Assembly: GCF_016595675.1 (NCBI RefSeq)
Contig: NZ_JAENJH010000003.1
Span: 310,001 to 374,000, forward strand
Source of the DNA: Prauserella cavernicola
GTDB taxonomy: Bacteria > Actinomycetota > Actinomycetes > Mycobacteriales > Pseudonocardiaceae
Length of the DNA: 64,000 bases
Direction: 5' to 3'
A program made the translations under genes and the position numbers. Within the stretch, counting starts at the first letter, position 1. Each line of letters opens with the position of its first letter. The notes under the pieces are model-generated. The model was not told the DNA's origin. It saw nothing but the letters and a program-made list of their open reading frames with translations, and did not search any database. This document shows, piece by piece, positions 1 to 64,000 of this stretch.

Positions 1-1
1 T

Positions 2-124
2 GTCGCCGTCGAGCGCCCGATAGCAGCGGATCTGGATTACCTCGGCGGAGTGCAGGGGCTGCTCGATCGCATCACCCTGCTCGGTCCCGACGAGGACAGC
101 TGGACCGTCCAGGTGATCGGATGA
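2..124 (+). CDS. C-terminal fragment of an unidentified protein
   Basis: An open frame enters from the left edge and ends at a TGA at 122-124, giving 40 residues that finish in WTVQVIG. Codon use is GC-rich and looks coding. It lies just upstream of, and co-directional with, the MarR-MFS pair. The piece is too short to assign to a family, and the gene's start lies outside the window. Confidence 0.55.
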   Translation, partial: VAVERPIAADLDYLGGVQGLLDRITLLGPDEDSWTVQVIG

Positions 125-126
125 TT

Positions 127-145
127 GTATAAGCGCTGTTACGAT
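127..145 (+). promoter_or_regulatory. Candidate MarR operator and leaderless promoter
   Basis: GTATAAGC/GCTGTTAC at 127-142 is an imperfect 16-bp inverted repeat (6 of 8 positions pair). It overlaps a TACGAT hexamer at 140-145 that fits a -10 box, 6 nt before the ATG at 152. No Shine-Dalgarno sequence precedes that ATG, so a leaderless transcript repressed by its own MarR product is plausible. No good -35 box was found. Confidence 0.35.
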
Positions 146-151
146 GGCGCC

Positions 152-649
152 ATGACGACTGCCGGGTCGACGGGGGAGGACCCCACCGAGCGCAGCCAGT
201 GGGGTCCGCTACGCAGGCTGCTCACCGCGATGGACGACGACATCGCCGCGCTCTACGCCGAGCGCGGCGTCGTCGGTGTTCGGCCCCGGTTCGCGGCGCC
301 GCTCATTCGGCTGTCCCGCGCCGGCTCGATGACCATCCGGCAGTTGGCGGAGTCGCTGGGCGTCACGCATTCGGCCATGAGCCAGACGGTCGGGGCGATG
401 CGCCGCGAGGGGCTCGTCACCAGCAGTCCCGGCGCCGACGCGCGCACGCGCGAGGTGACGCTCACCGAACGGGCCGTGGCGCTCGTGCCCTTCCTCGAGG
501 CCGAGTGGCGGGCCACCGAGGACGCCGTCGCCGAGTTGGAGGCGGAGCTGCCCTACGCGATGAGCGACGTGGTGCGTGACATCGAGGCGGCCCTGTCCCG
601 GCGTTCGTTCCACGACCGGATCGTGCGCAGGCTCGCGCGCGACTCGTGA
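152..649 (+). CDS. MarR family transcriptional regulator
   Basis: This 165-residue protein has the MarR winged-helix layout. A recognition-helix region (TIRQLAESLGVTHSAMSQ) lies around residues 60-80, followed by a wing containing PGADARTREVTLTE, with helical dimerisation segments at both ends. The ATG at 152 is preferred over an upstream TTG at 125 because the extra residues are unconserved in character and overlap the likely promoter. Its stop overlaps the GTG start of the MFS gene by 4 nt, so the two are probably cotranscribed and the regulator probably controls the exporter. MarR proteins are typically ligand-released repressors; the ligand cannot be read here. Confidence 0.85.
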   Translation: MTTAGSTGEDPTERSQWGPLRRLLTAMDDDIAALYAERGVVGVRPRFAAPLIRLSRAGSMTIRQLAESLGVTHSAMSQTVGAMRREGLVTSSPGADARTREVTLTERAVALVPFLEAEWRATEDAVAELEAELPYAMSDVVRDIEAALSRRSFHDRIVRRLARDS

Positions 650-1881
650 GGTTCGTCGACCTGCGGCCGTTGCGGTCGAGTCCGGACTTCCGCCGGCTGT
701 GGACCGGCACGACCACGTCCACAGTGGGCGGACAGATCGCGCTCGTCGCGGTGCTCGCCCAGGTGTGGGACCTCACTGGCAGTTCGGTCGCGGTGGGCGC
801 GATCGGGCTCACCAACGCGGTTCCGATGATCCTTTTCGGGCTGCTCGGGGGAGTGCTCGCCGACTCCGTCGATCGGCGCAAGCTCGTGCTGGGCACCACC
901 CTGGCCCAGTTCGCGACCGCGGCGATGCTCGCCGCGCAGGCGCTCGTGGGGCTCGGCTCGCTGGCGGTCGTGCTGACACTGGTCGCGGTCCAGGGCACGT
1001 GCATGGGACTCGGCGCGCCGGCCCGGCGCACGTTCGTCGCCCGGCTGCTGCCCGAGCACCAGGTGAGCGCGGGCGTGGCACTGAACCACCTGAGCTTCCA
1101 GGCGGCCATGCTCGCGGGGCCCGCGATCGCGGGTGTCGTGATCGCGGGATGGGGCGTCGGCGCCTGCTATGTCGTCGACGCGCTCGCGTTCACCGTGGCC
1201 TGCTACGGCGTGTTCCGGCTGCCCGCGATGCGCCCGTCCGGCGAGCCGACCCGACCGGGGCCGCGCGCGATCTGGGAGGGCTGGCGTTTCATCGGCCGCA
1301 GGCCGGTGCTGCGCGGCGCCTTCCTCAGCGACGTGCTGGCCACCGTGCTCGCGATGCCGATCGCGCTGTTTCCCGCCATCAACGCCGAGCGCTTCGGAGG
1401 CGATCCCGAGACGCTCGGGTTGTTCCTGTCCGCGATCGCCGTGGGCGGCATCGCGGCGGGCCTGGCGTCCGGCACGATCACCGGGGCACAGCGGCCCGGT
1501 CTGGTCATGCTCGTCTCCGCAGGTGTGTGGGGCGCCGCGCTCGTCGGGTTCGGGCTCGCGGACTCCCTGTGGCTCACCCTGTGCTGCCTGGCCGTCGCCG
1601 GTGCCGCGGACACGTTCTCGGTGGTCTCGCGCGGATCGCTCGTGCAGCTCGCGACCCCGGACTCGCACCGAGGCCGGGTCACCTCCGTCGAGTACGTCGT
1701 CGGCGCAGCGGGACCGGACGTCGGCAACTTCCGGGCCGGGCTGGTGGCCGGCGCGACCTCGCCCGTGTTCGCCGCGGTGGCGGGCGGTGCGCTGTGCGTT
1801 GCCGGCGTCGCGGTGCTCGGGCTGACGAGCACTCCGTTGCGGCGCTTCAGGATCGGCCGTCCAACGGAGTCACCGGCGTGA
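646..1881 (+). CDS. MFS transporter, EntS-like efflux type
   Basis: This 411-residue protein is almost entirely hydrophobic, with about twelve predicted membrane helices. The conserved loop after helix 2 contains LADSVDRRKLV, matching the MFS motif-A pattern G-x-L-x-D-x-x-x-R-R. The overall pattern resembles the enterobactin exporter/DHA3 group, which pumps small molecules out using the proton gradient. The GTG start at 646 sits inside the stop codon of the MarR gene, so translation is probably coupled. Its 3' end overlaps the convergent esterase-like gene by 35 nt. The substrate is unknown; siderophore or drug export are the usual options for the family. Confidence 0.85.
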   Translation: MRFVDLRPLRSSPDFRRLWTGTTTSTVGGQIALVAVLAQVWDLTGSSVAVGAIGLTNAVPMILFGLLGGVLADSVDRRKLVLGTTLAQFATAAMLAAQALVGLGSLAVVLTLVAVQGTCMGLGAPARRTFVARLLPEHQVSAGVALNHLSFQAAMLAGPAIAGVVIAGWGVGACYVVDALAFTVACYGVFRLPAMRPSGEPTRPGPRAIWEGWRFIGRRPVLRGAFLSDVLATVLAMPIALFPAINAERFGGDPETLGLFLSAIAVGGIAAGLASGTITGAQRPGLVMLVSAGVWGAALVGFGLADSLWLTLCCLAVAGAADTFSVVSRGSLVQLATPDSHRGRVTSVEYVVGAAGPDVGNFRAGLVAGATSPVFAAVAGGALCVAGVAVLGLTSTPLRRFRIGRPTESPA

Positions 1882-2758
1882 CCCGCGGGACGTGCACGAG
1901 CAGGTCGATCGCCTCCCGTACCGGGCCGCCGTCGAGTCGGAACTCGTGGTCGCGATCGGGGTCGTAGACGGGGCCGATCATGCGGGTGCGCACCGGTGCA
2001 CTCAGCCACTCCCGCACACGTGGCGGTGCGTCGGCGGTCTGCGCAAGATCCACACAGGACACGACATGCTCTGTTCCCACGAACGCCGACTCGAGGAAAT
2101 CCTGGGGTGGCAACGGAAGCCGGAACGGCGCCGAGCCCGATCCCGTCGTGAGTGCGGCGACGGCGTATCCGGCGCCGAGCTCCGCCCGCATGATCGCTCC
2201 GGCGTTCGGGTGGCCCTGCCCTGGCGGCGGATCGACCACGAGCAGGTGTGCCGTGCCGCCCCAGTGCACGATCCGCTGTCCGGTATCGGCAAGCCAGTCC
2301 AGGTTGGCCTTCGCCAGCGCGGCCTCGATCTCCGGGAGATCGCGCGGTGGTCGCTCCCGCCCCGGGCCGTGTACCACCGAAACCTCGTCGCCGGGATGGC
2401 ATTCGTTCCAGGACCGCAGCCACCGCACGACGGGCACGGCCTCGCGGATGCGCAGAAAGCTCTGACTCGCGGCCAGCAGCGCCTCCGGATCGCCCTCGCC
2501 GGTGTGGACGTAGTGGTCGAGCGCGGCACCGGTGAGGTCGGTGCCCTCGATGGTGACGGCGCGGAATCCGGCCTGCTCCACCAGCGCTCGCATCAGCGCA
2601 TGGGTCACCGCGACCAGTTCGCGTGCGGAGCGCACCGCCGATGCCAGTCCCACGACCTGGGCGTCGTGCAGCGCGGCGGGCAGCGGAACGTCCGCGTCGA
2701 GTCGCAAGGCCCTGGCGTGCCGGGCGAACCAGGAGATGATCTCGTTCGATGTGGGCAT
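1847..2758 (-). CDS. Erythromycin-esterase-like protein with degenerate active site
   Basis: This 303-residue protein resembles the erythromycin esterase/EreA-like family. It has the family frame G-x-A-x(5)-SARE, then a helix ending in the VTIEGTD strand, and a C-terminal HWGGTAHLLVV segment. In active family members the first block reads GEATHG with a catalytic histidine and the last block reads WGHNAH. Here they are GLASAV and WGGTAH, so the first histidine and one of the later ones are missing. Hydrolysis of macrolide lactones is therefore doubtful. It is shorter than typical Ere enzymes (about 400 residues). The ATG at 2758 sits 6 nt after a -10 box, implying a leaderless mRNA. Family assignment comes from reading motifs only. 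Confidence 0.6.
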   Translation of the reverse strand: MPTSNEIISWFARHARALRLDADVPLPAALHDAQVVGLASAVRSARELVAVTHALMRALVEQAGFRAVTIEGTDLTGAALDHYVHTGEGDPEALLAASQSFLRIREAVPVVRWLRSWNECHPGDEVSVVHGPGRERPPRDLPEIEAALAKANLDWLADTGQRIVHWGGTAHLLVVDPPPGQGHPNAGAIMRAELGAGYAVAALTTGSGSAPFRLPLPPQDFLESAFVGTEHVVSCVDLAQTADAPPRVREWLSAPVRTRMIGPVYDPDRDHEFRLDGGPVREAIDLLVHVPRVTPVTPLDGRS

Positions 2759-2764
2759 GCCGCG

Positions 2765-2795
2765 AGGTTAGGACTTCGAGTTAACTGAAGGTCAA
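2765..2795 (-). promoter_or_regulatory. MerR-type promoter (19-bp spacer) with central palindrome
   Basis: On the minus strand TTGACC (2795-2790) and TAACCT (2770-2765) form -35 and -10 boxes separated by 19 bp. That is the over-long spacer typical of MerR-activated promoters. The spacer holds most of a 22-bp near-palindrome at 2772-2793 with halves GACCTTCAGTT and AACTCGAAGTC (8 of 11 positions symmetric) centred on GTTAAC, close in form to SoxR/MerR operators. Transcription would begin at about the ATG at 2758. No MerR gene is present nearby. Confidence 0.55.
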
Positions 2796-3013
2796 GTCCG
2801 CTGGACCGTCCGAATCGGACGAACACGCCGTAGTGACGGGTCGGCAGCCGCACCCCCAGTCGAGCGACTGCCGACCCGAGTCTGCAGGAGCGACATTGTG
2901 CTGAGCGCCGGAAGATCACCACGGTCAACGCTCAGCGGCTGCTTGAGTCTGCCGGAGAACTTCGAGCCGGATCAACAGGTGTTTGCTAATCGAATGATTA
3001 GTCCGGCTAATGT

Positions 3014-3976
3014 TTACGGGTTTCGCTTGTCCCGCAGAGCTTTCGCGGCCTCCGCGGCCGTGTTGGCGAACGCGCGGTAGGTCGCGTTCTCGGCGCCCGC
3101 GGCCCAGACCGGCACGAGCACCATCGGCGGCAGATCGCTGATCGGCACCAGCGCCAGCCCCCGGAACGGGATGTGCTCCAGCAGGGTCGCCACCGTCAGG
3201 TGCAGGCCGTGTCCCCTCGCCACGAGCGTCAGGACGTCGTCGGCGCTCAGCTCGGCCCGGTGGGTCATGCCCACGATGTCGTCGACGGTGTGGCGCAGCT
3301 GCCGCCCCGACGGTGTGGTCTGCGGCGTCCACCGATCGCGGTGGTGGGCTGGCACGTTGTTTCCCGGGTTGATCAGCACGTAGTCGGCCAGGTCGTCCAG
3401 CGACACCGAGCGGTGTGCCGTGAGCGGGTGGTCACCGGGCACGAGCACGGCGCGCGGCACTTCCTGGAGCACGGGCCCCACCACGACGCGGGGAGTCTCT
3501 AGCGCGGTTCCGTCGCCGCCGGGAGACCAGCACAGCGCGATGTCGGTCTCGCCGGCCAGCAGTGCGGGCTCCGGATCGAGCCGGTGCCGAAGGTGCAGGG
3601 TGTTCAGGTACACGTGGCACTCGGGATATCGCCGTTCGAACGCGGCCACGAGGCCGGTGACCACGTCGTTGCCCATGCTCGGCAGGTAGCCGACCCGCAA
3701 CTGGCTGGTGATGTCGCGGGCGGCGGCCCTGCTCTCCCGCAGCGCGCGCTGCAGCTCGTCGTAGCCGCGCTGCGCGCCGACCAGGAACCGCGCGCCGAGC
3801 GGGGTGAGGCTCACCTGCCGATTCGAGCGCTCGAACAGCGTGCCGCCGATCTCGGACTCGAGCGAGCGAATGGTCTGGCTGACCCTGCCCTGCGTGACGC
3901 GCAACCGGGTGGCGGCACGACCGAAGTGGAGTTCCTCGGCCAATGCGAGGAACACCTCGACCTCTCGCAGTTCCAC
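3014..3976 (-). CDS. LysR family transcriptional regulator
   Basis: This 320-residue protein begins with the LysR winged helix (ELREVEVFLALAEELHFGRA and then TRLRVTQGRVSQTIRSLE, residues 1-40, LFERSNR and LTPLG following). The rest is a periplasmic-binding-like effector domain. It starts at a GTG preceded by GGGGAG seven bases upstream. It sits between the esterase-like gene and the ATPase gene, all on the minus strand, separated from each by short gaps. LysR proteins usually control a divergent neighbour, but none is present here, so the target is unclear. Confidence 0.85.
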   Translation of the reverse strand: MELREVEVFLALAEELHFGRAATRLRVTQGRVSQTIRSLESEIGGTLFERSNRQVSLTPLGARFLVGAQRGYDELQRALRESRAAARDITSQLRVGYLPSMGNDVVTGLVAAFERRYPECHVYLNTLHLRHRLDPEPALLAGETDIALCWSPGGDGTALETPRVVVGPVLQEVPRAVLVPGDHPLTAHRSVSLDDLADYVLINPGNNVPAHHRDRWTPQTTPSGRQLRHTVDDIVGMTHRAELSADDVLTLVARGHGLHLTVATLLEHIPFRGLALVPISDLPPMVLVPVWAAGAENATYRAFANTAAEAAKALRDKRNP

Positions 3977-4034
3977 GCCGAAACTCCCCAGGAAGAAACA
4001 CTCCGAACCGGCACTTTTACCAGATCAGCGCATG

Positions 4035-4442
4035 TCACGGGCGAAGTTCGGCCCACACGATCTTGCCGTCGGGCGTCTCGGAGACACCCCAGTCGTCCGC
4101 CATCGCCGAGATGAGCAGCATGCCGCGCCCGTTCTGTTGGTCCGGGGCGGGATCGCGCAGCACCGGCGGTGTCCGGTTGCTGTCACCGACCTCGATGCGC
4201 AGCAGTTCACCGGCACGCAGCAGGCGGAGGGAGGCGGGCGCGTCGCCGTGCAGCACGGCGTTGGTGACGAGTTCGGTGACGATCAGCAGGATGCTCTGGC
4301 GGGTGCCGTCGTCGAGAGAGCCGAGCACCTCGTCGGTGGCGTGCCTGGCCTCCGACGGCATCCGTTGATCCGCCCGCAGCCGCAGTTCCAGCAGCACGGT
4401 GCCGGACGAGCGGTCCGTCTGCTCAGTCATCCGGCCCGTCAC
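4035..4442 (-). CDS. Serine-kinase-like ATPase, anti-sigma factor type (RsbW-like)
   Basis: This 135-residue protein has a single GHKL ATPase fold of the anti-sigma kind. The N box is VTELVTNAVLHG (about residues 55-66), the G1 box is the EVGDSN segment, and the G2-like box is NGRGMLLISAMADDWGV. Members of this family bind a sigma factor or phosphorylate a STAS antagonist. Its start overlaps the end of the STAS gene by 20 nt, so the two form one operon transcribed away from the rsbR-rsbU operon. That makes it the natural partner of the STAS protein at 4423-4800. No sigma factor gene adjoins it. Confidence 0.8.
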   Translation of the reverse strand: MTGRMTEQTDRSSGTVLLELRLRADQRMPSEARHATDEVLGSLDDGTRQSILLIVTELVTNAVLHGDAPASLRLLRAGELLRIEVGDSNRTPPVLRDPAPDQQNGRGMLLISAMADDWGVSETPDGKIVWAELRP

Positions 4443-4800
4443 CGGCGTCGCTCGCCCGCTCGATCTCGAAGAGCGGAACGAGGCCGGCGATCTGCAGGAC
4501 CCGGTAGGCGAACCGGTCCACGTTGACGAGCTTGACGGAGCCTCCGCGCTCGGTCACGGTCGTGTGCGCCCTGACCAGAGCGCTGATGCAGGCCGAGTCG
4601 AAAAACGACAGCCGGGCGAAGTCCACCACGAGCCTGCCCGCTCCGGCGGAGAACAGGGAGTCCAGTGCGGCTTCCAGTTGCGGCGCGACTCCATGGTCGA
4701 TCTCACCGCTCAGCGCGATGTGTCCCTCGCCGTCGCTCACGAGCTCGGCGTGGACGACCGTCGTCGTGGTGGCACCCGTTGGTTCGTCGCCGTTGGTCAT
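4423..4800 (-). CDS. STAS-domain anti-sigma factor antagonist (RsbV-like)
   Basis: This 125-residue protein is one STAS domain. The strand IALSGEIDH lies near residue 28, and LVVDFARLSFFDSACISAL near residues 58-76 contains the serine (FFDSACIS) normally phosphorylated by the partner kinase and dephosphorylated by a PP2C phosphatase. ATG 4800 is preceded by AGGAGAG at good spacing. It is the first gene of a leftward two-gene operon with the ATPase and is divergent from the rsbR operon across 164 bp. It could be the output target of the two PP2C phosphatases encoded on the other side. Confidence 0.82.
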   Translation of the reverse strand: MTNGDEPTGATTTTVVHAELVSDGEGHIALSGEIDHGVAPQLEAALDSLFSAGAGRLVVDFARLSFFDSACISALVRAHTTVTERGGSVKLVNVDRFAYRVLQIAGLVPLFEIERASDAGDGPDD

Positions 4801-4891
4801 GGTCCGGTCTCTCCTGGTCGTGCTCGGTGAGCATGTGCCTGGGTTTGAACCTCCCCTGGAGGTCGGTCATGCTGTGCCCTAAGTTTGCCAG

Positions 4892-4908
4892 GAGGATCGC
4901 GAATCCTC
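4892..4908. promoter_or_regulatory. Inverted repeat in the divergent rsb intergenic region
   Basis: GAGGAT (4892-4897) and ATCCTC (4903-4908) form a perfect 6-bp inverted repeat with a 5-base centre. It sits between the leftward STAS gene and the rightward rsbR gene. It may be an operator or a fortuitous hairpin. I saw no convincing sigma-B-type promoter (GTTT...GGGTA) in these 164 bp. Confidence 0.25.
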
Positions 4909-4964
4909 AGCGCGACGACCTGTGCCGAGCAATATCACCCAAGGGCGCCATGGAGGACAACAGG

Positions 4965-5819
4965 ATGACCGCCGGTTCCGACCCGACGATCAGGGACAGC
5001 GTGACGGCGTTCTTGAAGGATCACCGGCAGGACATCGAGCGGGTCTGGGCGTCCACCGCTCTGTTCACCGCCCGCAGGCCGGCCGACGCCGCCGAGGAGT
5101 GCTCCGAGCTGCTCACCGGGATCGTCGAGGTGATCGTCTCGGGTGGCGAGGAGAACGCGGCGGCGACGGGTTTCGCGTCGGTGCGCCCGGTGCTGACGTC
5201 ACTGGCCGCCCGCTCCGCCGGGGGGCCGTCCGGCAGCGACCGGCCAGACGTCACGGTGCTGAAGGGGCCGCTGCTGAGGCTCTGGCACGACCGGGCGCCC
5301 GCGGAGACGGCCTACCGCGGCGACCTCCTGCTGTCGAACGTCCTCAACACCCTCCGCATCGCGCTGCTGGAGATCGAGCTCTCCGCGGGGGCGGACACGA
5401 TCCTCGCCCAGCGCGCTCAGCTCACCGAGCTGTCGACCCCGGTGATCAAGCTGTGGGACGGCATCCTCGCCATTCCGCTCATCGGCACGCTCGACAGCAC
5501 GCGTGGCCAGACGGCGACGGAGAGCCTGCTCGAGCAGATCGTCGCCCAGCACGCGCGGGTGGCGATCCTCGACATCACCGGCGTCACGGCCGTGGACACC
5601 CTTGTCGCGCAACACCTGCTGAAGACCGCGGTCGCTGCCAGGCTGATGGGCGCGGAGTGCATCATCAGCGGCATCCGGCCGCAGATCGCCCAGACGATGG
5701 TGCAGCTCGGTATCGACCTCGGCGAGGTGGCCACGCGCGCGACGCTCGCCGACGCCTTCGCGCGGGGACTGAGCATCATCGGGATGAAGGTCTCCAATGA
5801 CGAGCGGAACGCCGGGTAG
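4965..5819 (+). CDS. rsbR: RsbR-type stressosome sensor/STAS protein
   Basis: This 284-residue protein has an N-terminal helical sensor region (residues 1-150). The conserved RsbR linker follows (ELSTPVIKLWDGILAIPLIG and then LDSTRGQ), and after it a C-terminal STAS domain with LDITGVTAVDTLVAQHLL. There the threonine after VD is the likely RsbT phosphorylation site. In Bacillus such proteins build the stressosome core with RsbS and hold RsbT. ATG 4965 is chosen over ATG 4950 because GGAGGA lies 7 nt upstream of it. It is the first of five tightly packed genes (rsbR-S-T-ATPase/PP2C-rsbU). The sensor region has no haem-globin or LOV signature that I can see, so the signal is unknown. Confidence 0.85.
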   Translation: MTAGSDPTIRDSVTAFLKDHRQDIERVWASTALFTARRPADAAEECSELLTGIVEVIVSGGEENAAATGFASVRPVLTSLAARSAGGPSGSDRPDVTVLKGPLLRLWHDRAPAETAYRGDLLLSNVLNTLRIALLEIELSAGADTILAQRAQLTELSTPVIKLWDGILAIPLIGTLDSTRGQTATESLLEQIVAQHARVAILDITGVTAVDTLVAQHLLKTAVAARLMGAECIISGIRPQIAQTMVQLGIDLGEVATRATLADAFARGLSIIGMKVSNDERNAG

Positions 5820-5825
5820 ACGACC

Positions 5826-6188
5826 ATGAGCAGGACCTCCGTCATCGAGCTGCAGGACGTGCTGCTGGTGACGATCCAGGGCGAACTGACCGACCGCGAT
5901 GCCATGGCGTTGCAGGAGGAGCTCACCAGCAGCGTCGCGAGCAGCAGCGCGCGCGGCGTGCTCATCGACGTCTCCGGGCTCGACATCGTCGACTCGTTCC
6001 TCGCCAGGACGTTGCACGACATCGCAGCCGCGAGCGCCTTGCTCGCGGCCGACACCGTGGTCGTGGGAATGCGGCCCGAGGTGGCCATCACGCTCGTGGA
6101 GCTCGGGTTGACCCTGCCGGGACTCGGCACGGCACTGACTGTCGCGGACGGGATGGACAAGCTGAACGGCTCCGCGAGGCCGCGATGA
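5826..6188 (+). CDS. rsbS: RsbS-type stressosome STAS protein
   Basis: This 120-residue protein is a stand-alone STAS domain. SGLDIVDSFLARTLHDIA (around residues 48-65) contains the serine in VDSFLAR that RsbT phosphorylates in RsbS orthologues. It lies 6 nt after rsbR and overlaps rsbT by 4 nt (ATGA). In known stressosomes, phosphorylation of RsbS is the step that releases RsbT. The protein's length matches Bacillus RsbS. Confidence 0.88.
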   Translation: MSRTSVIELQDVLLVTIQGELTDRDAMALQEELTSSVASSSARGVLIDVSGLDIVDSFLARTLHDIAAASALLAADTVVVGMRPEVAITLVELGLTLPGLGTALTVADGMDKLNGSARPR

Positions 6189-6613
6189 CCGACATCCTCA
6201 CCGTGCACGAAGTGCGGATCAACGAGGAGATCGACATCGTTCACGTCCGGCAGGCCGCGAGGGACCTGGCGGTGTCGGTGGGATTCTCCCTCGTGGAACA
6301 GACGAAGCTCGTGACGGCGGCGAGCGAGCTCGCGCGCAACACGCTCGTGCACGGCAACGGCGGGCGAGCCAGGATCGAGCTGGGCCGCGCCCTCGACGGC
6401 ACCCCGACGCTGCGGCTCGCGTTCACCGACACCGGCCCCGGCATCGCCGACATCGACCAGGCGCTCACCGACGGCTACAGCAGTGCGGGCGGGCTGGGTC
6501 TCGGGTTGAGCGGTGCGCGCAGGCTCGCCGACGACTTCGACCTGGACACCGAACCCGGGAAGGGAACGACCGTGACGGTCGGGTTCCGCGCGCGCAGACC
6601 GGCGCGCGGATGA
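6185..6613 (+). CDS. rsbT: RsbT-type serine/threonine kinase (switch protein)
   Basis: This 142-residue GHKL ATPase has an N box with ASELARNTLVHGNGG and a G1 box FTDTGPGIADI. A G2 segment GGLGLGLSGARRLADDF follows, then GKGTTV. This is the RsbT rather than the RsbW pattern. RsbT phosphorylates RsbS/RsbR and, once released, activates the RsbU phosphatase. The gene overlaps both rsbS and the following gene by 4 nt, so the subunits are probably made in fixed ratio. Confidence 0.88.
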   Translation: MTDILTVHEVRINEEIDIVHVRQAARDLAVSVGFSLVEQTKLVTAASELARNTLVHGNGGRARIELGRALDGTPTLRLAFTDTGPGIADIDQALTDGYSSAGGLGLGLSGARRLADDFDLDTEPGKGTTVTVGFRARRPARG

Positions 6614-7608
6614 CGGACTCCGTGCTCCCGGTCAGTGAGCCGGTGCACGTCGGCCAGGCCCGCTCCCTGGCCACGGCGGTGGCCCGCGGGCAGGACCTGC
6701 CCGACGAGCTCGTCGACCGCGTGGCCCTCACGGCGTCCGAGCTGGCGACGAACCTGGTCAAGTACGCCAGGGGCGGGCTGCTCGCGGTGAGCACGGGGCC
6801 GCTGGGGCTGGACCTGATCGCGACAGACTCGGGTCCCGGCCTGCGCGACGTCGAGGACAGCATGCGCGACGGGTTCTCCACCGCGGGTTCGATGGGGGCC
6901 GGGCTGGGCTCGGTGCGCAGGCTCGCCGACCGGTTCGACGTCTTCACGAGGCGCGGCGAGGGAACCACGGTGCTCGCGCGCTGGGTGCGCGGAACGCCCC
7001 AGTGGCGCGGCGTGCGGATCGGCAGCGTGCTGTTCACCGCGCCGGGGGAGACGGTCAGCGGGGACGGCTGGACCGCGGTCACGGCCGAGGGCATCGTGAC
7101 CATCGTGCTCACCGACGGGCTCGGTCACGGACCCCTCGCCGCCGAGGCGAGCGAGGCGGCGATCGGGCACGTCGCGGCAGACCCCCGTGGCTCGCCCGCC
7201 GCGCTGCTGGCCGCGATGGACGACGACCCCGCCGCCGCACGCGGAGCGACGGTCGCGCTCGCGCAGTTCGATCTCGCCAGGGGGACACTGACGTTCTCCG
7301 GCGTCGGCAACATCACCGCTCGCCTGCTCGGCGAGGGCGGCGCTCGCGAGACACTGGTATCGGTTCCCGGGATCGTGGGGAGGAGGCAGCGGCGGGGGCG
7401 GCGGGCGAACGCGCTGGTCCGGCCCTGGTCCGCCGAGAGCTGGTTGATCATGCACACCGACGGAGTGTCCGAACGCTGGGCCTCGAGCGACTGGCCCGGC
7501 CTGTTCGAGCACGACCCCGCGACCGTGGCAGGCTGGGTGCTCGGGCAGCACATCCGGCTGCGGGACGACGCGTGTGTGCTCGCCATCGCCGGAGGTGAGG
7601 GTCCGTGA
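6610..7608 (+). CDS. Fused GHKL ATPase and RsbX-like PP2C phosphatase
   Basis: This 332-residue protein joins two modules. Residues 1-125 are a second RsbT-like ATPase (ASELATNLVKYARGG, TDSGPGLRDVED, GSMGAGLGSVRRLADRF). Residues 135-330 are a SpoIIE/RsbX-type phosphatase with likely metal aspartates in SGDGW, LTDGLGHG, HTDGVSER and RDDACVLA. RsbX in Bacillus dephosphorylates RsbS and RsbR to reset the stressosome. A fusion with an RsbT-like domain would place kinase and reset phosphatase activities in one chain. It overlaps rsbT and the next gene by 4 nt each. Which partner each half acts on is inference. Confidence 0.8.
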   Translation: MTDSVLPVSEPVHVGQARSLATAVARGQDLPDELVDRVALTASELATNLVKYARGGLLAVSTGPLGLDLIATDSGPGLRDVEDSMRDGFSTAGSMGAGLGSVRRLADRFDVFTRRGEGTTVLARWVRGTPQWRGVRIGSVLFTAPGETVSGDGWTAVTAEGIVTIVLTDGLGHGPLAAEASEAAIGHVAADPRGSPAALLAAMDDDPAAARGATVALAQFDLARGTLTFSGVGNITARLLGEGGARETLVSVPGIVGRRQRRGRRANALVRPWSAESWLIMHTDGVSERWASSDWPGLFEHDPATVAGWVLGQHIRLRDDACVLAIAGGEGP

Positions 7609-8990
7609 CCACCGAACCGCGGCCTGCCGGCGAGCTGAGGGCCGAGGTCGAGCGGATCCTGCGAGACCGGAACTCCGCGCCCGAGCGGCTGCTCTCGATC
7701 ACCGACGCCCTCGATGCGGACGGCACCGTCGCCGAGGTGCTCGGCCTGCTCACCGAGGTGATCCGCGAGCAGCAGGGCGAACTGCGCTGGCACCAGTCAG
7801 AGCTGGAGCAGACCAATGCGGGCCTGCTCGCGCTGCACGCCGAGATCGACCGGCAACGCCAGCGCACCGTCTTCCTCGACGACGTCAGCCGCGCGTCGGC
7901 GACCTCGCTGGACAGCGTCGAGATGCTCGACCAGGTCGCCGCGCTGCTGCGCCGCCACGGCCTGGCCCACCGCACACTCGTGTGGACGGCCGCGGACTAC
8001 GGCCTCGTGTGTCCTGCAGACCCGCATCTCGGGCCGGACGAGGTGACGCTGCGGGCCTTCGCCTCGCACGAACCGGTCCAGCACGGGAGCAGCCGCGTCA
8101 GCGTGCCGCTCACGGCGGGCCCGCACGTGCTCGGCGTCTTCGACCTGCACCGCGACTCGGCCGAGTTCGACCACGAGGACATCGCGCTCGCCAAGGCCGT
8201 GGCCAACCGCGCCGCCGTCGGTCTGCGCAACGCCAACGAGTACGAGCGCGAGCACGAGCTGGCCGAGCGGTTGCAGCGCGCGATGCTGCCCACGCCCGTC
8301 TCGCACGACGAGCTCGACATCGTCGCCAGGTACCGCTCGGCGACGCGGGGAGTGCACGTCGGCGGCGACTGGTACGACGCGTTCCAGCGCCCGGACGGCA
8401 CCGTCGTGCTCACGGTCGGCGACGTGACCGGCCACGGGCTCGACGCCGCCGTCGTGATGGGCAAACTGCAGAACGTGTTGCGGGCCTACGCCATCGAGGG
8501 CCACGGCCCCTCGGCGTCGCTGCGGCTGGTGCACGACCTGCTGCGCGGCGAACCGGGCCTGCTGTTCGCCACCGCCGTGGTCGCCGAGATCGAGCTCGGC
8601 ACCGGGGTGATGCGCTGGGCCAGCGCGGGCCACCCACCGCCGCTGCTGCAGGACCGCGACGGGTCGGTGCGGTACCTCGACCTCGCACACGGGCCGATGC
8701 TCGGCGTCAACATCCCGTTCGACATCCCCGAGCACGAACGGCCGCTCGTGCCGGGTTCGTCGGTGGTGCTCTACACCGACGGGCTCATCGAGCGCCGCTC
8801 CAGCGACATCGACGCCGGTCTCGAGCGGCTGGCGGGGGCGTTCACGGCGTGCGAGGCCGAGCGGCTCACGGAGCGCACCGAGTACGTGCTGACGACGATG
8901 CTCGGCGACTCCGACCACGACGACGACGTCTGTGTGCTGCTGTGCCGCTGGGCCGGTCCCTCGGAAACCGGGGGCCGGGCGTCCGCCTGA
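7605..8990 (+). CDS. rsbU: RsbU-like PP2C phosphatase with coiled coil and GAF-like domain
   Basis: This 461-residue protein starts with an all-helical segment (residues 1-85) rich in Glu, Gln and Arg that could form a coiled coil. A GAF-like region follows (about 85-210), then a SpoIIE-type PP2C domain (about 225-455). The metal-binding motifs GGDWYDAF, VGDVTGHGLDAA, YTDGLIERR and HDDDVCVLLCR are all present, so it should be active. By analogy with RsbU it would dephosphorylate the STAS antagonist at 4423-4800 after being switched on by RsbT. It is the last gene of the rsbR operon. Only a short gap separates it from the iron-regulated lipoprotein gene. Confidence 0.85.
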   Translation: MTTEPRPAGELRAEVERILRDRNSAPERLLSITDALDADGTVAEVLGLLTEVIREQQGELRWHQSELEQTNAGLLALHAEIDRQRQRTVFLDDVSRASATSLDSVEMLDQVAALLRRHGLAHRTLVWTAADYGLVCPADPHLGPDEVTLRAFASHEPVQHGSSRVSVPLTAGPHVLGVFDLHRDSAEFDHEDIALAKAVANRAAVGLRNANEYEREHELAERLQRAMLPTPVSHDELDIVARYRSATRGVHVGGDWYDAFQRPDGTVVLTVGDVTGHGLDAAVVMGKLQNVLRAYAIEGHGPSASLRLVHDLLRGEPGLLFATAVVAEIELGTGVMRWASAGHPPPLLQDRDGSVRYLDLAHGPMLGVNIPFDIPEHERPLVPGSSVVLYTDGLIERRSSDIDAGLERLAGAFTACEAERLTERTEYVLTTMLGDSDHDDDVCVLLCRWAGPSETGGRASA

Positions 8991-9012
8991 TCACACTCGC
9001 TTCCCGAGTTAT

Positions 9013-9031
9013 TTAGGTATGGCTAAGTTAA
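9013..9031 (+). promoter_or_regulatory. IdeR/DtxR iron box
   Basis: TTAGGTATGGCTAAGTTAA matches the 19-bp DtxR/IdeR consensus (TTAGGTTAGGCTAACCTAA) at 15 of 19 positions, including both outer and central elements. It lies just before the lipoprotein start at 9037 and overlaps a possible -10 (TAAGTT). Binding of Fe(II)-loaded IdeR here should repress the lipoprotein-amidase pair when iron is plentiful. Confidence 0.75.
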
Positions 9032-9036
9032 CTCGC

Positions 9037-10035
9037 ATGGTTTCCCCACTCTCCCGCCGGAGCCTGCTCGGCGGTGCCGCCGCACTCGCCGCCACGGGCC
9101 TGCTCAGCGCGTGCGGCCGCGGCGCCTCCGACTCGACCCCGTCCGGTTCGGGCGGCTGGACGTTCACCGACGACACCGGTGTCACGGTGAACCTCGACGC
9201 CCCGCCCGCCAAGATCGCCGGACTCAACGACGCCGTCGCGTCGCTGTGGAACTACGGCATCACCCCGGTCGGCGCCTTCGGCCAGACGAGCATCGCCGAC
9301 GACGTGAACTTCGAGGGCAGGGACCTCTCGAAGGTCACGGAGCTGGGCGGAACCTACGGCGAGATCAACGTCGAGAAGCTCGCCAACGCGGCGCCCGACC
9401 TGATCCTGACCCACGCCTATCCGCTGGACTCCTCGGGCAAGATCGACCCGGAGAAGCCGTTCTTCGGCTTCAAGGACCTCGAACAGCAGAAGCTCGTCGG
9501 CGAGATCGCGCCGATCGTCGCGCTGGCGATGAAGGGCTCCGCGACCGGCGTCGTCGACCGCACCGTCGAGTTCGCGAAGTCGATCGGCGTCACCGAGGCG
9601 ACGCTCGCGGGCCCGCGTGAGCAGTACGAGGCCGCCCGCACCCGGCTGGAGCAGGCCACGAAGTCCGGACTGACGGTGATGGCCGTCGCGGCCTACCAGG
9701 GCGAGGGCGTCCACATCGCGAAGGCACCCGACGACCCGGCGTTGCGCAGCTACACCGAACTGGGCCTGAACTACCACGACCCCGGCGGCTCCGTGTACTT
9801 CTGGGAGCAGGTGAGCTGGGAGAACATCGGCGAACACCCCGTCGACGTCGTGCTCTACTCGCTGCGCGCGATGACCGGCGAGCAGATGCTCACGCAGCCG
9901 ACGTTCGCCATCACCCCGGCCGCCGAGGCGGGCCAGGTGTTCCCGTGGGAGTTCAGCTCGATGGACTACGTCGCCCAGGCCCGCGCCCTCGACAATCTCG
10001 CCGAGAACCTGGAGCGCTCCCGTAAGGTCACCTGA
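9037..10035 (+). CDS. Iron-siderophore ABC transporter substrate-binding lipoprotein
   Basis: This 332-residue protein begins with a twin-arginine signal (SPLSRRSLLGG), a hydrophobic stretch and a lipobox LSAC. It should be folded before export and anchored in the membrane. The mature part has the class III binding-protein pattern (FTDDTGVTVNLDAPPAKIAG..., then ELGGTYGEINVEKLANAAPD) used for Fe-siderophores, haem or cobalamin. ATG 9037 is favoured over ATG 9019, which lies inside the iron box. The gene overlaps the amidase start by one base. No permease or ATPase of the ABC system is nearby, so it must work with components encoded elsewhere. Confidence 0.85.
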   Translation: MVSPLSRRSLLGGAAALAATGLLSACGRGASDSTPSGSGGWTFTDDTGVTVNLDAPPAKIAGLNDAVASLWNYGITPVGAFGQTSIADDVNFEGRDLSKVTELGGTYGEINVEKLANAAPDLILTHAYPLDSSGKIDPEKPFFGFKDLEQQKLVGEIAPIVALAMKGSATGVVDRTVEFAKSIGVTEATLAGPREQYEAARTRLEQATKSGLTVMAVAAYQGEGVHIAKAPDDPALRSYTELGLNYHDPGGSVYFWEQVSWENIGEHPVDVVLYSLRAMTGEQMLTQPTFAITPAAEAGQVFPWEFSSMDYVAQARALDNLAENLERSRKVT

Positions 10036-11351
10036 TGGCGATCTCTGGTGCCGCGGACATCGCGGCGGCCGTGCGCGGTGGCGAACTGGATCCCGTCCGG
10101 CCCGTCGAGCAGGCACTCTCCCGGATCGAGGCCGCTGACGGCGTCGTCGGCGCGTTCCGTACGGTGCGCTCCGCAGCGGCGCTGCGTGAGGCCGTCGCGT
10201 TGCGCGAGCGCGCCGACCTCGCGAACCTGCCGCTGGCCGGGGTTCCGGTGGCGGTCAAAGACGTCGTGGGCGTGGCGGGCGAGACCGTCGAGTGGGGTTC
10301 GCGCGCGGGGCAGCGCACTCCGGCGAGCACCGACCACGAGGTGGTGGCCAGGCTGCGTGCCGCGGGCGCCGTGGTGGTCGGGCTGACGCGGGTGCCGGAG
10401 CTGTGCATCTGGCCCATGAGCGACACCCCGGAGGGCATCGCCCGCAACCCCCGCCAACCGTCCTATGTGGCCGGTGGTTCGTCGGGTGGCAGCGCCGCCG
10501 CGGTGGCCGCGGGCATGGTTCCCCTCGCACACGGCACCGACGGCGCCGGCTCGGTGCGCCTGCCCTCGGCGATGTGCGGCGTCGTCGGCATCAAACCGGG
10601 TCGCGGCGTGGTGGCCGAGTCCGGCGAGCAACACTGGTTCGGCATGTCCTCGCACGGCTCCATCGCGGCGACGGTCGCCGACGCAGCCCTGCTGCTGGGG
10701 GTACTCGCCGAACGAGACGACCTACTGGCCCCCGGCGAACCAGGCAGGCTGCGCGTCGCGGTGTCCACCCAGGTGCCGCTCACCCACGCGCCCGTGCCCC
10801 GGCCACTGCGCGAGGCCGCCACGCGCGCGGCCGCACGGCTCGGCTCGGCCGGGCACCGCGTGGTCCAGGCGACCCCGGACTACGGCACGGCGACCCTCGG
10901 CCTGCTCACGCGCTGGTTCGCGGGGCCCGCCGAACAGGCCGAGGAGTTCGACGCGAGCCTGCTGCAACGCCGCACCCGCACCCACGTGGCCATCGGCAAC
11001 GTCGTCCGCAGGGCCGGGCTGGTGCGCGAGCGGACGGCAAGCGAGTGGACGCGGCGGGCCGAGGTGTTCTTCGCCGACCACGACGTGCTGGTCACGCCCT
11101 CGCTCGCGGCGAGGCCCCCGAAGGCCGTGCGCTGGCACGAGCGCTCCTGCCTCGCCAACGCCGTGCCCTCGGTCCAGGTCGCCGGGTTCGCCGGATTGTG
11201 GAACCTCGCGGGCTTTCCCGCCATGTCGGTGCCCGTGGGTGGTTTCGACGACGGCCTGCCCATCGGCGTGCAGCTCGTCGCCGCGCCCGGCGGGGAAGCC
11301 ACCCTGCTGGCCGTCGCGGCCCAACTGGAACAGGCCACCCGGACGCGGTGA
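10035..11351 (+). CDS. Amidase (amidase signature family)
   Basis: This 438-residue protein carries the Ser-cisSer-Lys triad motifs: PVAVKDVV (Lys), VAGGSSGGSAAAVA (cis-Ser) and HGTDGAGSVRLP (nucleophilic Ser), then CGVVGIKPGRG. Such enzymes hydrolyse carboxamides. The ATG overlaps the TGA of the siderophore-binding protein, so the two are almost certainly translated from one iron-regulated mRNA. That pairing raises the possibility of a role in processing an amide-containing siderophore, but the substrate cannot be read from sequence. It could equally be a general amidase carried along in the operon. Confidence 0.85.
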   Translation: MAISGAADIAAAVRGGELDPVRPVEQALSRIEAADGVVGAFRTVRSAAALREAVALRERADLANLPLAGVPVAVKDVVGVAGETVEWGSRAGQRTPASTDHEVVARLRAAGAVVVGLTRVPELCIWPMSDTPEGIARNPRQPSYVAGGSSGGSAAAVAAGMVPLAHGTDGAGSVRLPSAMCGVVGIKPGRGVVAESGEQHWFGMSSHGSIAATVADAALLLGVLAERDDLLAPGEPGRLRVAVSTQVPLTHAPVPRPLREAATRAAARLGSAGHRVVQATPDYGTATLGLLTRWFAGPAEQAEEFDASLLQRRTRTHVAIGNVVRRAGLVRERTASEWTRRAEVFFADHDVLVTPSLAARPPKAVRWHERSCLANAVPSVQVAGFAGLWNLAGFPAMSVPVGGFDDGLPIGVQLVAAPGGEATLLAVAAQLEQATRTR

Positions 11352-11383
11352 AGGCCACCGCTGCGGCGGGAGGTGGCGTTCAC
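11348..11383. terminator. Bidirectional hairpin terminator between convergent genes
   Basis: GTGAAGGCCACC (11348-11359) pairs with GGTGGCGTTCAC (11372-11383) at 11 of 12 positions around a 12-base loop. It includes the amidase stop codon and lies between two convergent genes. No strong T-run follows on either side. Confidence 0.5.
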
Positions 11384-11402
11384 GGATGTCGCGGTCGCGG
11401 CG

Positions 11403-12401
11403 TCAGGACGTCGGCTTGGTGGCGTAGGCCTTGTCGCGGTCGGGGTAGGGCTTCGGCTTGTCCGGCCGGCCGTCCGAAGAAGGCCCGCCTGACGCGGCAG
11501 GCACGTCGGCCAGCTCGCTGTCCTCGTCCTGCACCGGCACCAGCGCGGTCTCGCCCTGCTTGAGAACCTCGTCGGCCTCGCGCAGCCTGGCGCGGGCCTC
11601 CTCCCGGATCTTGGTGAGCCGGTCGACCTTGTCGTTGGCTTCCGTGGTGCGCCGGTCGGCCTCCGACGTGGCGTTGTCGACCAGCTGCTTCGACTTCGTG
11701 GTCGCCTCGTCGACGAGCCGTTTGGCCTCCGTGGTGGCGTCCGAGATCCGCCGCTCGGCCGCGTTCTTGCTCGCCGTCTTCTGGTCGGCGACGTGCTTGT
11801 CCAGCGCGGCGTGGTCGGCGGCCAGCTTCGCGTCGAACTCGCGCTCGAGGTTGCGCCGCTTGCGCTCGGCCTCGGTGTCGAGCCGCTCCCGCCGCTGGGC
11901 AGCCGTGTTGGTCAGCTCCTCGACCTCGGTCTTCGTGGCGGCCAGTGCGTGCTCGTGCTCCTGCGCCAGGGCCTTCGCGTGACTGTCGAGGGTCTCCACC
12001 AGCTTCATGTAGCGCTCGTGGAGCTTCTTCGAGACGTCGCCGCTCTCCGCCCAGTTCTTCTCGGCGGCCTCCTCCGCGCGGGAGACGATCTCCTCCGCCC
12101 GCGTGTTGGCGAGGTTGACGGTGCGCTGCATCCGCTCGTCGAGGTCCTCGACCCGCTCGGGCGGCTTCTTGAGCTCCTCCACCCGGTTCTGGAGCCTGCC
12201 CACCTCGCGCCGGGCGCTCTCCAGCTCGCGGGAGACGGTGCTGGACTGGGCCATCGCCGAGTCGCGCTCGGCGAGCACCCGTCGCAGCTGTGCCTCGACG
12301 TGCTCGACGTACTGCAGCACCTGATTGCGGTCGAACCCGTGCCACGCCTGGGTGAAGTCGCGCCGGAGCGGCAGCAGGCGGTTGTCGTGCTCGGAAGCCA
12401 T
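11403..12401 (-). CDS. DivIVA-like coiled-coil protein
   Basis: This 332-residue protein begins with a DivIVA/Wag31-like N-terminus (RRDFTQAWHGFDRNQVLQYV, residues 13-32) that resembles the polar membrane-targeting segment of that family. About 230 residues of very charged, heptad-like sequence rich in Glu, Ala, Lys and Arg follow, predicting a long coiled coil. The tail is acidic and Pro-rich. A role in cell-pole organisation, division or a cytoskeletal scaffold is likely but unproven. The chosen ATG is the first in-frame start before the conserved segment. It is not the main DivIVA gene, which normally lies in the dcw cluster. Confidence 0.7.
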   Translation of the reverse strand: MASEHDNRLLPLRRDFTQAWHGFDRNQVLQYVEHVEAQLRRVLAERDSAMAQSSTVSRELESARREVGRLQNRVEELKKPPERVEDLDERMQRTVNLANTRAEEIVSRAEEAAEKNWAESGDVSKKLHERYMKLVETLDSHAKALAQEHEHALAATKTEVEELTNTAAQRRERLDTEAERKRRNLEREFDAKLAADHAALDKHVADQKTASKNAAERRISDATTEAKRLVDEATTKSKQLVDNATSEADRRTTEANDKVDRLTKIREEARARLREADEVLKQGETALVPVQDEDSELADVPAASGGPSSDGRPDKPKPYPDRDKAYATKPTS

Positions 12402-12519
12402 GCCCTGACCGTACCCGCGCACGGGGTGTCGCCGGTATCTGGCAGGGCAAGAAACGGTGTGGCGTCTGTCCACCTGAGATTTCACAGGACCGGGCGCCAC
12501 CCCGGTTACCGAGGGTTCG

Positions 12520-14514
12520 TCACCAGTGGAATCCGCGCGTGAGCTTGACGAGCGCGCCCGCGGCCTTCGACAGGTGTTTGTCGCCCTTGCCAATGTTGAG
12601 CTTGCCCGTCCCACCTGCCGCGGTGGAGTCAGGGAAGACCCGGTAGCCCTCGTAGGCGACGGCGTCGACGAGGTCCGGCGCGAACGCGTAGGCAGCCTGG
12701 ATCAGGTAACCCTCCGGCGAACCGATGTGCTTCGGCCGGTTCTTCAGTCCGCGCACCACCATTTTTGCGGCCTGCTCGGGAGATTTGGTGGGGAAGGCGT
12801 CGTAGATCTTCGTCGGGCGGATCATCGGTGTGCGCACGAGCGGCATGTGGATGGTCGTGAACGTGATGCCGTCGCCGTGGGTCTCGGTGGAGACGATCTT
12901 GCTGAAGTAGTCCAGCGCGGCCTTGGAGGCCACGTACGCGGAGAACCGCGGCGCGATGCCCTGCACCCCGATCGACGACACGTTGACGACGTGACCGAAC
13001 TTGCGCTCGGCCATGTGCGGCAGCAGCGCGAGGATCAGCCGCACGGCGCCGAAGTAGTTGATGGCCATGGCGCGCTCGAAGTCGTGGAACCGGTCGGTGG
13101 ACAGCCGCACCGAGCGCCGGATCGACCGGCCCGCGTTGTTCACCAGCATGTCCACGCGCCCGTGCTCGGCGAGCATCGCGTCGACGGCCTTGTGCACCGA
13201 CTCCTCGTCGGTGAGGTCGGCGGGATAGACCGAGGCCTGGCCCCCCGCGGCGACGATCTCGTCGCGCAGTTCCTCCAGCTCGTGCCTGCGCCGCGCGACC
13301 AGCAGCGGAACCCCGCCCTCGGCCGCGACCTGCAGCGCAGTGGCCCTGCCGATGCCCGACGAGGCGCCCGTGATGACGATCCGGCGGCCGTCGAGCTCGC
13401 CGCGGGGGCCGTGCTTGCGGGCGCGGAACGGGTCGAGGTGCTCGCGCCAGTACCGCCACAGTGCGGGCGCGTACGTGTCGAGCGCCGGGACGTCCACTCC
13501 GGACCCGGCGAGCGCCTTGCGGGTGGAGGCCGACGAGAACACGGCCGGCAGCGTCAGCGTCTCCAGCAGCACGGGCGGAATGCCCAGCCGGTTGAGCACG
13601 GCGTTGCGCGCGATGGTCACCCCGGGCACGTGCTCGGAGAGCTTGACCAGGTTGACGATGCCGCGCGAGACCCGCTCGCCGAGCTCGGCGTTGATGGTCG
13701 GCGCGCCCGCGGCCCTGGCGAACGCGTTGTAGACCGAGGCCACCGGCTGCGGTTCGGGATTGACGAGGTGGAACGCGCGCCCGTCGAGGCCGTCGGTGGT
13801 CACCAGCTCGAGCAGGGCCTTGGCGACGTAGTCCACCGGCACGATGTTGGTGTCGCCGATGTCGGGGCCCACCGCGGGCACGTTCGGCAGCGACGTGAGC
13901 CTGCTGATGGCGCTGAACAGGTAGTAGGGGCCGTCGACCTTGTCCATCTCGCCGGTCTCGGAGTGCCCGACGACGATGGCGGGCCGGTACACCCGCCACG
14001 GCACCTCGTGCTGTTCGCGCACCAGCCGCTCGGCCTCGAACTTCGTGCGGTGGTACGGCGTGACGAGCCGCTGGCCCGCGTCGAACATGTCCTCGGTGAA
14101 CACGCCCGAGTAGTCACCGGCGACGGCGACCGACGAGATGTGGTGCAGACAGCCCGCCCGCACGTCGGCGGCGAGCTCGATGACGTGGCTCGTGCCCTCG
14201 ACGTTGGCCTTGATGCTCGCCTCGTCGTCGGCGGTCAGGTCGTACAGCGCGGCGAGGTGCACGAGGTGGTCGACGTTGCCGCGCAGCCGGTCGCGGTCGG
14301 CCTCGGTGACGCCCAGGCCCTCCGCGGAGAGGTCGCCGGTCACCAGCGACACCTTCTCCGGATGCGGCCACTGCTGGACCAGCCCGGTCAACCGCTCCCG
14401 CGAACCCTCGCGCACCAGCAGCGTGACCTGCTCGGTGTCGTCCCTGCCGAGCAGGAGCCGCGTGAAGTGGCGCCCGATCAACCCCGTCGCGCCGGTAACC
14501 AGATACGTCGCCAT
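12520..14514 (-). CDS. Two-domain fatty acyl-CoA reductase (AcrA1/FcrA-like)
   Basis: This 664-residue protein fuses two Rossmann reductases. The N-terminal extended-SDR half has GATGLIG at residue 7 and YHRTK near 150. A link with HGPRGELDGRR leads to a classical SDR half with TGASSGIG near residue 380, NNAGRSI, a catalytic serine in VSSIG and YVASK near 530. Known bacterial acyl-CoA reductases of this layout (M. tuberculosis Rv3391 type) reduce fatty acyl-CoA through the aldehyde to the alcohol with NADPH, feeding wax-ester synthesis. Length and both catalytic Tyr-x3-Lys motifs are intact. The gene stands 118 bp upstream of the coiled-coil gene on the same strand. Confidence 0.82.
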   Translation of the reverse strand: MATYLVTGATGLIGRHFTRLLLGRDDTEQVTLLVREGSRERLTGLVQQWPHPEKVSLVTGDLSAEGLGVTEADRDRLRGNVDHLVHLAALYDLTADDEASIKANVEGTSHVIELAADVRAGCLHHISSVAVAGDYSGVFTEDMFDAGQRLVTPYHRTKFEAERLVREQHEVPWRVYRPAIVVGHSETGEMDKVDGPYYLFSAISRLTSLPNVPAVGPDIGDTNIVPVDYVAKALLELVTTDGLDGRAFHLVNPEPQPVASVYNAFARAAGAPTINAELGERVSRGIVNLVKLSEHVPGVTIARNAVLNRLGIPPVLLETLTLPAVFSSASTRKALAGSGVDVPALDTYAPALWRYWREHLDPFRARKHGPRGELDGRRIVITGASSGIGRATALQVAAEGGVPLLVARRRHELEELRDEIVAAGGQASVYPADLTDEESVHKAVDAMLAEHGRVDMLVNNAGRSIRRSVRLSTDRFHDFERAMAINYFGAVRLILALLPHMAERKFGHVVNVSSIGVQGIAPRFSAYVASKAALDYFSKIVSTETHGDGITFTTIHMPLVRTPMIRPTKIYDAFPTKSPEQAAKMVVRGLKNRPKHIGSPEGYLIQAAYAFAPDLVDAVAYEGYRVFPDSTAAGGTGKLNIGKGDKHLSKAAGALVKLTRGFHW

Positions 14515-14526
14515 TGGCGCATTGTG

Positions 14527-15258
14527 TCAGGCGGGTTCGGCGATGACGACCCTGTTCTCCGCATATCCGGTATTGCCGCCGAGCCAGCGTCCCCCGCAGG
14601 TCACCAGCACGATCCGGTGCTTGCCGCTCTGGCTGAACAGCTCGGTGGCTCTGGCGGGCAGCTCGTCCTTGTGCAGCGTGACGATCTGGGCGACGCGGTA
14701 GGTCCACACCTTTCCGTCGGCGTCGGTCACCGTCACCTTCTCGTCGACGCCGACGTCCCACAGTTCGGAGAACGGCCCCGTCTGGCCATGCCAGTTGACG
14801 TGGCCCGCGAACACGCTCGCGCCGCTCGGCGCGCCAAGGCCCGCACCCCACCACGTGGCGTCGCCGAGGTCGTCGGGAACCGGCAGCACCGCGTCGGCGC
14901 CCACCTCCTCGCGCACGAGGTTCGCGGTGCCGCCGTCGGGCAGCTGGATGGTGCCCGGCCGCTGCCCGCTCGACACCGGCTGGTCCCGCACGGGCGGCGG
15001 CGCCTCCGACGTGCTCGGTGGCGGCGGGCTGGGCGGCGGTGGTGCCGGTTCGGGTTCGGGCTTGGCCTCCGTCGTCGGCGGGGGCTCCTGCCGTACCTGC
15101 TGCGCGGCGGCACCGGGTTCGGCGCTGCCCGCGATGGCGACGGTCGGCGGGAGCGCGAGCACGCCCACCACCACCAGCTCGGCGGCGAGGACGGTGCCCG
15201 CTCCCATCAGGTAGGCCTTGGCCCACCTGCGTTTGCCGCGCTTGGAGTAGGTCGCCAT
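14527..15258 (-). CDS. Class F sortase
   Basis: This 243-residue protein has a basic N-terminus, a membrane helix at about residues 18-40, a Pro/Glu-rich linker (45-95) and a sortase domain. In that domain GHVNWHG carries the catalytic histidine and LVTCGGRW the catalytic cysteine, with an arginine later in NTGYAENRVVI. The single N-terminal anchor and compact domain fit class F, common in actinobacteria. Its ATG overlaps the TGA of the surface-protein gene upstream by one base, so the two are translationally coupled and this protein is the obvious candidate to act on it. Confidence 0.85.
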   Translation of the reverse strand: MATYSKRGKRRWAKAYLMGAGTVLAAELVVVGVLALPPTVAIAGSAEPGAAAQQVRQEPPPTTEAKPEPEPAPPPPSPPPPSTSEAPPPVRDQPVSSGQRPGTIQLPDGGTANLVREEVGADAVLPVPDDLGDATWWGAGLGAPSGASVFAGHVNWHGQTGPFSELWDVGVDEKVTVTDADGKVWTYRVAQIVTLHKDELPARATELFSQSGKHRIVLVTCGGRWLGGNTGYAENRVVIAEPA

Positions 15259-16664
15259 CAGTCGCGCGTGAACCGCCTTCTGGCGACCAGGCCCACGAGC
15301 CCGGATGCCACGAGCGCGAGCACTCCCATGCCGGCGAGCGCGCCCACCGGCGTGCTCGACGTGGTGGAGCTCTGCGCGACCGTCGTGGGTTGGTCACCGG
15401 CCGGGATCGTGTGCGGCACCTGGTCGGCGACGTTGGCGATCTCCAGCACGAGCGTGTCTCCCGGTTGCACCGTGCCGCACGCCGATGGCGGATTCGCCGG
15501 GTCGAACGCGTCGTCGTAGCCGTTCGGCGGGCTCACCTCGACGATGCAGATCTCCTGCGGTGTCCGGAGGTTCTCCAGCGTGACGACACCCTGCTCGCCC
15601 TCCGACGTGACGACGGCAGGCTTGCCGTCCTCGCCGACGATCGGCTCGCCGTCCTGACCGAGTGCGGGTTCGGTCTTGTCCGCCGCGGTCAGCCGCAGCG
15701 GGACGCCCGCGATGCCCTTGCCGGTCTCGGAGTCGACCTTCGCGACGCGCACGACGCCGGGCGCCGTGACGGCCTGCGTGGTGGCCTCGGCGGTCAGTTC
15801 CTGCTCGCCGCCGGTGGAGACCACGCGCTGCGTGTCGGCGGTGACGGGGTCCTGCACGTACGGCCGGTCGGCCGGCGCCGACAGCGACGCGGCGACCTTC
15901 GGGTTCTCGCCGGTGGGCGACACCTGCAAAGTCGCGGTGCCGTCCTCGCCGGTGGTGACGGTCTGCTCGCCGTCGAGCTCGGCGTCGGTGAGCGTGAGCG
16001 TCACCGGCACGCCGGGAACGCCCTCGCCCGCGGCGTTGGTGACGCCGACGGTCCACTCACCGGGGGTGCCGATGGTCTGGGCCTCGTCGGGGGCGGTGAC
16101 CGACGCGGTCCACGGGCCGCGGTTGGCCTCGGCGTCGGCGCGCAGCCGCTCGACGGCTTCCTTGGCACCGCCGGGCAGCTTGCCGAACTGCAGGTCGATG
16201 TCGTAGCCGATCTCGTTGAACGGCTTGGCCGGGTCGAGGTCGGCAGGCGAGCGCGGCGCCGCGGTCCACGAGTGCAGCAGGTGCGCGAGCGCGGCCGCCT
16301 CGTCGGGGTTCTGCGTGTCGCCGTAGCGCAGCAGCAGGTAGGAGATGTTGGCCGCGACGTCGGGGGAAAGTTTCTCGCCCCACTTCGTCAGCAGCTCGTC
16401 GCCAGGCTGGTAGACCTCGTCGGTGTCCGGGGCCTTGAGCGCGAACGAGACACAGAAGACCTGCTTGTCGCCGACCATATAGGAGCCGACCCAGTCGAAG
16501 GCGCGGTCACGCCCACCCCAGGACTGGCCGGGTGTGGTCCGGTGGCCGACGCCCTCGTCCACCTCGGCTGAGGCGGTCGGTGCGACCACGACCAGGGTCA
16601 ATGCGGCCAGCGCGCTCGCGAGTAGCAAGCGCAGCAAGGTAGCCGGGCGTGTCGTTCGCCCCAC
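15258..16664 (-). CDS. Secreted surface protein with Ig/prealbumin-like repeats; likely sortase partner
   Basis: This 468-residue protein has a signal peptide (residues 1-33). A region resembling thioester adhesin domains follows (VFCVSFALKAPD..., NISYLLLRYG). Next comes a bacterial Ig-like segment (VTLTLTDAELDG), then a SpaA/prealbumin-like domain (VRVAKVDSETGKGIAGVPLR), a Thr/Ser linker and a C-terminal membrane helix with RRRFTRD tail. That tail architecture is typical of sortase substrates, yet no LPXTG-type motif precedes the helix; the nearest sequence is STPVGALAG. The thioester reading is weak because the partner Gln motif is not evident. GTG 16664 has AGGGGG upstream. Confidence 0.7.
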   Translation of the reverse strand: MGRTTRPATLLRLLLASALAALTLVVVAPTASAEVDEGVGHRTTPGQSWGGRDRAFDWVGSYMVGDKQVFCVSFALKAPDTDEVYQPGDELLTKWGEKLSPDVAANISYLLLRYGDTQNPDEAAALAHLLHSWTAAPRSPADLDPAKPFNEIGYDIDLQFGKLPGGAKEAVERLRADAEANRGPWTASVTAPDEAQTIGTPGEWTVGVTNAAGEGVPGVPVTLTLTDAELDGEQTVTTGEDGTATLQVSPTGENPKVAASLSAPADRPYVQDPVTADTQRVVSTGGEQELTAEATTQAVTAPGVVRVAKVDSETGKGIAGVPLRLTAADKTEPALGQDGEPIVGEDGKPAVVTSEGEQGVVTLENLRTPQEICIVEVSPPNGYDDAFDPANPPSACGTVQPGDTLVLEIANVADQVPHTIPAGDQPTTVAQSSTTSSTPVGALAGMGVLALVASGLVGLVARRRFTRD

Positions 16665-16839
16665 GGTTTTCCCCCTTGTGTGAAAGTTCCCGACACGCGT
16701 TCGGTGAAGATCGGGATACGCCTGGTGAGAATCTCCCGAAACGGGTGATCATCACAATCGGCCAGCCGGTGGACGTCGCCGGGCGGCAATCGGCACCGAA
16801 GTTTTACGGTGGGTGCACACGCCCGACGCGGTGATGTGG

Positions 16840-16855
16840 GTAAAGTCGCCTTTAC
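16840..16855. promoter_or_regulatory. GTAAAG/CTTTAC palindrome upstream of the Bax-inhibitor-like gene
   Basis: GTAAAG (16840-16845) and CTTTAC (16850-16855) form a perfect inverted repeat with a 4-base centre, about 75 bp before the gene at 16929. It is a candidate operator. The rest of the 264-bp divergent region shows no clear promoter or RNA structure. Confidence 0.3.
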
Positions 16856-16928
16856 TGACCTACGGGAACCGGCCGGCACGCGCGGTCGTTATGCCCATTG
16901 CAAGTGCCAGGAGATCCAGGAGGATCAG

Positions 16929-17750
16929 GTGCGAACCTCAAGCAACCCCGCGTTCCGGAACCTGCCCACGGGCAGCGCGGCTTCCGGATCGTACGCCGGC
17001 TTCAACCAGCCGCAGGGTGGCGTACCCGGGTACGGCCCTCCGCAGGCCCCCGCCGGCTCCGCCGACCGCCCGATGACGGTTGACGACGTCGTGATGAAGA
17101 CCGGTGCGGCGCTGGGCGTGACCCTGGTCGTCGGCATCATCACCGCGATCTGGGCACAGGGCCAGGCCGCCGCTGACGCGATGGGCCCGATCCTGGGCGC
17201 CATGATCGGCGGCATGCTGGTCGGCCTCGTGCTGTCGCTGATCATCATCTTCAAGCAGATCGCCAACGCCCCGATGACGCTCGCGTACTCGGCGGCCGAG
17301 GGTGTGTTCCTCGGTGCGATCACCGGTGTCTTCGAGCTGATGTTCCCCGGCATCGCACTGCAGGCGGTGCTCGGCACCGCGGCCGTGTTCGTGGTGATGC
17401 TGGTGGTCTACAAGACCGGCGCCGTCAAGGTCACCCCCAAGCTCACCAAGTGGATCATCGGCGCGCTGGGCGGCGTCGCGATCCTGATGCTGCTCAACCT
17501 GGTGCTCGGCCTGTTCGGCGTGAACATGGGCATCCGGGACGCCAGCAGCCCGCTCGCCTACATCTTCAGCATCGTCTGCATCGGCATCGCGGCGTTCAGC
17601 TTCCTGCTGGACTTCGACATGGCCGACAAGGCGATCCGCGAGGGCGTGCCGGCCAAGTTCGCCTGGTACGTCGCCTTCGGTCTGATGACGACGCTGGTGT
17701 GGCTCTACCTCGAGATCCTGCGCCTGCTGTCGTACCTGCAGAGCGACTAG
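16929..17750 (+). CDS. Bax inhibitor-1/YccA-like membrane protein
   Basis: This 273-residue protein has a hydrophilic Gly/Pro-rich N-terminus (about 50 residues) followed by seven hydrophobic helices. It ends in an acidic-flanked region typical of the actinobacterial Bax-inhibitor-1-like family. Relatives act as membrane channel-like or stress-response proteins, and their exact function in bacteria is unsettled. The GTG at 16929 is chosen because AGGAGG lies 6-10 nt upstream. A very strong terminator follows 20 nt after the stop, so it is probably monocistronic. Confidence 0.8.
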   Translation: MRTSSNPAFRNLPTGSAASGSYAGFNQPQGGVPGYGPPQAPAGSADRPMTVDDVVMKTGAALGVTLVVGIITAIWAQGQAAADAMGPILGAMIGGMLVGLVLSLIIIFKQIANAPMTLAYSAAEGVFLGAITGVFELMFPGIALQAVLGTAAVFVVMLVVYKTGAVKVTPKLTKWIIGALGGVAILMLLNLVLGLFGVNMGIRDASSPLAYIFSIVCIGIAAFSFLLDFDMADKAIREGVPAKFAWYVAFGLMTTLVWLYLEILRLLSYLQSD

Positions 17751-17770
17751 CGCGAGCAACCTGCTTCCTG

Positions 17771-17810
17771 GACGAGGGGCGCCCGGCCACACGGCCGGGC
17801 GCCCCTCGTC
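17771..17810 (+). terminator. Strong intrinsic terminator
   Basis: A perfect 18-bp stem (17771-17788 with 17793-17810) closes a 4-base loop (ACAC), followed by GTTTCAC. It lies 20 bp after the Bax-inhibitor-like gene. Confidence 0.85.
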
Positions 17811-17899
17811 GTTTCACTCGGTCGGGGGTAGGCCGGTGGCTCCCGGTGACGGCGTGTTAGATGGTCTGGTCCTGAACACGTGCGTTTGTGAGGTTTGCC

Positions 17900-18796
17900 G
17901 TGACGGTTCCGCCTTATCCTGGCCAGCCGGATTCCGGCCGACCGAACCCCTACGGCCCGCCGCCTTCGGGCCCGCCGTCCTTCGGCCAGTCGCCGCAGTA
18001 CCCGCACCAGCCTCACCAGCCGCAGCAGCCCGGTCCTTACGGCGCCCCTGGCTATGGCCAGCAGCCGGGCCAGCCCAACCCGTACGGCCAGCCCGGACAA
18101 CAGCCCGGTGAGCCCAACCCGTACGGCCAGCAATCCGGTCAGCCGGGTCAGTCCAACCCGTACGGCCAGCCCGCCCAGCCGAACCCGTACGGCCAGCCCG
18201 GCCAGCAGCCCGGCCAGCAGCCCGGCGCCTTCGGCAGCCCGGGATTCCCTCCCGGCCCGTTCGCCGAGCCGCCGCCCCCGCCGAAGAAGAAGAGCCGCTG
18301 GCTCAAGATCGGTCTTCCCGTCGCGCTCGTCGTGGTGCTCGGCGTCGCCGGGCTGTACTTCCTCGGCCTGCGCTCGGCGGGCTGGATGGCGGAGGAGGGC
18401 GAGTGCCTCAGCGTGCCCGAGTTCTCGTCCAACGCCGAGGAACAGCCGAGGAAGGTCGACTGCTCAGACTCCGACGCGAACGTGAAGGTCGCGGTGCGGC
18501 TCGAGGGCAACGAGAGCTGCCCCGAGGGCGACTACGACCAGATCAACTACGACGACGTCAAGTTCTGCCTGATGCTCAACGCCGAGGAGGGCGACTGCTT
18601 CGCCGACGTCTCCTCGATGACCAAGGGCTACCGGCACGTGGAGTGCTCCGACCCCGACGCGGAGCTGAGCATCGTCAAGGTCGTGACCGGCGAGACCGAC
18701 CCCAGCACGGCCTGCGGCGACACCGACGCCGAGTCGGGGGCGGTCTACACCAAACCCGCCACCGTGCTCTGCCTGGCGCAGCCGCAGACCGTGTGA
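17900..18796 (+). CDS. Pro/Gln-rich membrane protein with Cys-rich outer domain (LppU/SCO3897-like)
   Basis: This 298-residue protein has a cytoplasmic N-terminal third built of NPYGQPGQ-type repeats. A basic KKKSR stop and one membrane helix ([20 protein letters not shown]) follow, then an outside domain of about 140 residues with eight cysteines, probably four disulfides, as in LppU/SCO3897-like proteins. The function of that family is not established. GTG 17900 is preferred to GTG 17888 because a GTGAGG sequence then sits 6 nt upstream. It ends 6 bp from the convergent thiolase gene. Confidence 0.65.
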
Positions 18797-18802
18797 GCCC
18801 GC

Positions 18803-20023
18803 TCAGCTGAGTCGTTCGAGCACCATCGCCATGCCCTGGCCGCCGCCGACGCACATGGTCTCGAGGCCGAACTGCTTGTCGTGGTGCTGCAGCGAGTTGA
18901 TCAGCGTCGAGGTGATGCGCGCGCCGGTCATCCCGAAGGGGTGGCCGACCGCGATCGCCCCGCCGTTGACGTTGAGCCGGTCGAGCTCGATGCCGAGGTC
19001 GCGGTAGGACGGGATCACCTGCGCGGCGAAGGCCTCGTTGATCTCGACGAGGTCGATGTCGCCGATGGACAGGCCCGCACGCCCGAGCGCCTGCTGCGAG
19101 GCCTCGACGGGGCCGTAGCCCATGATCTCCGGCGAGAGTCCCGAGACTCCCGTCGACACGACCCTGGCCAGCGGCGTGATGCCGAGCTCGCGGGCCTTGG
19201 TGTCGCTCATGACCACCACGGCGGCGGCGCCGTCGTTGAGCGGGCAGCAGTTGGCCGCGGTGACGCGGCCGTCGGGCCGGAAGACCGGCTTGAGGCCGGA
19301 GACGCCCTCCAGCGTCACGCCGGCCCTCGGGCCGTCGTCCTTCGCCACGACGGTGCCGTCGGGCAGCGTCACCGGCGTGATGTCCTTGGCCCAGAAGCCG
19401 TCGGCGATGGCCTTCTCGGCGAGGTTCTGTGAGCGCACGCCGAACTCGTCCATCTCCTCGCGCGAGACGCCCTTGAGCCGTGCCAGGTTCTCCGCGGTCT
19501 GTCCCATCGCGATGTAGACGTCGGGCACCTGCCCGTTGTCCCGAGGGTCGGTCCAGCTCTCGGCGCCCTGTTCGGCGACCTTCGCGGTGCGGGCCTCGGC
19601 GTCGGCGAAGAGCGGGTTGTGCGTGTCGGGCCAGGAGTCGGAGCTGCCCTTCGCGAACCGCGACACGGTCTCGACGCCCGCGGAGACGAACACGTCGCCC
19701 TCGCCCGCCTTGATGGCGTGCAGTGCCATGCGCGTGGTCTGCAGGCTCGACGAGCAGTACCGCGTGATCGTGCAGCCGGGCAGGTGGTCGTAGCCGAGTT
19801 CCACGGCGACGGCTCGGCCCATGTTGAAGCCGGACTCGCCGCCGGGCAGGCCGCAGCCGAGCATCAGGTCGTCGATGTCGGCGGGGTCGAGCTGCGGCAC
19901 CTTGTCGAGTGCCGCGCGCACCATCTGGACGGTCAGGTCGTCTGGCCGCAAGTCCACCAGCGAGCCCTTGCCCGCCCTGCCGATGGGCGACCGGGCGACG
20001 GCGACGATGACGGCTTCTGGCAT
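18803..20023 (-). CDS. fadA: Acetyl-CoA acetyltransferase / 3-ketoacyl-CoA thiolase (FadA3-like)
   Basis: This 406-residue thiolase has the nucleophilic Cys90 in [11 protein letters not shown], the GHPFGMTG histidine motif and the C-terminal second cysteine in [10 protein letters not shown]. It should cleave 3-ketoacyl-CoA or condense acetyl-CoA in fatty-acid degradation. Its place before cbs, pra and metB matches fadA3 (Rv1074c) in M. tuberculosis. The length (about 400) is normal. Confidence 0.9.
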
Positions 20024-20094
20024 GGCGCGTACTCCTTTGCACGACGACTACTAAGCGGATGCTCAGTGCTCTTATCCTGCATCCTGACAGCAAC

Positions 20095-20140
20095 GAAGGC
20101 CACCCTGGCAGCGTCGTCGGACACAGTCAGGATGGCCTTC
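20095..20140 (-). terminator. Probable terminator of the nucleotidase gene
   Basis: GAAGGCCACCCTG (20095-20107) pairs with CAGGATGGCCTTC (20128-20140) with one mismatch across a 20-base loop. It starts 24 bp beyond the nucleotidase stop on the minus strand. There is no T-run. Confidence 0.45.
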
Positions 20141-20163
20141 GGGAGTTCGTGCTCTGGCGAGCC

Positions 20164-22008
20164 CTACTGGGCGACGATGCGGCCGCTGCCGCCCACCGGG
20201 TACTCGGCCGAGGTGACCGCGCCGCCGAGGCCGTCGGTCAGGAAGCCCTCCAGTGCCTGCTGGTAGGTCGTGCCCACCGGCGTGAACGGCAGGTCCTCGA
20301 ACGGATAGCCGTCGCCACCGCGCGCGGAGAAGTCGTTCGTCGCGACCGAGACCGGCGGACCGTCCACGACCTGGCCGTCGGCCACGAGCACCGTGCCGTC
20401 CTCCAGCGTCACGTCCTGGACCCGCTCGCCGGGCGTGACGATGGTGCTGGAGCCTTCCTCCACGACCTGGGCCGTGCGGCTGGGGTCGTAGGTGAACGAC
20501 AGGCCGGAGACCTGCATGAACTGCCCGCCCGCGCCCGGAGCCGCCGAGACGCCGCGCTCGAGCAGCTGGCGGAGCACGTCCCTCGGGACCTCGGGCACCA
20601 CGGCGACGAAGTTCGAGAACGGCGCCACCTCGTAGGTGTTGAGCGCCGAGATGTCGCCCGCGGGCAGAGTGGAGTCGTTGCGGATGCCGCCGCCGTTCTG
20701 GATGCCCACCTGAGGCGGAGTCACGCCGTACTCCTCGGCGCGCTGCTGGCCAGCCCAGCGGAGGCCATCGGACACCAGGTTGCCCAGGTTGGTCTCGCGC
20801 GAGCGCACGTCGTTGCGCACGCCGTTCAGCGGCACCTCACTGGTCGCGACCACGGTCTCGGCCAGGGTCTCCAGGTGTTCGGTGACCGGCTTCTCGACCT
20901 CGGCGCGCACGCGCGCGTCGCCCTCGACCGCGTCGGGACCGACACCGGACACGCGCACCGGGCCGGTCTGGGCCTCGTCGACGTTGACGACCTCGCCGCG
21001 CCAGTTGAAGTTCAGCACCAGCCTGCCGATGTACTTGTAGTCACCGGTGGTGGTGACCACGGGCACCTGCCTGCCGTTCTTGTCGTCGGCGTAGAGCGGG
21101 AAGCCTCGCTCGGCGGTGTCACCGGGGATGAGCCGGTCCTCGGGGCCGGCGAGGATCTCGCCGCCGCCGGCGCCCACCACCGCGTCGATGCCGGAGAGCT
21201 CCGGCACGAGCGCGAGCTCGTTGTCGATGTCCTGCAGGTGGCTGACGAGCACGACCTTGTTGATGCCCCGGCGCGAGAAGTCCGAGGCGAGCCCGTTGGC
21301 GATCCCGGCGAGATCCCCGCTGACCTCCACGTTGCGGGGGCTTGAGAGCGCGGGAAGCTCGGGCGTGGTCAGTCCGATCATGCCGACGCGCTGGCCCGAG
21401 GAGCGAAGGACCTTGCTGCGCACGATCGTCCCGTCCTGCGCGTGCGCGTCGAGTTGCGGCTCGCCAGAGACGTCGAGGTTGGCGCTGACGAAGTCCAGCG
21501 AGCCGCCGAAGCTCTCGATGAAGTCGCCGAAGATCTCGGGGCCGAAGTCGAACTCGTGGTTGCCGATCGCGCTGCCGTCGTAGCCGATGCCCTGCATCGC
21601 GAGCGCGTCGTAGAACGGAGCGTCGTCCTCGAGACTCGCGGAGAACTCGGGACCCGCGAGGTAGTTGTCGCCCCCGGACAGTGCGACCTCGCCGCGCCAG
21701 AGCGCCTGGCCCCGCTTCGGCAGGCCGGTGGTCGCCTCCTTGCGGAGGTCGTCCATCAGCGTCGCGGCGCGCGAGGGGCTGCCGTACGGGTTGGCACCGC
21801 CGTCGGCGATCGGGCCCTCGTCGGTGCCGTCTCCCGCCACACCCAGCAGCGCCGACTCCATGTCGTTGGTGAAGAGCACGCTCAGCGTGAAGGTGGGGAT
21901 CTTGTCCAGGAGTCCGGCCGACGCCGGCGCGCTCGTGGAGACGAGCAGTGCGCCGGTGAGCGCGGTGATGACCGCAGCCCGCGCGCGGTGTTTCCGTAGG
22001 GGTCTCAC
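20164..22008 (-). CDS. Secreted 5'-nucleotidase/UshA-family metallophosphatase
   Basis: This 614-residue protein has a signal peptide (KHRARAAVITALTG...PASAG). A calcineurin-like phosphatase domain follows (FTNDMES, SGGDNYLAG, IGNHEFDFG, SHLQDIDNEL), then a 5'-nucleotidase C-terminal domain (NGGGIRNDS, TYEVAPFSN, FSARGGDGYPF). It should hydrolyse extracellular nucleotides or related phosphoesters. The first metal motif normally reads ND-x-H; here it is NDMES, so a histidine is replaced, as in some actinobacterial relatives. GTG 22008 is chosen because GAGGAG lies 6-7 nt before it; an ATG at 22041 is less likely. Confidence 0.82.
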   Translation of the reverse strand: MRPLRKHRARAAVITALTGALLVSTSAPASAGLLDKIPTFTLSVLFTNDMESALLGVAGDGTDEGPIADGGANPYGSPSRAATLMDDLRKEATTGLPKRGQALWRGEVALSGGDNYLAGPEFSASLEDDAPFYDALAMQGIGYDGSAIGNHEFDFGPEIFGDFIESFGGSLDFVSANLDVSGEPQLDAHAQDGTIVRSKVLRSSGQRVGMIGLTTPELPALSSPRNVEVSGDLAGIANGLASDFSRRGINKVVLVSHLQDIDNELALVPELSGIDAVVGAGGGEILAGPEDRLIPGDTAERGFPLYADDKNGRQVPVVTTTGDYKYIGRLVLNFNWRGEVVNVDEAQTGPVRVSGVGPDAVEGDARVRAEVEKPVTEHLETLAETVVATSEVPLNGVRNDVRSRETNLGNLVSDGLRWAGQQRAEEYGVTPPQVGIQNGGGIRNDSTLPAGDISALNTYEVAPFSNFVAVVPEVPRDVLRQLLERGVSAAPGAGGQFMQVSGLSFTYDPSRTAQVVEEGSSTIVTPGERVQDVTLEDGTVLVADGQVVDGPPVSVATNDFSARGGDGYPFEDLPFTPVGTTYQQALEGFLTDGLGGAVTSAEYPVGGSGRIVAQ

Positions 22009-22132
22009 GGTGTCGCTCCTCGCGAGTTCACTCGAAAGCATGGCCCGGAGAGCTAAGCACAGCGGTCCTTTTCGGACAATGGGGTTCAGCCGTGCCGATG
22101 TCGCGAAGTCGGTGAGTGTTTACGCTGATGAC

Positions 22133-23503
22133 ATGGAATACGCCGAACACGTCATCGACCTCGTGGGAGACACCCCGCTGGTCAAGCTGGGCACTCTCGC
22201 CGAAGGGCTGAGCCCGCTCGTGCTGGCCAAGGTCGAGTACCTCAACCCGGGCGGCAGCGTGAAGGACCGCATCGCGCTGCGCATGGTGGAGGCCGCCGAG
22301 GCCTCGGGTGAACTGCGGCCAGGGGGCACGATCGTGGAGCCCACCTCCGGCAACACCGGGGTGGGACTCGCCATGGTCGCCCAGCGCAGGGGCTACAAGT
22401 GCGTGTTCGTCTGCCCCGACAAGGTCAGCGAGGACAAGCGCAACGTCCTCAAGGCCTACGGGGCGGAGGTCGTGGTGTGCCCGACTGCCGTGCCGCCGGA
22501 GCACCCCGAGTCCTACTACAGCGTCTCCGACCGGCTGGTCACCGAGATCGAGGGCGCCTGGAAGCCCAACCAGTACGCCAACCCGAACAACCCGGAGAGC
22601 CACTACCACTCCACGGGCCCCGAGCTCTGGCAGCAGACCGACGGCCGGATCACGCACTTCGTCGCGGGTGTGGGCACGGGCGGCACCATCTCGGGCACCG
22701 GGCGTTACCTCAAGGAGGTCTCCGGCGGCAAGGTGCAGGTGATCGGCGCCGATCCCGAGGGGTCCGTCTACTCGGGTGGCACGGGCAGGCCGTACCTGGT
22801 CGAGGGTGTCGGTGAGGACTTCTGGCCGCAGACCTACGACCGCGACGTCGCCGACGAGATCATCGCGGTCTCCGACGCCGACTCCTTCCACACCACGCGC
22901 CGCCTCGCAGGCGAGGAGGGGCTGCTCGTCGGCGGCTCGTGCGGCATGGCGGTGGCCGCCGCGCTGCGGCTGGCGAAGCGCCTCGGACCCGACGACGTCG
23001 TCGTGGTGCTGCTGCCCGACGGCGGCCGCGGCTACCTGGGCAAGGTCTTCAACGACGCCTGGATGTCCTCCTACGGCCTGCTGCCCCCGGACTCCACCGG
23101 CGCGACCGTGGGCGAGGTGCTGCGCCGCAAGGGCGGTGGCCTGCCCGACCTGGTGCACACGCACCCGAACGAGACGGTGGCCGAGGCGGTGTCGATCCTG
23201 CGCGAGTTCGGCGTCAGCCAGATGCCCGTCGTGAGCGCCGAACCGCCGGTGATGGCGGCCGAGGTCGTGGGCGCGGTCAACGAGCGGGATCTGCTCGACG
23301 CGCTGTTCACCGGAAAGGCCGCGCTCGCCGACCGGCTGGAGACGCACATGTCCCCGCCGCTGCCGACCATCGGCGCAGGTGAGCAGGTCAGTTCTGCCAT
23401 GTCGGCCCTGACCTCGGCGGATGGCGCGCTCGTGCTCGAAGGCGGCAAACCGGCGGGGGTCGTGACGCGCCAGGACCTGCTCGCGTTCCTGTCGGGGCAC
23501 TAG
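22133..23503 (+). CDS. cbs: Cystathionine beta-synthase
   Basis: This 456-residue PLP enzyme joins serine and homocysteine into cystathionine. The PLP lysine is in NPGGSVKDRIAL (near residue 44), TSGNTGVG binds substrate, GTGGTISGT holds the phosphate and GGSCGMAV lies near the C-terminus of the catalytic part. Two CBS domains follow (about residues 340-456, with NERDLLDALF and RQDLLAFL). The ATG at 22133 has no Shine-Dalgarno but a TACGCT hexamer 6 nt before it, suggesting leaderless translation. With metB at 25757 it completes transsulfuration, in the same order as Rv1077-Rv1079. Confidence 0.93.
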   Translation: MEYAEHVIDLVGDTPLVKLGTLAEGLSPLVLAKVEYLNPGGSVKDRIALRMVEAAEASGELRPGGTIVEPTSGNTGVGLAMVAQRRGYKCVFVCPDKVSEDKRNVLKAYGAEVVVCPTAVPPEHPESYYSVSDRLVTEIEGAWKPNQYANPNNPESHYHSTGPELWQQTDGRITHFVAGVGTGGTISGTGRYLKEVSGGKVQVIGADPEGSVYSGGTGRPYLVEGVGEDFWPQTYDRDVADEIIAVSDADSFHTTRRLAGEEGLLVGGSCGMAVAAALRLAKRLGPDDVVVVLLPDGGRGYLGKVFNDAWMSSYGLLPPDSTGATVGEVLRRKGGGLPDLVHTHPNETVAEAVSILREFGVSQMPVVSAEPPVMAAEVVGAVNERDLLDALFTGKAALADRLETHMSPPLPTIGAGEQVSSAMSALTSADGALVLEGGKPAGVVTRQDLLAFLSGH

Positions 23504-23628
23504 AAGTCGGACATGTCTCATCGCGCCACTGATCAGGGGCGTTACGAGCGGTGGCAAGTCGCATCCGATACCGTGTGCGCGAGCAAAACCATCACGCAAG
23601 GTCCTCGTCTAGGGGGTTCAAGACCCAC

Positions 23629-25152
23629 ATGAGTGCTCCGCAGCCGCCGAATCAGCCGTGGGGCGGCGGACAGCAGCCGCCCCAGGGCCCTCCGAGTGGC
23701 CCTCAACCACAACAAGACAGCCCGTTCGGCGCCTCCGAGCCGACGCAGGTCGTGCAGCCGCAGCAACAGCAGCAGCCGCCGCAGGGGGACTCGCCGTTCG
23801 GTGACGGTCCGGAGCCCACTCAGGTGGTGCAGCCGGTGCAGCCGCAGCAAGGCGAGGGCCAGGGAGCGGAGTCGACCCAGCTCGTGCCTCCTGGTTCGCA
23901 GCCGCCGGCCTCGATTCCCTATGCGCCGCCGCCCAGCGCGGCCGACAACCCCGCGGCGATGAACCCGCAGGGTCCCTTCGGCCAGCCGCAGCCTCCGCAG
24001 GGCGGATTCGGCGCGCCGCAGCAGCCGCAGCAGGGCTTCGGTCAGCCGCAGCAGGGCTTCGGCCAGCCGGGCGGGTTCGACCCCGCGCAGGGTCAGGGCG
24101 GCTTCGGCGGACCCCCGCCGGGAGGACCTTTCGGTGCGCCGCCCGCCTCGCCGTTCGGCGCTCCGGCCGGTGGCAGCGGCGGTGGCGGCAACAAGCTGTT
24201 CGCCTGGATCGCCGGTGGCCTGGTCGCCGCGCTGGGTCTGGCCACTCTGATCATGGCGATCACGCTGTTCATCGACATCGGCGGCGCCGGCGGCAACTCC
24301 GAGGACGACCTGATCGCGCAGTGCGTCGACCAGGGTCCCGGGCTCACCGAGGAGCAGTGCCGGCAGGCGCTCGAGCAGGCTGGCGGCGCCGACGCGATCA
24401 ACGAGCGGGTTTCCGAGGCGGCAGCCGTTCCCGGGCAGATCTACTTCTACCTGGTCCTCGGCCTGGTCGGCGGTGCCGCCTCGCTGGGTGCGGGCGTGCT
24501 GCTGGCGATCGCCGACCGGGTCGGCGCGGGCCTGCGCAAGATCGTCCCGTACCTCACGGTCGGTGGCGGCTTCCTCGCTCTGCTGGGCGCCGTCCTGCTG
24601 ATGACGGAGGGCGGCAGCGAGCTCACCCGAGTCATCTTCATCCTGATCTTCGGCATCCTCATCCTGGCTGTCGGCGTGGTCGCGGTCATTCCGCAGACGG
24701 CGAAGTTCGTCGGTCTCGGTGGTGGCTCCGGCGGTCCTGGCGGCCCCGGTGGCTTCGGTGGTCCCGGCGGTCCCGGTGGCTTCGGCCAGCCCGGCGGCTT
24801 CGGACCGCCGAGCCAGCCCGGTGGCTTCCAGCAGCCCGGTCAGCCCGGTGGCTTCGGTCAGCCGGGTCAGCCCGGTGGTTTCGGTCAGCCGGGCCAGCCC
24901 GGGGGCTACGGTCCGCCGAGCCAGCCCGGTGGCTTCCAGCAGCCCGGTCAGCCCGGTGGCTTCGGTCAGCCGGGCCAGCCCGGTCAGCCCGGCGGCTTCG
25001 GCCAGCCGGGTACCGACCCCTCCAGCGGTGGCTTCCCGCAGCCGGGTCAGCCCGGCGGCTATGGCCAGCCCCCGCAGCAGCCGGGTGGTTTCGGTCAGCC
25101 GGGTCAGCCCGGTGGCTACGGCCAGCCCGGCCAGCCGCCGCAGCAGTGGTGA
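23629..25152 (+). CDS. Proline/glycine/glutamine-rich repeat membrane protein (Pra/Rv1078-like)
   Basis: This 507-residue protein has a Gln/Pro-rich N-terminal half, then four hydrophobic helices (about residues 185-360, for example [20 protein letters not shown]). The C-terminal 140 residues are built of GGFGQPGQP repeats. In M. tuberculosis the proline-rich antigen gene pra sits at the same place between cbs and metB. The middle helices resemble a four-helix membrane bundle of unknown role, and the repeats should form a flexible tail. ATG 23629 has AGGGGG 12 nt upstream. Confidence 0.75.
24805..24974 (+). repeat. 62-bp exact direct repeat inside the Pra-like tail
   Basis: Bases 24805-24866 recur exactly at 24913-24974, 108 bp (36 codons) apart, within a wider array of about 27-bp units encoding GGFGQPGQP (24730-25140). 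Identity of synonymous positions over 62 bp points to recent duplication or gene-conversion rather than selection on the protein alone. Confidence 0.85.
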
Positions 25153-25168
25153 CGAACTGAACTGAAGG

Positions 25169-25201
25169 CAGATGCCCCCGGTCTATGGCCGGGGGCATCT
25201 G
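25169..25201 (+). terminator. Intrinsic terminator after the Pra-like gene
   Basis: A perfect 13-bp stem (25169-25181 with 25189-25201) with a 7-base loop lies 17 bp after the stop. The downstream base run is GTCGTGTG, not T-rich. It separates the Pra-like gene from the small membrane protein. Confidence 0.75.
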
Positions 25202-25223
25202 TCGTGTGCGACCTTGTTCGGCG

Positions 25224-25736
25224 ATGAGCGAGCCGCCGCAGTACCCGCAGGGATCGGATCTCCACCAGCCGTACGGTGTCGTACCCGAACTGCCCGCGAA
25301 CCGGGGAACGGCCGTCACCGCCGCGGTGCTCGCGCTCGTCGGCTCCGCCGTGCACCTGCTGGGCGTGCTGGCGCTGTTCAGCCGCATCGACGTCGTGGTG
25401 CGTTCCGCGTTCGCGCTCACGAGCCTCGTCGCGAACGTCGTGCTCGTGGCCCTGCTGTTGCCCGGTGCGGTCCTGTTGCTGCTGCGCAGGGTCGTCGGGC
25501 AGGTGTTCGTGGCGATCGGAGCCGGTGTCGCGATCGGCTACTTCGCCTTCATGGTCCTGGCGGGCTTCGCCGCGAGCCTCTCGCTCAACGGCGAGCTCGA
25601 CAGCGACGCCGCGGACTATCTCGCCGGAGCCGGCGGCCTTCAGGCGTTCGTGATCTGCCTGCCCGCCATCGCGACGCTCGTGCTCGCACTCATCGCACCC
25701 ACCAGGAGGTGGGTCCGGCAGCAGCGCGCCTGGTAG
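25224..25736 (+). CDS. Small four-helix membrane protein
   Basis: This 170-residue protein has a short polar N-terminus rich in Pro and Gln (SEPPQYPQGSDLHQPYGVVP) that recalls the neighbours, then four hydrophobic segments. No enzymatic motif is visible. It lies between pra and metB, where M. tuberculosis has nothing, so it is an extra gene in the syntenic block. The ATG at 25224 is the first one that leaves out the terminator hairpin. Confidence 0.6.
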   Translation: MSEPPQYPQGSDLHQPYGVVPELPANRGTAVTAAVLALVGSAVHLLGVLALFSRIDVVVRSAFALTSLVANVVLVALLLPGAVLLLLRRVVGQVFVAIGAGVAIGYFAFMVLAGFAASLSLNGELDSDAADYLAGAGGLQAFVICLPAIATLVLALIAPTRRWVRQQRAW

Positions 25737-25756
25737 GCCGGTCGTAGGCTGAGGCC

Positions 25757-26914
25757 ATGGTTCACGACCCCGCAGGACTCGGTTTCGAGACCCGCGCCAT
25801 CCACGCAGGCCAGCAGCCCGACCCGCGCACCGGTTCGGTGATCGTGCCGATCTACCAGACCTCCACGTACGCGCAGGACGGCGTCGGCGGCACCCGCGAG
25901 GGCGACTACGAGTACTCGCGCACCGCCAACCCCACGCGGACCGCGCTGGAGGAGGCGCTCGCCGCGCTGGAAGGCGCCAGGCACACGCTCGCGTTCGCCT
26001 CCGGCATGGCGGCGACCGACGCGGTGCTGCGCACGACGCTGCGCCCCGGCGACCACCTGGTGCTGGGCAACGACGTGTACGGCGGCACCTTCCGGCTGAT
26101 CGACAAGGTCCTCACGCAGTGGGGCGTCGACTACAGCGTCGCCCACCTGTCCGATCTGGACGAGGTGCGCGCGGCCATGCGGCCCGAGACCAAGCTCGTC
26201 TGGTGTGAGTCGCCCACCAACCCGCTGCTCGGTATCGCCGACATCGCGGCGCTCGCCCAGGTCGCCCACGTCGGCGGCGCACGGCTGGTCGTGGACAACA
26301 CGTTCGCGACGCCGTACCTGCAGACGCCGATCGAGTTGGGCGCCGACATCGTGGTGCACTCCACCACGAAGTACCTCGGCGGTCACTCCGACGTCGTGGG
26401 CGGCGCCGTGGTCACCAACTCGGATGAGCTGCGCGAGCAGCTGTTCTTCCTCCGCAACTCCGCCGGTGCGGTGCCGGGTGCGTTCGACGCGTGGCTGACG
26501 CTGCGCGGGCTCAAGACACTCGCCGTGCGCATGGAACGCCACTGTGACAACGCCGAGCGCGTCGTCGAGGCACTGACGCGGCACCCGAAGGTGAGCCGCG
26601 TGTACTACCCGGGTCTCGCCGAGCACCCCGGCCACGACGTCGCGACCAAGCAGATGCGGCGCTTCGGCGGCATGGTGTCGTTCGACCACGCCGACGGTGA
26701 GCGGGCGGCGCTGGACGCGGCCGCGGGCACGAAGCTGTTCATCCTGGCCGAGTCGCTGGGCGGCGTCGAGTCGCTCATCGAGCACCCCGGCCGCATGACG
26801 CACGCCAGCGTCGCGGGCTCGCTGCTGCAGGTACCCGCCCAGCTCGTGCGGCTGTCGGTGGGTATCGAGGACGCGCGCGACCTGATCGCGGACCTGGAGC
26901 AGGCGCTCGGCTAG
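25757..26914 (+). CDS. metB: Cystathionine gamma-synthase/gamma-lyase (MetB)
   Basis: This 385-residue PLP enzyme of the Cys/Met metabolism family has the lysine motif HSTTKYLGGHSDVVGG (near residue 205), GMAATDAVL binding the cofactor phosphate and SLGGVESLIEHP near the C-terminus. With cbs it links methionine and cysteine pools. Family members can be synthases or lyases and sequence alone does not settle which. The position matches metB (Rv1079). A TAGGCT hexamer lies 6 nt before the ATG, again suggesting a leaderless start. Confidence 0.9.
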   Translation: MVHDPAGLGFETRAIHAGQQPDPRTGSVIVPIYQTSTYAQDGVGGTREGDYEYSRTANPTRTALEEALAALEGARHTLAFASGMAATDAVLRTTLRPGDHLVLGNDVYGGTFRLIDKVLTQWGVDYSVAHLSDLDEVRAAMRPETKLVWCESPTNPLLGIADIAALAQVAHVGGARLVVDNTFATPYLQTPIELGADIVVHSTTKYLGGHSDVVGGAVVTNSDELREQLFFLRNSAGAVPGAFDAWLTLRGLKTLAVRMERHCDNAERVVEALTRHPKVSRVYYPGLAEHPGHDVATKQMRRFGGMVSFDHADGERAALDAAAGTKLFILAESLGGVESLIEHPGRMTHASVAGSLLQVPAQLVRLSVGIEDARDLIADLEQALG

Positions 26915-26918
26915 GTCG

Positions 26919-27185
26919 TCAGGGACGGAAGTTCTTGAGCTGCTCCGCGCCGGTGGCATTGGGCGACTTCGCCCCGCCTCCGGTGTGGGGCAGCTCGCTT
27001 CCGTCGACGCAGCCGCCCACGAGTTCGATGTGGTTGTCGTGGCGGATGTAGCGGCCCGGATCGCCGCAGTTCGCCTGGCCGACCGTGTACACGGCGGCTC
27101 CGGTGAGCGCGAGCGCCGACGCGAGACCCGCGAGCAACGGCACGAGACCGGAGCGGGTGCCCCGCAGAGTCGTCCCCCTGGCCAT
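26919..27185 (-). CDS. Small membrane-anchored secreted protein
   Basis: This 88-residue protein has an N-terminal membrane helix (GLVPLLAGLASALALTGAAV, residues 12-31) and an outside tail with two cysteines (ANCGDPG and GGCVDG) that could form a disulfide. AGGAG lies upstream of the ATG. No family recognised. It is divergent from ilvA, and a perfect palindrome lies between them. Confidence 0.6.
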   Translation of the reverse strand: MARGTTLRGTRSGLVPLLAGLASALALTGAAVYTVGQANCGDPGRYIRHDNHIELVGGCVDGSELPHTGGGAKSPNATGAEQLKNFRP

Positions 27186-27238
27186 GCTGTCTCCTGCTCC
27201 TGCGAATTCGCTGCGCGAGACTCCAGGATACCCAATCG

Positions 27239-27257
27239 TGATGCATGACATGCATCA
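27239..27257. promoter_or_regulatory. Perfect 19-bp palindrome between divergent genes
   Basis: TGATGCATG-A-CATGCATCA is a perfect inverted repeat with a one-base centre. It stands 40 bp before ilvA and 54 bp before the small membrane protein gene, the right position for an operator acting on either. The regulator is unknown; the divergent small gene does not encode a DNA-binding protein. Confidence 0.6.
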
Positions 27258-27296
27258 ACCGCACTCAGTCACACCGACGCTCTATCCTCGCTGCTC

Positions 27297-28502
27297 ATGC
27301 GACTCGTGAGCGTGGAACGAATCAGGCAGGCGCGGGAACTGCTCGCCGGAGTGATCCGGAAGACGCCGATGGAGCACGCCCGCGATCTCGAGAAATCCCA
27401 CGGCGGCCCCGTTTTCCTCAAGTGCGAGAACCTCCAGCGGACCGGTTCGTTCAAGATCAGGGGCGCCTACACACGGTTGCACGGGCTGACCGAGGAGGAA
27501 CGCGCCCGCGGGGTGGTGGCCGCGAGCGCGGGCAACCACGCGCAGGGCGTCGCGCTCGCGGCCTCGCTGCTCGGCATCAAGGCGACCGTGTTCATGCCGG
27601 AACGCGCGCCACTGCCCAAACTCGCCGCCACGAGGGCCTACGGCGCCGAGGTGCACCTGCACGGCGCCGTGCTCGAGGAGACCCTCGCCGAGGCGGTCGC
27701 GTTCGCCGAGAGCACCGGGGCCGTGTTCATCCATCCCTTCGACCACGCCGACGTGATCGCGGGCCAGGGCACGGTGGGCCTGGAGATCCTGGAGCAGGTG
27801 CCCGACGTCGGGACGGTGCTCGTGTCCACCGGCGGTGGCGGGCTTGTCGGCGGCGTCGCGAGCGCGATCAAGGCGTCGAAGCCGGACGTGCGGCTGGTCG
27901 GGGTGCAGGCCGAGGCGGCCGCCGCGTACCCGCCGTCGCTGGCGGCGGGGGAGCCGGTGCGGCTGCGCAGCCTGCAGACCATGGCCGACGGCATCGCGGT
28001 CGGTACGCCGGGACCTGTCACGTTCGCGCACGTGTCGTCGCTCGTGGACGACGTCGTGACCGTCAGCGAGGAAGGCCTCTCGCGGGCGGTGCTGAACTGC
28101 CTTGAGCGGCGCAAGCTCGTGGTGGAGCCCGCCGGAGCGGCCGCGGTGGCGGCGTTGCTGGAGCATCCCGGCGAGTTCGAAGGACCGGTCGTGGCCGTGC
28201 TCTCCGGCGGCAACGTGGATCCCCTGTTGCTGCTGCAGATCATCCAGCACGGTATGACCGCGGCGGGGCGCTATCTGAACCTGCGGCTGTGTGTGCCCGA
28301 CCGGCCGGGGTCGCTCGCCGGCGTGCTCACGCGCGTGAGTGAGCTGGGAGCCAACGTGGTCGACATCGAGCACTCGCGGATCGCGGGCAGGCTCGCGATC
28401 GGCGAGGTCGAGGTGGCGCTGAAGCTGGAGACCCGGGGCCCCTCGCACTGCGACGAGGTGGCCGCCGAGCTCCAGCGCGCCGGTTACACGGTGATGCCCT
28501 GA
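27297..28502 (+). CDS. ilvA: Threonine ammonia-lyase (biodegradative-like, with ACT domain)
   Basis: This 401-residue PLP enzyme deaminates threonine to 2-oxobutanoate. The PLP lysine lies in RTGSFKIRGAY (near residue 46), SAGNHAQGVAL follows and STGGGGLVGGVAS holds the phosphate. Residues 325-400 form a C-terminal ACT-like regulatory domain (CVPDRPGSLAGVLTRV). The length fits the shorter TdcB/IlvA2 form rather than the 500-residue type. The ATG lies 8 nt after a TATCCT hexamer without a ribosome-binding site. It is inserted between metB and greA relative to M. tuberculosis. Confidence 0.88.
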   Translation: MRLVSVERIRQARELLAGVIRKTPMEHARDLEKSHGGPVFLKCENLQRTGSFKIRGAYTRLHGLTEEERARGVVAASAGNHAQGVALAASLLGIKATVFMPERAPLPKLAATRAYGAEVHLHGAVLEETLAEAVAFAESTGAVFIHPFDHADVIAGQGTVGLEILEQVPDVGTVLVSTGGGGLVGGVASAIKASKPDVRLVGVQAEAAAAYPPSLAAGEPVRLRSLQTMADGIAVGTPGPVTFAHVSSLVDDVVTVSEEGLSRAVLNCLERRKLVVEPAGAAAVAALLEHPGEFEGPVVAVLSGGNVDPLLLLQIIQHGMTAAGRYLNLRLCVPDRPGSLAGVLTRVSELGANVVDIEHSRIAGRLAIGEVEVALKLETRGPSHCDEVAAELQRAGYTVMP

Positions 28503-28518
28503 CCGGCAGGGCAACCGG

Positions 28519-30295
<1,777 letters not shown>

Positions 30296-30299
<4 letters not shown>

Positions 30300-31105
30300 C
30301 CGCTCACCTGCTCGAGGTAGCGCCGCACGGAGTGGCGCACGACCTCCTGGCCGCCGCCGAGGATCACCGCGTTCCACCAGGCGCCGTAGATGTCGTCGTA
30401 CGAGAAACCCTCCAGCAGCTCGGCGGCGTGCCGCACCACGCTCGGGCGCTCCGGGAGGTAGTTCGGGTAGCTGTACATGAACGCGACCAGGTCGCGGTTG
30501 GGCACGACCTGCACGATGTCGCCGCTGAACAGCGCGCCCCTGCCGTCCGCGCCGTCACGCCAGTGCAGCACCGTGCCGCCCGCGAAGTGCACCCCGAGGT
30601 TGACCAGGGTCAGGTCGTCGGCCAGCTGGTGGGTCTGCCCGCTCCACAGCCGGATGCGCTCGCTCGGCCTGCCGATCCACTGCCGGTCGTTCTCGTGCAG
30701 GTACACCGGCACGTCGAACGCCTCGGCCCACTCGACCATGGTCGTGTAGTAGTGCGGATGGCTGATCGCGATGGCGGTGATGCCGCCGAGTTCGTTGACC
30801 CGGCGCACCACCTCGTCGTCGAGGTAGGCGAAGCAGTCCCAGAGCACGTTGCCCGACGTCGCGGGCACGAGGAGTGCGCGCTGACCGATGCCGAGGCCCG
30901 GCTGGGCTCCGATGCCCAGCACACCGGGGCCCTGCTCCTGCACGAGGACCTTGTGTTCACCGCTGTCGCGAAGCTGGGCGAGGCTGGTCCACCGCTGCCC
31001 TGACGTGGGCACGTACTGACGTTCGTCTTCGCAGACGGGGCAGTCGGTTCTGGCTGTCGCGTACTGCATGGCGCACGTGGCGCAAAGGGGGAGGTCGGCG
31101 GTCAT
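30296..31105 (-). CDS. MBL-fold hydrolase with N-terminal zinc ribbon
   Basis: This 269-residue protein starts with Cys8-x2-Cys11...Cys22-x2-Cys25, a likely zinc ribbon. A metallo-beta-lactamase fold follows. The usual HxHxDH motif reads SHPHYYTT, so the Asp and last His are replaced by Tyr and Thr; a later His (GVHFAGG) and Asp (FSGDIVQV) are kept. A related family with this altered motif exists in actinobacteria. Hydrolysis with one metal or a binding role are both possible. It is convergent with the Lrp gene. Confidence 0.7.
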
Positions 31106-31173
31106 TCCGCCAAGACTAGGGCCAGGTGTGCGCGCTCACGGCGAAAACGCACGGAGCGCGCACATCGCCCGGA

Positions 31174-31662
31174 TCAGACGCTGTAGGGAACGGCCTGTAC
31201 GAGAGTGACCTTCTGGGTGTTGCCGTTGGGCAGGCTGTACTCCCGCGACTCGCCTTCCTTGGCGCCGAGCAGCGCCTTGCCCAGCGGCGAGTCGGGGGAG
31301 TAGATCTCCAGTGCGCCTTCGCCGCCCTCTTCGCGAGTGGCGAGCAGGAACTTCTCCTCGTCGTCGTCACCCGCGTAGCGCACGGTCAGGACCATGCCGG
31401 GCTCGGCGACGCCGCTGTTGGTCGGAGCCTCGCCGACCTTCGCGGTGCGCAGCAGTTCCTGCAGGTGCCGGATACGGGCTTCCTGCTGCCCCTGCTCCTC
31501 ACGGGCGGCGTGGTAGCCCCCGTTCTCCTTGAGGTCGCCCTCTTCCCGGCTGTCGTTGATCTTCGCGGCGATGACCGGACGATTCTCGATCAGCTCGTCG
31601 AGTTCGCTCTTGAGCCTGTCGTAGGCATCCTGGGTCAGCCAGGTCACCTTGCTGTCGCTCAC
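31174..31662 (-). CDS. greA: Transcription elongation factor GreA
   Basis: This 162-residue protein has the N-terminal coiled-coil finger with the acidic tip [20 protein letters not shown] and the C-terminal FKBP-like domain ending in the TLVQAVPYS strand. It rescues backtracked RNA polymerase. The GTG at 31662 is chosen because the protein then aligns with M. tuberculosis GreA and GGAGGAG lies 9 nt upstream; an ATG at 31671 is too close to that site. Position matches Rv1080c. Confidence 0.93.
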
Positions 31663-31745
31663 GGTCACCATCTCCTCCTAGGGGCCTGCCGAACTTGGGT
31701 ATACAAGCCGGCCGCCACACGTGCGGTGGCTGAAATAAAGGAAGA

Positions 31746-31766
31746 CACGGCCCGTCTGGGGCCGTG
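31746..31766 (-). terminator. Intrinsic terminator between the DUF4307 gene and greA
   Basis: CACGGCCC and GGGCCGTG form an 8-bp stem around GTCTG. On the minus strand it is followed by TCTTCCTTTATTT, a good T-rich tail, and lies downstream of the DUF4307-like gene. Confidence 0.75.
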
Positions 31767-31857
31767 CCGGTAGATCAGGGTAACACGTTCGGACGCCCGA
31801 ATGCCGCTCCGTTCTGCGCTCAGCGGACATTCAGCGCGGCATTCACCCCGTTGGCCG

Positions 31858-32313
31858 CTAAGGGCTTGACAGGTACTCGGGCACGTTGTACGAGCAGCCG
31901 TACATGTCGGCCGTCACGGGTTTGCCAATGCTCCTGACGACCGTGGAAAGCCGTTCCTCGCCACCTGGGACGTAAATCTCTTTCCGTCCGCTTTCCGCGC
32001 CCGAGATATCCCGTACGCGTACGATGCACACCGCCGGTCGCTGGGGGTCGTCCCTGGTCACGTCGATGGTGACCTCCATGGCATTACCCGGCCGTTCGTC
32101 GAACCCCACGCGCTGCGCCTCGATGGGCGCGCTGCCGATGTTGTTGTAGCCGACGTAGGCGATGACGCCGCCCATGACCAGTACGAACACCACGAGCACC
32201 CACTTGTGCCACGCGCGGGGCTCGCGCCGTTGCGGGCGCGCGGAGCCGTAGCGGCCCTCGGGTAGTGACGGCCTGTCGGTGCCTGCACCCGACGTGGCCT
32301 GTCCGGAACTCAA
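31858..32313 (-). CDS. DUF4307-like membrane protein (Rv1081c-type)
   Basis: This 151-residue protein has a cytoplasmic N-terminus rich in Arg, Pro and Gly, one membrane helix (KWVLVVFVLVMGGVIAYVGY) and an extracytoplasmic domain of about 90 residues with two cysteines (AVCIVR and YGCSYN). It matches the conserved neighbour between greA and mca. TTG 32313 is preferred because GGGAGG lies 6 nt upstream. Function unknown. Confidence 0.75.
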   Translation of the reverse strand: MSSGQATSGAGTDRPSLPEGRYGSARPQRREPRAWHKWVLVVFVLVMGGVIAYVGYNNIGSAPIEAQRVGFDERPGNAMEVTIDVTRDDPQRPAVCIVRVRDISGAESGRKEIYVPGGEERLSTVVRSIGKPVTADMYGCSYNVPEYLSSP

Positions 32314-32482
32314 ACCAGGCCTCCCGATCGGTCTTGTCGTAGGCGTGAGGAAGATGGACGACGTACTCCGCGTTACGAGTATCCGGGGGTGAGCCCGATC
32401 GTGGCTCCCCGGGGTGCGCAAGCGCACCAGGACATGGAACACGGGCAGAACACACGCAGGTGCGAGAGGGGCCTAGCCGGTC

Positions 32483-33391
32483 ATGGCGGGATCTGACGGA
32501 CGTATGGCGGGCGAGCGGCTTCGCCTGATGGCGGTGCACGCGCATCCGGACGACGAGTCCAGCAAGGGCGCGGCCAGCATGGCGCGCTACGTTGCCGAAG
32601 GCCATGAGGTCATGGTCGTCACCTGCACCGGCGGCGAGGCCGGCAGCGTGCTGAACCCGGCGATGGACCGGCCGGAGGTCATCGCCAACATGACCGAGAT
32701 CCGCCGCGAAGAGATGGCTCGCGCGGCGAAGATCCTCGGCGTCAAGCACGAGTGGCTCGGTTTCGTCGACTCCGGCCTTCCCGAGGGCGACCCGCTACCG
32801 CCGCTGCCGGAGGGCTGCTTCGCCACCGCGCCGCTCGAGGAGTCCACCGAGGCGCTGGTCAGGGTCATCCGCGAGTTCCGGCCGCACGTCATCGTCACCT
32901 ACGACGAGAACGGCGGCTATCCGCACCCCGACCACATCCGCTGCCACGAGGTCTCCATCGCCGCCTACGACGCGGCGCCCGACCCGGAACGCTTCCCCGG
33001 CACGGGCGAGCCGTGGCAGCCGCAGAAGCTGTACTACTCGCACGGCTTCTCCAGGGCCAAGATGACCTCCTTCCACGAAGCGCTGGTCGAGGCGGGCCTG
33101 GACTCGCCCTATGCCGAGTGGCTCTCCAAGTGGGACCCGGACAAGGCCGACGTGATGGAGCGCGTGACCACCCGAGTACGCTGCGAGGACTACTTCGAGG
33201 TGCGAGACGAGGCGCTCAAGGCGCACGCGACGCAGATCGACCCGAACAGCCGCTGGTTCGCTGTACCGCTGGAGATGCAGCGCAAGGTGTGGCCGACCGA
33301 GGAGTACGAGCTCGTTCGCTCTCTCGTCGACACCACGCTTCCGGAGGACGATCTGTTCGCGGGAGTGCGAGAGAAGGTGACGATCACATGA
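32483..33391 (+). CDS. mca: Mycothiol S-conjugate amidase
   Basis: This 302-residue LmbE-family zinc hydrolase has the motif AHPDDES (zinc His, Asp and catalytic Asp) and the HPDH third-ligand motif. It cuts mycothiol S-conjugates of toxins or antibiotics into a mercapturic acid for export and glucosaminyl-inositol for recycling. Its presence implies that the organism makes mycothiol. ATG 32483 or ATG 32504 could be the start; the second gives a protein nearer in length to M. tuberculosis Mca. It overlaps the next gene by 4 nt and is divergent from the DUF4307-like gene, as in M. tuberculosis. Confidence 0.93.
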
Positions 33392-33726
33392 CGCTTCCGG
33401 CCTTCGTGGCGATGCCCGTGCTCACGGGCACGGCCGCGCTGGCACAGCAGCAGCCGGGCAGCGGGGACAACGGCGGCCAGGGTGAGGACTTCGGCAAGTC
33501 GTCACCGGTCGGCCTGTTGCTCCTGCTGTTGTTCTTCATCGCCGTGGTCTTCCTGGTCCGGTCGATGACCAAGCACCTCAAGCGGGTGCCCGCGAGCTTC
33601 GACGAGCCCGCTCCGGAGCAGGCCGCTGAGCCCAAGCCGGAGGGCGCCGAGGGCGAGGGCGTAGAGGGCGCAGACGGAGAGGCGAAGGGCAAGGCCGAGG
33701 CCGTTCCCAGGTCCGAGCGTTCGTAG
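33388..33726 (+). CDS. Small membrane protein with acidic tail (Rv1083-like)
   Basis: This 112-residue protein has a possible signal-like start, one strong membrane helix ([20 protein letters not shown]) and a cytoplasmic tail rich in Glu, Pro and Ala. Its start overlaps the mca stop (ATGA), so they are coupled. The same order holds in M. tuberculosis. No function known. Confidence 0.7.
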
Positions 33727-33749
33727 GCGGGGCATGCCACCCTGGGGGC

Positions 33750-35759
33750 ATGCCTAACCGCCTCGCGAGCTCGACCAGCCCCTACCTGCTGCAGCACGCC
33801 GACAACCCGGTGGACTGGTGGCAATGGTCGCCCGAGGCGCTGGAGGAGGCGCGACGGCGCGACGTGCCGATCCTGCTCTCCGTCGGCTATGCCGCGTGCC
33901 ACTGGTGTCACGTCATGGCGCACGAGTCGTTCGAGGACGACGACACCGCGGCGCTGATGAACTCCAACTTCGTCAACATCAAGGTCGACCGCGAGGAGCG
34001 GCCGGACCTCGACGCCGTGTACATGACGGCGACCCAGGCCATGACCGGTCACGGCGGCTGGCCGATGACCTGTTTCCTCACTCCCGACGGCAAGCCTTTC
34101 CACTGCGGCACCTACTACCCGCCCGTGCCCGCGCACGGCATGCCGTCGTTCAAGCAGCTGCTCGCCGCGGTGACGCAGGCCTGGCACGAGCGGCCCGACG
34201 AACTGCGTGAGGGCGCGGGCCAGATCGTCGACCACATCGCCAAGCAGACCGGGCCCCTGAGCGAGCACACCGTCGACGAGAAGACGATCTCGGCGGCGGT
34301 CGCGAAGCTGCGCCAGGAGACCGACCCCGGTCACGGTGGTTTCGGTGGGGCGCCCAAGTTCCCGCCGTCGATGGTGCTGGAGTTCCTGCTCCGCCACTAC
34401 GAGCGCACCGGCTCGCCCGAAGCTTTGTCCATTGTGGAGCTGGCGGCCGAGGGGATGGGCCGGGGCGGCATCTACGACCAGCTGGCGGGCGGCTTCGCCA
34501 GGTACTCGGTCGACGAGGCCTGGGTGGTTCCGCACTTCGAGAAGATGTTGTACGACAACGCTTTGCTGCTGCGCGCCTACGCCCATCTGGCGCGGCGAAC
34601 GGGTTCGGCGTTCGCGCTGCGCATCGCGGGCGAGACCGCGGACTTCCTGCTGCGGGACCTGCGCACCGAACAGGGCGGTTTCGCGGCCTCCTTCGACGCG
34701 GACACCGACGGAGTCGAGGGCCTGACGTACGTGTGGACGCCAGGGCAGCTCGCGGAGGTGCTCGGGCCCGAGGACGGCCGGTGGGCCGCCGAGTTGTTCC
34801 GCGTGACCGCGGAGGGCACGTTCGAGCAGGGCGCGTCGACGCTGCAGCTGCCCACCGACCCCGACGACGCGACCCGCTGGGTGCGGGTGCGCTCAGCGCT
34901 GCTGGAGGAACGCGGTCGTCGTCCCCAGCCGGGCAGGGACGACAAGGTGGTCGCCGCGTGGAACGGCCTGGCCATCACCGCGCTCGCCGAAGCCGGGGTC
35001 GCGCTGGAACGGCCCGACTGGGTCGAGGCGGCGGTGGAGGCGGCGAGCCTGCTGCTCGACAAGCACCTGGTGGACGGCAGGCTGCGGCGCAGCTCCCGCG
35101 ACGGCACGGTCGGTGATGCGGCGGGCGTGCTGGAGGACTACGCGTGCCTCGCCGACGGACTGCTCGCGCTGCACCAGGCCACAGGTGAGTCGCTGTGGCT
35201 CGCCGCGGCGACCACGTTGCTCGACACCGCGCTCGCCCGGTTCGCCTCGGAGACACCCGGTGCGTTCCACGACACCGCCGACGACGCCGAGGCGTTGGTG
35301 CACCGTCCTTCGGACCCGACCGACAACGCGAGTCCGTCCGGCGCGTCCGCGCTCGCGGCGGCACTGCTGACGGCGTCGGCGCTTGCCGGGCCCGATCGGG
35401 CGAGCGCGTACCGCGAGGCGTGCGAGCAGGCGGTGCGCAGGGCGGGTGTGCTCGCCGAGCAGGCGCCGCGGTTCGCGGGGCACTGGCTCGGCGTCGCCGA
35501 GGCGCTGCTGGCCGGGCCGCTGCAGGTCGCCGTGGTGGGCAAGGACGCGATCGCCCGTGCGGAGCTGCTGGTGCAGGCCGCTCGCACCGTGCACGGCGGG
35601 GCCGTGGTGCTGGCCGGACAGCCGGAGGCCGAGGGCGTGCCGCTGCTCAGCGACCGGCCGCTGGTCGGCGGCGAGCCCGCCGCGTATGTCTGCAGGGGCT
35701 ACGTGTGCGAACGCCCCGTGACCACCACCGACGACCTGGCGACGGTGCTCGCCTCGTAA
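33750..35759 (+). CDS. Thioredoxin-domain protein, YyaL/DUF255 family
   Basis: This 669-residue protein starts with the DUF255 thioredoxin-like domain containing ACHWCHVMAHESFED (a CxxC pair, near residues 50-64) and GGWPMTCFLTPDG. A six-hairpin-type alpha/alpha-barrel follows (NGLAITALAEAG, DYACLADGLLAL). This matches Rv1084 and eukaryotic spermatogenesis protein 20. The activity is not well established. It comes 23 bp after the small membrane protein gene and is probably in the mca operon. Confidence 0.85.
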   Translation: MPNRLASSTSPYLLQHADNPVDWWQWSPEALEEARRRDVPILLSVGYAACHWCHVMAHESFEDDDTAALMNSNFVNIKVDREERPDLDAVYMTATQAMTGHGGWPMTCFLTPDGKPFHCGTYYPPVPAHGMPSFKQLLAAVTQAWHERPDELREGAGQIVDHIAKQTGPLSEHTVDEKTISAAVAKLRQETDPGHGGFGGAPKFPPSMVLEFLLRHYERTGSPEALSIVELAAEGMGRGGIYDQLAGGFARYSVDEAWVVPHFEKMLYDNALLLRAYAHLARRTGSAFALRIAGETADFLLRDLRTEQGGFAASFDADTDGVEGLTYVWTPGQLAEVLGPEDGRWAAELFRVTAEGTFEQGASTLQLPTDPDDATRWVRVRSALLEERGRRPQPGRDDKVVAAWNGLAITALAEAGVALERPDWVEAAVEAASLLLDKHLVDGRLRRSSRDGTVGDAAGVLEDYACLADGLLALHQATGESLWLAAATTLLDTALARFASETPGAFHDTADDAEALVHRPSDPTDNASPSGASALAAALLTASALAGPDRASAYREACEQAVRRAGVLAEQAPRFAGHWLGVAEALLAGPLQVAVVGKDAIARAELLVQAARTVHGGAVVLAGQPEAEGVPLLSDRPLVGGEPAAYVCRGYVCERPVTTTDDLATVLAS

Positions 35760-35853
35760 CCCTTCCGCCCTGGGTGAACACGGCCGCCACGCGGCCTCCT
35801 CCGGCGTAGCGTCTGTATTGCTGTAAGCATGTAATCGCCGCAAGGAGGCACCC

Positions 35854-36411
35854 ATGCGACACGGTTGGCGCGGGCGGGGAGGCTGGCAGCAGGCCGAGGC
35901 CCCCGACGCAGACGACGCGGCCGCCTGGCTCAGCGGACGGCTGCCCGACGACTGGTTCGTCGGCGAACCCGAGATCACCATCGACCGCGAGGAAATCCTC
36001 ATCGTCGGACAGCTGGCGTCGCTCACCGGCGACTACGCCGACGACGCCGCGCGCTCGGCGGCGGAGGCGGGCCGGATCAGCCGATTCCGCGAGGACACCA
36101 GGGACGCGCGGATCGACATCGCCAGGCAGGCAGAGCACCGGTACCGGCGCAAAGTGGCCTGGGGAGCGAGCATCGGCGACACGCGGGAGCTCTTCACGAC
36201 ACTGTCGGTGCCGGTGATGACGCGCCTGCGGCAGCCGGAACGGCAGGTGCTCGACACGCTCGTGGCGGCGGGTGTCGCCAAGTCGCGTTCCGAGGCGCTG
36301 GCGTGGGCGGTGAAACTGGTCGGTCAGCACGCGGATCAGTGGCTCGCCGAGCTCCGCGACGCGATGTCCACAGTGGATGACCTGCGGGCCAAGGGGCCTG
36401 ACCTGGCTTGA
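35854..36411 (+). CDS. Conserved actinobacterial protein of unknown function
   Basis: This 185-residue soluble protein starts Gly/Trp-rich (HGWRGRGGWQQ). It continues with a compact mixed segment (PDDWFVGEPEITIDREEILI), a charged helical region and the helical C-terminus LDTLVAAGVAKSRSEALAWA, which looks like a small ribbon-helix or oligomerisation motif. A strong AAGGAGG precedes the ATG. No enzymatic motif is visible. The upstream region contains repeated GTAA steps (CTGTAAGCATGTAATCG). Confidence 0.6.
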   Translation: MRHGWRGRGGWQQAEAPDADDAAAWLSGRLPDDWFVGEPEITIDREEILIVGQLASLTGDYADDAARSAAEAGRISRFREDTRDARIDIARQAEHRYRRKVAWGASIGDTRELFTTLSVPVMTRLRQPERQVLDTLVAAGVAKSRSEALAWAVKLVGQHADQWLAELRDAMSTVDDLRAKGPDLA

Positions 36412-36454
36412 CTTTCGTCGTGCGAGGCCACCGAGATTCCGGCAATCTTGGTGC

Positions 36455-38344
36455 ATGGACTCGCTGACGGACGTGCTCGACGGGCGCTGGGCAAGCCTCC
36501 GTCGCGACATCAGGGCGCAGGTCGCCGACGAGAAGTTCCGGGACCCGGTCGGGCTCGGCGTGGAGGAGCACCGGGCCCAGGTCCTGGAGCAGCTGCACGA
36601 GCTCGCCGCCACCGGCAGGCCACGGCTCGGGTTCCCCGAGGCATCCGGGGGCAACGGCGACATCGGGGGCTCGATCATCTCGTTCGAGCTGCTCGGCCTC
36701 GGCGACCTGTCGCTGATGGTCAAGGCCGGTGTGCAGTGGGGCTTGTTCGGCGGCGCGGTCGAGCTGCTCGGCACGCGCGAGCACCACGAGCGGTACCTGC
36801 GCGCGATCATGGACCTCGAACTGCCCGGGTGCTTCGCGATGACGGAGTCGGGCCACGGCTCCGACGTGCAGCACCTGCGCACCACCGCGACCTACGACCC
36901 GGCCACGCGCGAGTTCGTGGTGAGCACTCCCGACGTCGCCGCGCGCAAGGACTACATCGGCAACGCGGCCCGCGACGGCAGGCTGGCGGTGGTGTTCGCC
37001 CAGCTCGTCACGGCAGGCGAGCGCAGGGGCGTGCACGCGTTCCTCGTGCCGATCCGGGACGAGAGCGGCGCGCCGATGCCAGGCGTAAGGATCGAGGACT
37101 GTGGCCCCAAGGCCGGACTCAACGGCGTGGACAACGGGCGCCTGCGCTTCGACGAGGTGCGCATCCCGAGAACGGCGCTGCTCAACCGCTACGGCGACGT
37201 TGCGGAGGACGGAACTTACGCCAGCCCGATCGAGAGCGACGGACGCCGCTTCTTCACGATGCTCGGCACGCTCGTCCGCGGCCGGGTCAGTGTGGCGGGC
37301 AGCGCGGGCAGTGCGACCAAGCGGGCGTTGACGATCGCGGTCCGCTACGGCGAGCGCCGCAGACAGTTTCACCGGCCGGGCGAGCGCGACGAGGTGGTGG
37401 TGCTCGACTACCTGGCCCACCAGCGCAAACTCCTGCCCGCACTGGCCACCACGTATGCGCTGCACTTCGCGCAGGAGGAGCTTGTCGCCACCCTCGACGA
37501 GCTGCAGAGCGGGACCGGTGAGGTCGACGAGGTCAGGCAGCGCGAGCTCGAGTCGAGGGCCGCGGGCCTCAAAGCCGTCACGACCTGGCACGCGACGAGC
37601 ACCATCCAGGCGGCGCGTGAGGCGTGCGGTGGCGCGGGCTACCTCGCGGAGAACATCCTGCCTGGGCTGAAGGCCGACACCGACGTGTTCACCACGTTCG
37701 AGGGCGACAACACGGTGCTGATGCAGCTGGTCGCCAAGGGCCTGCTCACCAGCTACAAGGACCACTTCGAGGACCTCAGCCCGCTGGCGACGGCCCGCTT
37801 CGTGGCCGAGCAGTTCATGGGCGCGGTGATCGAGCGGACGGCCGCCCGCAAGGTGGTGGAGCGGATCATCGATGCCGGCCCCGGCCGCGACGACGACGAT
37901 GCGCTGTTCGATCGCGCCTGGCAGTGCAAGCTCTTCGAGGACCGCGAGGAGCACGTGCTCGACGGCGTCGCACGGCGACTGCGTCAGGCAACCCCGGAGA
38001 ACGCGTTCGACCTCTTCAACGCGTCCCAGGACCATGTGCTGCGAGCAGGACGGGTGCACGTCGACCGCCTGGTGCTGGAGGCGTTCGTCGCGGCCGTCGA
38101 CCGCTGCGAGGACGGCGAGACGAAGGACCTGCTGAACCGGCTGTGCGATCTCTACGCGCTGGCCAACATCGAGGCCGACCGCGCCTGGTTCCTCGAACAC
38201 GGCAGGCTCACGAGCGCGCGGTCCAAGGCCGTGGTGGCGGCGGTGAACGAACTGTGTGCCGAACTCCGCCCGCACGCCCGCAAGCTGGTGGACGCCTTCG
38301 CCGTACCCGAGCAGTTCCTCGCGGCGCCGATCATCGCCGACTGA
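36455..38344 (+). CDS. Acyl-CoA oxidase/dehydrogenase family enzyme
   Basis: This 629-residue flavoenzyme has the acyl-CoA oxidase layout. CFAMTESGHGSDVQHLRTTA is the FAD/substrate segment (near residue 130) and RKDYIGNAA follows. GRVSVAGSAGSATKRALTIAVRYGERRRQF is shared with the acyl-CoA dehydrogenase fold, and FTTFEGDNTVLMQLV carries the likely catalytic glutamate. It should oxidise long-chain acyl-CoA in the first step of beta-oxidation. Bacterial members may pass electrons to oxygen or to an electron-transfer flavoprotein. Confidence 0.85.
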   Translation: MDSLTDVLDGRWASLRRDIRAQVADEKFRDPVGLGVEEHRAQVLEQLHELAATGRPRLGFPEASGGNGDIGGSIISFELLGLGDLSLMVKAGVQWGLFGGAVELLGTREHHERYLRAIMDLELPGCFAMTESGHGSDVQHLRTTATYDPATREFVVSTPDVAARKDYIGNAARDGRLAVVFAQLVTAGERRGVHAFLVPIRDESGAPMPGVRIEDCGPKAGLNGVDNGRLRFDEVRIPRTALLNRYGDVAEDGTYASPIESDGRRFFTMLGTLVRGRVSVAGSAGSATKRALTIAVRYGERRRQFHRPGERDEVVVLDYLAHQRKLLPALATTYALHFAQEELVATLDELQSGTGEVDEVRQRELESRAAGLKAVTTWHATSTIQAAREACGGAGYLAENILPGLKADTDVFTTFEGDNTVLMQLVAKGLLTSYKDHFEDLSPLATARFVAEQFMGAVIERTAARKVVERIIDAGPGRDDDDALFDRAWQCKLFEDREEHVLDGVARRLRQATPENAFDLFNASQDHVLRAGRVHVDRLVLEAFVAAVDRCEDGETKDLLNRLCDLYALANIEADRAWFLEHGRLTSARSKAVVAAVNELCAELRPHARKLVDAFAVPEQFLAAPIIAD

Positions 38345-38354
38345 GGCAGGTGGC

Positions 38355-38585
38355 CTAGCGACTTACCTTGTTGATCAGCACAAAGCCGCACATGGTCCAC
38401 AGGCCGATGAACAGGCCGAATGCAGGCGCTTCCCGCCAGATGTCCGTGTGCCAGTCCCAGCCGTCGGAGCTCCACGCCTGGATCGGAAACGACACGACCA
38501 CCGAGATCGTGAGCATGGTGATCCACGCTCGGCGGTCGGTGGGGAACGGTTCGCGCAGCCCGCGCAGCAGCTTCACGGTGACCAC
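38355..38585 (-). CDS. Small two-helix membrane protein
   Basis: This 76-residue protein has two hydrophobic segments (AWITMLTISVVVSFPIQAW and the later GLFIGLWTMCGFVLIN). The start is a GTG (38585 or 38576). It follows hemolysin III closely (18 bp) on the same strand, so it may be cotranscribed. No family recognised. Confidence 0.55.
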   Translation of the reverse strand: MVTVKLLRGLREPFPTDRRAWITMLTISVVVSFPIQAWSSDGWDWHTDIWREAPAFGLFIGLWTMCGFVLINKVSR

Positions 38586-38603
38586 TCAACACCGCAGCCC
38601 CCA

Positions 38604-39287
38604 CTAGGCGTACATGACCAGCCAAATCGCAACATAGTGCGAGATCGCCGCCAGCACCGTGCAGGCGTGGAAGAACTCGTGGTAGCCGAAGGTGCGGGGC
38701 CAGTAGTTCGGCCAGCGCGTCGCGTAGAAGATCGAGCCCAGCGTGTAGAAGAAGCCGCCGACGAGCAGCAGCACCAGCGCCGCGACCCCGCCCGTGGTCG
38801 CCAGTTCCGGCAGTACGAACACGGCGACCCAGCCCAGCGCGATGTAGATCGGCACGCCCAGCCAGCGCGGCGCCTTCGGCCACAGCATCTTGAGCGCCAC
38901 GCCCGCGATCGCGCCGCCCCAGACGACGCCCAGCACGATGTAGCCCGTCGGCTGCGTCATCGCCAGCAGCGTGAACGGTGTGTAGGTGCCCGCGATGAAC
39001 AGGAAGATCATCGAGTGGTCGGCGCGCTTCATCCACTCGTACGCGCGCGGGCTCCAGATGCGCCGGTGGTAAAGAGCACTGACCCCGAACACGCCGAGCA
39101 CGGTCGCGCCGTAGATCGACGTCGCCAGCGCGGCGAGGGCCGACACCGTCGAGGCCGCCAGCGCGATCAGCACCGCACCGCCGGCGACGGCCCCGAAGAA
39201 GCTCCAGAAATGGATATGGCCCCTGAGCCGGGGGCGTGCCAGGGCTGCGGCGGTGTGGTCGGAGTGGCTGTCGGTCGCAAGGCTCAC
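38604..39287 (-). CDS. Hemolysin III/PAQR-type membrane protein (Rv1085c-like)
   Basis: This 227-residue protein has seven hydrophobic helices. The family residues are SALYHRRIWS, RADHSMIFLFIAGTYTP and a C-terminal FGYHEFFHACTVLAAISHY, where His residues bind metal. PAQR/HlyIII proteins are predicted metal-dependent membrane hydrolases. Start: GTG 39287 lies 7 nt after TAACCT, suggesting a leaderless mRNA; GTG 39323 would add 12 residues. It keeps the M. tuberculosis order before Z-FPP synthase. Confidence 0.85.
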   Translation of the reverse strand: MSLATDSHSDHTAAALARPRLRGHIHFWSFFGAVAGGAVLIALAASTVSALAALATSIYGATVLGVFGVSALYHRRIWSPRAYEWMKRADHSMIFLFIAGTYTPFTLLAMTQPTGYIVLGVVWGGAIAGVALKMLWPKAPRWLGVPIYIALGWVAVFVLPELATTGGVAALVLLLVGGFFYTLGSIFYATRWPNYWPRTFGYHEFFHACTVLAAISHYVAIWLVMYA

Positions 39288-39382
39288 GACGGCAAGGTTA
39301 CGGAACCGTAGGTTTTCGCGCACTCATCCAGCCGGTGGACGCAGCGAATATCACTTTGTCGTCAGGCGTACGCTGCCGTGAC

Positions 39383-40162
39383 GTGAGTCTTCGGTCTTTC
39401 GTTTCCAAGGTTGTCTACAGCGTCTACTCCTGGCGTCTGATCCAGCAGGCAGGCGGGCGGCACCCCCGCCACATCGGCGTGATCCTCGACGGCAACCGGC
39501 GGTGGGCCCGCGAGGCGGGCTTCACCGACGTCAACGGTGGCCACCGCATGGGTGCCAAGAAGATCGCGGACTTCCTCACCTGGTGCCGCGAGGCCGAGGT
39601 CGAGGTGGTCACCCTGTGGCTGCTCTCCACCGACAACGTGCGCACGCGCTCCAACGAGGAAGTCTCGGCGTTGCTCGAGATCATCCGGGACGTGGTGGAC
39701 GAGCTGGCCAGACCTGGCAATCCCTGGCGGCTGTCCATCGTCGGCGCGCTCGACATGCTGCCGACCGATGTCGCCGCCAGGCTCACGGCCGCGGCCCAGC
39801 GGACCGATGGTCGCCGGGGCATGGTCGTCAACGTCGCGGTCGGCTACGGCGGGCGGCAGGAGATCGCGGACGCCGTCCGCAAGCTGCTCAAGCAACACGC
39901 CGACGAGGGCACCACGATTCACGAGCTCGCCAAGATTCTCGACGTGGATCATATTTCCGAGCATTTGTACACGTCAGGGCAGCCTGACCCGGATCTGATT
40001 ATTCGAACTTCGGGCGAACAGCGATTGTCAGGATTTCTACTCTGGCAGTCGGCGCATTCCGAGTTCTGGTTCACCGAGGCGTACTGGCCGGCATTCCGCA
40101 GGGTCGACTTTCTGCGCGCCGTGCGGGACTACGCCGTCAGGCACCGCCGCTACGGCGGCTGA
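39383..40162 (+). CDS. Short-chain Z-isoprenyl diphosphate synthase (Z-FPP synthase type)
   Basis: This 259-residue cis-prenyltransferase has the substrate-binding VILDGNRRWAREAG (near residue 33), then GGHRMGAKK and the C-terminal IIRTSGEQRLSGFLLWQSAH. The position matches Rv1086, which makes omega,E,Z-farnesyl diphosphate for decaprenyl phosphate synthesis. Chain length here is inferred from synteny, since UppS enzymes look similar. GTG 39383 lies 8 nt after a TACGCT hexamer. Confidence 0.88.
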   Translation: MSLRSFVSKVVYSVYSWRLIQQAGGRHPRHIGVILDGNRRWAREAGFTDVNGGHRMGAKKIADFLTWCREAEVEVVTLWLLSTDNVRTRSNEEVSALLEIIRDVVDELARPGNPWRLSIVGALDMLPTDVAARLTAAAQRTDGRRGMVVNVAVGYGGRQEIADAVRKLLKQHADEGTTIHELAKILDVDHISEHLYTSGQPDPDLIIRTSGEQRLSGFLLWQSAHSEFWFTEAYWPAFRRVDFLRAVRDYAVRHRRYGG

Positions 40163-40173
40163 CCCCGGACACA

Positions 40174-40208
40174 ACTGTGGCCCGCAGGCAGTGCCTGCGG
40201 GCCACAGT
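40174..40208. terminator. Bidirectional terminator after Z-FPP synthase
   Basis: A perfect 17-bp inverted repeat (40174-40190 with 40192-40208) around a single base; in RNA the loop would open to 3-5 bases. It lies 11 bp after the stop and 24 bp from the convergent small gene's stop, so it can serve both. Confidence 0.75.
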
Positions 40209-40232
40209 CGTGGTTGATCGCTATCCAGAGAC

Positions 40233-40481
40233 TCAGTAGTCCTGGTTGAGGATCAGGGCCGGCGTGGTGGCGATGCCGGCGTAGGCGCCCGCAACCAGCG
40301 AGGCGGCGCCGTAGCCGAGGGCCGCGCCACCGTCGATGAACTGGTAGTACGCGTCCGAGAACGTGATGACGTCGTCGGAGGACGCCGGAGCGGCGGACTC
40401 GACGGGGGAGGCGAACGCCGTGCCGCCAACCATCAGGATTGCCGCGGTCGCGGCGGTCACGAAACCAGCCTTCTTCAGCAC
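40233..40481 (-). CDS. Small secreted protein of unknown function
   Basis: This 82-residue protein has a signal peptide (KKAGFVTAATAAILMVGGTA...FAS) and a mature part of about 55 residues rich in Ala, Gly and Tyr with no cysteines (ALGYGAASLVAGAYAGIATT). GTG 40481 is chosen because AGGAG lies 8 nt before it; GTG 40490 is the alternative. No family recognised. It is followed by a shared terminator. Confidence 0.6.
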   Translation of the reverse strand: MLKKAGFVTAATAAILMVGGTAFASPVESAAPASSDDVITFSDAYYQFIDGGAALGYGAASLVAGAYAGIATTPALILNQDY

Positions 40482-40490
40482 TTCGCACAC

Positions 40491-41071
40491 ACTCCTAGTT
40501 CGACACTGTGAATCGAGACTCTCCGGGGGGATCCGGTGCGTCCCGGAGAAGAAGTTACTGCAAATGGCCTAGCTTTGTTGGTCCACTTACACCATTGTGT
40601 GACTTTCGAATCGTCGGTCGCCCCACTCGGCAATTCATGTTGGTAAGGGGGCTGCCGCGAAGAAACAGTGAGCTGGTAATTAACCTTTCTCAGTGACTCT
40701 AATTCGAACGGGCGCACCTGGATCGTGGCTATAACTACGGTGGGTAGCCAAATTTCGGCTTCGGTGACCCGGCACCAACCGTGAGATGACCAATCGGCGA
40801 ATCACCTGGCTGGCTGCGTGTGTGAAACGGCCGGTGCAAGGTAGCTTCCGAAGTGACGGGTCACGAACCCATGTGGACCGTCGCGGGAGGCCCTGGTCGT
40901 GGGAGTTGTTGAGCGGACGGCGAAGCCGTTCACGAAACGCGCGAGGGGGCCGGCACCGGGCCCTCGTGGTCGTACCTGACGCTCCGGCGTCGAGGAAAAC
41001 GACCTAGCCAGGGCAGTGCCCGGCCCAGCGAGTGCGGGCGTGGTGCAACGCCCAACGAGGGAGATGCCGTC
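40491..41071. other. 581-bp intergenic region upstream of phoH2
   Basis: This is one of the two longest stretches without a confident gene. The left half (40500-40780) is relatively AT-rich for this genome and probably holds the promoter of the secreted protein gene. The right half carries a small frame (40786-41007) and a hairpin with CGAGGG (40942-40947) pairing CCCTCG (40961-40966) around a GC-rich inner stem, which could be part of a leader RNA. I could not match it to a known riboswitch. Confidence 0.5.
40786..41007 (+). CDS. Candidate small protein upstream of phoH2
   Basis: An ATG-initiated frame of 73 residues, rich in Arg and Ser (for example [20 protein letters not shown]), ends 64 bp before phoH2. 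It lacks a ribosome-binding site, and codon third positions are less GC-rich than in neighbours, so it may be spurious. In mycobacteria a small antitoxin-like gene (phoAT) precedes phoH2; whether this frame corresponds is untested. Confidence 0.25.
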
Positions 41072-42463
41072 GTGACTGCGCAGCGTTTGCCCCGAAAGGC
41101 CTCCGGCCGCTCTTCGACCAGTGCCTTAGGCACTGAGGGATCCACCGGTTCAGCCGGTTCACAGCGATGCACCTACGTACTCGACACCTCGGTGCTGCTG
41201 TCCGACCCCTGGGCGATGACCAGGTTCGCCGAACACTCGGTGGTCCTGCCGCTTGTCGTGATCAGCGAGCTGGAAGCGAAGCGACACCACCCGGAGTTGG
41301 GGTGGTTCGCCAGGGAGGCACTTCGCCTGCTCGATGACCTCCGGCGCACACATGGCCGTCTCGACGCCCCTGTGCCGATCGGTGACGAGGGCGGGACCGT
41401 GCACGTCGAGCTCAACCACTCGGACCCGACGGTGTTGCCGCCCGGGTTCCGCACCGACTCGAACGACCACCGGATCCTGGCCTGCGCTCTGAATCTCGCG
41501 AACGAACTGTCCGGTGTGACCCTGGTCACCAAGGACATTCCGTTGCGGGTCAAGGCCGGTGCCGTCGGGCTCGACGCCGACGAGTATCGAGCACAGGAGG
41601 TCACGCCCTCGGGCTGGACCGGGATGGCCGACGTCGACGTGCCGCAGGAGGCGATCGACGCCCTGTTCTCCGGCAACGTGGCCGACCTCGGCGACTTCGG
41701 TGCGCCCGAGGTCGCGGAGCTGCCCTGCCACACCGGTCTGCGCCTGCTGGCCGGCACCACCAGCGCACTCGCCAGGGTCACGCCCGACAAACAGGCGCGG
41801 CTCGTCCGGGGTGACCGCGAGGCCTTCGGCCTGCACGGACGCTCGGCCGAGCAGCGCATCGCCCTCGACCTGTTGCTCGACCCGGACGTCGGCATCGTCT
41901 CGCTCGGCGGAAGGGCGGGCACCGGCAAGTCGGCACTCGCCCTGTGCGCAGGCCTCGAAGCCGTGCTGGAACGCCAGATGCACCGCAAGGTCGTGGTGTT
42001 CCGGCCGGTGTACGCGGTCGGTGGTCAGGAGCTCGGCTACCTGCCAGGGTCCGAGAGCGAGAAGATGCAGCCCTGGGCGCAGGCGGTCTTCGACACCCTC
42101 GGTGCGCTGGTCAGCCAGGACGTGCTCGACGAGGTCTTCGACCGCGGCATGCTCGAGGTCTTGCCGCTGACCCACATCCGCGGCCGCTCGCTGCACGACG
42201 CGTTCGTGATCGTGGACGAGGCCCAGTCACTCGAGCGCAACGTGCTGCTCACGGTGCTCTCGCGGCTCGGCACCGCCTCGCGGGTCGTGCTCACGCACGA
42301 CGTCGCGCAGCGCGACAACCTGCGCGTGGGCAGGCACGACGGCGTCTCGGCCGTGATCGAGAAGCTGAAGGGCCACCCGCTGTTCGCGCACGTGACCCTC
42401 ACCCGCTCGGAGCGCTCGCCGATCGCGGCGCTGGTCACCGAGATGCTGGAGCACCACGGCTGA
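41072..42463 (+). CDS. phoH2: PhoH2: PIN-domain ribonuclease fused to PhoH RNA helicase
   Basis: This 463-residue protein has a PIN domain with acidic residues in [29 protein letters not shown] and TKDIPLR (residues 30-165). A PhoH NTPase follows with [15 protein letters not shown] (Walker A, near residue 278) and [13 protein letters not shown] (Walker B). PhoH2 proteins unwind and cleave RNA. The order matches Rv1095. GTG 41072 has GAGGGAG upstream; a short unconserved N-terminal stretch precedes the PIN domain. Confidence 0.92.
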
Positions 42464-42487
42464 CGCCGTCGCGGTCGCCGGGGGCCG

Positions 42488-43933
<1,446 letters not shown>

Positions 43934-43938
43934 TCAGC

Positions 43939-44280
43939 CTACGTGGTCAATCCGGACAAGGCGGCCCCGGTTCGGTACAGCTCGGTGAGCAGCGGCCGCA
44001 ACCGCAGGCCCGCCTCGGTGAGCCGGTAGCTCGTGCGCGGCGGGAACCCGGGGTGCGTCTCCCTGGTCGCGAGGCCACGATCGGTCAGCCCGGTGAGCCG
44101 CTCGGCGAGGACCTTCGCCGAGAGCGTAGGCAGCGCCTCCCGCAGCTCGCCGAACGAGAGCGGTCCGCCCATCAGCTCGCGCAGTACGAGCGTGGTCCAG
44201 CGGCCGGAAACGGCGGCGAGTGCGATCTCCACCGGGCAGCCGGGCTCCGGCCGGTTCGTCGCGCCGCGCGCGTCGGGCAC
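43939..44280 (-). CDS. HxlR family transcriptional regulator
   Basis: This 113-residue protein has the HxlR winged helix with the N-terminal GCPVEIALAAVSGRWTTLVL, then LMGGPLSFGELREALPTLSA and KVLAERLTGLTDRGL, and the end RTSYRLTEAGLRLRPLL. The start is uncertain; GTG 44280 leaves room for the divergent promoter, and longer forms would run into the neighbouring gene. It probably regulates the SnoaL-like gene at 44347. A CCGTTTGG direct repeat lies between. Confidence 0.75.
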   Translation of the reverse strand: MPDARGATNRPEPGCPVEIALAAVSGRWTTLVLRELMGGPLSFGELREALPTLSAKVLAERLTGLTDRGLATRETHPGFPPRTSYRLTEAGLRLRPLLTELYRTGAALSGLTT

Positions 44281-44306
44281 CAGTTCGGGATCGAACGCGC
44301 GACTTA

Positions 44307-44338
44307 CCGTTTGGTGACCCTCGCACGGGTCCGTTTGG
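44307..44338. promoter_or_regulatory. CCGTTTGG direct repeat between HxlR and SnoaL-like genes
   Basis: CCGTTTGG occurs at 44307-44314 and 44331-44338, 24 bp apart, with a small GACCC/GGGTC inverted repeat between them. It fills the 66-bp space between the divergent genes and is a good candidate for HxlR binding. Confidence 0.45.
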
Positions 44339-44346
44339 CTGGTGGC

Positions 44347-44736
44347 ATGAGCTTCGAGCACGAGTCCAGTGTCCATCTGACCACCGATCCAGCCCAGCAT
44401 CCGTTCGCGTTCGCCGCCGCCTTCAACGCCGGAGTGCCCGAACTCGTCTACGAACAGGGCGCCGTGTTCGTCCGGCCCGACGGCGTGACCGTCACCGGAG
44501 CCGAGCTGCACCGAGCCAACGCCGAGCTGGCCGCGCGGGGTGCGCCGATCACCGTCCGGCCCCGCCGCGTCGAGGTCGCCGGCGATGTCGCGCTGCTGAT
44601 CGTGGACTGGATCATCGACGGCGCCGACCTGCACCTCGAGGGCACCGCGACCGACGTCGCCAGGCGCGGAGCCGACGGCTACTGGCGGTACGCGATCGAC
44701 AACCCGATGGGCGTCAGGGCTTCTCCCAGCCCGTAG
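44347..44736 (+). CDS. SnoaL/NTF2-like small protein
   Basis: This 129-residue protein shows the NTF2-like pattern: an N-terminal helix with HPFAFAAAFNAGVPELVY, FVRPDGVTVTGAELH, and strands VEVAGDVALLIVDWIIDG and YWRYAIDNP. Members can be small enzymes or ligand-binding proteins. It is divergent from the HxlR gene, a common arrangement, and its 3' end overlaps the convergent MBL gene by 23 nt. Confidence 0.7.
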   Translation: MSFEHESSVHLTTDPAQHPFAFAAAFNAGVPELVYEQGAVFVRPDGVTVTGAELHRANAELAARGAPITVRPRRVEVAGDVALLIVDWIIDGADLHLEGTATDVARRGADGYWRYAIDNPMGVRASPSP

Positions 44737-45337
44737 CGCCCTGCTTCTCGGCGCCGATCGTGGTGCCCTCGCCGTGGCCGGTGTGCACCACGGTCTCGTC
44801 GGGCAGCGCGAACAACCGCTCGGTGATCGAGCCGACGATGGTGGGGTAGTCGGAGTACGACCGGCCGGTGGCGCCGGGGCCGCCGTGGAACAGGGTGTCG
44901 CCGGTGAACACCGCGCCGAGGGACGGCGCGTACAGGCACACCGCGCCCGGCGCGTGGCCCGGCGTGTGCAGCACCGTCAGCTCGGCGCCCGCGACGGACA
45001 GCGTCTGCCCGTCGGCCAGCTCGCCGTCGGGAGCGCGGCCGGCGTGGGTGAGGTCCCATAGCACACGGTCCTCCGGGTGCAGCAGGATCGGCGCGCCGGT
45101 GATCCGGGCGAGTTCCGGCGCCGCGTTGACATGGTCGTTGTGCGCGTGCGTGCTCACGATCGCCCGCACGGAGCGCTCGCCGACCGCCTCCGCGATGCGC
45201 GCGGCGTCATGCGCCGCGTCGATGACGATCACCTCCGAGTCGTCGCCGATGATCCACACGTTGTTGTCGACGTCCCAGCTGCCGCCGTCCAGTTCGAAGA
45301 CGCCGGAGGTGACCACGTTCTGCACTGTCGCTGCCAT
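44714..45337 (-). CDS. MBL-fold hydrolase, glyoxalase II-like
   Basis: This 207-residue protein has the full metal motif THAHNDHVNAA, then TPGHAPGAV and FTGDTLFHGGPGATG, with a later GHGEGTTIG histidine. It resembles glyoxalase II and the MBL proteins linked to mycothiol-dependent formaldehyde or persulfide metabolism. Its substrate is probably a thioester or similar conjugate. It lies 9 bp after ligB on the same strand. Confidence 0.85.
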   Translation of the reverse strand: MAATVQNVVTSGVFELDGGSWDVDNNVWIIGDDSEVIVIDAAHDAARIAEAVGERSVRAIVSTHAHNDHVNAAPELARITGAPILLHPEDRVLWDLTHAGRAPDGELADGQTLSVAGAELTVLHTPGHAPGAVCLYAPSLGAVFTGDTLFHGGPGATGRSYSDYPTIVGSITERLFALPDETVVHTGHGEGTTIGAEKQGATGWEKP

Positions 45338-45346
45338 GCGCGCACC

Positions 45347-46861
45347 TTAACCGGACGGCAGCATCGCCCGCACGGCATCGATTGTGTCCGCGTCGCGCGC
45401 CTCCTTGTCCGGCCGGTAGCGCACCACCCGCGCGAACCGCAGCGCCACGCCGCCCGCGTAGCGCGAGCTGGCCTGCACGCCGTCCAGTTCGATCTCCACG
45501 ACCAGCTCCGGCCGCACGTGCACCGTCCAGTCGTCGCGGTGCGACTCCAGCTCGGGCAGGCGTTCGGTCTGCCAGCTCAGCAGCTGGTCGGTGAGGCCCT
45601 TGAACGTCTTGCCCACCATGATCGGCGCGCCGCCGTCGGGATCGCGCGCGCCGAGATGGAGGTTGGACAGGTAGCCGGTGCGCCTGCCGTGGCCCCATTC
45701 CGCCGCGAGCACCACGAGATCGAGCGTGTGCACGGGTTTGACCTTGAGCCACGCCCTGCCCCGCCTGCCCGCCGCGTACGGAGACTCGAGGTCCTTGACC
45801 ACCACGCCCTCGTGCCCCGCGGCGAGCGAGGCTGTCAGCAACGCATCCGGGTCGGCGGGCTCGCTCTGGCCGGGGATCACGTGCTCGCCCGCCACCTGCC
45901 GCAGCGCCGCGTTGCGCTCCCGCAGCGGAGCGTCGAGCAAGTCGGTGCCGTCGAGATGCAGGCAGTCGAAGAAGTACGGCCGCAGCAGCAGCGCGCGCAC
46001 CTGCTCCTCGCGGGTGCTGCCGAAGCGCGACATCGTCTCCTGGAACGGCCGCGGCCTGCCGTCGTCGGCGAGCGCGAGGGTCTCGCCGTCGAGCACCACC
46101 GACGTGCACGGCAGTGCGCGCACCAGCTCGGCCAACTCGCCGACGTGGGCGGTGATCTCGCGCAGGGTCCTGGTGTACACGTGCACCTCGTCGCCATCGC
46201 GGTGCACCTGGATCCGTGCGCCGTCCATCTTGTACTCCACGACGGCGGAGCTCAGCTCCGTCAGTGCGTCGGGCAGTGACTCGGCCGGCGAGGCGAGCAT
46301 CGGCCGGACCGGCCTGCCGAGCTCGAGCCGGAACTCCCGCAGCGCCTCGATTCCGCCCGACATCGCCGCCTCCGCGGTGGCGGGCAGCCTGCCGGAGAGC
46401 ATGAAGGCGCGGCGCACCACCTCGCCGGGCACCTCGGCCGCCGCCGCGATCGCGTCGACCATCACGCCCTCGAGCGCGCCCTGCCGCAGTTCCCCCGTCA
46501 GCAGGCGGAACAGGAAGTCCTGCTCGGCCTTGGTGGCGCTGGAGAGCAGCGCGCCGAGCACCTCGGCCCTGCGGGTGGCCGAGCCGCTACCGCTGGTGGT
46601 CGCCACCTCGCCGAGCGCGGCGTCCACGTCGGCCACCGTGAGCGCGGGCTCGGTGGCGGGTTCGGCCCCCAGCTCGGCGAGGGTGCGCCAGCCGGCGCCG
46701 ATGCGACCCTGGGCCGGCTGCCCGGTGAGGAACGCGACCGCGGCGGTCAGCTCGCCGGGGCCCGCCGTTCTCAGCACTTCTGCGAGGACCGCGGTCTTGG
46801 CCTTGCGGGAGCGGGTCGCCGCGAGGTCGGCCGAGGCGCGGACGACGTCGTCGAGGAGCAT
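45347..46861 (-). CDS. ligB: ATP-dependent DNA ligase LigB
   Basis: This 504-residue protein matches M. tuberculosis LigB along its length. An N-terminal DNA-binding domain is followed by nucleotidyltransferase motif I VEYKMDGARIQVH (Lys in KMDG), motif III-like VLDGETLAL, motif IV GHEGVVVKDL and motif V WLKVKPVHTLDLVVL, then an OB domain. It joins nicks using ATP. ATG 46861 is supported by the conserved MLL start. The preceding transporter gene overlaps it by 91 nt. Confidence 0.92.
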   Translation of the reverse strand: MLLDDVVRASADLAATRSRKAKTAVLAEVLRTAGPGELTAAVAFLTGQPAQGRIGAGWRTLAELGAEPATEPALTVADVDAALGEVATTSGSGSATRRAEVLGALLSSATKAEQDFLFRLLTGELRQGALEGVMVDAIAAAAEVPGEVVRRAFMLSGRLPATAEAAMSGGIEALREFRLELGRPVRPMLASPAESLPDALTELSSAVVEYKMDGARIQVHRDGDEVHVYTRTLREITAHVGELAELVRALPCTSVVLDGETLALADDGRPRPFQETMSRFGSTREEQVRALLLRPYFFDCLHLDGTDLLDAPLRERNAALRQVAGEHVIPGQSEPADPDALLTASLAAGHEGVVVKDLESPYAAGRRGRAWLKVKPVHTLDLVVLAAEWGHGRRTGYLSNLHLGARDPDGGAPIMVGKTFKGLTDQLLSWQTERLPELESHRDDWTVHVRPELVVEIELDGVQASSRYAGGVALRFARVVRYRPDKEARDADTIDAVRAMLPSG

Positions 46862-47763
46862 TCCGCCATCATCTCTCCCGGCACCGACAGTTCGCGTGGC
46901 GTGCGCAGCACGAGCAGCACGGCGCCGAAGCAGATCGCGAGGCCGAGCAGGCCGCCAGCGGTGACGCGTTCACCGAACATGACGAACGCGAGCACCATCG
47001 TGGTCGGCGGCGTCAGGTACAGCAGCGTCGAGGTCCGGGTGACCGAGCCGCGCCGGACGTTGAGCCAGTAGAAGCCGTAGCCGCCGAAGGTCGAGAGCAC
47101 CACCACCCAGGCGATGGCGAGCCAGAACCGGCCGTCAGCGGGCGGGGTGAGGCCGCCGGTCAGCGCCGCGACGACGGTGAACACCACCGCACTCGCTCCG
47201 GACTGGATCAGCAACGAGTCGGATAGCGGCAGCGACGACGGCAGTGCGCGCTCGGTGAACGTGGCCGCGACGAGCCCCGCCATCGCGAGGAACGGCAGCG
47301 CGTAGGCCACGGGCGGTGCGGCGCCGGGGGCCGCGAGGTCTCCACCGACGACGAGCGCGACGCCGCCGAGTCCGATCACGAGCCCGAGCCACTGCGCGCG
47401 AGAGGTGTGCTCGCCGAGCAGCGGACCCGCCAGCGCGGCCGCGGCGATCGGCTGCAACGCGGCGATCAGCGCGGCGATTCCGGCAGGCACTCCGAGCTCG
47501 GCCGACCACACCACGCCGGAGAGGTACACACCCTGCGAGAGCAGGCCGACCAGCGCGTGCACCGCGACGTCGCGGGCGGAGAACCGCCTGCGGTGCGTCA
47601 GTGCCCACCACGCGCCGAGCACCAGCACGACGATCAGGAACCGCCAGGCGAGCAGCGTCGCCGAGCTCGCGGTGGCGGTGCCCAGCACGGCGCCGACGAA
47701 TCCGGAGCTCCACATCAGCACGAAGCCGGCCGCGAGCGCGGTGTCGGTTCGCAGAAGACTCAT
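46771..47763 (-). CDS. EamA/DMT-family transporter
   Basis: This 330-residue protein has ten membrane helices in two EamA repeats (LAWRFLIVVLVLGAWW; STFGGYGFYWLNVRRGS and TSTLLYLTPPTTMVLAF). The last 33 residues are Pro/Arg/Ser-rich and are read within ligB, with no stop before it. ATG 47763 is preferred since GGGAGG lies 4 nt upstream. It is divergent from a TetR gene with two operator copies between, so it is probably TetR-controlled. Substrate unknown; amino acid or drug metabolites are common in the family. Confidence 0.82.
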   Translation of the reverse strand: MSLLRTDTALAAGFVLMWSSGFVGAVLGTATASSATLLAWRFLIVVLVLGAWWALTHRRRFSARDVAVHALVGLLSQGVYLSGVVWSAELGVPAGIAALIAALQPIAAAALAGPLLGEHTSRAQWLGLVIGLGGVALVVGGDLAAPGAAPPVAYALPFLAMAGLVAATFTERALPSSLPLSDSLLIQSGASAVVFTVVAALTGGLTPPADGRFWLAIAWVVVLSTFGGYGFYWLNVRRGSVTRTSTLLYLTPPTTMVLAFVMFGERVTAGGLLGLAICFGAVLLVLRTPRELSVPGEMMAECSSTTSSAPRPTSRRPAPARPRPRSSQKC

Positions 47764-47781
47764 CGATCCTCCCATTGAGGT

Positions 47782-47825
47782 ATACCGACCGGTATGGTTA
47801 CTAGACTAACTAAACCGATCGGTAT
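47782..47825. promoter_or_regulatory. Pair of TetR operators
   Basis: ATACCG-AC-CGGTAT (47782-47795) and AAACCG-AT-CGGTAT (47812-47825) are two near-identical inverted repeats. Their centres lie 30 bp apart, about three helical turns. They lie between the divergent EamA and TetR genes, with the second only 11 bp before the TetR start. Confidence 0.8.
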
Positions 47826-47836
47826 ACCGTCAAGGG

Positions 47837-48412
47837 GTGACTGAGGAAGCGACGTTGACCCCGGCCGCCGAGCGAGTGCTCGAGGTGGCCGGAAAACTGT
47901 TCTACGACAACGGAATCCACGCTGTCGGGGTCGAGGGCATCGCCAGTGAGGCGGGGGTCACGAAGAAGACGCTCTACGACCGCTTCGGCTCCAAGGACGC
48001 GCTCATCGCCCAGTACCTGCGCCGCAGGGACGAGCGCTGGCGCGAGCACCTGATCCGCGTGGTCGAGCAGCGCGGCCGGATCTCGCCGTCGCGACGGCTG
48101 CTGCTCGTGTTCGACGCGCTGGAGAAGTGGATCGCCGACGAGAACCCGCGCGGCTGCGCGTTCGTCAACGCCCACGCCGAGCTCCCGGACGCCACGCACC
48201 CCGGCCGGGACGTGATCCGCGAACAGAAGCAGTGGCTGCTCGAGTACCTCCGCACGCTCGCGAGGGAGGCGGGCGCCCGCAACCCGCGCAAGCTCGCCAC
48301 GTCGCTGCTCGTGCTCGTCGAGGGCGCCACCGTGACGACCACGCTCGGCGTGGTGCCGGGAGCGGTCGGCAACGCCAAGGAAGTGGCGAAGCAGCTCATC
48401 GAGTCGAGCTAG
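47837..48412 (+). CDS. TetR family transcriptional repressor
   Basis: This 191-residue protein has the TetR DNA-binding domain (VLEVAGKLFYDNGIHAVGVE and then ASEAGVTKKTLYDRFGSKDALI, residues 14-58) and a helical ligand domain. It is divergent from the EamA gene and should bind the two ATACCG/CGGTAT repeats between them, repressing both. Its end overlaps the convergent sigma factor gene by 17 nt. The inducer is unknown. Confidence 0.9.
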   Translation: MTEEATLTPAAERVLEVAGKLFYDNGIHAVGVEGIASEAGVTKKTLYDRFGSKDALIAQYLRRRDERWREHLIRVVEQRGRISPSRRLLLVFDALEKWIADENPRGCAFVNAHAELPDATHPGRDVIREQKQWLLEYLRTLAREAGARNPRKLATSLLVLVEGATVTTTLGVVPGAVGNAKEVAKQLIESS

Positions 48413-48950
48413 CCGCCTGCTCCTCTTCGTCGCCGACGGCGCGGGTGAGGTCGTCGCGCGCCCGGAACACCCGGGAGCGGATGGTGCCCACCGCGCACGA
48501 GCACACCTCGGCGGCCTCGGCGTAGCTCAGGCCGAGCACCTGCGTGAGCACGAACGCCTCGCGCCGCTCCTCGTCGAGGCCCGCGATCAGCGCGTGCAGT
48601 GCCACGAGCCTGCCGTGGTCGGGAGTCGTCATCGCCGCGTCGGCCACGGTGGCCGCACCGGACCTCGGCCTGCGCCTGCGGGACCGCAGGTGGTCGGCGG
48701 CTACGTTGCGTGCGATCGCGAAGAGCCACGTCCGTGCCGGCGAGCGGCCCGCGTAGCCGCGCAGTGAGCCGAACGCCCTCAGATAGGTCTCCTGCACCAG
48801 ATCCTCGGCCGAACCCGGGTCGGAGAGGTAGGTCAGCAGGCGGTGCAGCGCACCCCTCGTGGTGGCGACGAACTGCTCCGCGGCGGCCTTGTCGCCGTCG
48901 GCTGCCCGCAGCGCGTAGGCGGTGATCTCGTCGTCCACGACAAGCGACAC
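48396..48950 (-). CDS. ECF sigma factor, SigC-like
   Basis: This 184-residue protein has region 2 with SAEDLVQETYLRAFGSLRGY and SPARTWLFAIARNVAADHLR, and region 4 with LDEERREAFVLTQVLGLSYA and EVCSCAVGTIRSRVFRARDDL. It resembles M. tuberculosis SigC closely in layout (185 residues). ECF factors redirect RNA polymerase to a small regulon. The start is a GTG. A zf-HC2 membrane protein is encoded divergently and could be its anti-sigma factor. Confidence 0.88.
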   Translation of the reverse strand: MSLVVDDEITAYALRAADGDKAAAEQFVATTRGALHRLLTYLSDPGSAEDLVQETYLRAFGSLRGYAGRSPARTWLFAIARNVAADHLRSRRRRPRSGAATVADAAMTTPDHGRLVALHALIAGLDEERREAFVLTQVLGLSYAEAAEVCSCAVGTIRSRVFRARDDLTRAVGDEEEQAASSTR

Positions 48951-49006
48951 TAGAGGAGTTCACCTCCGGCGGGAACTTTTCTGTCCGGGATGGCAACCTG
49001 CAGGAC

Positions 49007-49714
49007 ATGGACTGTGCGACCGCGCGCGAGGCGATCTCGGCGAACCTGGACGCCGAGGACCCCGGCGTCGACCCCGCCGAGCTCGACGCGCACGTCGCGG
49101 CCTGCGTCGCGTGCGCGATGTGGTCCGAGCGCGCCGCCGACGTGACCCGCTTCGCCAGGCTCGCTCCCGCCACCGACCTGCCCGACATCACCGACCGCGC
49201 GCTCGCCGGGTTCCGTCCCTCACGCAGGGCGCAGTGGCGCACCTGGCTGCGCTGGGCCGTCGCCGTCGCGGCACTGTGCCAGCTCGGTGTGGTCGCCGGT
49301 CAGTTCCTGTCGGCCAACCCGACGCACGGAACCGGGCACCTGCTGCACGAGACCGCCGCGTTCAACGTCGCGGTCGGCGTCGCGCTGCTGTGGGTCGCGG
49401 CAAGGCCGGGAAGGGCGCGCAGCCAAAGGCCGTTGCTGCTCACCGTGTCGGGCGCGCTCGTGCTGCTGTCGATGGCCGATCTGGTGCAGGGCCACGTCAG
49501 CTGGGACCGGCTCGGCACCCACCTGCCGCTGCTCGTCGGAGCGCTGCTGACGGTGCTGCTCGGCACACTCGAACGCGGCGCGCCGTGGCCGGACAGCAGG
49601 GGTGAGGGACCGAGGCGCTGGTTCGGCAGGAGCCTGCCGGAGGCCGAACGCGGGCAGCGGCCGCAGCGTTCGCGCGAGCAGTATCAGCCGCCCGCGGCGC
49701 GCAAGGCCGCCTGA
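49007..49714 (+). CDS. zf-HC2 membrane protein, possible anti-sigma factor
   Basis: This 235-residue protein starts with a zinc-finger HC2 motif (DCATAREAIS... then AHVAACVACAMW, giving the Cys3, His-x3-Cys-x2-Cys set), typical of anti-sigma factors. It continues with four hydrophobic helices (AVAVAALCQLGVVAGQFL, AVGVALLWVA and two later) and a basic tail. Its divergence from the SigC-like gene suggests they work together, though anti-sigma genes more usually lie downstream and co-directional. Confidence 0.75.
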   Translation: MDCATAREAISANLDAEDPGVDPAELDAHVAACVACAMWSERAADVTRFARLAPATDLPDITDRALAGFRPSRRAQWRTWLRWAVAVAALCQLGVVAGQFLSANPTHGTGHLLHETAAFNVAVGVALLWVAARPGRARSQRPLLLTVSGALVLLSMADLVQGHVSWDRLGTHLPLLVGALLTVLLGTLERGAPWPDSRGEGPRRWFGRSLPEAERGQRPQRSREQYQPPAARKAA

Positions 49715-49721
49715 GCGTCGG

Positions 49722-49916
49722 TCACCGGCCCGGCACGGATGCCCCGGTGGAGAACCGCGCCGGTCGCGGGGCGGCTAGGCGAAGGCCCCAGCCGACGAGC
49801 AGCCAGCCGAGTCGCTCGCGCCGGGTGTGCGGCCGGACAGTGCGCGTGGTCGCCGAGCGCCGCAGGCTGAGCTGCCGCTGGTGGGCGATCGCGTCGAGGA
49901 AATCGGGATGAGTCAT
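49722..49916 (-). CDS. Small basic protein
   Basis: This 64-residue protein is rich in Arg and has one weakly hydrophobic segment (RLGWLLVGWGLRLAA). GGAGGG lies before the ATG. It follows the ArsR-type regulator by 14 bp and is probably cotranscribed. No family recognised; small proteins of this kind with a TRRERLGWLLVGWGLRLA pattern recur next to regulators in actinobacteria. Confidence 0.5.
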   Translation of the reverse strand: MTHPDFLDAIAHQRQLSLRRSATTRTVRPHTRRERLGWLLVGWGLRLAAPRPARFSTGASVPGR

Positions 49917-49930
49917 CGGGATCCCTCCGG

Positions 49931-50509
49931 TCAGGTCGGTTCCGGGCGCTCGGGCGCCACGGTCGTCGCGGTGAAGATCCGCACCTCACGAGCGCCCTCG
50001 GGGCGCGAGTCCGGATCGGTGAGCCGGTGCCGGTATCGCTCGACGACACCCATGATCAGCGTGCGCACCTCGGCAGCCTCTTCGGCGGTGAGGAACGTGT
50101 TCGAGTTGATGATCCCGGTCGCGCCGCGCCACTCCTCGGGTTCGAGTCCGTGTGCCCGGATGCGTTTGCGCAGCACGGTCATCTCTCGTTCGAGGAGTGC
50201 GTCGGCGGCGGCCTCGCCCGCGAGCGCACCCTCCTCGTCGAGCTCGGAGAGCCGGAAGTCCTGCTTCGCACTGGTGGCGCGCCACGGTTTCTCGCGCCCG
50301 GTTCCGCCGGGTGCCTCCTCGACGAAGCCGTACTTGGCCAGCATGTTCAGGTGGTATGAGCAGCTGGCCACGCTCTCGCCGAGCACCTGCGCGCACCGGG
50401 TGGCCGTCGCCGAGCCCTCCACCGTGAGCAGGTCGATCAGCTCCCAGCGCAACGGGTGGGACAGTGCGCGCAAGCGTTTGGGATCTCGGATCAGCTCGTC
50501 GTCGGCCAT
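49931..50509 (-). CDS. ArsR/helix-turn-helix family regulator
   Basis: This 192-residue protein has an N-terminal winged helix of ArsR type (LRALSHPLRWELIDLLTVEG and then CAQVLGESVASCSYHLNML, residues 12-55) and a longer C-terminal helical region. There are no metal-binding cysteine pairs. ATG 50509 is preceded by TATCTT at 7 nt and a TTGCTA -35 at 18-bp spacing, so the mRNA is probably leaderless. Direct repeats overlap this promoter, suggesting autoregulation. Confidence 0.85.
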   Translation of the reverse strand: MADDELIRDPKRLRALSHPLRWELIDLLTVEGSATATRCAQVLGESVASCSYHLNMLAKYGFVEEAPGGTGREKPWRATSAKQDFRLSELDEEGALAGEAAADALLEREMTVLRKRIRAHGLEPEEWRGATGIINSNTFLTAEEAAEVRTLIMGVVERYRHRLTDPDSRPEGAREVRIFTATTVAPERPEPT

Positions 50510-50516
50510 GCTTAAC

Positions 50517-50548
50517 AAGATATCTTTAGAAAGGCATCTTTAGCAAGG
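50517..50548 (-). promoter_or_regulatory. Leaderless promoter with operator repeats of the ArsR-type gene
   Basis: ATCTTTAGAAAGG (50522-50534) and ATCTTTAGCAAGG (50536-50548) are 13-bp direct repeats with one mismatch, and AAGATATCTT (50517-50526) is a perfect palindrome. They overlap minus-strand -35 TTGCTA (50546-50541) and -10 TATCTT (50522-50517), whose spacing is 18 bp. Confidence 0.7.
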
Positions 50549-50605
50549 TTTCTTGTTATAGCGGCCACGCGGAAGGAGGGACCTCCTCCCGCTGCCGGTC
50601 TCCCG

Positions 50606-52003
50606 CTACTTGCCGCCGCGCGCCATGCGCAGCACGTCGAGCGCCTCGTCGAGCTGCGCTTCGGTGAGCTTGCCGTCGCGCACGTGACCACGCTCCAGCA
50701 CCACCTCGCGGATGGTCTTGAGCTCCTTGAGCGCCTGCTTGGCCACGGCCGCGGCCTCCTCGTACCCGAGGTAGGCGTTCAGCGGCGTGACGATCGACGG
50801 CGAACCCTCGGCGTAGCCGCGCGTGCGGTCGGCGTTCACCGTGAGCCCGGCGAAGACCTTGTCCGCGAGCAACCGCGACACAGCGGCCAGCAGCCGCGCG
50901 GACTCCAGCACGTTGCGCGCGATCACCGGCAGGTTGACGTTGAGCTGGAAGTTGCCCTGCGCGCCCGCGAACGCGACGGCCGCGTCGTTGCCGATCACCT
51001 GGGACACCACCTGCAGCGTGGCCTCCGGGATCACCGGGTTGACCTTGCCCGGCATGATCGAGGAGCCGGGCTGGAGGTCGGGCAGGGCCAGCTCGGCCAG
51101 TCCGGTGCGCGGACCGGAGCCGAGCCAGCGCAGGTCGTTGGCGATCTTGTTGAGCGACACGGCGACCGTGCGCAGGTGCCCGGACGTCTCGACGATGCCG
51201 TCCTGCGCGGCCTGCGCCTCGAAGTGGTCGCGCGCCTCGGTCAGCGGCAGTCCGGTGACCTTCGCGAGCTCCGCGGAGACCGCGGAGCCGAAGCCCGCCG
51301 GCGCGTTCAGTCCCGAGCCGACTGCGGTGCCGCCGATGGGCAGCTCGCCGAGCCGGGGCAGCCCGCTGCGCAGCCGCTCGATGCCGAACCGCACCTGCGC
51401 CGCCCACGCGCCCGCCTCCTGGCCGAGCGTGATCGGCACGGCGTCCATCAGGTGCGTGCGGCCCGACTTCACCACGTCGTTCCACTCGGCGGCCCGCTGC
51501 TCGATCACCGTCGCGAGGTGATCCAGCGCGGGCACCACGTCGGCCAGCACGGCCTCGGTGGCGGCCACGTGGATCGTGGTCGGGAACGTGTCGTTGGACG
51601 ACTGCGACGCGTTGACGTGGTCGTTCGGGTGCACGTCGCTGCCGAGCGTGCGCGAGGCGAGCGTCGCGATCACCTCGTTGGCGTTCATGTTCGAGGAAGT
51701 GCCCGAGCCGGTCTGGAACACGTCGATCGGGAAGTGCTCGTCGTGCGCGCCATCGGCCACCTCGTCGGCTGCCTTCGCGATCGCGGCCGCCACCTCGCCG
51801 TCCAGCACACCGAGGCGGGCGTTCACGCGCGCGGCCGCGGCCTTGAGCAGGCCGAGCGCGCGGATCTGTGCGCGCTCCAGACCACGGCCGGAGATCGGGA
51901 AGTTCTCGACGGCGCGCTGGGTCTGCGCCCGGTACAGGGCGTCGGCCGGAACCTTGACCTCGCCCATGGTGTCGTGCTCGATCCGGTATTCCTGTTCAGC
52001 CAT
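50606..52003 (-). CDS. fumC: Class II fumarate hydratase
   Basis: This 465-residue enzyme interconverts fumarate and malate in the TCA cycle. The signature [12 protein letters not shown] is present, with [26 protein letters not shown] and [12 protein letters not shown]. Length and motifs are standard. It corresponds to Rv1098c. ATG 52003 starts the conserved [12 protein letters not shown] sequence. Confidence 0.95.
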
Positions 52004-52107
52004 ATCGCCAGTCTGGCGCAGCGCAAAGGGCCCCGCCCGGTGTCTTTGCGCACTAAGATCCGAATTCGGAGACTGCCACCCACCACTGGCGGAAGGGCGG
52101 TGAGCCA

Positions 52108-53094
52108 ATGGGCTCGCCAACGGAGTCGGGCGTCGACGTACTGATCGTCGGGGCAGGGCCCACCGGACTGTTCGCGGCCTACTACGCGGGTTTCCGCGGC
52201 TTGTCGACGGCGGTCGTCGACTCGCTGCCGGAGGCGGGTGGCCAGGTCACCGCGATGTATCCCGAGAAGATGATCTATGACGTCGGCGGGTTTCCCGCGA
52301 TCAGGGGACGCGACCTGATCAAGGGCCTCGTCGAGCAGGCAGGCCAGTGGCACCCGACGTACCTGCTCGGGCGCAAGGCCCAGGACCTCACCACCACCGG
52401 CTCCGGGCTCGAGCTGACGCTCGACGGCGGCGACGTCGTGCGAGCGGGAGCTGTGCTGATCACCGCCGGCATCGGCGAGTTCACGCCGCGCCCGCTGCCC
52501 GCGGGTGACGGCTGGCTCGGGCGGGGACTCGTGCACTTCGTGCCCGCGCTCGACGTCCACGCGGGGCAGGACGTGGTCGTGGTCGGCGGCGGCGACTCCG
52601 CCTTCGACTGGGTGCTCGCACTGCAGCCCATCGCGGCCAGCGTGGCGCTCGTGCACCGCAGGTCCAAGTTCCGCGCGGCGGAGTCGATCGTGCGTCAGGC
52701 GCGCGAGGGCGGCGCCCGCATCATCACCGACGCCGAGGTCACCGCGCTGCACGACCGCGACGGCGCGCTCGCGGCGGTGGAGCTGGAACTCAAGGGCGGC
52801 GAGCAGGTCGTGCTGCCCGCACAGGCCGTGGTCGCCGCGCTCGGCTTCACCGCCGACCTCGGGCCGATCGAGAACTGGGGCCTCGAGATCGACCACCGGA
52901 CGATCCAGGTCGACACGACCATGGCCACCGCGCGCGAGCGCGTCTACGCCGCGGGCGACGTGGCCGCCTACCCCGGCAAGGTCAAGCTCATCGCCACCGG
53001 CTTCGGCGAGGCTGCCACCGCCATCAACAACATCGCCGTCGCGCTCAACCCCGACGCACACCTGTTCCCCGGCCACTCCAGCAACCTGGAGTGA
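52108..53094 (+). CDS. Ferredoxin-NADP reductase-like flavoprotein (type 2)
   Basis: This 328-residue protein has thioredoxin-reductase-like folds: FAD motif [17 protein letters not shown](P)H motif [16 protein letters not shown] and the second FAD motif [17 protein letters not shown]. The CxxC pair of thioredoxin reductase is missing, as in YumC-type ferredoxin/flavodoxin NADP reductases. It is divergent from fumC. Electrons would go to a ferredoxin not encoded here. Confidence 0.85.
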
Positions 53095-53100
53095 GCGGCC

Positions 53101-53904
53101 TCAGTCAGGCGGCGGCGCGGGCGCGGGTTCCTTCTCCGGGATGTCCACCCGGCCGTTGATCCACTGCGAGTAGGCCACCACCGACGTGTAGATCGAGGGC
53201 GCCGTCGCGCACTTCGGATCCTCGTTGCCTGGCCGGCTGGACACGCCCAGCAGCTGCCAGCGCTCGTCGACACGCACCAGCTCCGGCCCGCCCGAGTCGC
53301 CGTAGCAGGCGCCCTTCGCACCCTCCGGGTTTCCGGTGCACAGCTCCACCGCGCTGTCGATGTCCGCACAGCCCTCGGTGTCGACGATCGAGGTGTCCAG
53401 CTGCTTCAGCACCACCGGGCTCTCGCCACAGTTCTGTTCCGGACACGTCTGACCCCAGCCGAGCAGCCGCGTCGGGGTGCCGACCTCGGCCCGCCTGGCC
53501 AGCTCCACGGGAGCGGCCTCGACGGGCGCGGCGAGCCGCACGAGCGCGACGTCACCGCCCGCGGCGGCAGGGTCGTAGTCGGGGTGCACCACGATCTCGG
53601 CAGGTGTGGCCACCTCGCCGCCCTGCGTGCGGTCGTTGCTCCCGATCCGGGCGGTGAACCCGTCGAGAGCCCGGCCCTGCACGCAGTGCGCGGCGGTGAC
53701 CACCCAGTCCGGCCTGATCAGCGCGCCACCGCAGAAGTGCTTGCCCGACGTCTGTTGCAACGCCGTCGCGAACGAATAGGTCTGGTCGGCGTCGACCCCT
53801 CCGACGAGCAGCGGCTGCGTCGCCGACGCGGGCGCGGACCACGAAGCGAACAGCAGGACGACGGCGGCGAGCGCGGCCGTCGCCCTGCGGGGGAGTGCTC
53901 GCAT
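53101..53904 (-). CDS. Secreted trypsin-like serine protease
   Basis: This 267-residue protein has a signal peptide (ATAALAAVVLLFASWSAPAS) and a chymotrypsin-family domain with VVTAAHC (His), GGDVALVRL (Asp) and ACYGDSGGP (Ser), plus cysteines for disulfides. Its mature N-terminus LLVGGVDADQTYSF resembles a protease activation site. Its ATG overlaps the glpX stop by one base, an odd pairing with a cytosolic enzyme. Confidence 0.88.
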   Translation of the reverse strand: MRALPRRATAALAAVVLLFASWSAPASATQPLLVGGVDADQTYSFATALQQTSGKHFCGGALIRPDWVVTAAHCVQGRALDGFTARIGSNDRTQGGEVATPAEIVVHPDYDPAAAGGDVALVRLAAPVEAAPVELARRAEVGTPTRLLGWGQTCPEQNCGESPVVLKQLDTSIVDTEGCADIDSAVELCTGNPEGAKGACYGDSGGPELVRVDERWQLLGVSSRPGNEDPKCATAPSIYTSVVAYSQWINGRVDIPEKEPAPAPPPD

Positions 53905-54959
53905 CAGGGAAGCGGAGGGGCGACGTCGTCGTCGGCGGTGCCGTCGAAGTCGACCGACGAGTACGACCGGAGCTTGGTGAGCCGGTGGTAGCCGTCGATC
54001 AGGCGGACCGTGCCCGACTTCGAGCGCATCACGATCGACTGGGTGGTGGCGCCGCCCGCGCGGTAGTGCGTGCCGCGCAGCAGGTCGCCGTCGGTGACGC
54101 CGGTGGCGCAGAAGAACACGTTGTCGCCGCGGACCAGGTCGTCGGTGCGGAGCACGCGGTCGAGGTCGTGCCCGGCCGCGATGGCCTTCTCGCGCTCCTC
54201 GTCGTCCTTCGGCCACAACCTGCCCTGCAGCTCACCGCCGAGGCACTTCATGGCGCACGCCGCGATGATGCCCTCTGGCGTGCCGCCGATGCCCAGCAGC
54301 ATGTCGACACCCGTGGTGGGGCGGGCCGCCGCGATGGCGCCCGCGACGTCGCCGTCGCTGATGAACCGGATCCGGGCGCCCGCCTCGCGGACCTCCTTGA
54401 CGATCGACTCGTGCCGAGGCCGGTCGAGGATGCACACCGTGACGTCGGAGACCCCGCTGTGCTTGGCCTCGGCCACGCGCCGGATGTTCTCCGCGATCGG
54501 CGCCGCCAGGTCCACCAGGCCCGCGGCCTCCGGGCCGACGGCGAGCTTCTCCATGTAGAACACGGCCGAGGGGTCGAACATCGCCCCGCGCTCGGCCACG
54601 GCGAGCACCGCGAGCGCGTTCGGCATGCCCTTGGCCATCAGGGTGGTGCCGTCGATCGGGTCCACGGCGACGTCGCAGTCCGGCCCGTCGCCGTTGCCGA
54701 CCTGCTCGCCGTTAAACAGCATGGGCGCCTCGTCCTTCTCGCCCTCGCCGATCACGACGACACCCCGCATCGAGACGGTGCCGATGAGCTGGCGCATCGC
54801 GTCGACGGCCGCTCCGTCGCCGCCGATCTTGTCGCCCTTGCCGACCCACCGGCCCGCGGCCATCGCGGCCGCCTCGGTGACCCGGACGAGCTCCATCGCG
54901 AGGTTGCGGTCCGGTGCCTCGGCCCTTCTCGTCGAGCTCGAGGTCGAGTTGGCGGTCAT
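53904..54959 (-). CDS. glpX: Class II fructose-1,6-bisphosphatase
   Basis: This 351-residue enzyme has the class II motifs [28 protein letters not shown] and [14 protein letters not shown]. It is needed for gluconeogenesis and corresponds to Rv1099c. ATG 54959 has GGGAGG 5 nt upstream. Its stop overlaps the protease start (TGATG). Confidence 0.93.
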
Positions 54960-55064
54960 GGTGGCCTCCCGGATGGCGTTGTCGACGCTGGCGTCACGTG
55001 CGTGCGGCTCGACCACCCTATCCAGGTGAGCTGCCGTTTCAGACGCACACAGTTGTCGCGGTTG

Positions 55065-55310
55065 TCACTCCGAGTCGCCGCCGGACGCGGCGTCCGGCGC
55101 GTCCTCCACGGTAGCCAGGGCGGCTTCGATGCGCTCCCGTGCACCGTCGAGGTGCTTTTCGCAGAGCTTGGCGAGCCGCTCGCCCTTCTCCCACAGCGCG
55201 AGCGACTCCTCGAGGGAGAGGCCACCGGCCTCCAGGCCGCGCACGACCTCGATCAGCTGGTCGCGGGCCTGCTCGTAGCCGAGTTCGGCCGTGCCGTCTG
55301 GTTCGCTCAC
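55065..55310 (-). CDS. xseB: Exodeoxyribonuclease VII small subunit
   Basis: This 81-residue helical protein has the family core [20 protein letters not shown] and [18 protein letters not shown]. With XseA it degrades single-stranded DNA. An unrelated 140-residue gene separates it from xseA, whereas the two are normally adjacent. Confidence 0.93.
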
Positions 55311-55320
55311 GCTGTTCGTC

Positions 55321-55743
55321 TCACGCTCTCGATGGCTTGCGGTCAGGACTCGCTGCGCACACTACCGCGCTGGCCATGGCGTGGTCGTAGCCGATGAAAG
55401 CCCTGGCGAAATCGCCGCCGTCGCCGTCCTCGATCGCTTCCTCGATGGAGGACTGGGCCCCGGCGACGCGCCTGCGGTGCACCGCGCCGTCGGCGAACCA
55501 CCAGTGCGGCCCCGTGTACAGCGAGGTGGCCTCCGACAGCCTGCGCAGGCGGGGGGCCAGCTCCCATCTGCCCGCGGAGTCGCAGCCCGCGAGCAGCGCC
55601 GTCCAGCAGTGGGCGGCCGCCGTCTCGACCTCGACAGCACGGTGCCGCACGATCCGCGCCTGACCGTGACGTTCACCCGTCGAACCGCGGCACAGCCTGA
55701 CGGCGGCGTCGGTGGTCAGCGGCAGGAACCTGCACTGCTGCAT
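55321..55743 (-). CDS. Unknown protein between xseA and xseB
   Basis: This 140-residue soluble protein is rich in Ala and Arg (for example [35 protein letters not shown]). It lies 3 bp after xseA with a GAGGAG site before the ATG, so it is probably in the exonuclease VII operon. No family recognised and no catalytic motif is obvious. It has four cysteines and a Trp-rich PHWWFADGA segment. Confidence 0.55.
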
Positions 55744-55746
55744 CCG

Positions 55747-57009
55747 TCACTCCTCGTGTGCGCGAGCCGTCGCGGTGATCGCGCCGTCGGCGACCCGCAC
55801 GCGCAGCGCGGTTCCGTCGGCAATCTCAGAGACCGATCGGAGCACCCGGAGGTTGCCTTCGTCGTCGGAGAACTGCACGACCGAGTAACCCCGCTCCAAC
55901 GTCGCGGACGGGCCGAGAGAGGTCAGCCGGGCCCTCGCCGAGGCGAGCGCACTCTGTTCCTGCGACAGCGTCGTGAGGATCGCGCGCCTGCTGCGCTCCA
56001 CGTTCAGCTCCACCTCGTCGGCCCTGCGCGCGATCGGGCCGAGCGGGTCGGCCAGCGAGGGACGGCTGCGGAGCTGGTCGAGCAGCCTGCGCTGGTTGTC
56101 GACCCAGCCGTGCAGCGCCCTGCGGCCGCGGTCGCGCATCTGGTGCACGCGCGCGGTCTCCTCGCGGACGTCCGGCACCACGCGCTTGGCCGCGTCGGTG
56201 GGCGTCGAGCAGCGCAGGTCGGCGACGTTGTCGAGCAGCGGCGAGTCGGGCTCGTGCCCGATCGCGCTCACCACCGGCGTCCCTGCGGCGGCGACGGCCC
56301 GGCACAGCGTCTCGTCCGAGAACGGCAGCAGGTCCTCGACGCTGCCGCCACCTCGGGCGATCACGATCACGTCGATGTCCGGATCTGCGTCCAAAGTGGA
56401 TAGCGCGCGCACGATCTGGGGCACCGCGTTCACGCCCTGCACGGCCGTGTTGAGCACCTGGAACCGCACCGCGGGCCAACGGGCCTGCGCGTTCGCCAGC
56501 ACGTCGTGCTCGGCGGCCGAAGCCCGGCCGGTGATCAGGCCGACGCCCCTGGGCAGGAACGGCGGCTTCCGCTTGCGCTCCGGCGCGAACAGTCCCTCGG
56601 CGGCGAGGAGCTTGCGCAGCCGCTCGATCCGGGCCAGCAGCTCGCCGATACCGACGGCGCGGATCTCGTTCGCGCGTAGGCTCAACGTGCCGCGGCCGAG
56701 GAAGAACGTGGGCTTGGCGTGCACGACCACGCTCGCGCCCTCGCGCAGCGGCGGGTCGATGCTGCGCAGCAGCCGCATCGGGCACGTCACCGACATCGAC
56801 ACGTCCGCGGCGGGATCACGCAGGGTCAGAAACGCCGTCGACGTGCCAGGGCGCGCCGAGATCTGGGTGATCTGCCCCTCGACCCAGACCGAGCCGAGCC
56901 GATGGATCCAGTCCGCGATCTTGCGGGCGACCGTGCGAACGGGCCAGGGACTTTCCGCGCTGGAGGCCTGGCCGGAGGGACGGGTGGCCGGCTCGGTCTC
57001 GCTGCTCAC
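55747..57009 (-). CDS. xseA: Exodeoxyribonuclease VII large subunit
   Basis: This 420-residue protein has the N-terminal OB fold (SVWVEGQITQIS), the catalytic core with GVGLITGRASAAEHDV, ARGGGSVEDLLPFSDE and SAIGHEPDSPLLDNVADLR, and a C-terminal coiled coil. It cuts single-stranded DNA from both ends together with XseB. Its GTG overlaps the stop of the Rv1109c-like gene by 4 nt. Confidence 0.93.
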   Translation of the reverse strand: MSSETEPATRPSGQASSAESPWPVRTVARKIADWIHRLGSVWVEGQITQISARPGTSTAFLTLRDPAADVSMSVTCPMRLLRSIDPPLREGASVVVHAKPTFFLGRGTLSLRANEIRAVGIGELLARIERLRKLLAAEGLFAPERKRKPPFLPRGVGLITGRASAAEHDVLANAQARWPAVRFQVLNTAVQGVNAVPQIVRALSTLDADPDIDVIVIARGGGSVEDLLPFSDETLCRAVAAAGTPVVSAIGHEPDSPLLDNVADLRCSTPTDAAKRVVPDVREETARVHQMRDRGRRALHGWVDNQRRLLDQLRSRPSLADPLGPIARRADEVELNVERSRRAILTTLSQEQSALASARARLTSLGPSATLERGYSVVQFSDDEGNLRVLRSVSEIADGTALRVRVADGAITATARAHEE

Positions 57010-57596
57010 CGGTTCGACGCGTCCTCGGCGCCACCGTCGGAGATCTCGGCGCGCACGTTGCCGATGCGGCGGGTGAGCATGCCCGTGAACGACGCGCGGT
57101 TGGCGTGGTCGCGCTCGTAGGCCAGCAGCTCCTCGAGCTGCGGCAGCGAGAACGTGCGCAGGCGCGCCCGCAGCTGCGGCAGCGTCAGCTCGTCGTAGTC
57201 CGTGAGGCCCGCGGGGCCGCTGCTGGGTGCGCCGGGGCTGTCGAACTCACCCTCGCTGTGCTCCTCCGCGAGCGCGCGCTCCTCGGCGACCCACGGGTCG
57301 TCGAACGCCGTGCCCGCGCGGTGCCCGTTCGGTTCCGGTGGCCGCTGCTCCTCGACGTCCTCGTCGAAGGTCGCCCAGCTCGGCTCCTCCTCGGCGGGGC
57401 GCAGCGACGACAGCACGTCGTCCCCCTTGATCGCCAGCTCGGTGACGTGCTGCTGGACCCGCATCGAGGCCTGCAGCACCTGGCTGGCCACCGTTACCGG
57501 AAGCTCCGTGAGCTGCTTCGGCAGACCGCGCACGTGCTCGGCGGTCGTCACGGCCAGCCCCGCGGCCACCCGGACGGGGAACGGGAGTTGCTTCAT
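57006..57596 (-). CDS. Rv1109c-like protein (lipid droplet-associated family name in some databases)
   Basis: This 196-residue protein has an amphipathic N-terminal region ([20 protein letters not shown]...), a helical section ([18 protein letters not shown]) and an acidic linker. The C-terminus is conserved ([27 protein letters not shown]). It precedes xseA as in M. tuberculosis. Database naming links the family to lipid droplets, but I cannot confirm a role. Confidence 0.7.
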
Positions 57597-57714
57597 GCCT
57601 CTAAGACTGCCGCACATGGTTCATCCTGCCCAGCCGAACGGGTTAACGCGTGTCGCTCGTCCCATGGGTCGTCTCACGTCTTGCCGTACCCGCAGCACCC
57701 GTACCCTGGAAGAC

Positions 57715-58752
57715 ATGAGTGCAGCGAGTCCCGGAACAGAGCCTGCTACCAGCGTATCGGTGCCCGCGTACGACGATGCGCACGTCGCCGGTGGTAAGCG
57801 CGTTCTGCTGGCCAAGCCGCGCGGTTACTGCGCCGGTGTCGACCGTGCCGTGATCACCGTCGAGAAGGCGCTCGAGATCCACGGCGCTCCGGTGTACGTC
57901 CGCAAGGAGATCGTGCACAACCGTCACGTCGTCGACACCCTGCGTGAGCGCGGGGTCATCTTCGTCGACGAGACCTCCGAGGTGCCCGAGGGCGGCCTCG
58001 TGGTGTTCTCCGCGCACGGCGTGTCCCCCGCGGTGCGGACGGAGGCCGAGGAACGCAACCTGCGCACGATCGACGCGACGTGCCCACTGGTGACCAAGGT
58101 CCACAAGGAGGTCAACCGGTTCGCGCGCGACGACTACGACATCATGTTGATCGGCCACGAGGGCCACGAAGAGGTCGAGGGCACCTCCGGCGAGGCGCCT
58201 GAGCACGTGCAGCTCGTGGACACCGAGGAAGACGTCGAGAAGGTCCAGATCCGCGACCCGTCCAAGGTCGTGTGGCTCTCGCAGACCACGCTCAGCGTCG
58301 ACGAGACGATGGAGCGTGTCGACCAGCTGCGGGAGCGCTTCCCCGAGATCTCGGACCCGCCCAGCGACGACATCTGCTACGCCACGTCCAACCGCCAGGT
58401 GGCCGTCAAGGCCATGGCCGCCGAGTGCGACCTGGTGCTTGTGGTGGGCTCGCGCAACTCCTCCAACTCCCAGCGGCTCGTTGAGGTCGCCCTGCAGGCA
58501 GGGGCCCGCGACTCGCACCTGATCGACTACGCCAGCGAGGTCGACGAGGCCTGGCTGGACGGCGTCGAGACGGTCGGTGTCACCAGCGGCGCCTCGGTGC
58601 CGGACGTGCTCGTGATGGAGCTCCTGGAGTGGCTGTCCGAGCGCGGCTGGCTCGATGTCCAGGAGGTCACGACGGCGAACGAGAAGATCTCTTTCGCCCT
58701 GCCGCGCGAGCTCCGCTCGGACTCGGGCACCACACGCAGCAGCGTGCGCTGA
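57715..58752 (+). CDS. ispH: 4-hydroxy-3-methylbut-2-enyl diphosphate reductase
   Basis: This 345-residue Fe-S enzyme makes IPP and DMAPP in the last step of the MEP pathway. The three cluster cysteines are in [21 protein letters not shown] and [14 protein letters not shown] 57715 lies 7 nt after TACCCT, suggesting a leaderless start. It is divergent from the Rv1109c-like gene as in Rv1110. Confidence 0.94.
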
Positions 58753-58783
58753 ACCGAGCCGGTGGAGCTGGCCACCCGTCGTC

Positions 58784-58823
58784 AGAAGGCCACCTCGTCG
58801 CGGTAGCGATGAGGTGGCCTTCT
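58784..58823 (+). terminator. Terminator after ispH
   Basis: AGAAGGCCACCTC (58784-58796) pairs perfectly with GAGGTGGCCTTCT (58811-58823). An inner TCGC/GCGA pair closes a GGTA loop. It stands 31 bp after the stop. Confidence 0.75.
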
Positions 58824-58899
58824 CGCTGTCCGGAGCGTGGCGCGATGGCCCGCGTCGCCGTGGGTGACCTGCGCCGGGTGGGTGGCCCGGCGGTGCGGG

Positions 58900-59300
58900 T
58901 GGTGACCGTCGCGGGGAGCGGTGGCTCCCGCGAGAGCGGTGAGTGAGGCAGGGACGGTGCTCGCGGCGGCAGCGGTGGCCGCGGCGGCGATGATTGCGGC
59001 GGGAGCGGTGACTGTCGCGCGATGACTGTCGCGCGATGACTGCGGCAGGAGCGGTGGTTGCGGCGGAGGCCGCGGTGACCCCGGCAGCAGCGGTGGCTGC
59101 GGCGGGAGCGGTGAGTGCGGCAGGGACGGTGCTCGCGGCGGCAGCGGTGACTGCGGCGGATTGAACGCGCGGCAGCGTGGGTGGTCGCGGCGGGAGCGTT
59201 GGAATGCTCCGCGTGGCTTCGGCTGCGGTGTGAACGGTCACGGCGGTATGAGCGGTGACTGCCGCCGTTAGAACGCGCGGCAGCCGCGGAGGCTGCGGCT
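58900..59300. repeat. Degenerate minisatellite-like tract
   Basis: The 765-bp gap after ispH is dominated by degenerate GCGGCGGGAGCGGTGACT-type units of about 18 bp. A 42-bp stretch at 58936-58977 recurs at 59108-59149 with one difference. ACTGTCGCGCGATG is tandemly duplicated at 59011-59038. A GAACGCGCGGCAGC word occurs near 59165 and 59272. All frames are low-complexity and I see no credible gene. The remainder (59300-59517) shows nothing recognisable. Confidence 0.8.
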
Positions 59301-59517
59301 GGGTCTACCTGCGCGTTTCGCGAGACCCATCGCGGGCACCAGGCGTGAGCGGGCTGTGGTCTGCACGAGTCGGGCTCGCGAGGCATCGTGGCTGCGCCGG
59401 CTGCGGTAGCGGTTGGCGCTGACGGACTGCCGCCTCACCGCTGGAGGCTCCCCGTCATCGTGCCTTGGCGCACTGAGGCGCCGTGCGCCCTCGCGTGCTC
59501 GGCGCGAACGGAGCTGG

Positions 59518-60507
59518 TCAGCCCCGGTCGTCCTCCCACGGACGGTTCCGGCGCGGCGGGCGCTCATCGCGACCCGGTTCGCGGCGGGGTCCGCGCGGAC
59601 GGCCCGGCGGTTCGTCGGCGGGCGGCGGTGTGCGGCGCGGACGCTTCGGTCCGCGGATGGAGTCCGGCCATTCCTCGACCCGGCGCTTGCGCTCGGCGGC
59701 GTCCGGCGGCACCCGCGGGTTCCTCGGCCTGCCCGCCTGATCGCGTGGCGGCTTGCCGCCCTGGCCAGGCTCGCGCTCGCCGGGTCGTTCCCGGCCACGT
59801 CGCGGCGGATCCTCCGGGCGAGGCTTCCGGCCGCCCGCGGCGGCAGCAGCAGGGCCACCTGGGGCCGCGCCCCGGCGGGGCGGCTCGCCCCTGCCCTCGG
59901 GCGGTCGCTTCGCGGGCCGATCAGGACGGTCCTCGTCCGTCCCTTGTGCACCCTTCGCCGAGCCGGGCTTGCGGTCCGGACCACCTGCGCGGGGATCGTC
60001 CTCCGCGCGCTTGCCCTTCGCCCGCTCCTTCGGCGGAGCGTCGGGGTCGCGCTCGCGGTACATCCGGTAGAAACCGAACGCCACGGTCAGCGCCGTGGTG
60101 ACCGCCATCATCGGGAACGCGTTGATCAGCGGTGTGCTGATCGCCAGCACCTTCGCCAACGTGTCGCTGCTCGCGGGCAGCCCCGACGCGGTCAGCACCA
60201 GCGAGGGAACCGTGACCGCGAGAACCAGCGGTGGCTGCACCATCGGCCCGAACAGGTTTCGCCGTCTGACCGCCCCGACCGCCACGAGCGACCCGAGCAG
60301 GTAGATCACCTGGAACAGCACACCCAGGTCGTCCGAGATCTGCAGGTCGATGACGGCACCCAGCACTGCCAGGCCGAGGGCGAGGAGCACGGCGCCCCAC
60401 CACGGCAGACCGCGACGGGCGCCGAGGACGGCGCGCTCATCCCAAGGGATCTGCGCATCGTCGTCTTCGGCGTCGGGATCGCTCTGGCGATCGCGTATGG
60501 CGGTCAC
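59518..60507 (-). CDS. DUF6542-like membrane protein with long charged tail (Rv1111c-type)
   Basis: This 329-residue protein has four hydrophobic helices in residues 30-150 (WWGAVLLALGLAVLGAVI, LFQVIYLLGSLVAVGAV and two more), then about 180 residues rich in Arg, Pro, Gly and Asp. The N-terminal half is the conserved part. It follows ispH in reverse orientation as Rv1111c does. GTG 60507 lies 8 nt after a TACGGT hexamer. Function unknown. Confidence 0.75.
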   Translation of the reverse strand: MTAIRDRQSDPDAEDDDAQIPWDERAVLGARRGLPWWGAVLLALGLAVLGAVIDLQISDDLGVLFQVIYLLGSLVAVGAVRRRNLFGPMVQPPLVLAVTVPSLVLTASGLPASSDTLAKVLAISTPLINAFPMMAVTTALTVAFGFYRMYRERDPDAPPKERAKGKRAEDDPRAGGPDRKPGSAKGAQGTDEDRPDRPAKRPPEGRGEPPRRGAAPGGPAAAAAGGRKPRPEDPPRRGRERPGEREPGQGGKPPRDQAGRPRNPRVPPDAAERKRRVEEWPDSIRGPKRPRRTPPPADEPPGRPRGPRREPGRDERPPRRNRPWEDDRG

Positions 60508-60648
60508 GAGGCAACACCGTATCCGGTTTATCCGCGAAACCCGCTACCACTCCGCGACCTCGTCGCATTCAACACCTGTGAGCGTGAGCTGTAGCACACT
60601 GGACCAGGCAAAACGGACAATGGTATGGACCAAAGCTTGAAGTTTTCG

Positions 60649-61572
60649 TCACGTTGTTGCTATTTCGTCCCCTTTCCGAATTGCGGGCACCGGTGCCGGG
60701 CTGGCCGCGGCCTCGGTGAGTGGCGACACGCTCGCGCGGAAAGTCTCGAGCGCGTCCAGCTCCCGTCGCCGAGCCGACAGGAAGCGCTGGAGGTGGGTGC
60801 TCGAGAGGTTCACCGCGTCGACGGCGTTGCCCGCGGCGCGGTGGGCCGAGGCCGCGTGCGAGCGCACTCGCTCGACGTCCTCGACGAGAGTGCGTTCCGT
60901 CGCGGCGAACATCGCTGCCGAAGCCACCACGGCGAACCCGGTCGGACCGCAGAGGAACACGCGCCGGTCCAACATCCATCGCAGCAGCTCCGGGTCGGTG
61001 TCCAGCGCGGCGACCACGGCGGCGTCCGACGGTACGAACATGACGGTGCCGTAGATGGCGTCCGCCCACCGTTCGTAGCCCTTGCCCGCCAGATCCGCCG
61101 CGCGCGACCGGAGGTTGCGGACGTGTACCCGCAGCGCATCGAGGCGTTCGTCGGGGTCGTCGGTCTCGACCGCCTCCGCCCAGCACGCCAGGCTGGCCTT
61201 GGCGTCGACGGGAACGGAGCGGTCACCACCGACCCGCAGCACCATGTCCGGCTTCGCGGCGCCGCCACCCGCGAGGTCGGTCTGCAGCGTGAAGTGGAGC
61301 CCGTCGCGAAGTCCGAGTGCGCGGGCGGTTTCGAGCAGGACCTGTTCGCCCAGCTCACCGCGGCCGCTGATCGAGGCGAACGCGACCTCGTAGCGCCGCA
61401 ACGCCGTCCGCTGTTCGTCCACACGCGCCCGTTCGACGTCGACCTGCCGCGCGGCCGCATCGGCCCTGCGCATGCCGTCCTGATACAGCCGCCACAACAT
61501 GACGACCGCTCCCGCCAACAGCAACGCGACCACCACGGCCGCCGTGGCGAGCACCGTCGAACCCACGGGCAC
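60649..61572 (-). CDS. RmuC-domain DNA recombination protein
   Basis: This 307-residue protein has an N-terminal membrane helix (AAVVVALLLAGAVVMLWRLY), a short coiled coil and the RmuC core with GGDRSVPVDAKASLACW (the acidic-Lys motif of a nuclease-like fold) and YGTVMFVPSDAAVVAALD. RmuC is linked to limits on inverted-repeat recombination. GTG 61572 has AGGGAG nearby. It is divergent from sbcD-sbcC, whose products open DNA hairpins, so the context fits. Confidence 0.82.
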   Translation of the reverse strand: MPVGSTVLATAAVVVALLLAGAVVMLWRLYQDGMRRADAAARQVDVERARVDEQRTALRRYEVAFASISGRGELGEQVLLETARALGLRDGLHFTLQTDLAGGGAAKPDMVLRVGGDRSVPVDAKASLACWAEAVETDDPDERLDALRVHVRNLRSRAADLAGKGYERWADAIYGTVMFVPSDAAVVAALDTDPELLRWMLDRRVFLCGPTGFAVVASAAMFAATERTLVEDVERVRSHAASAHRAAGNAVDAVNLSSTHLQRFLSARRRELDALETFRASVSPLTEAAASPAPVPAIRKGDEIATT

Positions 61573-61734
61573 GCTCCCTTCTCTGTCCAGCCGATCCCGT
61601 CGCGTGATCGGCTGCTCGCATCATGGCGTATGGCACCGACAAAAATGGAAAACCACGAAATCGAACACACGTTCGAGTGACACGCCGGTCGTTTGTCCCC
61701 GATTCTGTCGGCCCCTCGTCCTAGCTTTGATCTC

Positions 61735-62910
61735 GTGCGGATGTTGCATACCTCGGATTGGCACGTCGGACGGACGTTCCACGGCGCCGACCTGCTCGCG
61801 GAGCAGGAGGCGGTCCTGACCCAGCTCGCCGACCTCGTGGCCGGTGAGTCGGTCGATGTCGTCCTCATCGCGGGCGACATCTACGACCGCGCCGTGCCGT
61901 CGGCCGAGGCAGTGCGCGTGGCCACACGTGCCATGAAGCGGATCAGGGAAGCCGGCGCACAGCTGGTGATCACGCCGGGCAACCACGACTCCGCAGCCCG
62001 GCTCGGTGCTTTCGCTGAATTCGCGGCCGCGGGAGGTCTGCACCTGCGCACCACTGCTGCCGAACTGTCGGAACCGGTACTGCTGCGGGCGGGCGGGGTC
62101 GACGATGTTCCGGTCGCGATCTACGGGATTCCTTATCTGGAGCCGGAAATCGCGCGGCATGCACTCGGAGTCCCGCACGCGCGAGGACACACCGCCGTGT
62201 TGAGCGAGGCGATGCGCCGGATCGCCGAGGACATCGCGACCAGGGAGCCCGGAACGCGGTCGGTCGTACTGGCACACGCGTTCGTGACGGGTGGCGTCGG
62301 CAGCGACTCGGAGCGGACCATCGCGGTCGGCGGCGTGGAGCAGGTTCCTGGCGACGTGTTCGACGGCGTCGACTACGTCGCGCTCGGCCACCTGCATGGG
62401 GCACAGACGCTCGCGGACCACCTGCGCTATTCCGGCAGCCCGCTCGCGTACTCGTTTTCCGAGTCGGCGCAACGGAAATCGGTCTGGCTCGTCGACCTCG
62501 ACGCCGACGGCCTCGCCGGTGTCGAACGCCGAGACCTGCCGGTGCCGAGAAAACTGGCGACCCTCATCGGCCCGCTCTCGGAGCTTCTCGACACGCCGGA
62601 GTACGCCGAGTACGAGGACTGTTTCGTTTCGGCGACGCTCACCGATCGCGTCCGGCCCGTCGACGCGATGCGCAAGCTGCGGGACCGCTTTCCGCACGCC
62701 GTGCACCTGGACTGGGAGCCGGAGGGCGGTTCCGCGACCGTGCTCCGGTACGCGGAGGCCGTACGCGGGCGATCGGATACCGAGATCGCCAGGAACTTTC
62801 TCGACGACTGTCGCGGCGCTCCACCGAGCGATCGCGAGCACGCGCTCCTGACGTCGGCGCTCGAGACCGCGGGCAAGCGTGATCCCGAGCAGGACGGTGA
62901 TGTGCGGTGA
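61735..62910 (+). CDS. sbcD: Exonuclease SbcD (Mre11-like)
   Basis: This 391-residue protein has the phosphoesterase motifs LHTSDWHVGR, IAGDIYDRA, TPGNHDSA, AHAFVTGG and ALGHLHGAQ. It forms with SbcC the complex that cuts DNA ends and hairpins. GTG 61735 lies 7 nt after TAGCTT without a ribosome-binding site, so leaderless. It overlaps sbcC by 4 nt. Confidence 0.93.
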   Translation: MRMLHTSDWHVGRTFHGADLLAEQEAVLTQLADLVAGESVDVVLIAGDIYDRAVPSAEAVRVATRAMKRIREAGAQLVITPGNHDSAARLGAFAEFAAAGGLHLRTTAAELSEPVLLRAGGVDDVPVAIYGIPYLEPEIARHALGVPHARGHTAVLSEAMRRIAEDIATREPGTRSVVLAHAFVTGGVGSDSERTIAVGGVEQVPGDVFDGVDYVALGHLHGAQTLADHLRYSGSPLAYSFSESAQRKSVWLVDLDADGLAGVERRDLPVPRKLATLIGPLSELLDTPEYAEYEDCFVSATLTDRVRPVDAMRKLRDRFPHAVHLDWEPEGGSATVLRYAEAVRGRSDTEIARNFLDDCRGAPPSDREHALLTSALETAGKRDPEQDGDVR

Positions 62911-64000
62911 GGCTGCATCGACTCGAGGTGGCGGCGTTCGGACCGTATGCACGACGGGAGATCGTGGACTTCGACGCGCTCGGCGCCGACGGGCTCTTCC
63001 TGCTGCACGGCGACACCGGTGCCGGCAAGACGACGCTGCTCGACGCGGTCGCCTTCGCCTTGTTCGGCGCCGTACCCGGCGCGCGCGGCCAGGTGAAGCG
63101 ATTGCGGTGCGATGTCGCCGATCCGGATACCGCCACCGAGGTCGCGTTGGAGCTGAGTGTGCAGGGGCACCGCTTGCGGGTGGTGCGCAGTCCCGAGTAC
63201 CAGCGCCCGAAGCGCCGGGGACAGGGCTACACCACTCAGCAGGCCACCGCGTCGCTCGCGTGGGTCGGCGAGGTGCCGCACGGGCAGCCTGCCGAGGGGA
63301 TCACGCGCATCGACGAGGTGTCGCGAACGGTGCAGCGACTGCTGGGAATGAACGCCGAGCAGTTCTTCCAGGTGGTGCTGCTGCCGCAGGGGGAGTTCGC
63401 GCGGTTCCTTCGGGCTGACACGACGGAGCGCGAACAGTTGCTGGAGCGGCTGTTCGGCACCGAGCGGTTCGCCGACGCCGAACGCTGGTTCCGCGAGCTG
63501 CGCACGGAACGCGGCAGGGAGCTCGAGCGGCGCAAGCAGTCGATGCGTGAGTGGCTCGCGCGGCTCGCCCAGGTCGCGCGCGAGGAGCCGCCGGACGACG
63601 CGGGCAACGCGTGGGTCGCCGCACTGAAGGAGCGGGCCGCCGGAGTCGCCGCCGCCGCGCGCGAGGAGGACCGGGAGGCAAGCGCCGCGCGGGAGAGTGC
63701 CGACGCGACGTTGCAGGAGCGCAGGACCGCCGCGGAGCGAGTGCGCCGGGTCCGCTCCGCACACCAGCGGCTGGCCGCGTTGGAAGAGCAGGCGGGCGAA
63801 CGCACGAAGTGGGCCGCCGAGCTCGCCGCGGCGCGCAGGGCGAGCACGGTCACCGGCCTCGCGGCCGAAGCCGATCGCCAGACCGAGCGGTTGGAGCGGG
63901 CGGAGCGGTCCGAGGTCGCGGCACGCACGGCACTGGTTGCCGCCGGTTTCGAGGAACCGGACAGCCCCGTCACCGTGCTGCGGGAGCGCGCCGGGTCGTG
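62907..64000 (+). CDS. sbcC: Exonuclease SbcC, N-terminal part (runs off window)
   Basis: The first 364 codons are present. They show the Rad50-type AAA part with GDTGAGKTTLLDAVAFALFG (Walker A, near residue 33) and the Q-loop region FFQVVLLPQGEFARFL, followed by the start of a long coiled coil rich in Glu, Arg and Ala. The gene is cut by the window edge. GTG 62907 overlaps the sbcD stop. Confidence 0.93.
   Translation, partial: MRLHRLEVAAFGPYARREIVDFDALGADGLFLLHGDTGAGKTTLLDAVAFALFGAVPGARGQVKRLRCDVADPDTATEVALELSVQGHRLRVVRSPEYQRPKRRGQGYTTQQATASLAWVGEVPHGQPAEGITRIDEVSRTVQRLLGMNAEQFFQVVLLPQGEFARFLRADTTEREQLLERLFGTERFADAERWFRELRTERGRELERRKQSMREWLARLAQVAREEPPDDAGNAWVAALKERAAGVAAAAREEDREASAARESADATLQERRTAAERVRRVRSAHQRLAALEEQAGERTKWAAELAAARRASTVTGLAAEADRQTERLERAERSEVAARTALVAAGFEEPDSPVTVLRERAGS

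Follow-up and report, generated by a model that had tools for sequence, protein, structure and literature searches.

The window analysed here is a 64,000-nucleotide stretch of the Prauserella cavernicola genome. Seven open reading frames occupy positions 4035 to 8990 of it, and an ORF check recovered each at its coordinates and on its strand. Two of them, encoding a small ATPase and a STAS antagonist, lie on the minus strand and diverge from a plus-strand series, rsbR-rsbS-rsbT-HX-rsbU. The features are as follows:

4035 to 4442, minus strand: divergent ATPase, a small GHKL ATPase (Pfam HATPase_c_2, PF13581, E 1.2e-12)
4423 to 4800, minus strand: STAS antagonist, an RsbV/RsfB-like anti-sigma-factor antagonist (Pfam STAS; NCBIfam ant_ant_sig above cut-off)
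4801 to 4949, no strand: divergent intergenic region between the antagonist gene and rsbR
4950 to 5819, plus strand: RsbR, an N-terminal domain and a C-terminal STAS domain (Pfam STAS; alignment with relatives)
5826 to 6188, plus strand: RsbS, a single-STAS scaffold with Ser57 in VDSF (Pfam STAS)
6185 to 6613, plus strand: RsbT, a GHKL switch kinase (Pfam HATPase_c)
6610 to 7608, plus strand: HX, an RsbT-like ATPase fused to an RsbX-like PP2C phosphatase (Pfam HATPase_c_2 and SpoIIE)
7605 to 8990, plus strand: RsbU, a phosphatase with coil, GAF and PP2C parts (Pfam GAF and SpoIIE)
7752 to 7880, plus strand: RsbU coil, residues 50-92, core SELEQTNAGLLALHAEI, with 11 of 43 columns invariant in 31 rows

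The original prediction named seven genes of these kinds, linked rsbS through rsbU by 4-nt overlaps and saw no adjoining sigma factor. ORF positions and Pfam domains bear out the first point. The overlaps are exactly 4 nt at all three junctions (rsbS/rsbT, 6185-6188; rsbT/HX, 6610-6613; HX/rsbU, 7605-7608), with a gap of 6 nt between rsbR and rsbS. The sigma factors of SigB/F type are indeed remote: they lie on contigs C22, C1 and C11, and contig C33, which carries the window, has no match to one. The further claim that all motifs are intact holds for RsbR, RsbS, RsbT, HX, RsbU and the STAS antagonist, but was slightly overstated, because the ATPase at 4035 reads DSNRTPP at the DxGxG position. 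Rfam gave no match anywhere in the window.

Judged by homology, serine site and gene order, RsbR, RsbS and RsbT fit an RsbRST stressosome module. The RsbR profile matches a solved RsbR (7b0u_A, E 5e-42); in Pfam its N-terminus has an RsbRD_N match below threshold and no globin match, and relatives suggest a start at 4965 rather than 4950. Thr180 and Thr217, which we take to be the phospho-threonines, are invariant in 18/18 alignment rows. RsbS matches solved RsbS (6qcm_A, E 3e-26), and its Ser57 aligns with the serine replaced by alanine in PDB 9o4r. In RsbT, which directly follows RsbS as the RsbRST order has it, the N-box and glycine boxes are invariant (18/18 rows); its best solved match by sequence is SpoIIAB (E 5e-4). 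RsbS was found in 60 of 150 family genomes, and the core gene order is repeated at all 60 of the relatives' loci fetched, a recurrence far beyond chance.

The HX protein combines an RsbT-like ATPase (residues about 9-125), which matches RsbT at 99.7% in hhalign, with an RsbX-like PP2C (about 136-326). The PP2C profile matches solved RsbX (3w40, E 5e-22) and, better, a SpoIIE-type structure (3zt9, E 8e-31), and its metal motifs are invariant in 18/18 rows. An RsbX-type PP2C thus lies directly 3' of rsbT, as in RSTX modules, here fused with an RsbT-like ATPase. We propose HX as a candidate feedback phosphatase.

The PP2C metal motifs of RsbU are likewise invariant (16/16 rows), and Pfam detects no RsbU_N domain in it (E up to 0.05). 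Its coil, with the motif TNxGxxALxAE, recurs in a hybrid histidine kinase encoded in related (clade B) stressosome operons; in the kinases the motif takes the form ALYAEL. A coil profile matched in 60/60 genomes with RsbS and in 4/90 without it, and its single match in the Prauserella cavernicola genome is RsbU. Finding the coil in stressosome operons is expected, because the profile was built from proteins of such operons. What is informative is its near absence elsewhere, its presence on two types of enzyme, and its alteration in G014, a congener without detected RsbT, a comparison picked after that absence had been noticed. The coil may therefore be the element on which RsbT docks.

The STAS antagonist carries the motif FFDSAC, in which Asp68-Ser69 is invariant (13/13 rows). 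It was matched in 27/29 clade-A stressosome genomes and in 5/121 others (E <= 1e-12). At the thresholds applied, G014 yielded neither RsbR nor RsbS nor RsbT; there the antagonist still adjoins RsbU, of which it is the proposed substrate. The overlapping ATPase gene, on the same strand, starts at 4442 (GTG) or 4430 (ATG). By eye, its product keeps the N-box, with the divergent glycine box noted above, and it resembles the RsbA anti-sigma family weakly (47 bits against an NCBIfam cut-off of 210). The ATPase is kept in G014, and has no match in the stretches fetched around 8/29 clade-A stressosome loci (tblastn, E <= 1e-4). It was dropped as an obligatory anti-sigma factor because no local copy was found at these eight loci, and a role as an RsbW2-like kinase of the antagonist is proposed. 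The original prediction suggested it as pull-down bait, for which it is less apt, having no match near those stressosomes and being comparable to a Mycobacterium smegmatis kinase that, in an excerpt of PMC10950880, phosphorylates the antagonist and does not bind SigF.

The genome search for sigma-B/F-like genes that had been suggested yielded three, one of them beside rsbW: at C22:361800-363040, rsbW lies directly upstream of sigF. Both sigF and rsbW, counted separately and not as neighbours, were matched in 150/150 family genomes, including the 90 without RsbS; since every genome carries them, having the two genes does not by itself mark them as partners of the stressosome. The neighbourhoods of relatives, also proposed for comparison, say more. 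At 5/29 close (clade-A) loci (G001, G047, G029, G111 and G017), a SigF-type gene lies no more than about 9 kb from the stressosome, and at the other 24 none is near; an RsbW-type gene lies near at 13/29; in G001 and G047, the antagonist, RsbW and SigF genes are consecutive. Four of 23 clade-A stressosome genomes examined (G044, G034, G068 and G096) have one SigB/F-type sigma only, and it is SigF. A SigB-type sigma is present at 22/63 further named loci, mostly Streptomyces. The stressosome-side sigmas are long-branch paralogues and not orthologues of the C22 sigma. In a 39-row tree with long branches and weak resolution near the root, they group with the universal SigF (support 92/95); for the same reasons the tree was given up as a means of choosing between the C22 and C1 sigmas, since it favours that grouping only.

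Promoter motifs of SigB/F type were also counted against single-base shuffles. They occurred 5' of rsbR at 0/29 loci (0.76 expected), 5' of the antagonist gene at 2/27 (0.53 expected), 5' of sigma genes at 1/24 (0.28 expected) and 5' of RsbW-type genes at 0/16 (0.28 expected). The test has little power, because the motif is also rare 5' of sigma and rsbW genes. The counts lend no support to autoregulation through such a promoter.

The analysis shows which genes are present, their motifs and conservation, their neighbourhoods and how they co-occur, and from this we infer every biochemical step that follows. The locus is probably a standard system in split form, in which the signal would run from RsbT through RsbU and the STAS antagonist to the RsbW of C22 and SigF. 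RsbR and RsbS would form the sensory core that holds RsbT. Under stress, RsbT would phosphorylate both, depart and bind RsbU through the conserved coil. RsbU, so activated, would dephosphorylate the antagonist, which would pull RsbW off SigF and free SigF to transcribe a stress regulon; the SigF paralogue on C1 may be released in the same way. Like RsbW2, which acts so on RsfB in M. smegmatis, the ATPase at 4035 would re-phosphorylate the antagonist, and HX would reset RsbR and RsbS. Of the two outputs originally envisaged, a distant sigma factor is supported by the sigma and RsbW neighbourhoods and the single-sigma genomes, and a non-transcriptional target is not. According to the original prediction, a constant sigma-B-type partner elsewhere in the genome would make this a standard split system; the ubiquity of sigF and rsbW, the lone-SigF genomes and the nearby genes point part of the way there, but ubiquity by itself does not make them the partners.

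It is less likely, and on balance doubtful, that the system acts chiefly on the second SigF-type sigma (C1:109186-109968), which has no RsbW at its side, with the ATPase at 4035 or the C22 RsbW as its anti-sigma factor. With 390.5 bits, this sigma passes the NCBIfam SigF cut-off of 372, whereas the C22 sigma falls just short of it (369.3). Assigned on a small difference in score (359 against 349 bits), its C1 type occurs in 15 genomes, namely 14 clade-A stressosome genomes and G014, which keeps RsbU and the antagonist; these genera may, however, simply be related, and the type was not found in 15/29 clade-A genomes. Eleven loci (L233-L243) have no RsbW-type gene beside it, but in G009 (L244) it adjoins one. 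The ATPase has no local match in 6/14 genomes with both this sigma and a stressosome (G041, G024, G020, G058, G077 and G009), and the grouping of stressosome-side sigmas with the universal SigF in the long-branch tree also speaks against this reading.

A private output, with the ATPase at 4035 as a dedicated anti-sigma factor or as a switch acting on something other than a sigma factor, is improbable. Its overlap with the antagonist gene, its retention in G014 and its faint RsbA likeness would suit such a role; the missing local match at 8/29 loci and the divergent G1 box would not, and the RsbW2 precedent, as excerpted, is for a kinase only (PMC10950880). Least probable is a non-transcriptional, second-messenger or phosphorelay output, of the kind suggested for the stressosome of Vibrio and its relatives. 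Proteins of c-di-GMP signalling or of phosphorelays accompany globin-type modules (excerpt of PMC9237108), and clade-B loci have a coil-bearing hybrid histidine kinase in the operon, but here the coil profile finds RsbU alone, which usually has an antagonist of sigma-factor type next to it.

A stressosome with no sigma gene next to it can be an ordinary general-stress switch with scattered parts. The missing sigma is not exotic; the partner sigma of this switch most likely lies elsewhere in the genome. Less expected is how RsbT may reach an RsbU in which no RsbU_N was found and which has a conserved coil. Most downstream effectors of globin-type modules also lack RsbU_N (excerpt of PMC9237108). 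Tentatively, and with somewhat less than even confidence, we suggest that in Actinobacteria RsbT docks on a portable helix, TNxGxxALxAE, often placed after a degenerate RsbT-like domain, and not on an RsbU_N bundle. Some lineages, the present one among them, link this helix to a PP2C phosphatase, others to a hybrid histidine kinase. Open-licence literature yielded no earlier report of RsbT docking without RsbU_N, and the letters ALYAEL retrieved only papers unrelated by title. The coil is a concrete, mutable candidate for the link between RsbT and such effectors in Actinobacteria, and could allow prediction of proteins under stressosome control. If the helix reading is true, stressosome output would be readable from, and rewirable by, one element.

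The Bacillus subtilis sigB operon shares component types and phosphorylation logic with this locus. In contrast to that operon, there is no sigma gene here, RsbU has no detected RsbU_N, and the RsbX-like domain is part of a fusion protein encoded within the core. The Bacillus components and logic are given in a figure legend of PMC9237108. As in the globin-coupled RSTX modules of Vibrio vulnificus and others, whose downstream effectors vary, RsbX comes right after RsbT (excerpt of PMC9237108). Unlike those modules, RsbR here has no globin match and the output side consists of a PP2C and an antagonist. In Streptomyces coelicolor, the RsbV homologue SCO7325 presumably lies in an rsbRST locus. 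It acts as a partner-switch antagonist on SigB (SCO0600), and the locus numbers of the two genes are far apart (excerpt of PMC8346170).

Further likenesses come from mycobacteria. In M. smegmatis, an rsfB-rsbW2 operon acts on RsbW1-SigF, with the antagonist as target of a PP2C phosphatase (excerpt of PMC10950880). By gene arrangement and not by sequence, the present system is alike: antagonist and kinase genes overlap on one strand as a predicted operon, and rsbW lies directly 5' of sigF elsewhere, on C22. The input in M. smegmatis is the two-component system RsfSR; here it is a stressosome. The occurrence of sigF and rsbW in mycobacteria does not depend on that of the rsbRST set, and the authors of PMC8115616, as excerpted, place the set upstream of SigF. 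In Mycobacterium marinum (rsbR, rsbS, rsbT, rsbX, rsbUW; sigF-rsbW), RsbRST likewise comes with phosphatases and SigF is the proposed output (excerpt of PMC8115616). Set apart by description and not by sequence, the Prauserella cavernicola locus differs in that RsbX and an RsbT-like ATPase form one protein and that the genes for antagonist and kinase are divergent.

The genome of Prauserella cavernicola (7.2 Mb, 90 contigs) carries the window on contig C33 (C33:310001-374000). The seven stressosome and partner-switch genes originally predicted at 4035-8990 are present as open reading frames with the expected Pfam domains:

4035..4442, minus strand, ATPase
4423..4800, minus strand, STAS antagonist
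from 4950, plus strand, rsbR
from 5826, plus strand, rsbS
from 6185, plus strand, rsbT
6610..7608, plus strand, HX (RsbT-like ATPase fused to an RsbX-like PP2C phosphatase)
7605..8990, plus strand, rsbU

By sequence, RsbR and RsbS have matches among stressosome proteins of solved structure, and the predicted 4-nt overlaps from rsbS to rsbU were seen, three in number. The claim that all motifs are intact holds for the other genes but not for the ATPase at 4035, where by eye DSNRTPP replaces DxGxG. The observation of a seven-gene island is sound. Residues 1-125 of HX are RsbT-like (hhalign 99.7%), making it a fusion protein, while the remainder matches solved RsbX 3w40 (E 5e-22) and, better, the SpoIIE-type phosphatase 3zt9 (E 8e-31). 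HX motifs are invariant in 18/18 aligned rows, and searches of open-licence literature found no report of an RsbT-RsbX fusion. Downstream of rsbU in the host's genus lies a periplasmic-binding-protein gene (Peripla_BP_2, Pfam; window 9016-10035); by eye, the AT-rich stretch just ahead of it (9000-9035) resembles an iron box.

Of 150 Pseudonocardiaceae genomes, 60 have an RsbS match (E <= 1e-6). About 9 kb per side was fetched at 60 places in 59 other genomes (two places in G027), with genes called by a simple codon-usage caller. At all 60 places, and in the window, the order is RsbR-RsbS-RsbT-HX and then an RsbU-like protein, reached directly or past a kinase gene. Genomes whose RsbU reaches 350 bits or more when scored against the window RsbU (29 of the 60 with RsbS, host included) are termed clade A. 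A named scan kept 80 of at least 592 loci, comprising 17 from Pseudonocardiaceae, which overlap with the family genomes, and 63 others, mostly Streptomyces. The HX fusion is labelled in 17/17 and 55/63 of these kept loci, respectively, some contigs ending early. A MarR-like regulator (by eye) recurs beside stressosomes of Streptomyces and some Pseudonocardiaceae (L303:5949-6392, L323:6050-6493, L230:8657-9091, L112:3202-3702).

That no sigma gene adjoins the island was likewise borne out. Three SigB/F-type sigmas were detected in the host with a profile built partly from these three; over 27 genomes, it scored such sigmas at 291 bits or more and every other match at 121 bits or less. One, at C22:362237, lies directly 3' of an rsbW gene. 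This sigma and its rsbW are each matched in 150/150 family genomes, and their presence alone therefore provides no link to the stressosome. In 5 of the 29 clade-A genomes, a SigF-type sigma does fall inside the fetched stretch that flanks the stressosome (G001, G047, G029, G111 and G017, the first two from one genus). With two sigmas placed randomly per 7-Mb genome and kinship ignored, five or more such linkages would have P 6e-7. An RsbW-type gene lies in this stretch at 13 of the 29 loci, and antagonist, RsbW and SigF genes are consecutive in G001 and G047. In the named scan, a SigB-type sigma occurs in the fetched stretch at 22/63 other loci and 3/17 Pseudonocardiaceae loci (80 kept of at least 592). 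Only one SigB/F-type sigma is present in four of the clade-A genomes examined (23 of the 29). Two of these, G044 and G034, are single-contig entries at 99-100% completeness; the others are G068 and G096. In G034, G068 and G096, scoring covered 94 of the 107-115 first-look candidates. Counting against a link, 24 of 29 clade-A loci have no nearby SigF-type sigma, the sigmas found beside stressosomes are long-branch paralogues in the tree, and a SigB/F-type promoter motif upstream of rsbR was found at 0/29 loci, although this test is weak. In Saccharomonospora-type loci (L102, L103, L104, L106, L107, L111), an RsbW-type gene lies downstream of and convergent to rsbU in 6/6, and the second SigF-type gene of these genomes has no RsbW-type neighbour.

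The best reading of these gene arrangements is that the island would be a split SigF system, with signal passing from RsbT through RsbU, the STAS antagonist and RsbW to SigF. The RsbW-SigF pair on C22 would rank first as the output, and a second SigF-type gene, at C1:109186, would rank second. Relatives of the latter occur in 15 genomes including the host, namely 14 clade-A stressosome genomes and G014; they are separated from the universal SigF by a modest score gap (359 vs 349 bits). This sigma may share the stressosome output, and an RsbW-type gene adjoins it in G009 (L244). It is missing from 15/29 clade-A genomes, and no RsbW-type neighbour was found in the host or in 11 loci (L233-L243). 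STAS genes adjoining the C1 and C11 sigmas (L123:10706-11083, L130:9296-9655) read FFGAAG and FFGAVG, without a phosphorylatable serine; their products may be constitutive or inactive antagonists.

The window antagonist is matched (E <= 1e-12) in 27/29 clade-A genomes, being absent in G009 and G111, and in 5/121 remaining genomes (G014, G010, G023, G061, G100), an association with a Fisher value of 2e-22, kinship ignored. G014, a 99% complete congener of the host, is a natural deletion: RsbR and RsbS have no match and RsbT nothing above one 26-bit match, and RsbU, antagonist and ATPase are retained, adjacent to each other. G010 keeps RsbT, RsbU, antagonist and ATPase with no RsbS match. From this co-occurrence and joint retention, we infer that RsbU would act on the window antagonist as its target. 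A generic STAS gene is also present at the G010 locus (L230:4685-10415), where RsbT may operate with no stressosome.

In Bacillus subtilis, RsbT binding involves both the N-terminal domain of RsbU and its linker (PMC12143880). A domain scan found no RsbU_N match in the window RsbU, and an RsbT-like N-terminal domain is absent by eye. What is retained is a coil (residues 50-92) preceding the GAF domain, with 11/43 columns invariant among 31 sequences, vs 13/123 in GAF, 17/47 between GAF and phosphatase and 41/187 in PP2C. A motif derived from this coil, TNxG[LVMI]x[AS][LM]x[AS]E[LVIM], occurs in 101/3097 called genes (L059-L138, L229-L248 and L279-L358, some named loci duplicating family genomes); 100/101 lie at most four genes from an RsbT gene, and the remaining one is the G014 RsbU. 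Two kinds of protein carry it. One is the RsbU phosphatase in clade A and in Streptomyces; the other is the product of a gene lying between HX and the RsbU-like gene at further family loci, termed clade B:

L064-L067, L070-L076, L078, L079, L082-L088, clade-B coil loci (20 loci)

Of these clade-B proteins three were scanned, and each proved to be a hybrid histidine kinase with HisKA and HATPase_c (two also gave a weak receiver match). A single phosphatase encoded next in line was scanned as well and has a REC-PP2C architecture. Together these suggest a putative pathway from RsbT via kinase to REC-phosphatase. A coil profile (E <= 0.001) matches 64/150 genomes, including 60/60 with RsbS and 4/90 without (G014, G010, the 74%-complete draft G011 and, weakly, G012); these positive matches are partly built in, because the profile was made from stressosome operons themselves. 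The coil lies 1.6-2.4 kb from rsbS for 61/68 positions (second matches inside one protein omitted), the other seven being in G014, G010, G011 and G012 and at second sites in G113, G105 and G083. RsbU is its sole match in the host.

The clade-B kinase N-terminus resembles RsbT (hhalign 96.8%, E 2.5e-10), with ATP-binding boxes missing by eye, and several RsbU relatives have an N-terminus resembling the N-terminal half of RsbT (89% and 86%). Control comparisons with the profiles of the antagonist and of RsbR yielded 0.9% and 0.1%; direct comparison of the kinase and RsbU N-termini gave 3.6% only. The coil of the RsbT-less G014 differs at three of the 14 columns that are constant across the other 30 sequences, vs zero of 58 such columns in the following segment and PP2C (Fisher 0.006); a close-group comparison gave 5/22 in the coil vs 10/156 elsewhere (0.024). 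G009 and G111, with two and one such coil changes, do have RsbT. A tie between the G014 changes and RsbT absence is suggestive only, since one genome represents one event and the comparison was post hoc. Searches of open-licence literature found no report of the coil, and the proposal that it serves as a portable docking element for RsbT is the aspect deserving specialist attention.

The lack of an adjacent sigma is ordinary. In mycobacteria, sigF and rsbW are near universal, the rsbRST set has a patchy distribution, and PMC8115616 puts this set upstream of SigF. Stressosome modules with globin-type RsbR and varied outputs are described in PMC9237108. Given these precedents, the split form is known. 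In Mycobacterium smegmatis, the antagonist RsfB is encoded in one operon with RsbW2, which acts as RsfB kinase and is unable to bind SigF, and the anti-sigma is RsbW1, encoded beside sigF (PMC10950880). By analogy with this layout, the ATPase at 4035 is read as the probable kinase of the STAS antagonist, which it would phosphorylate. The M. smegmatis arrangement matches that of the host in outline, the two being likened by gene arrangement.
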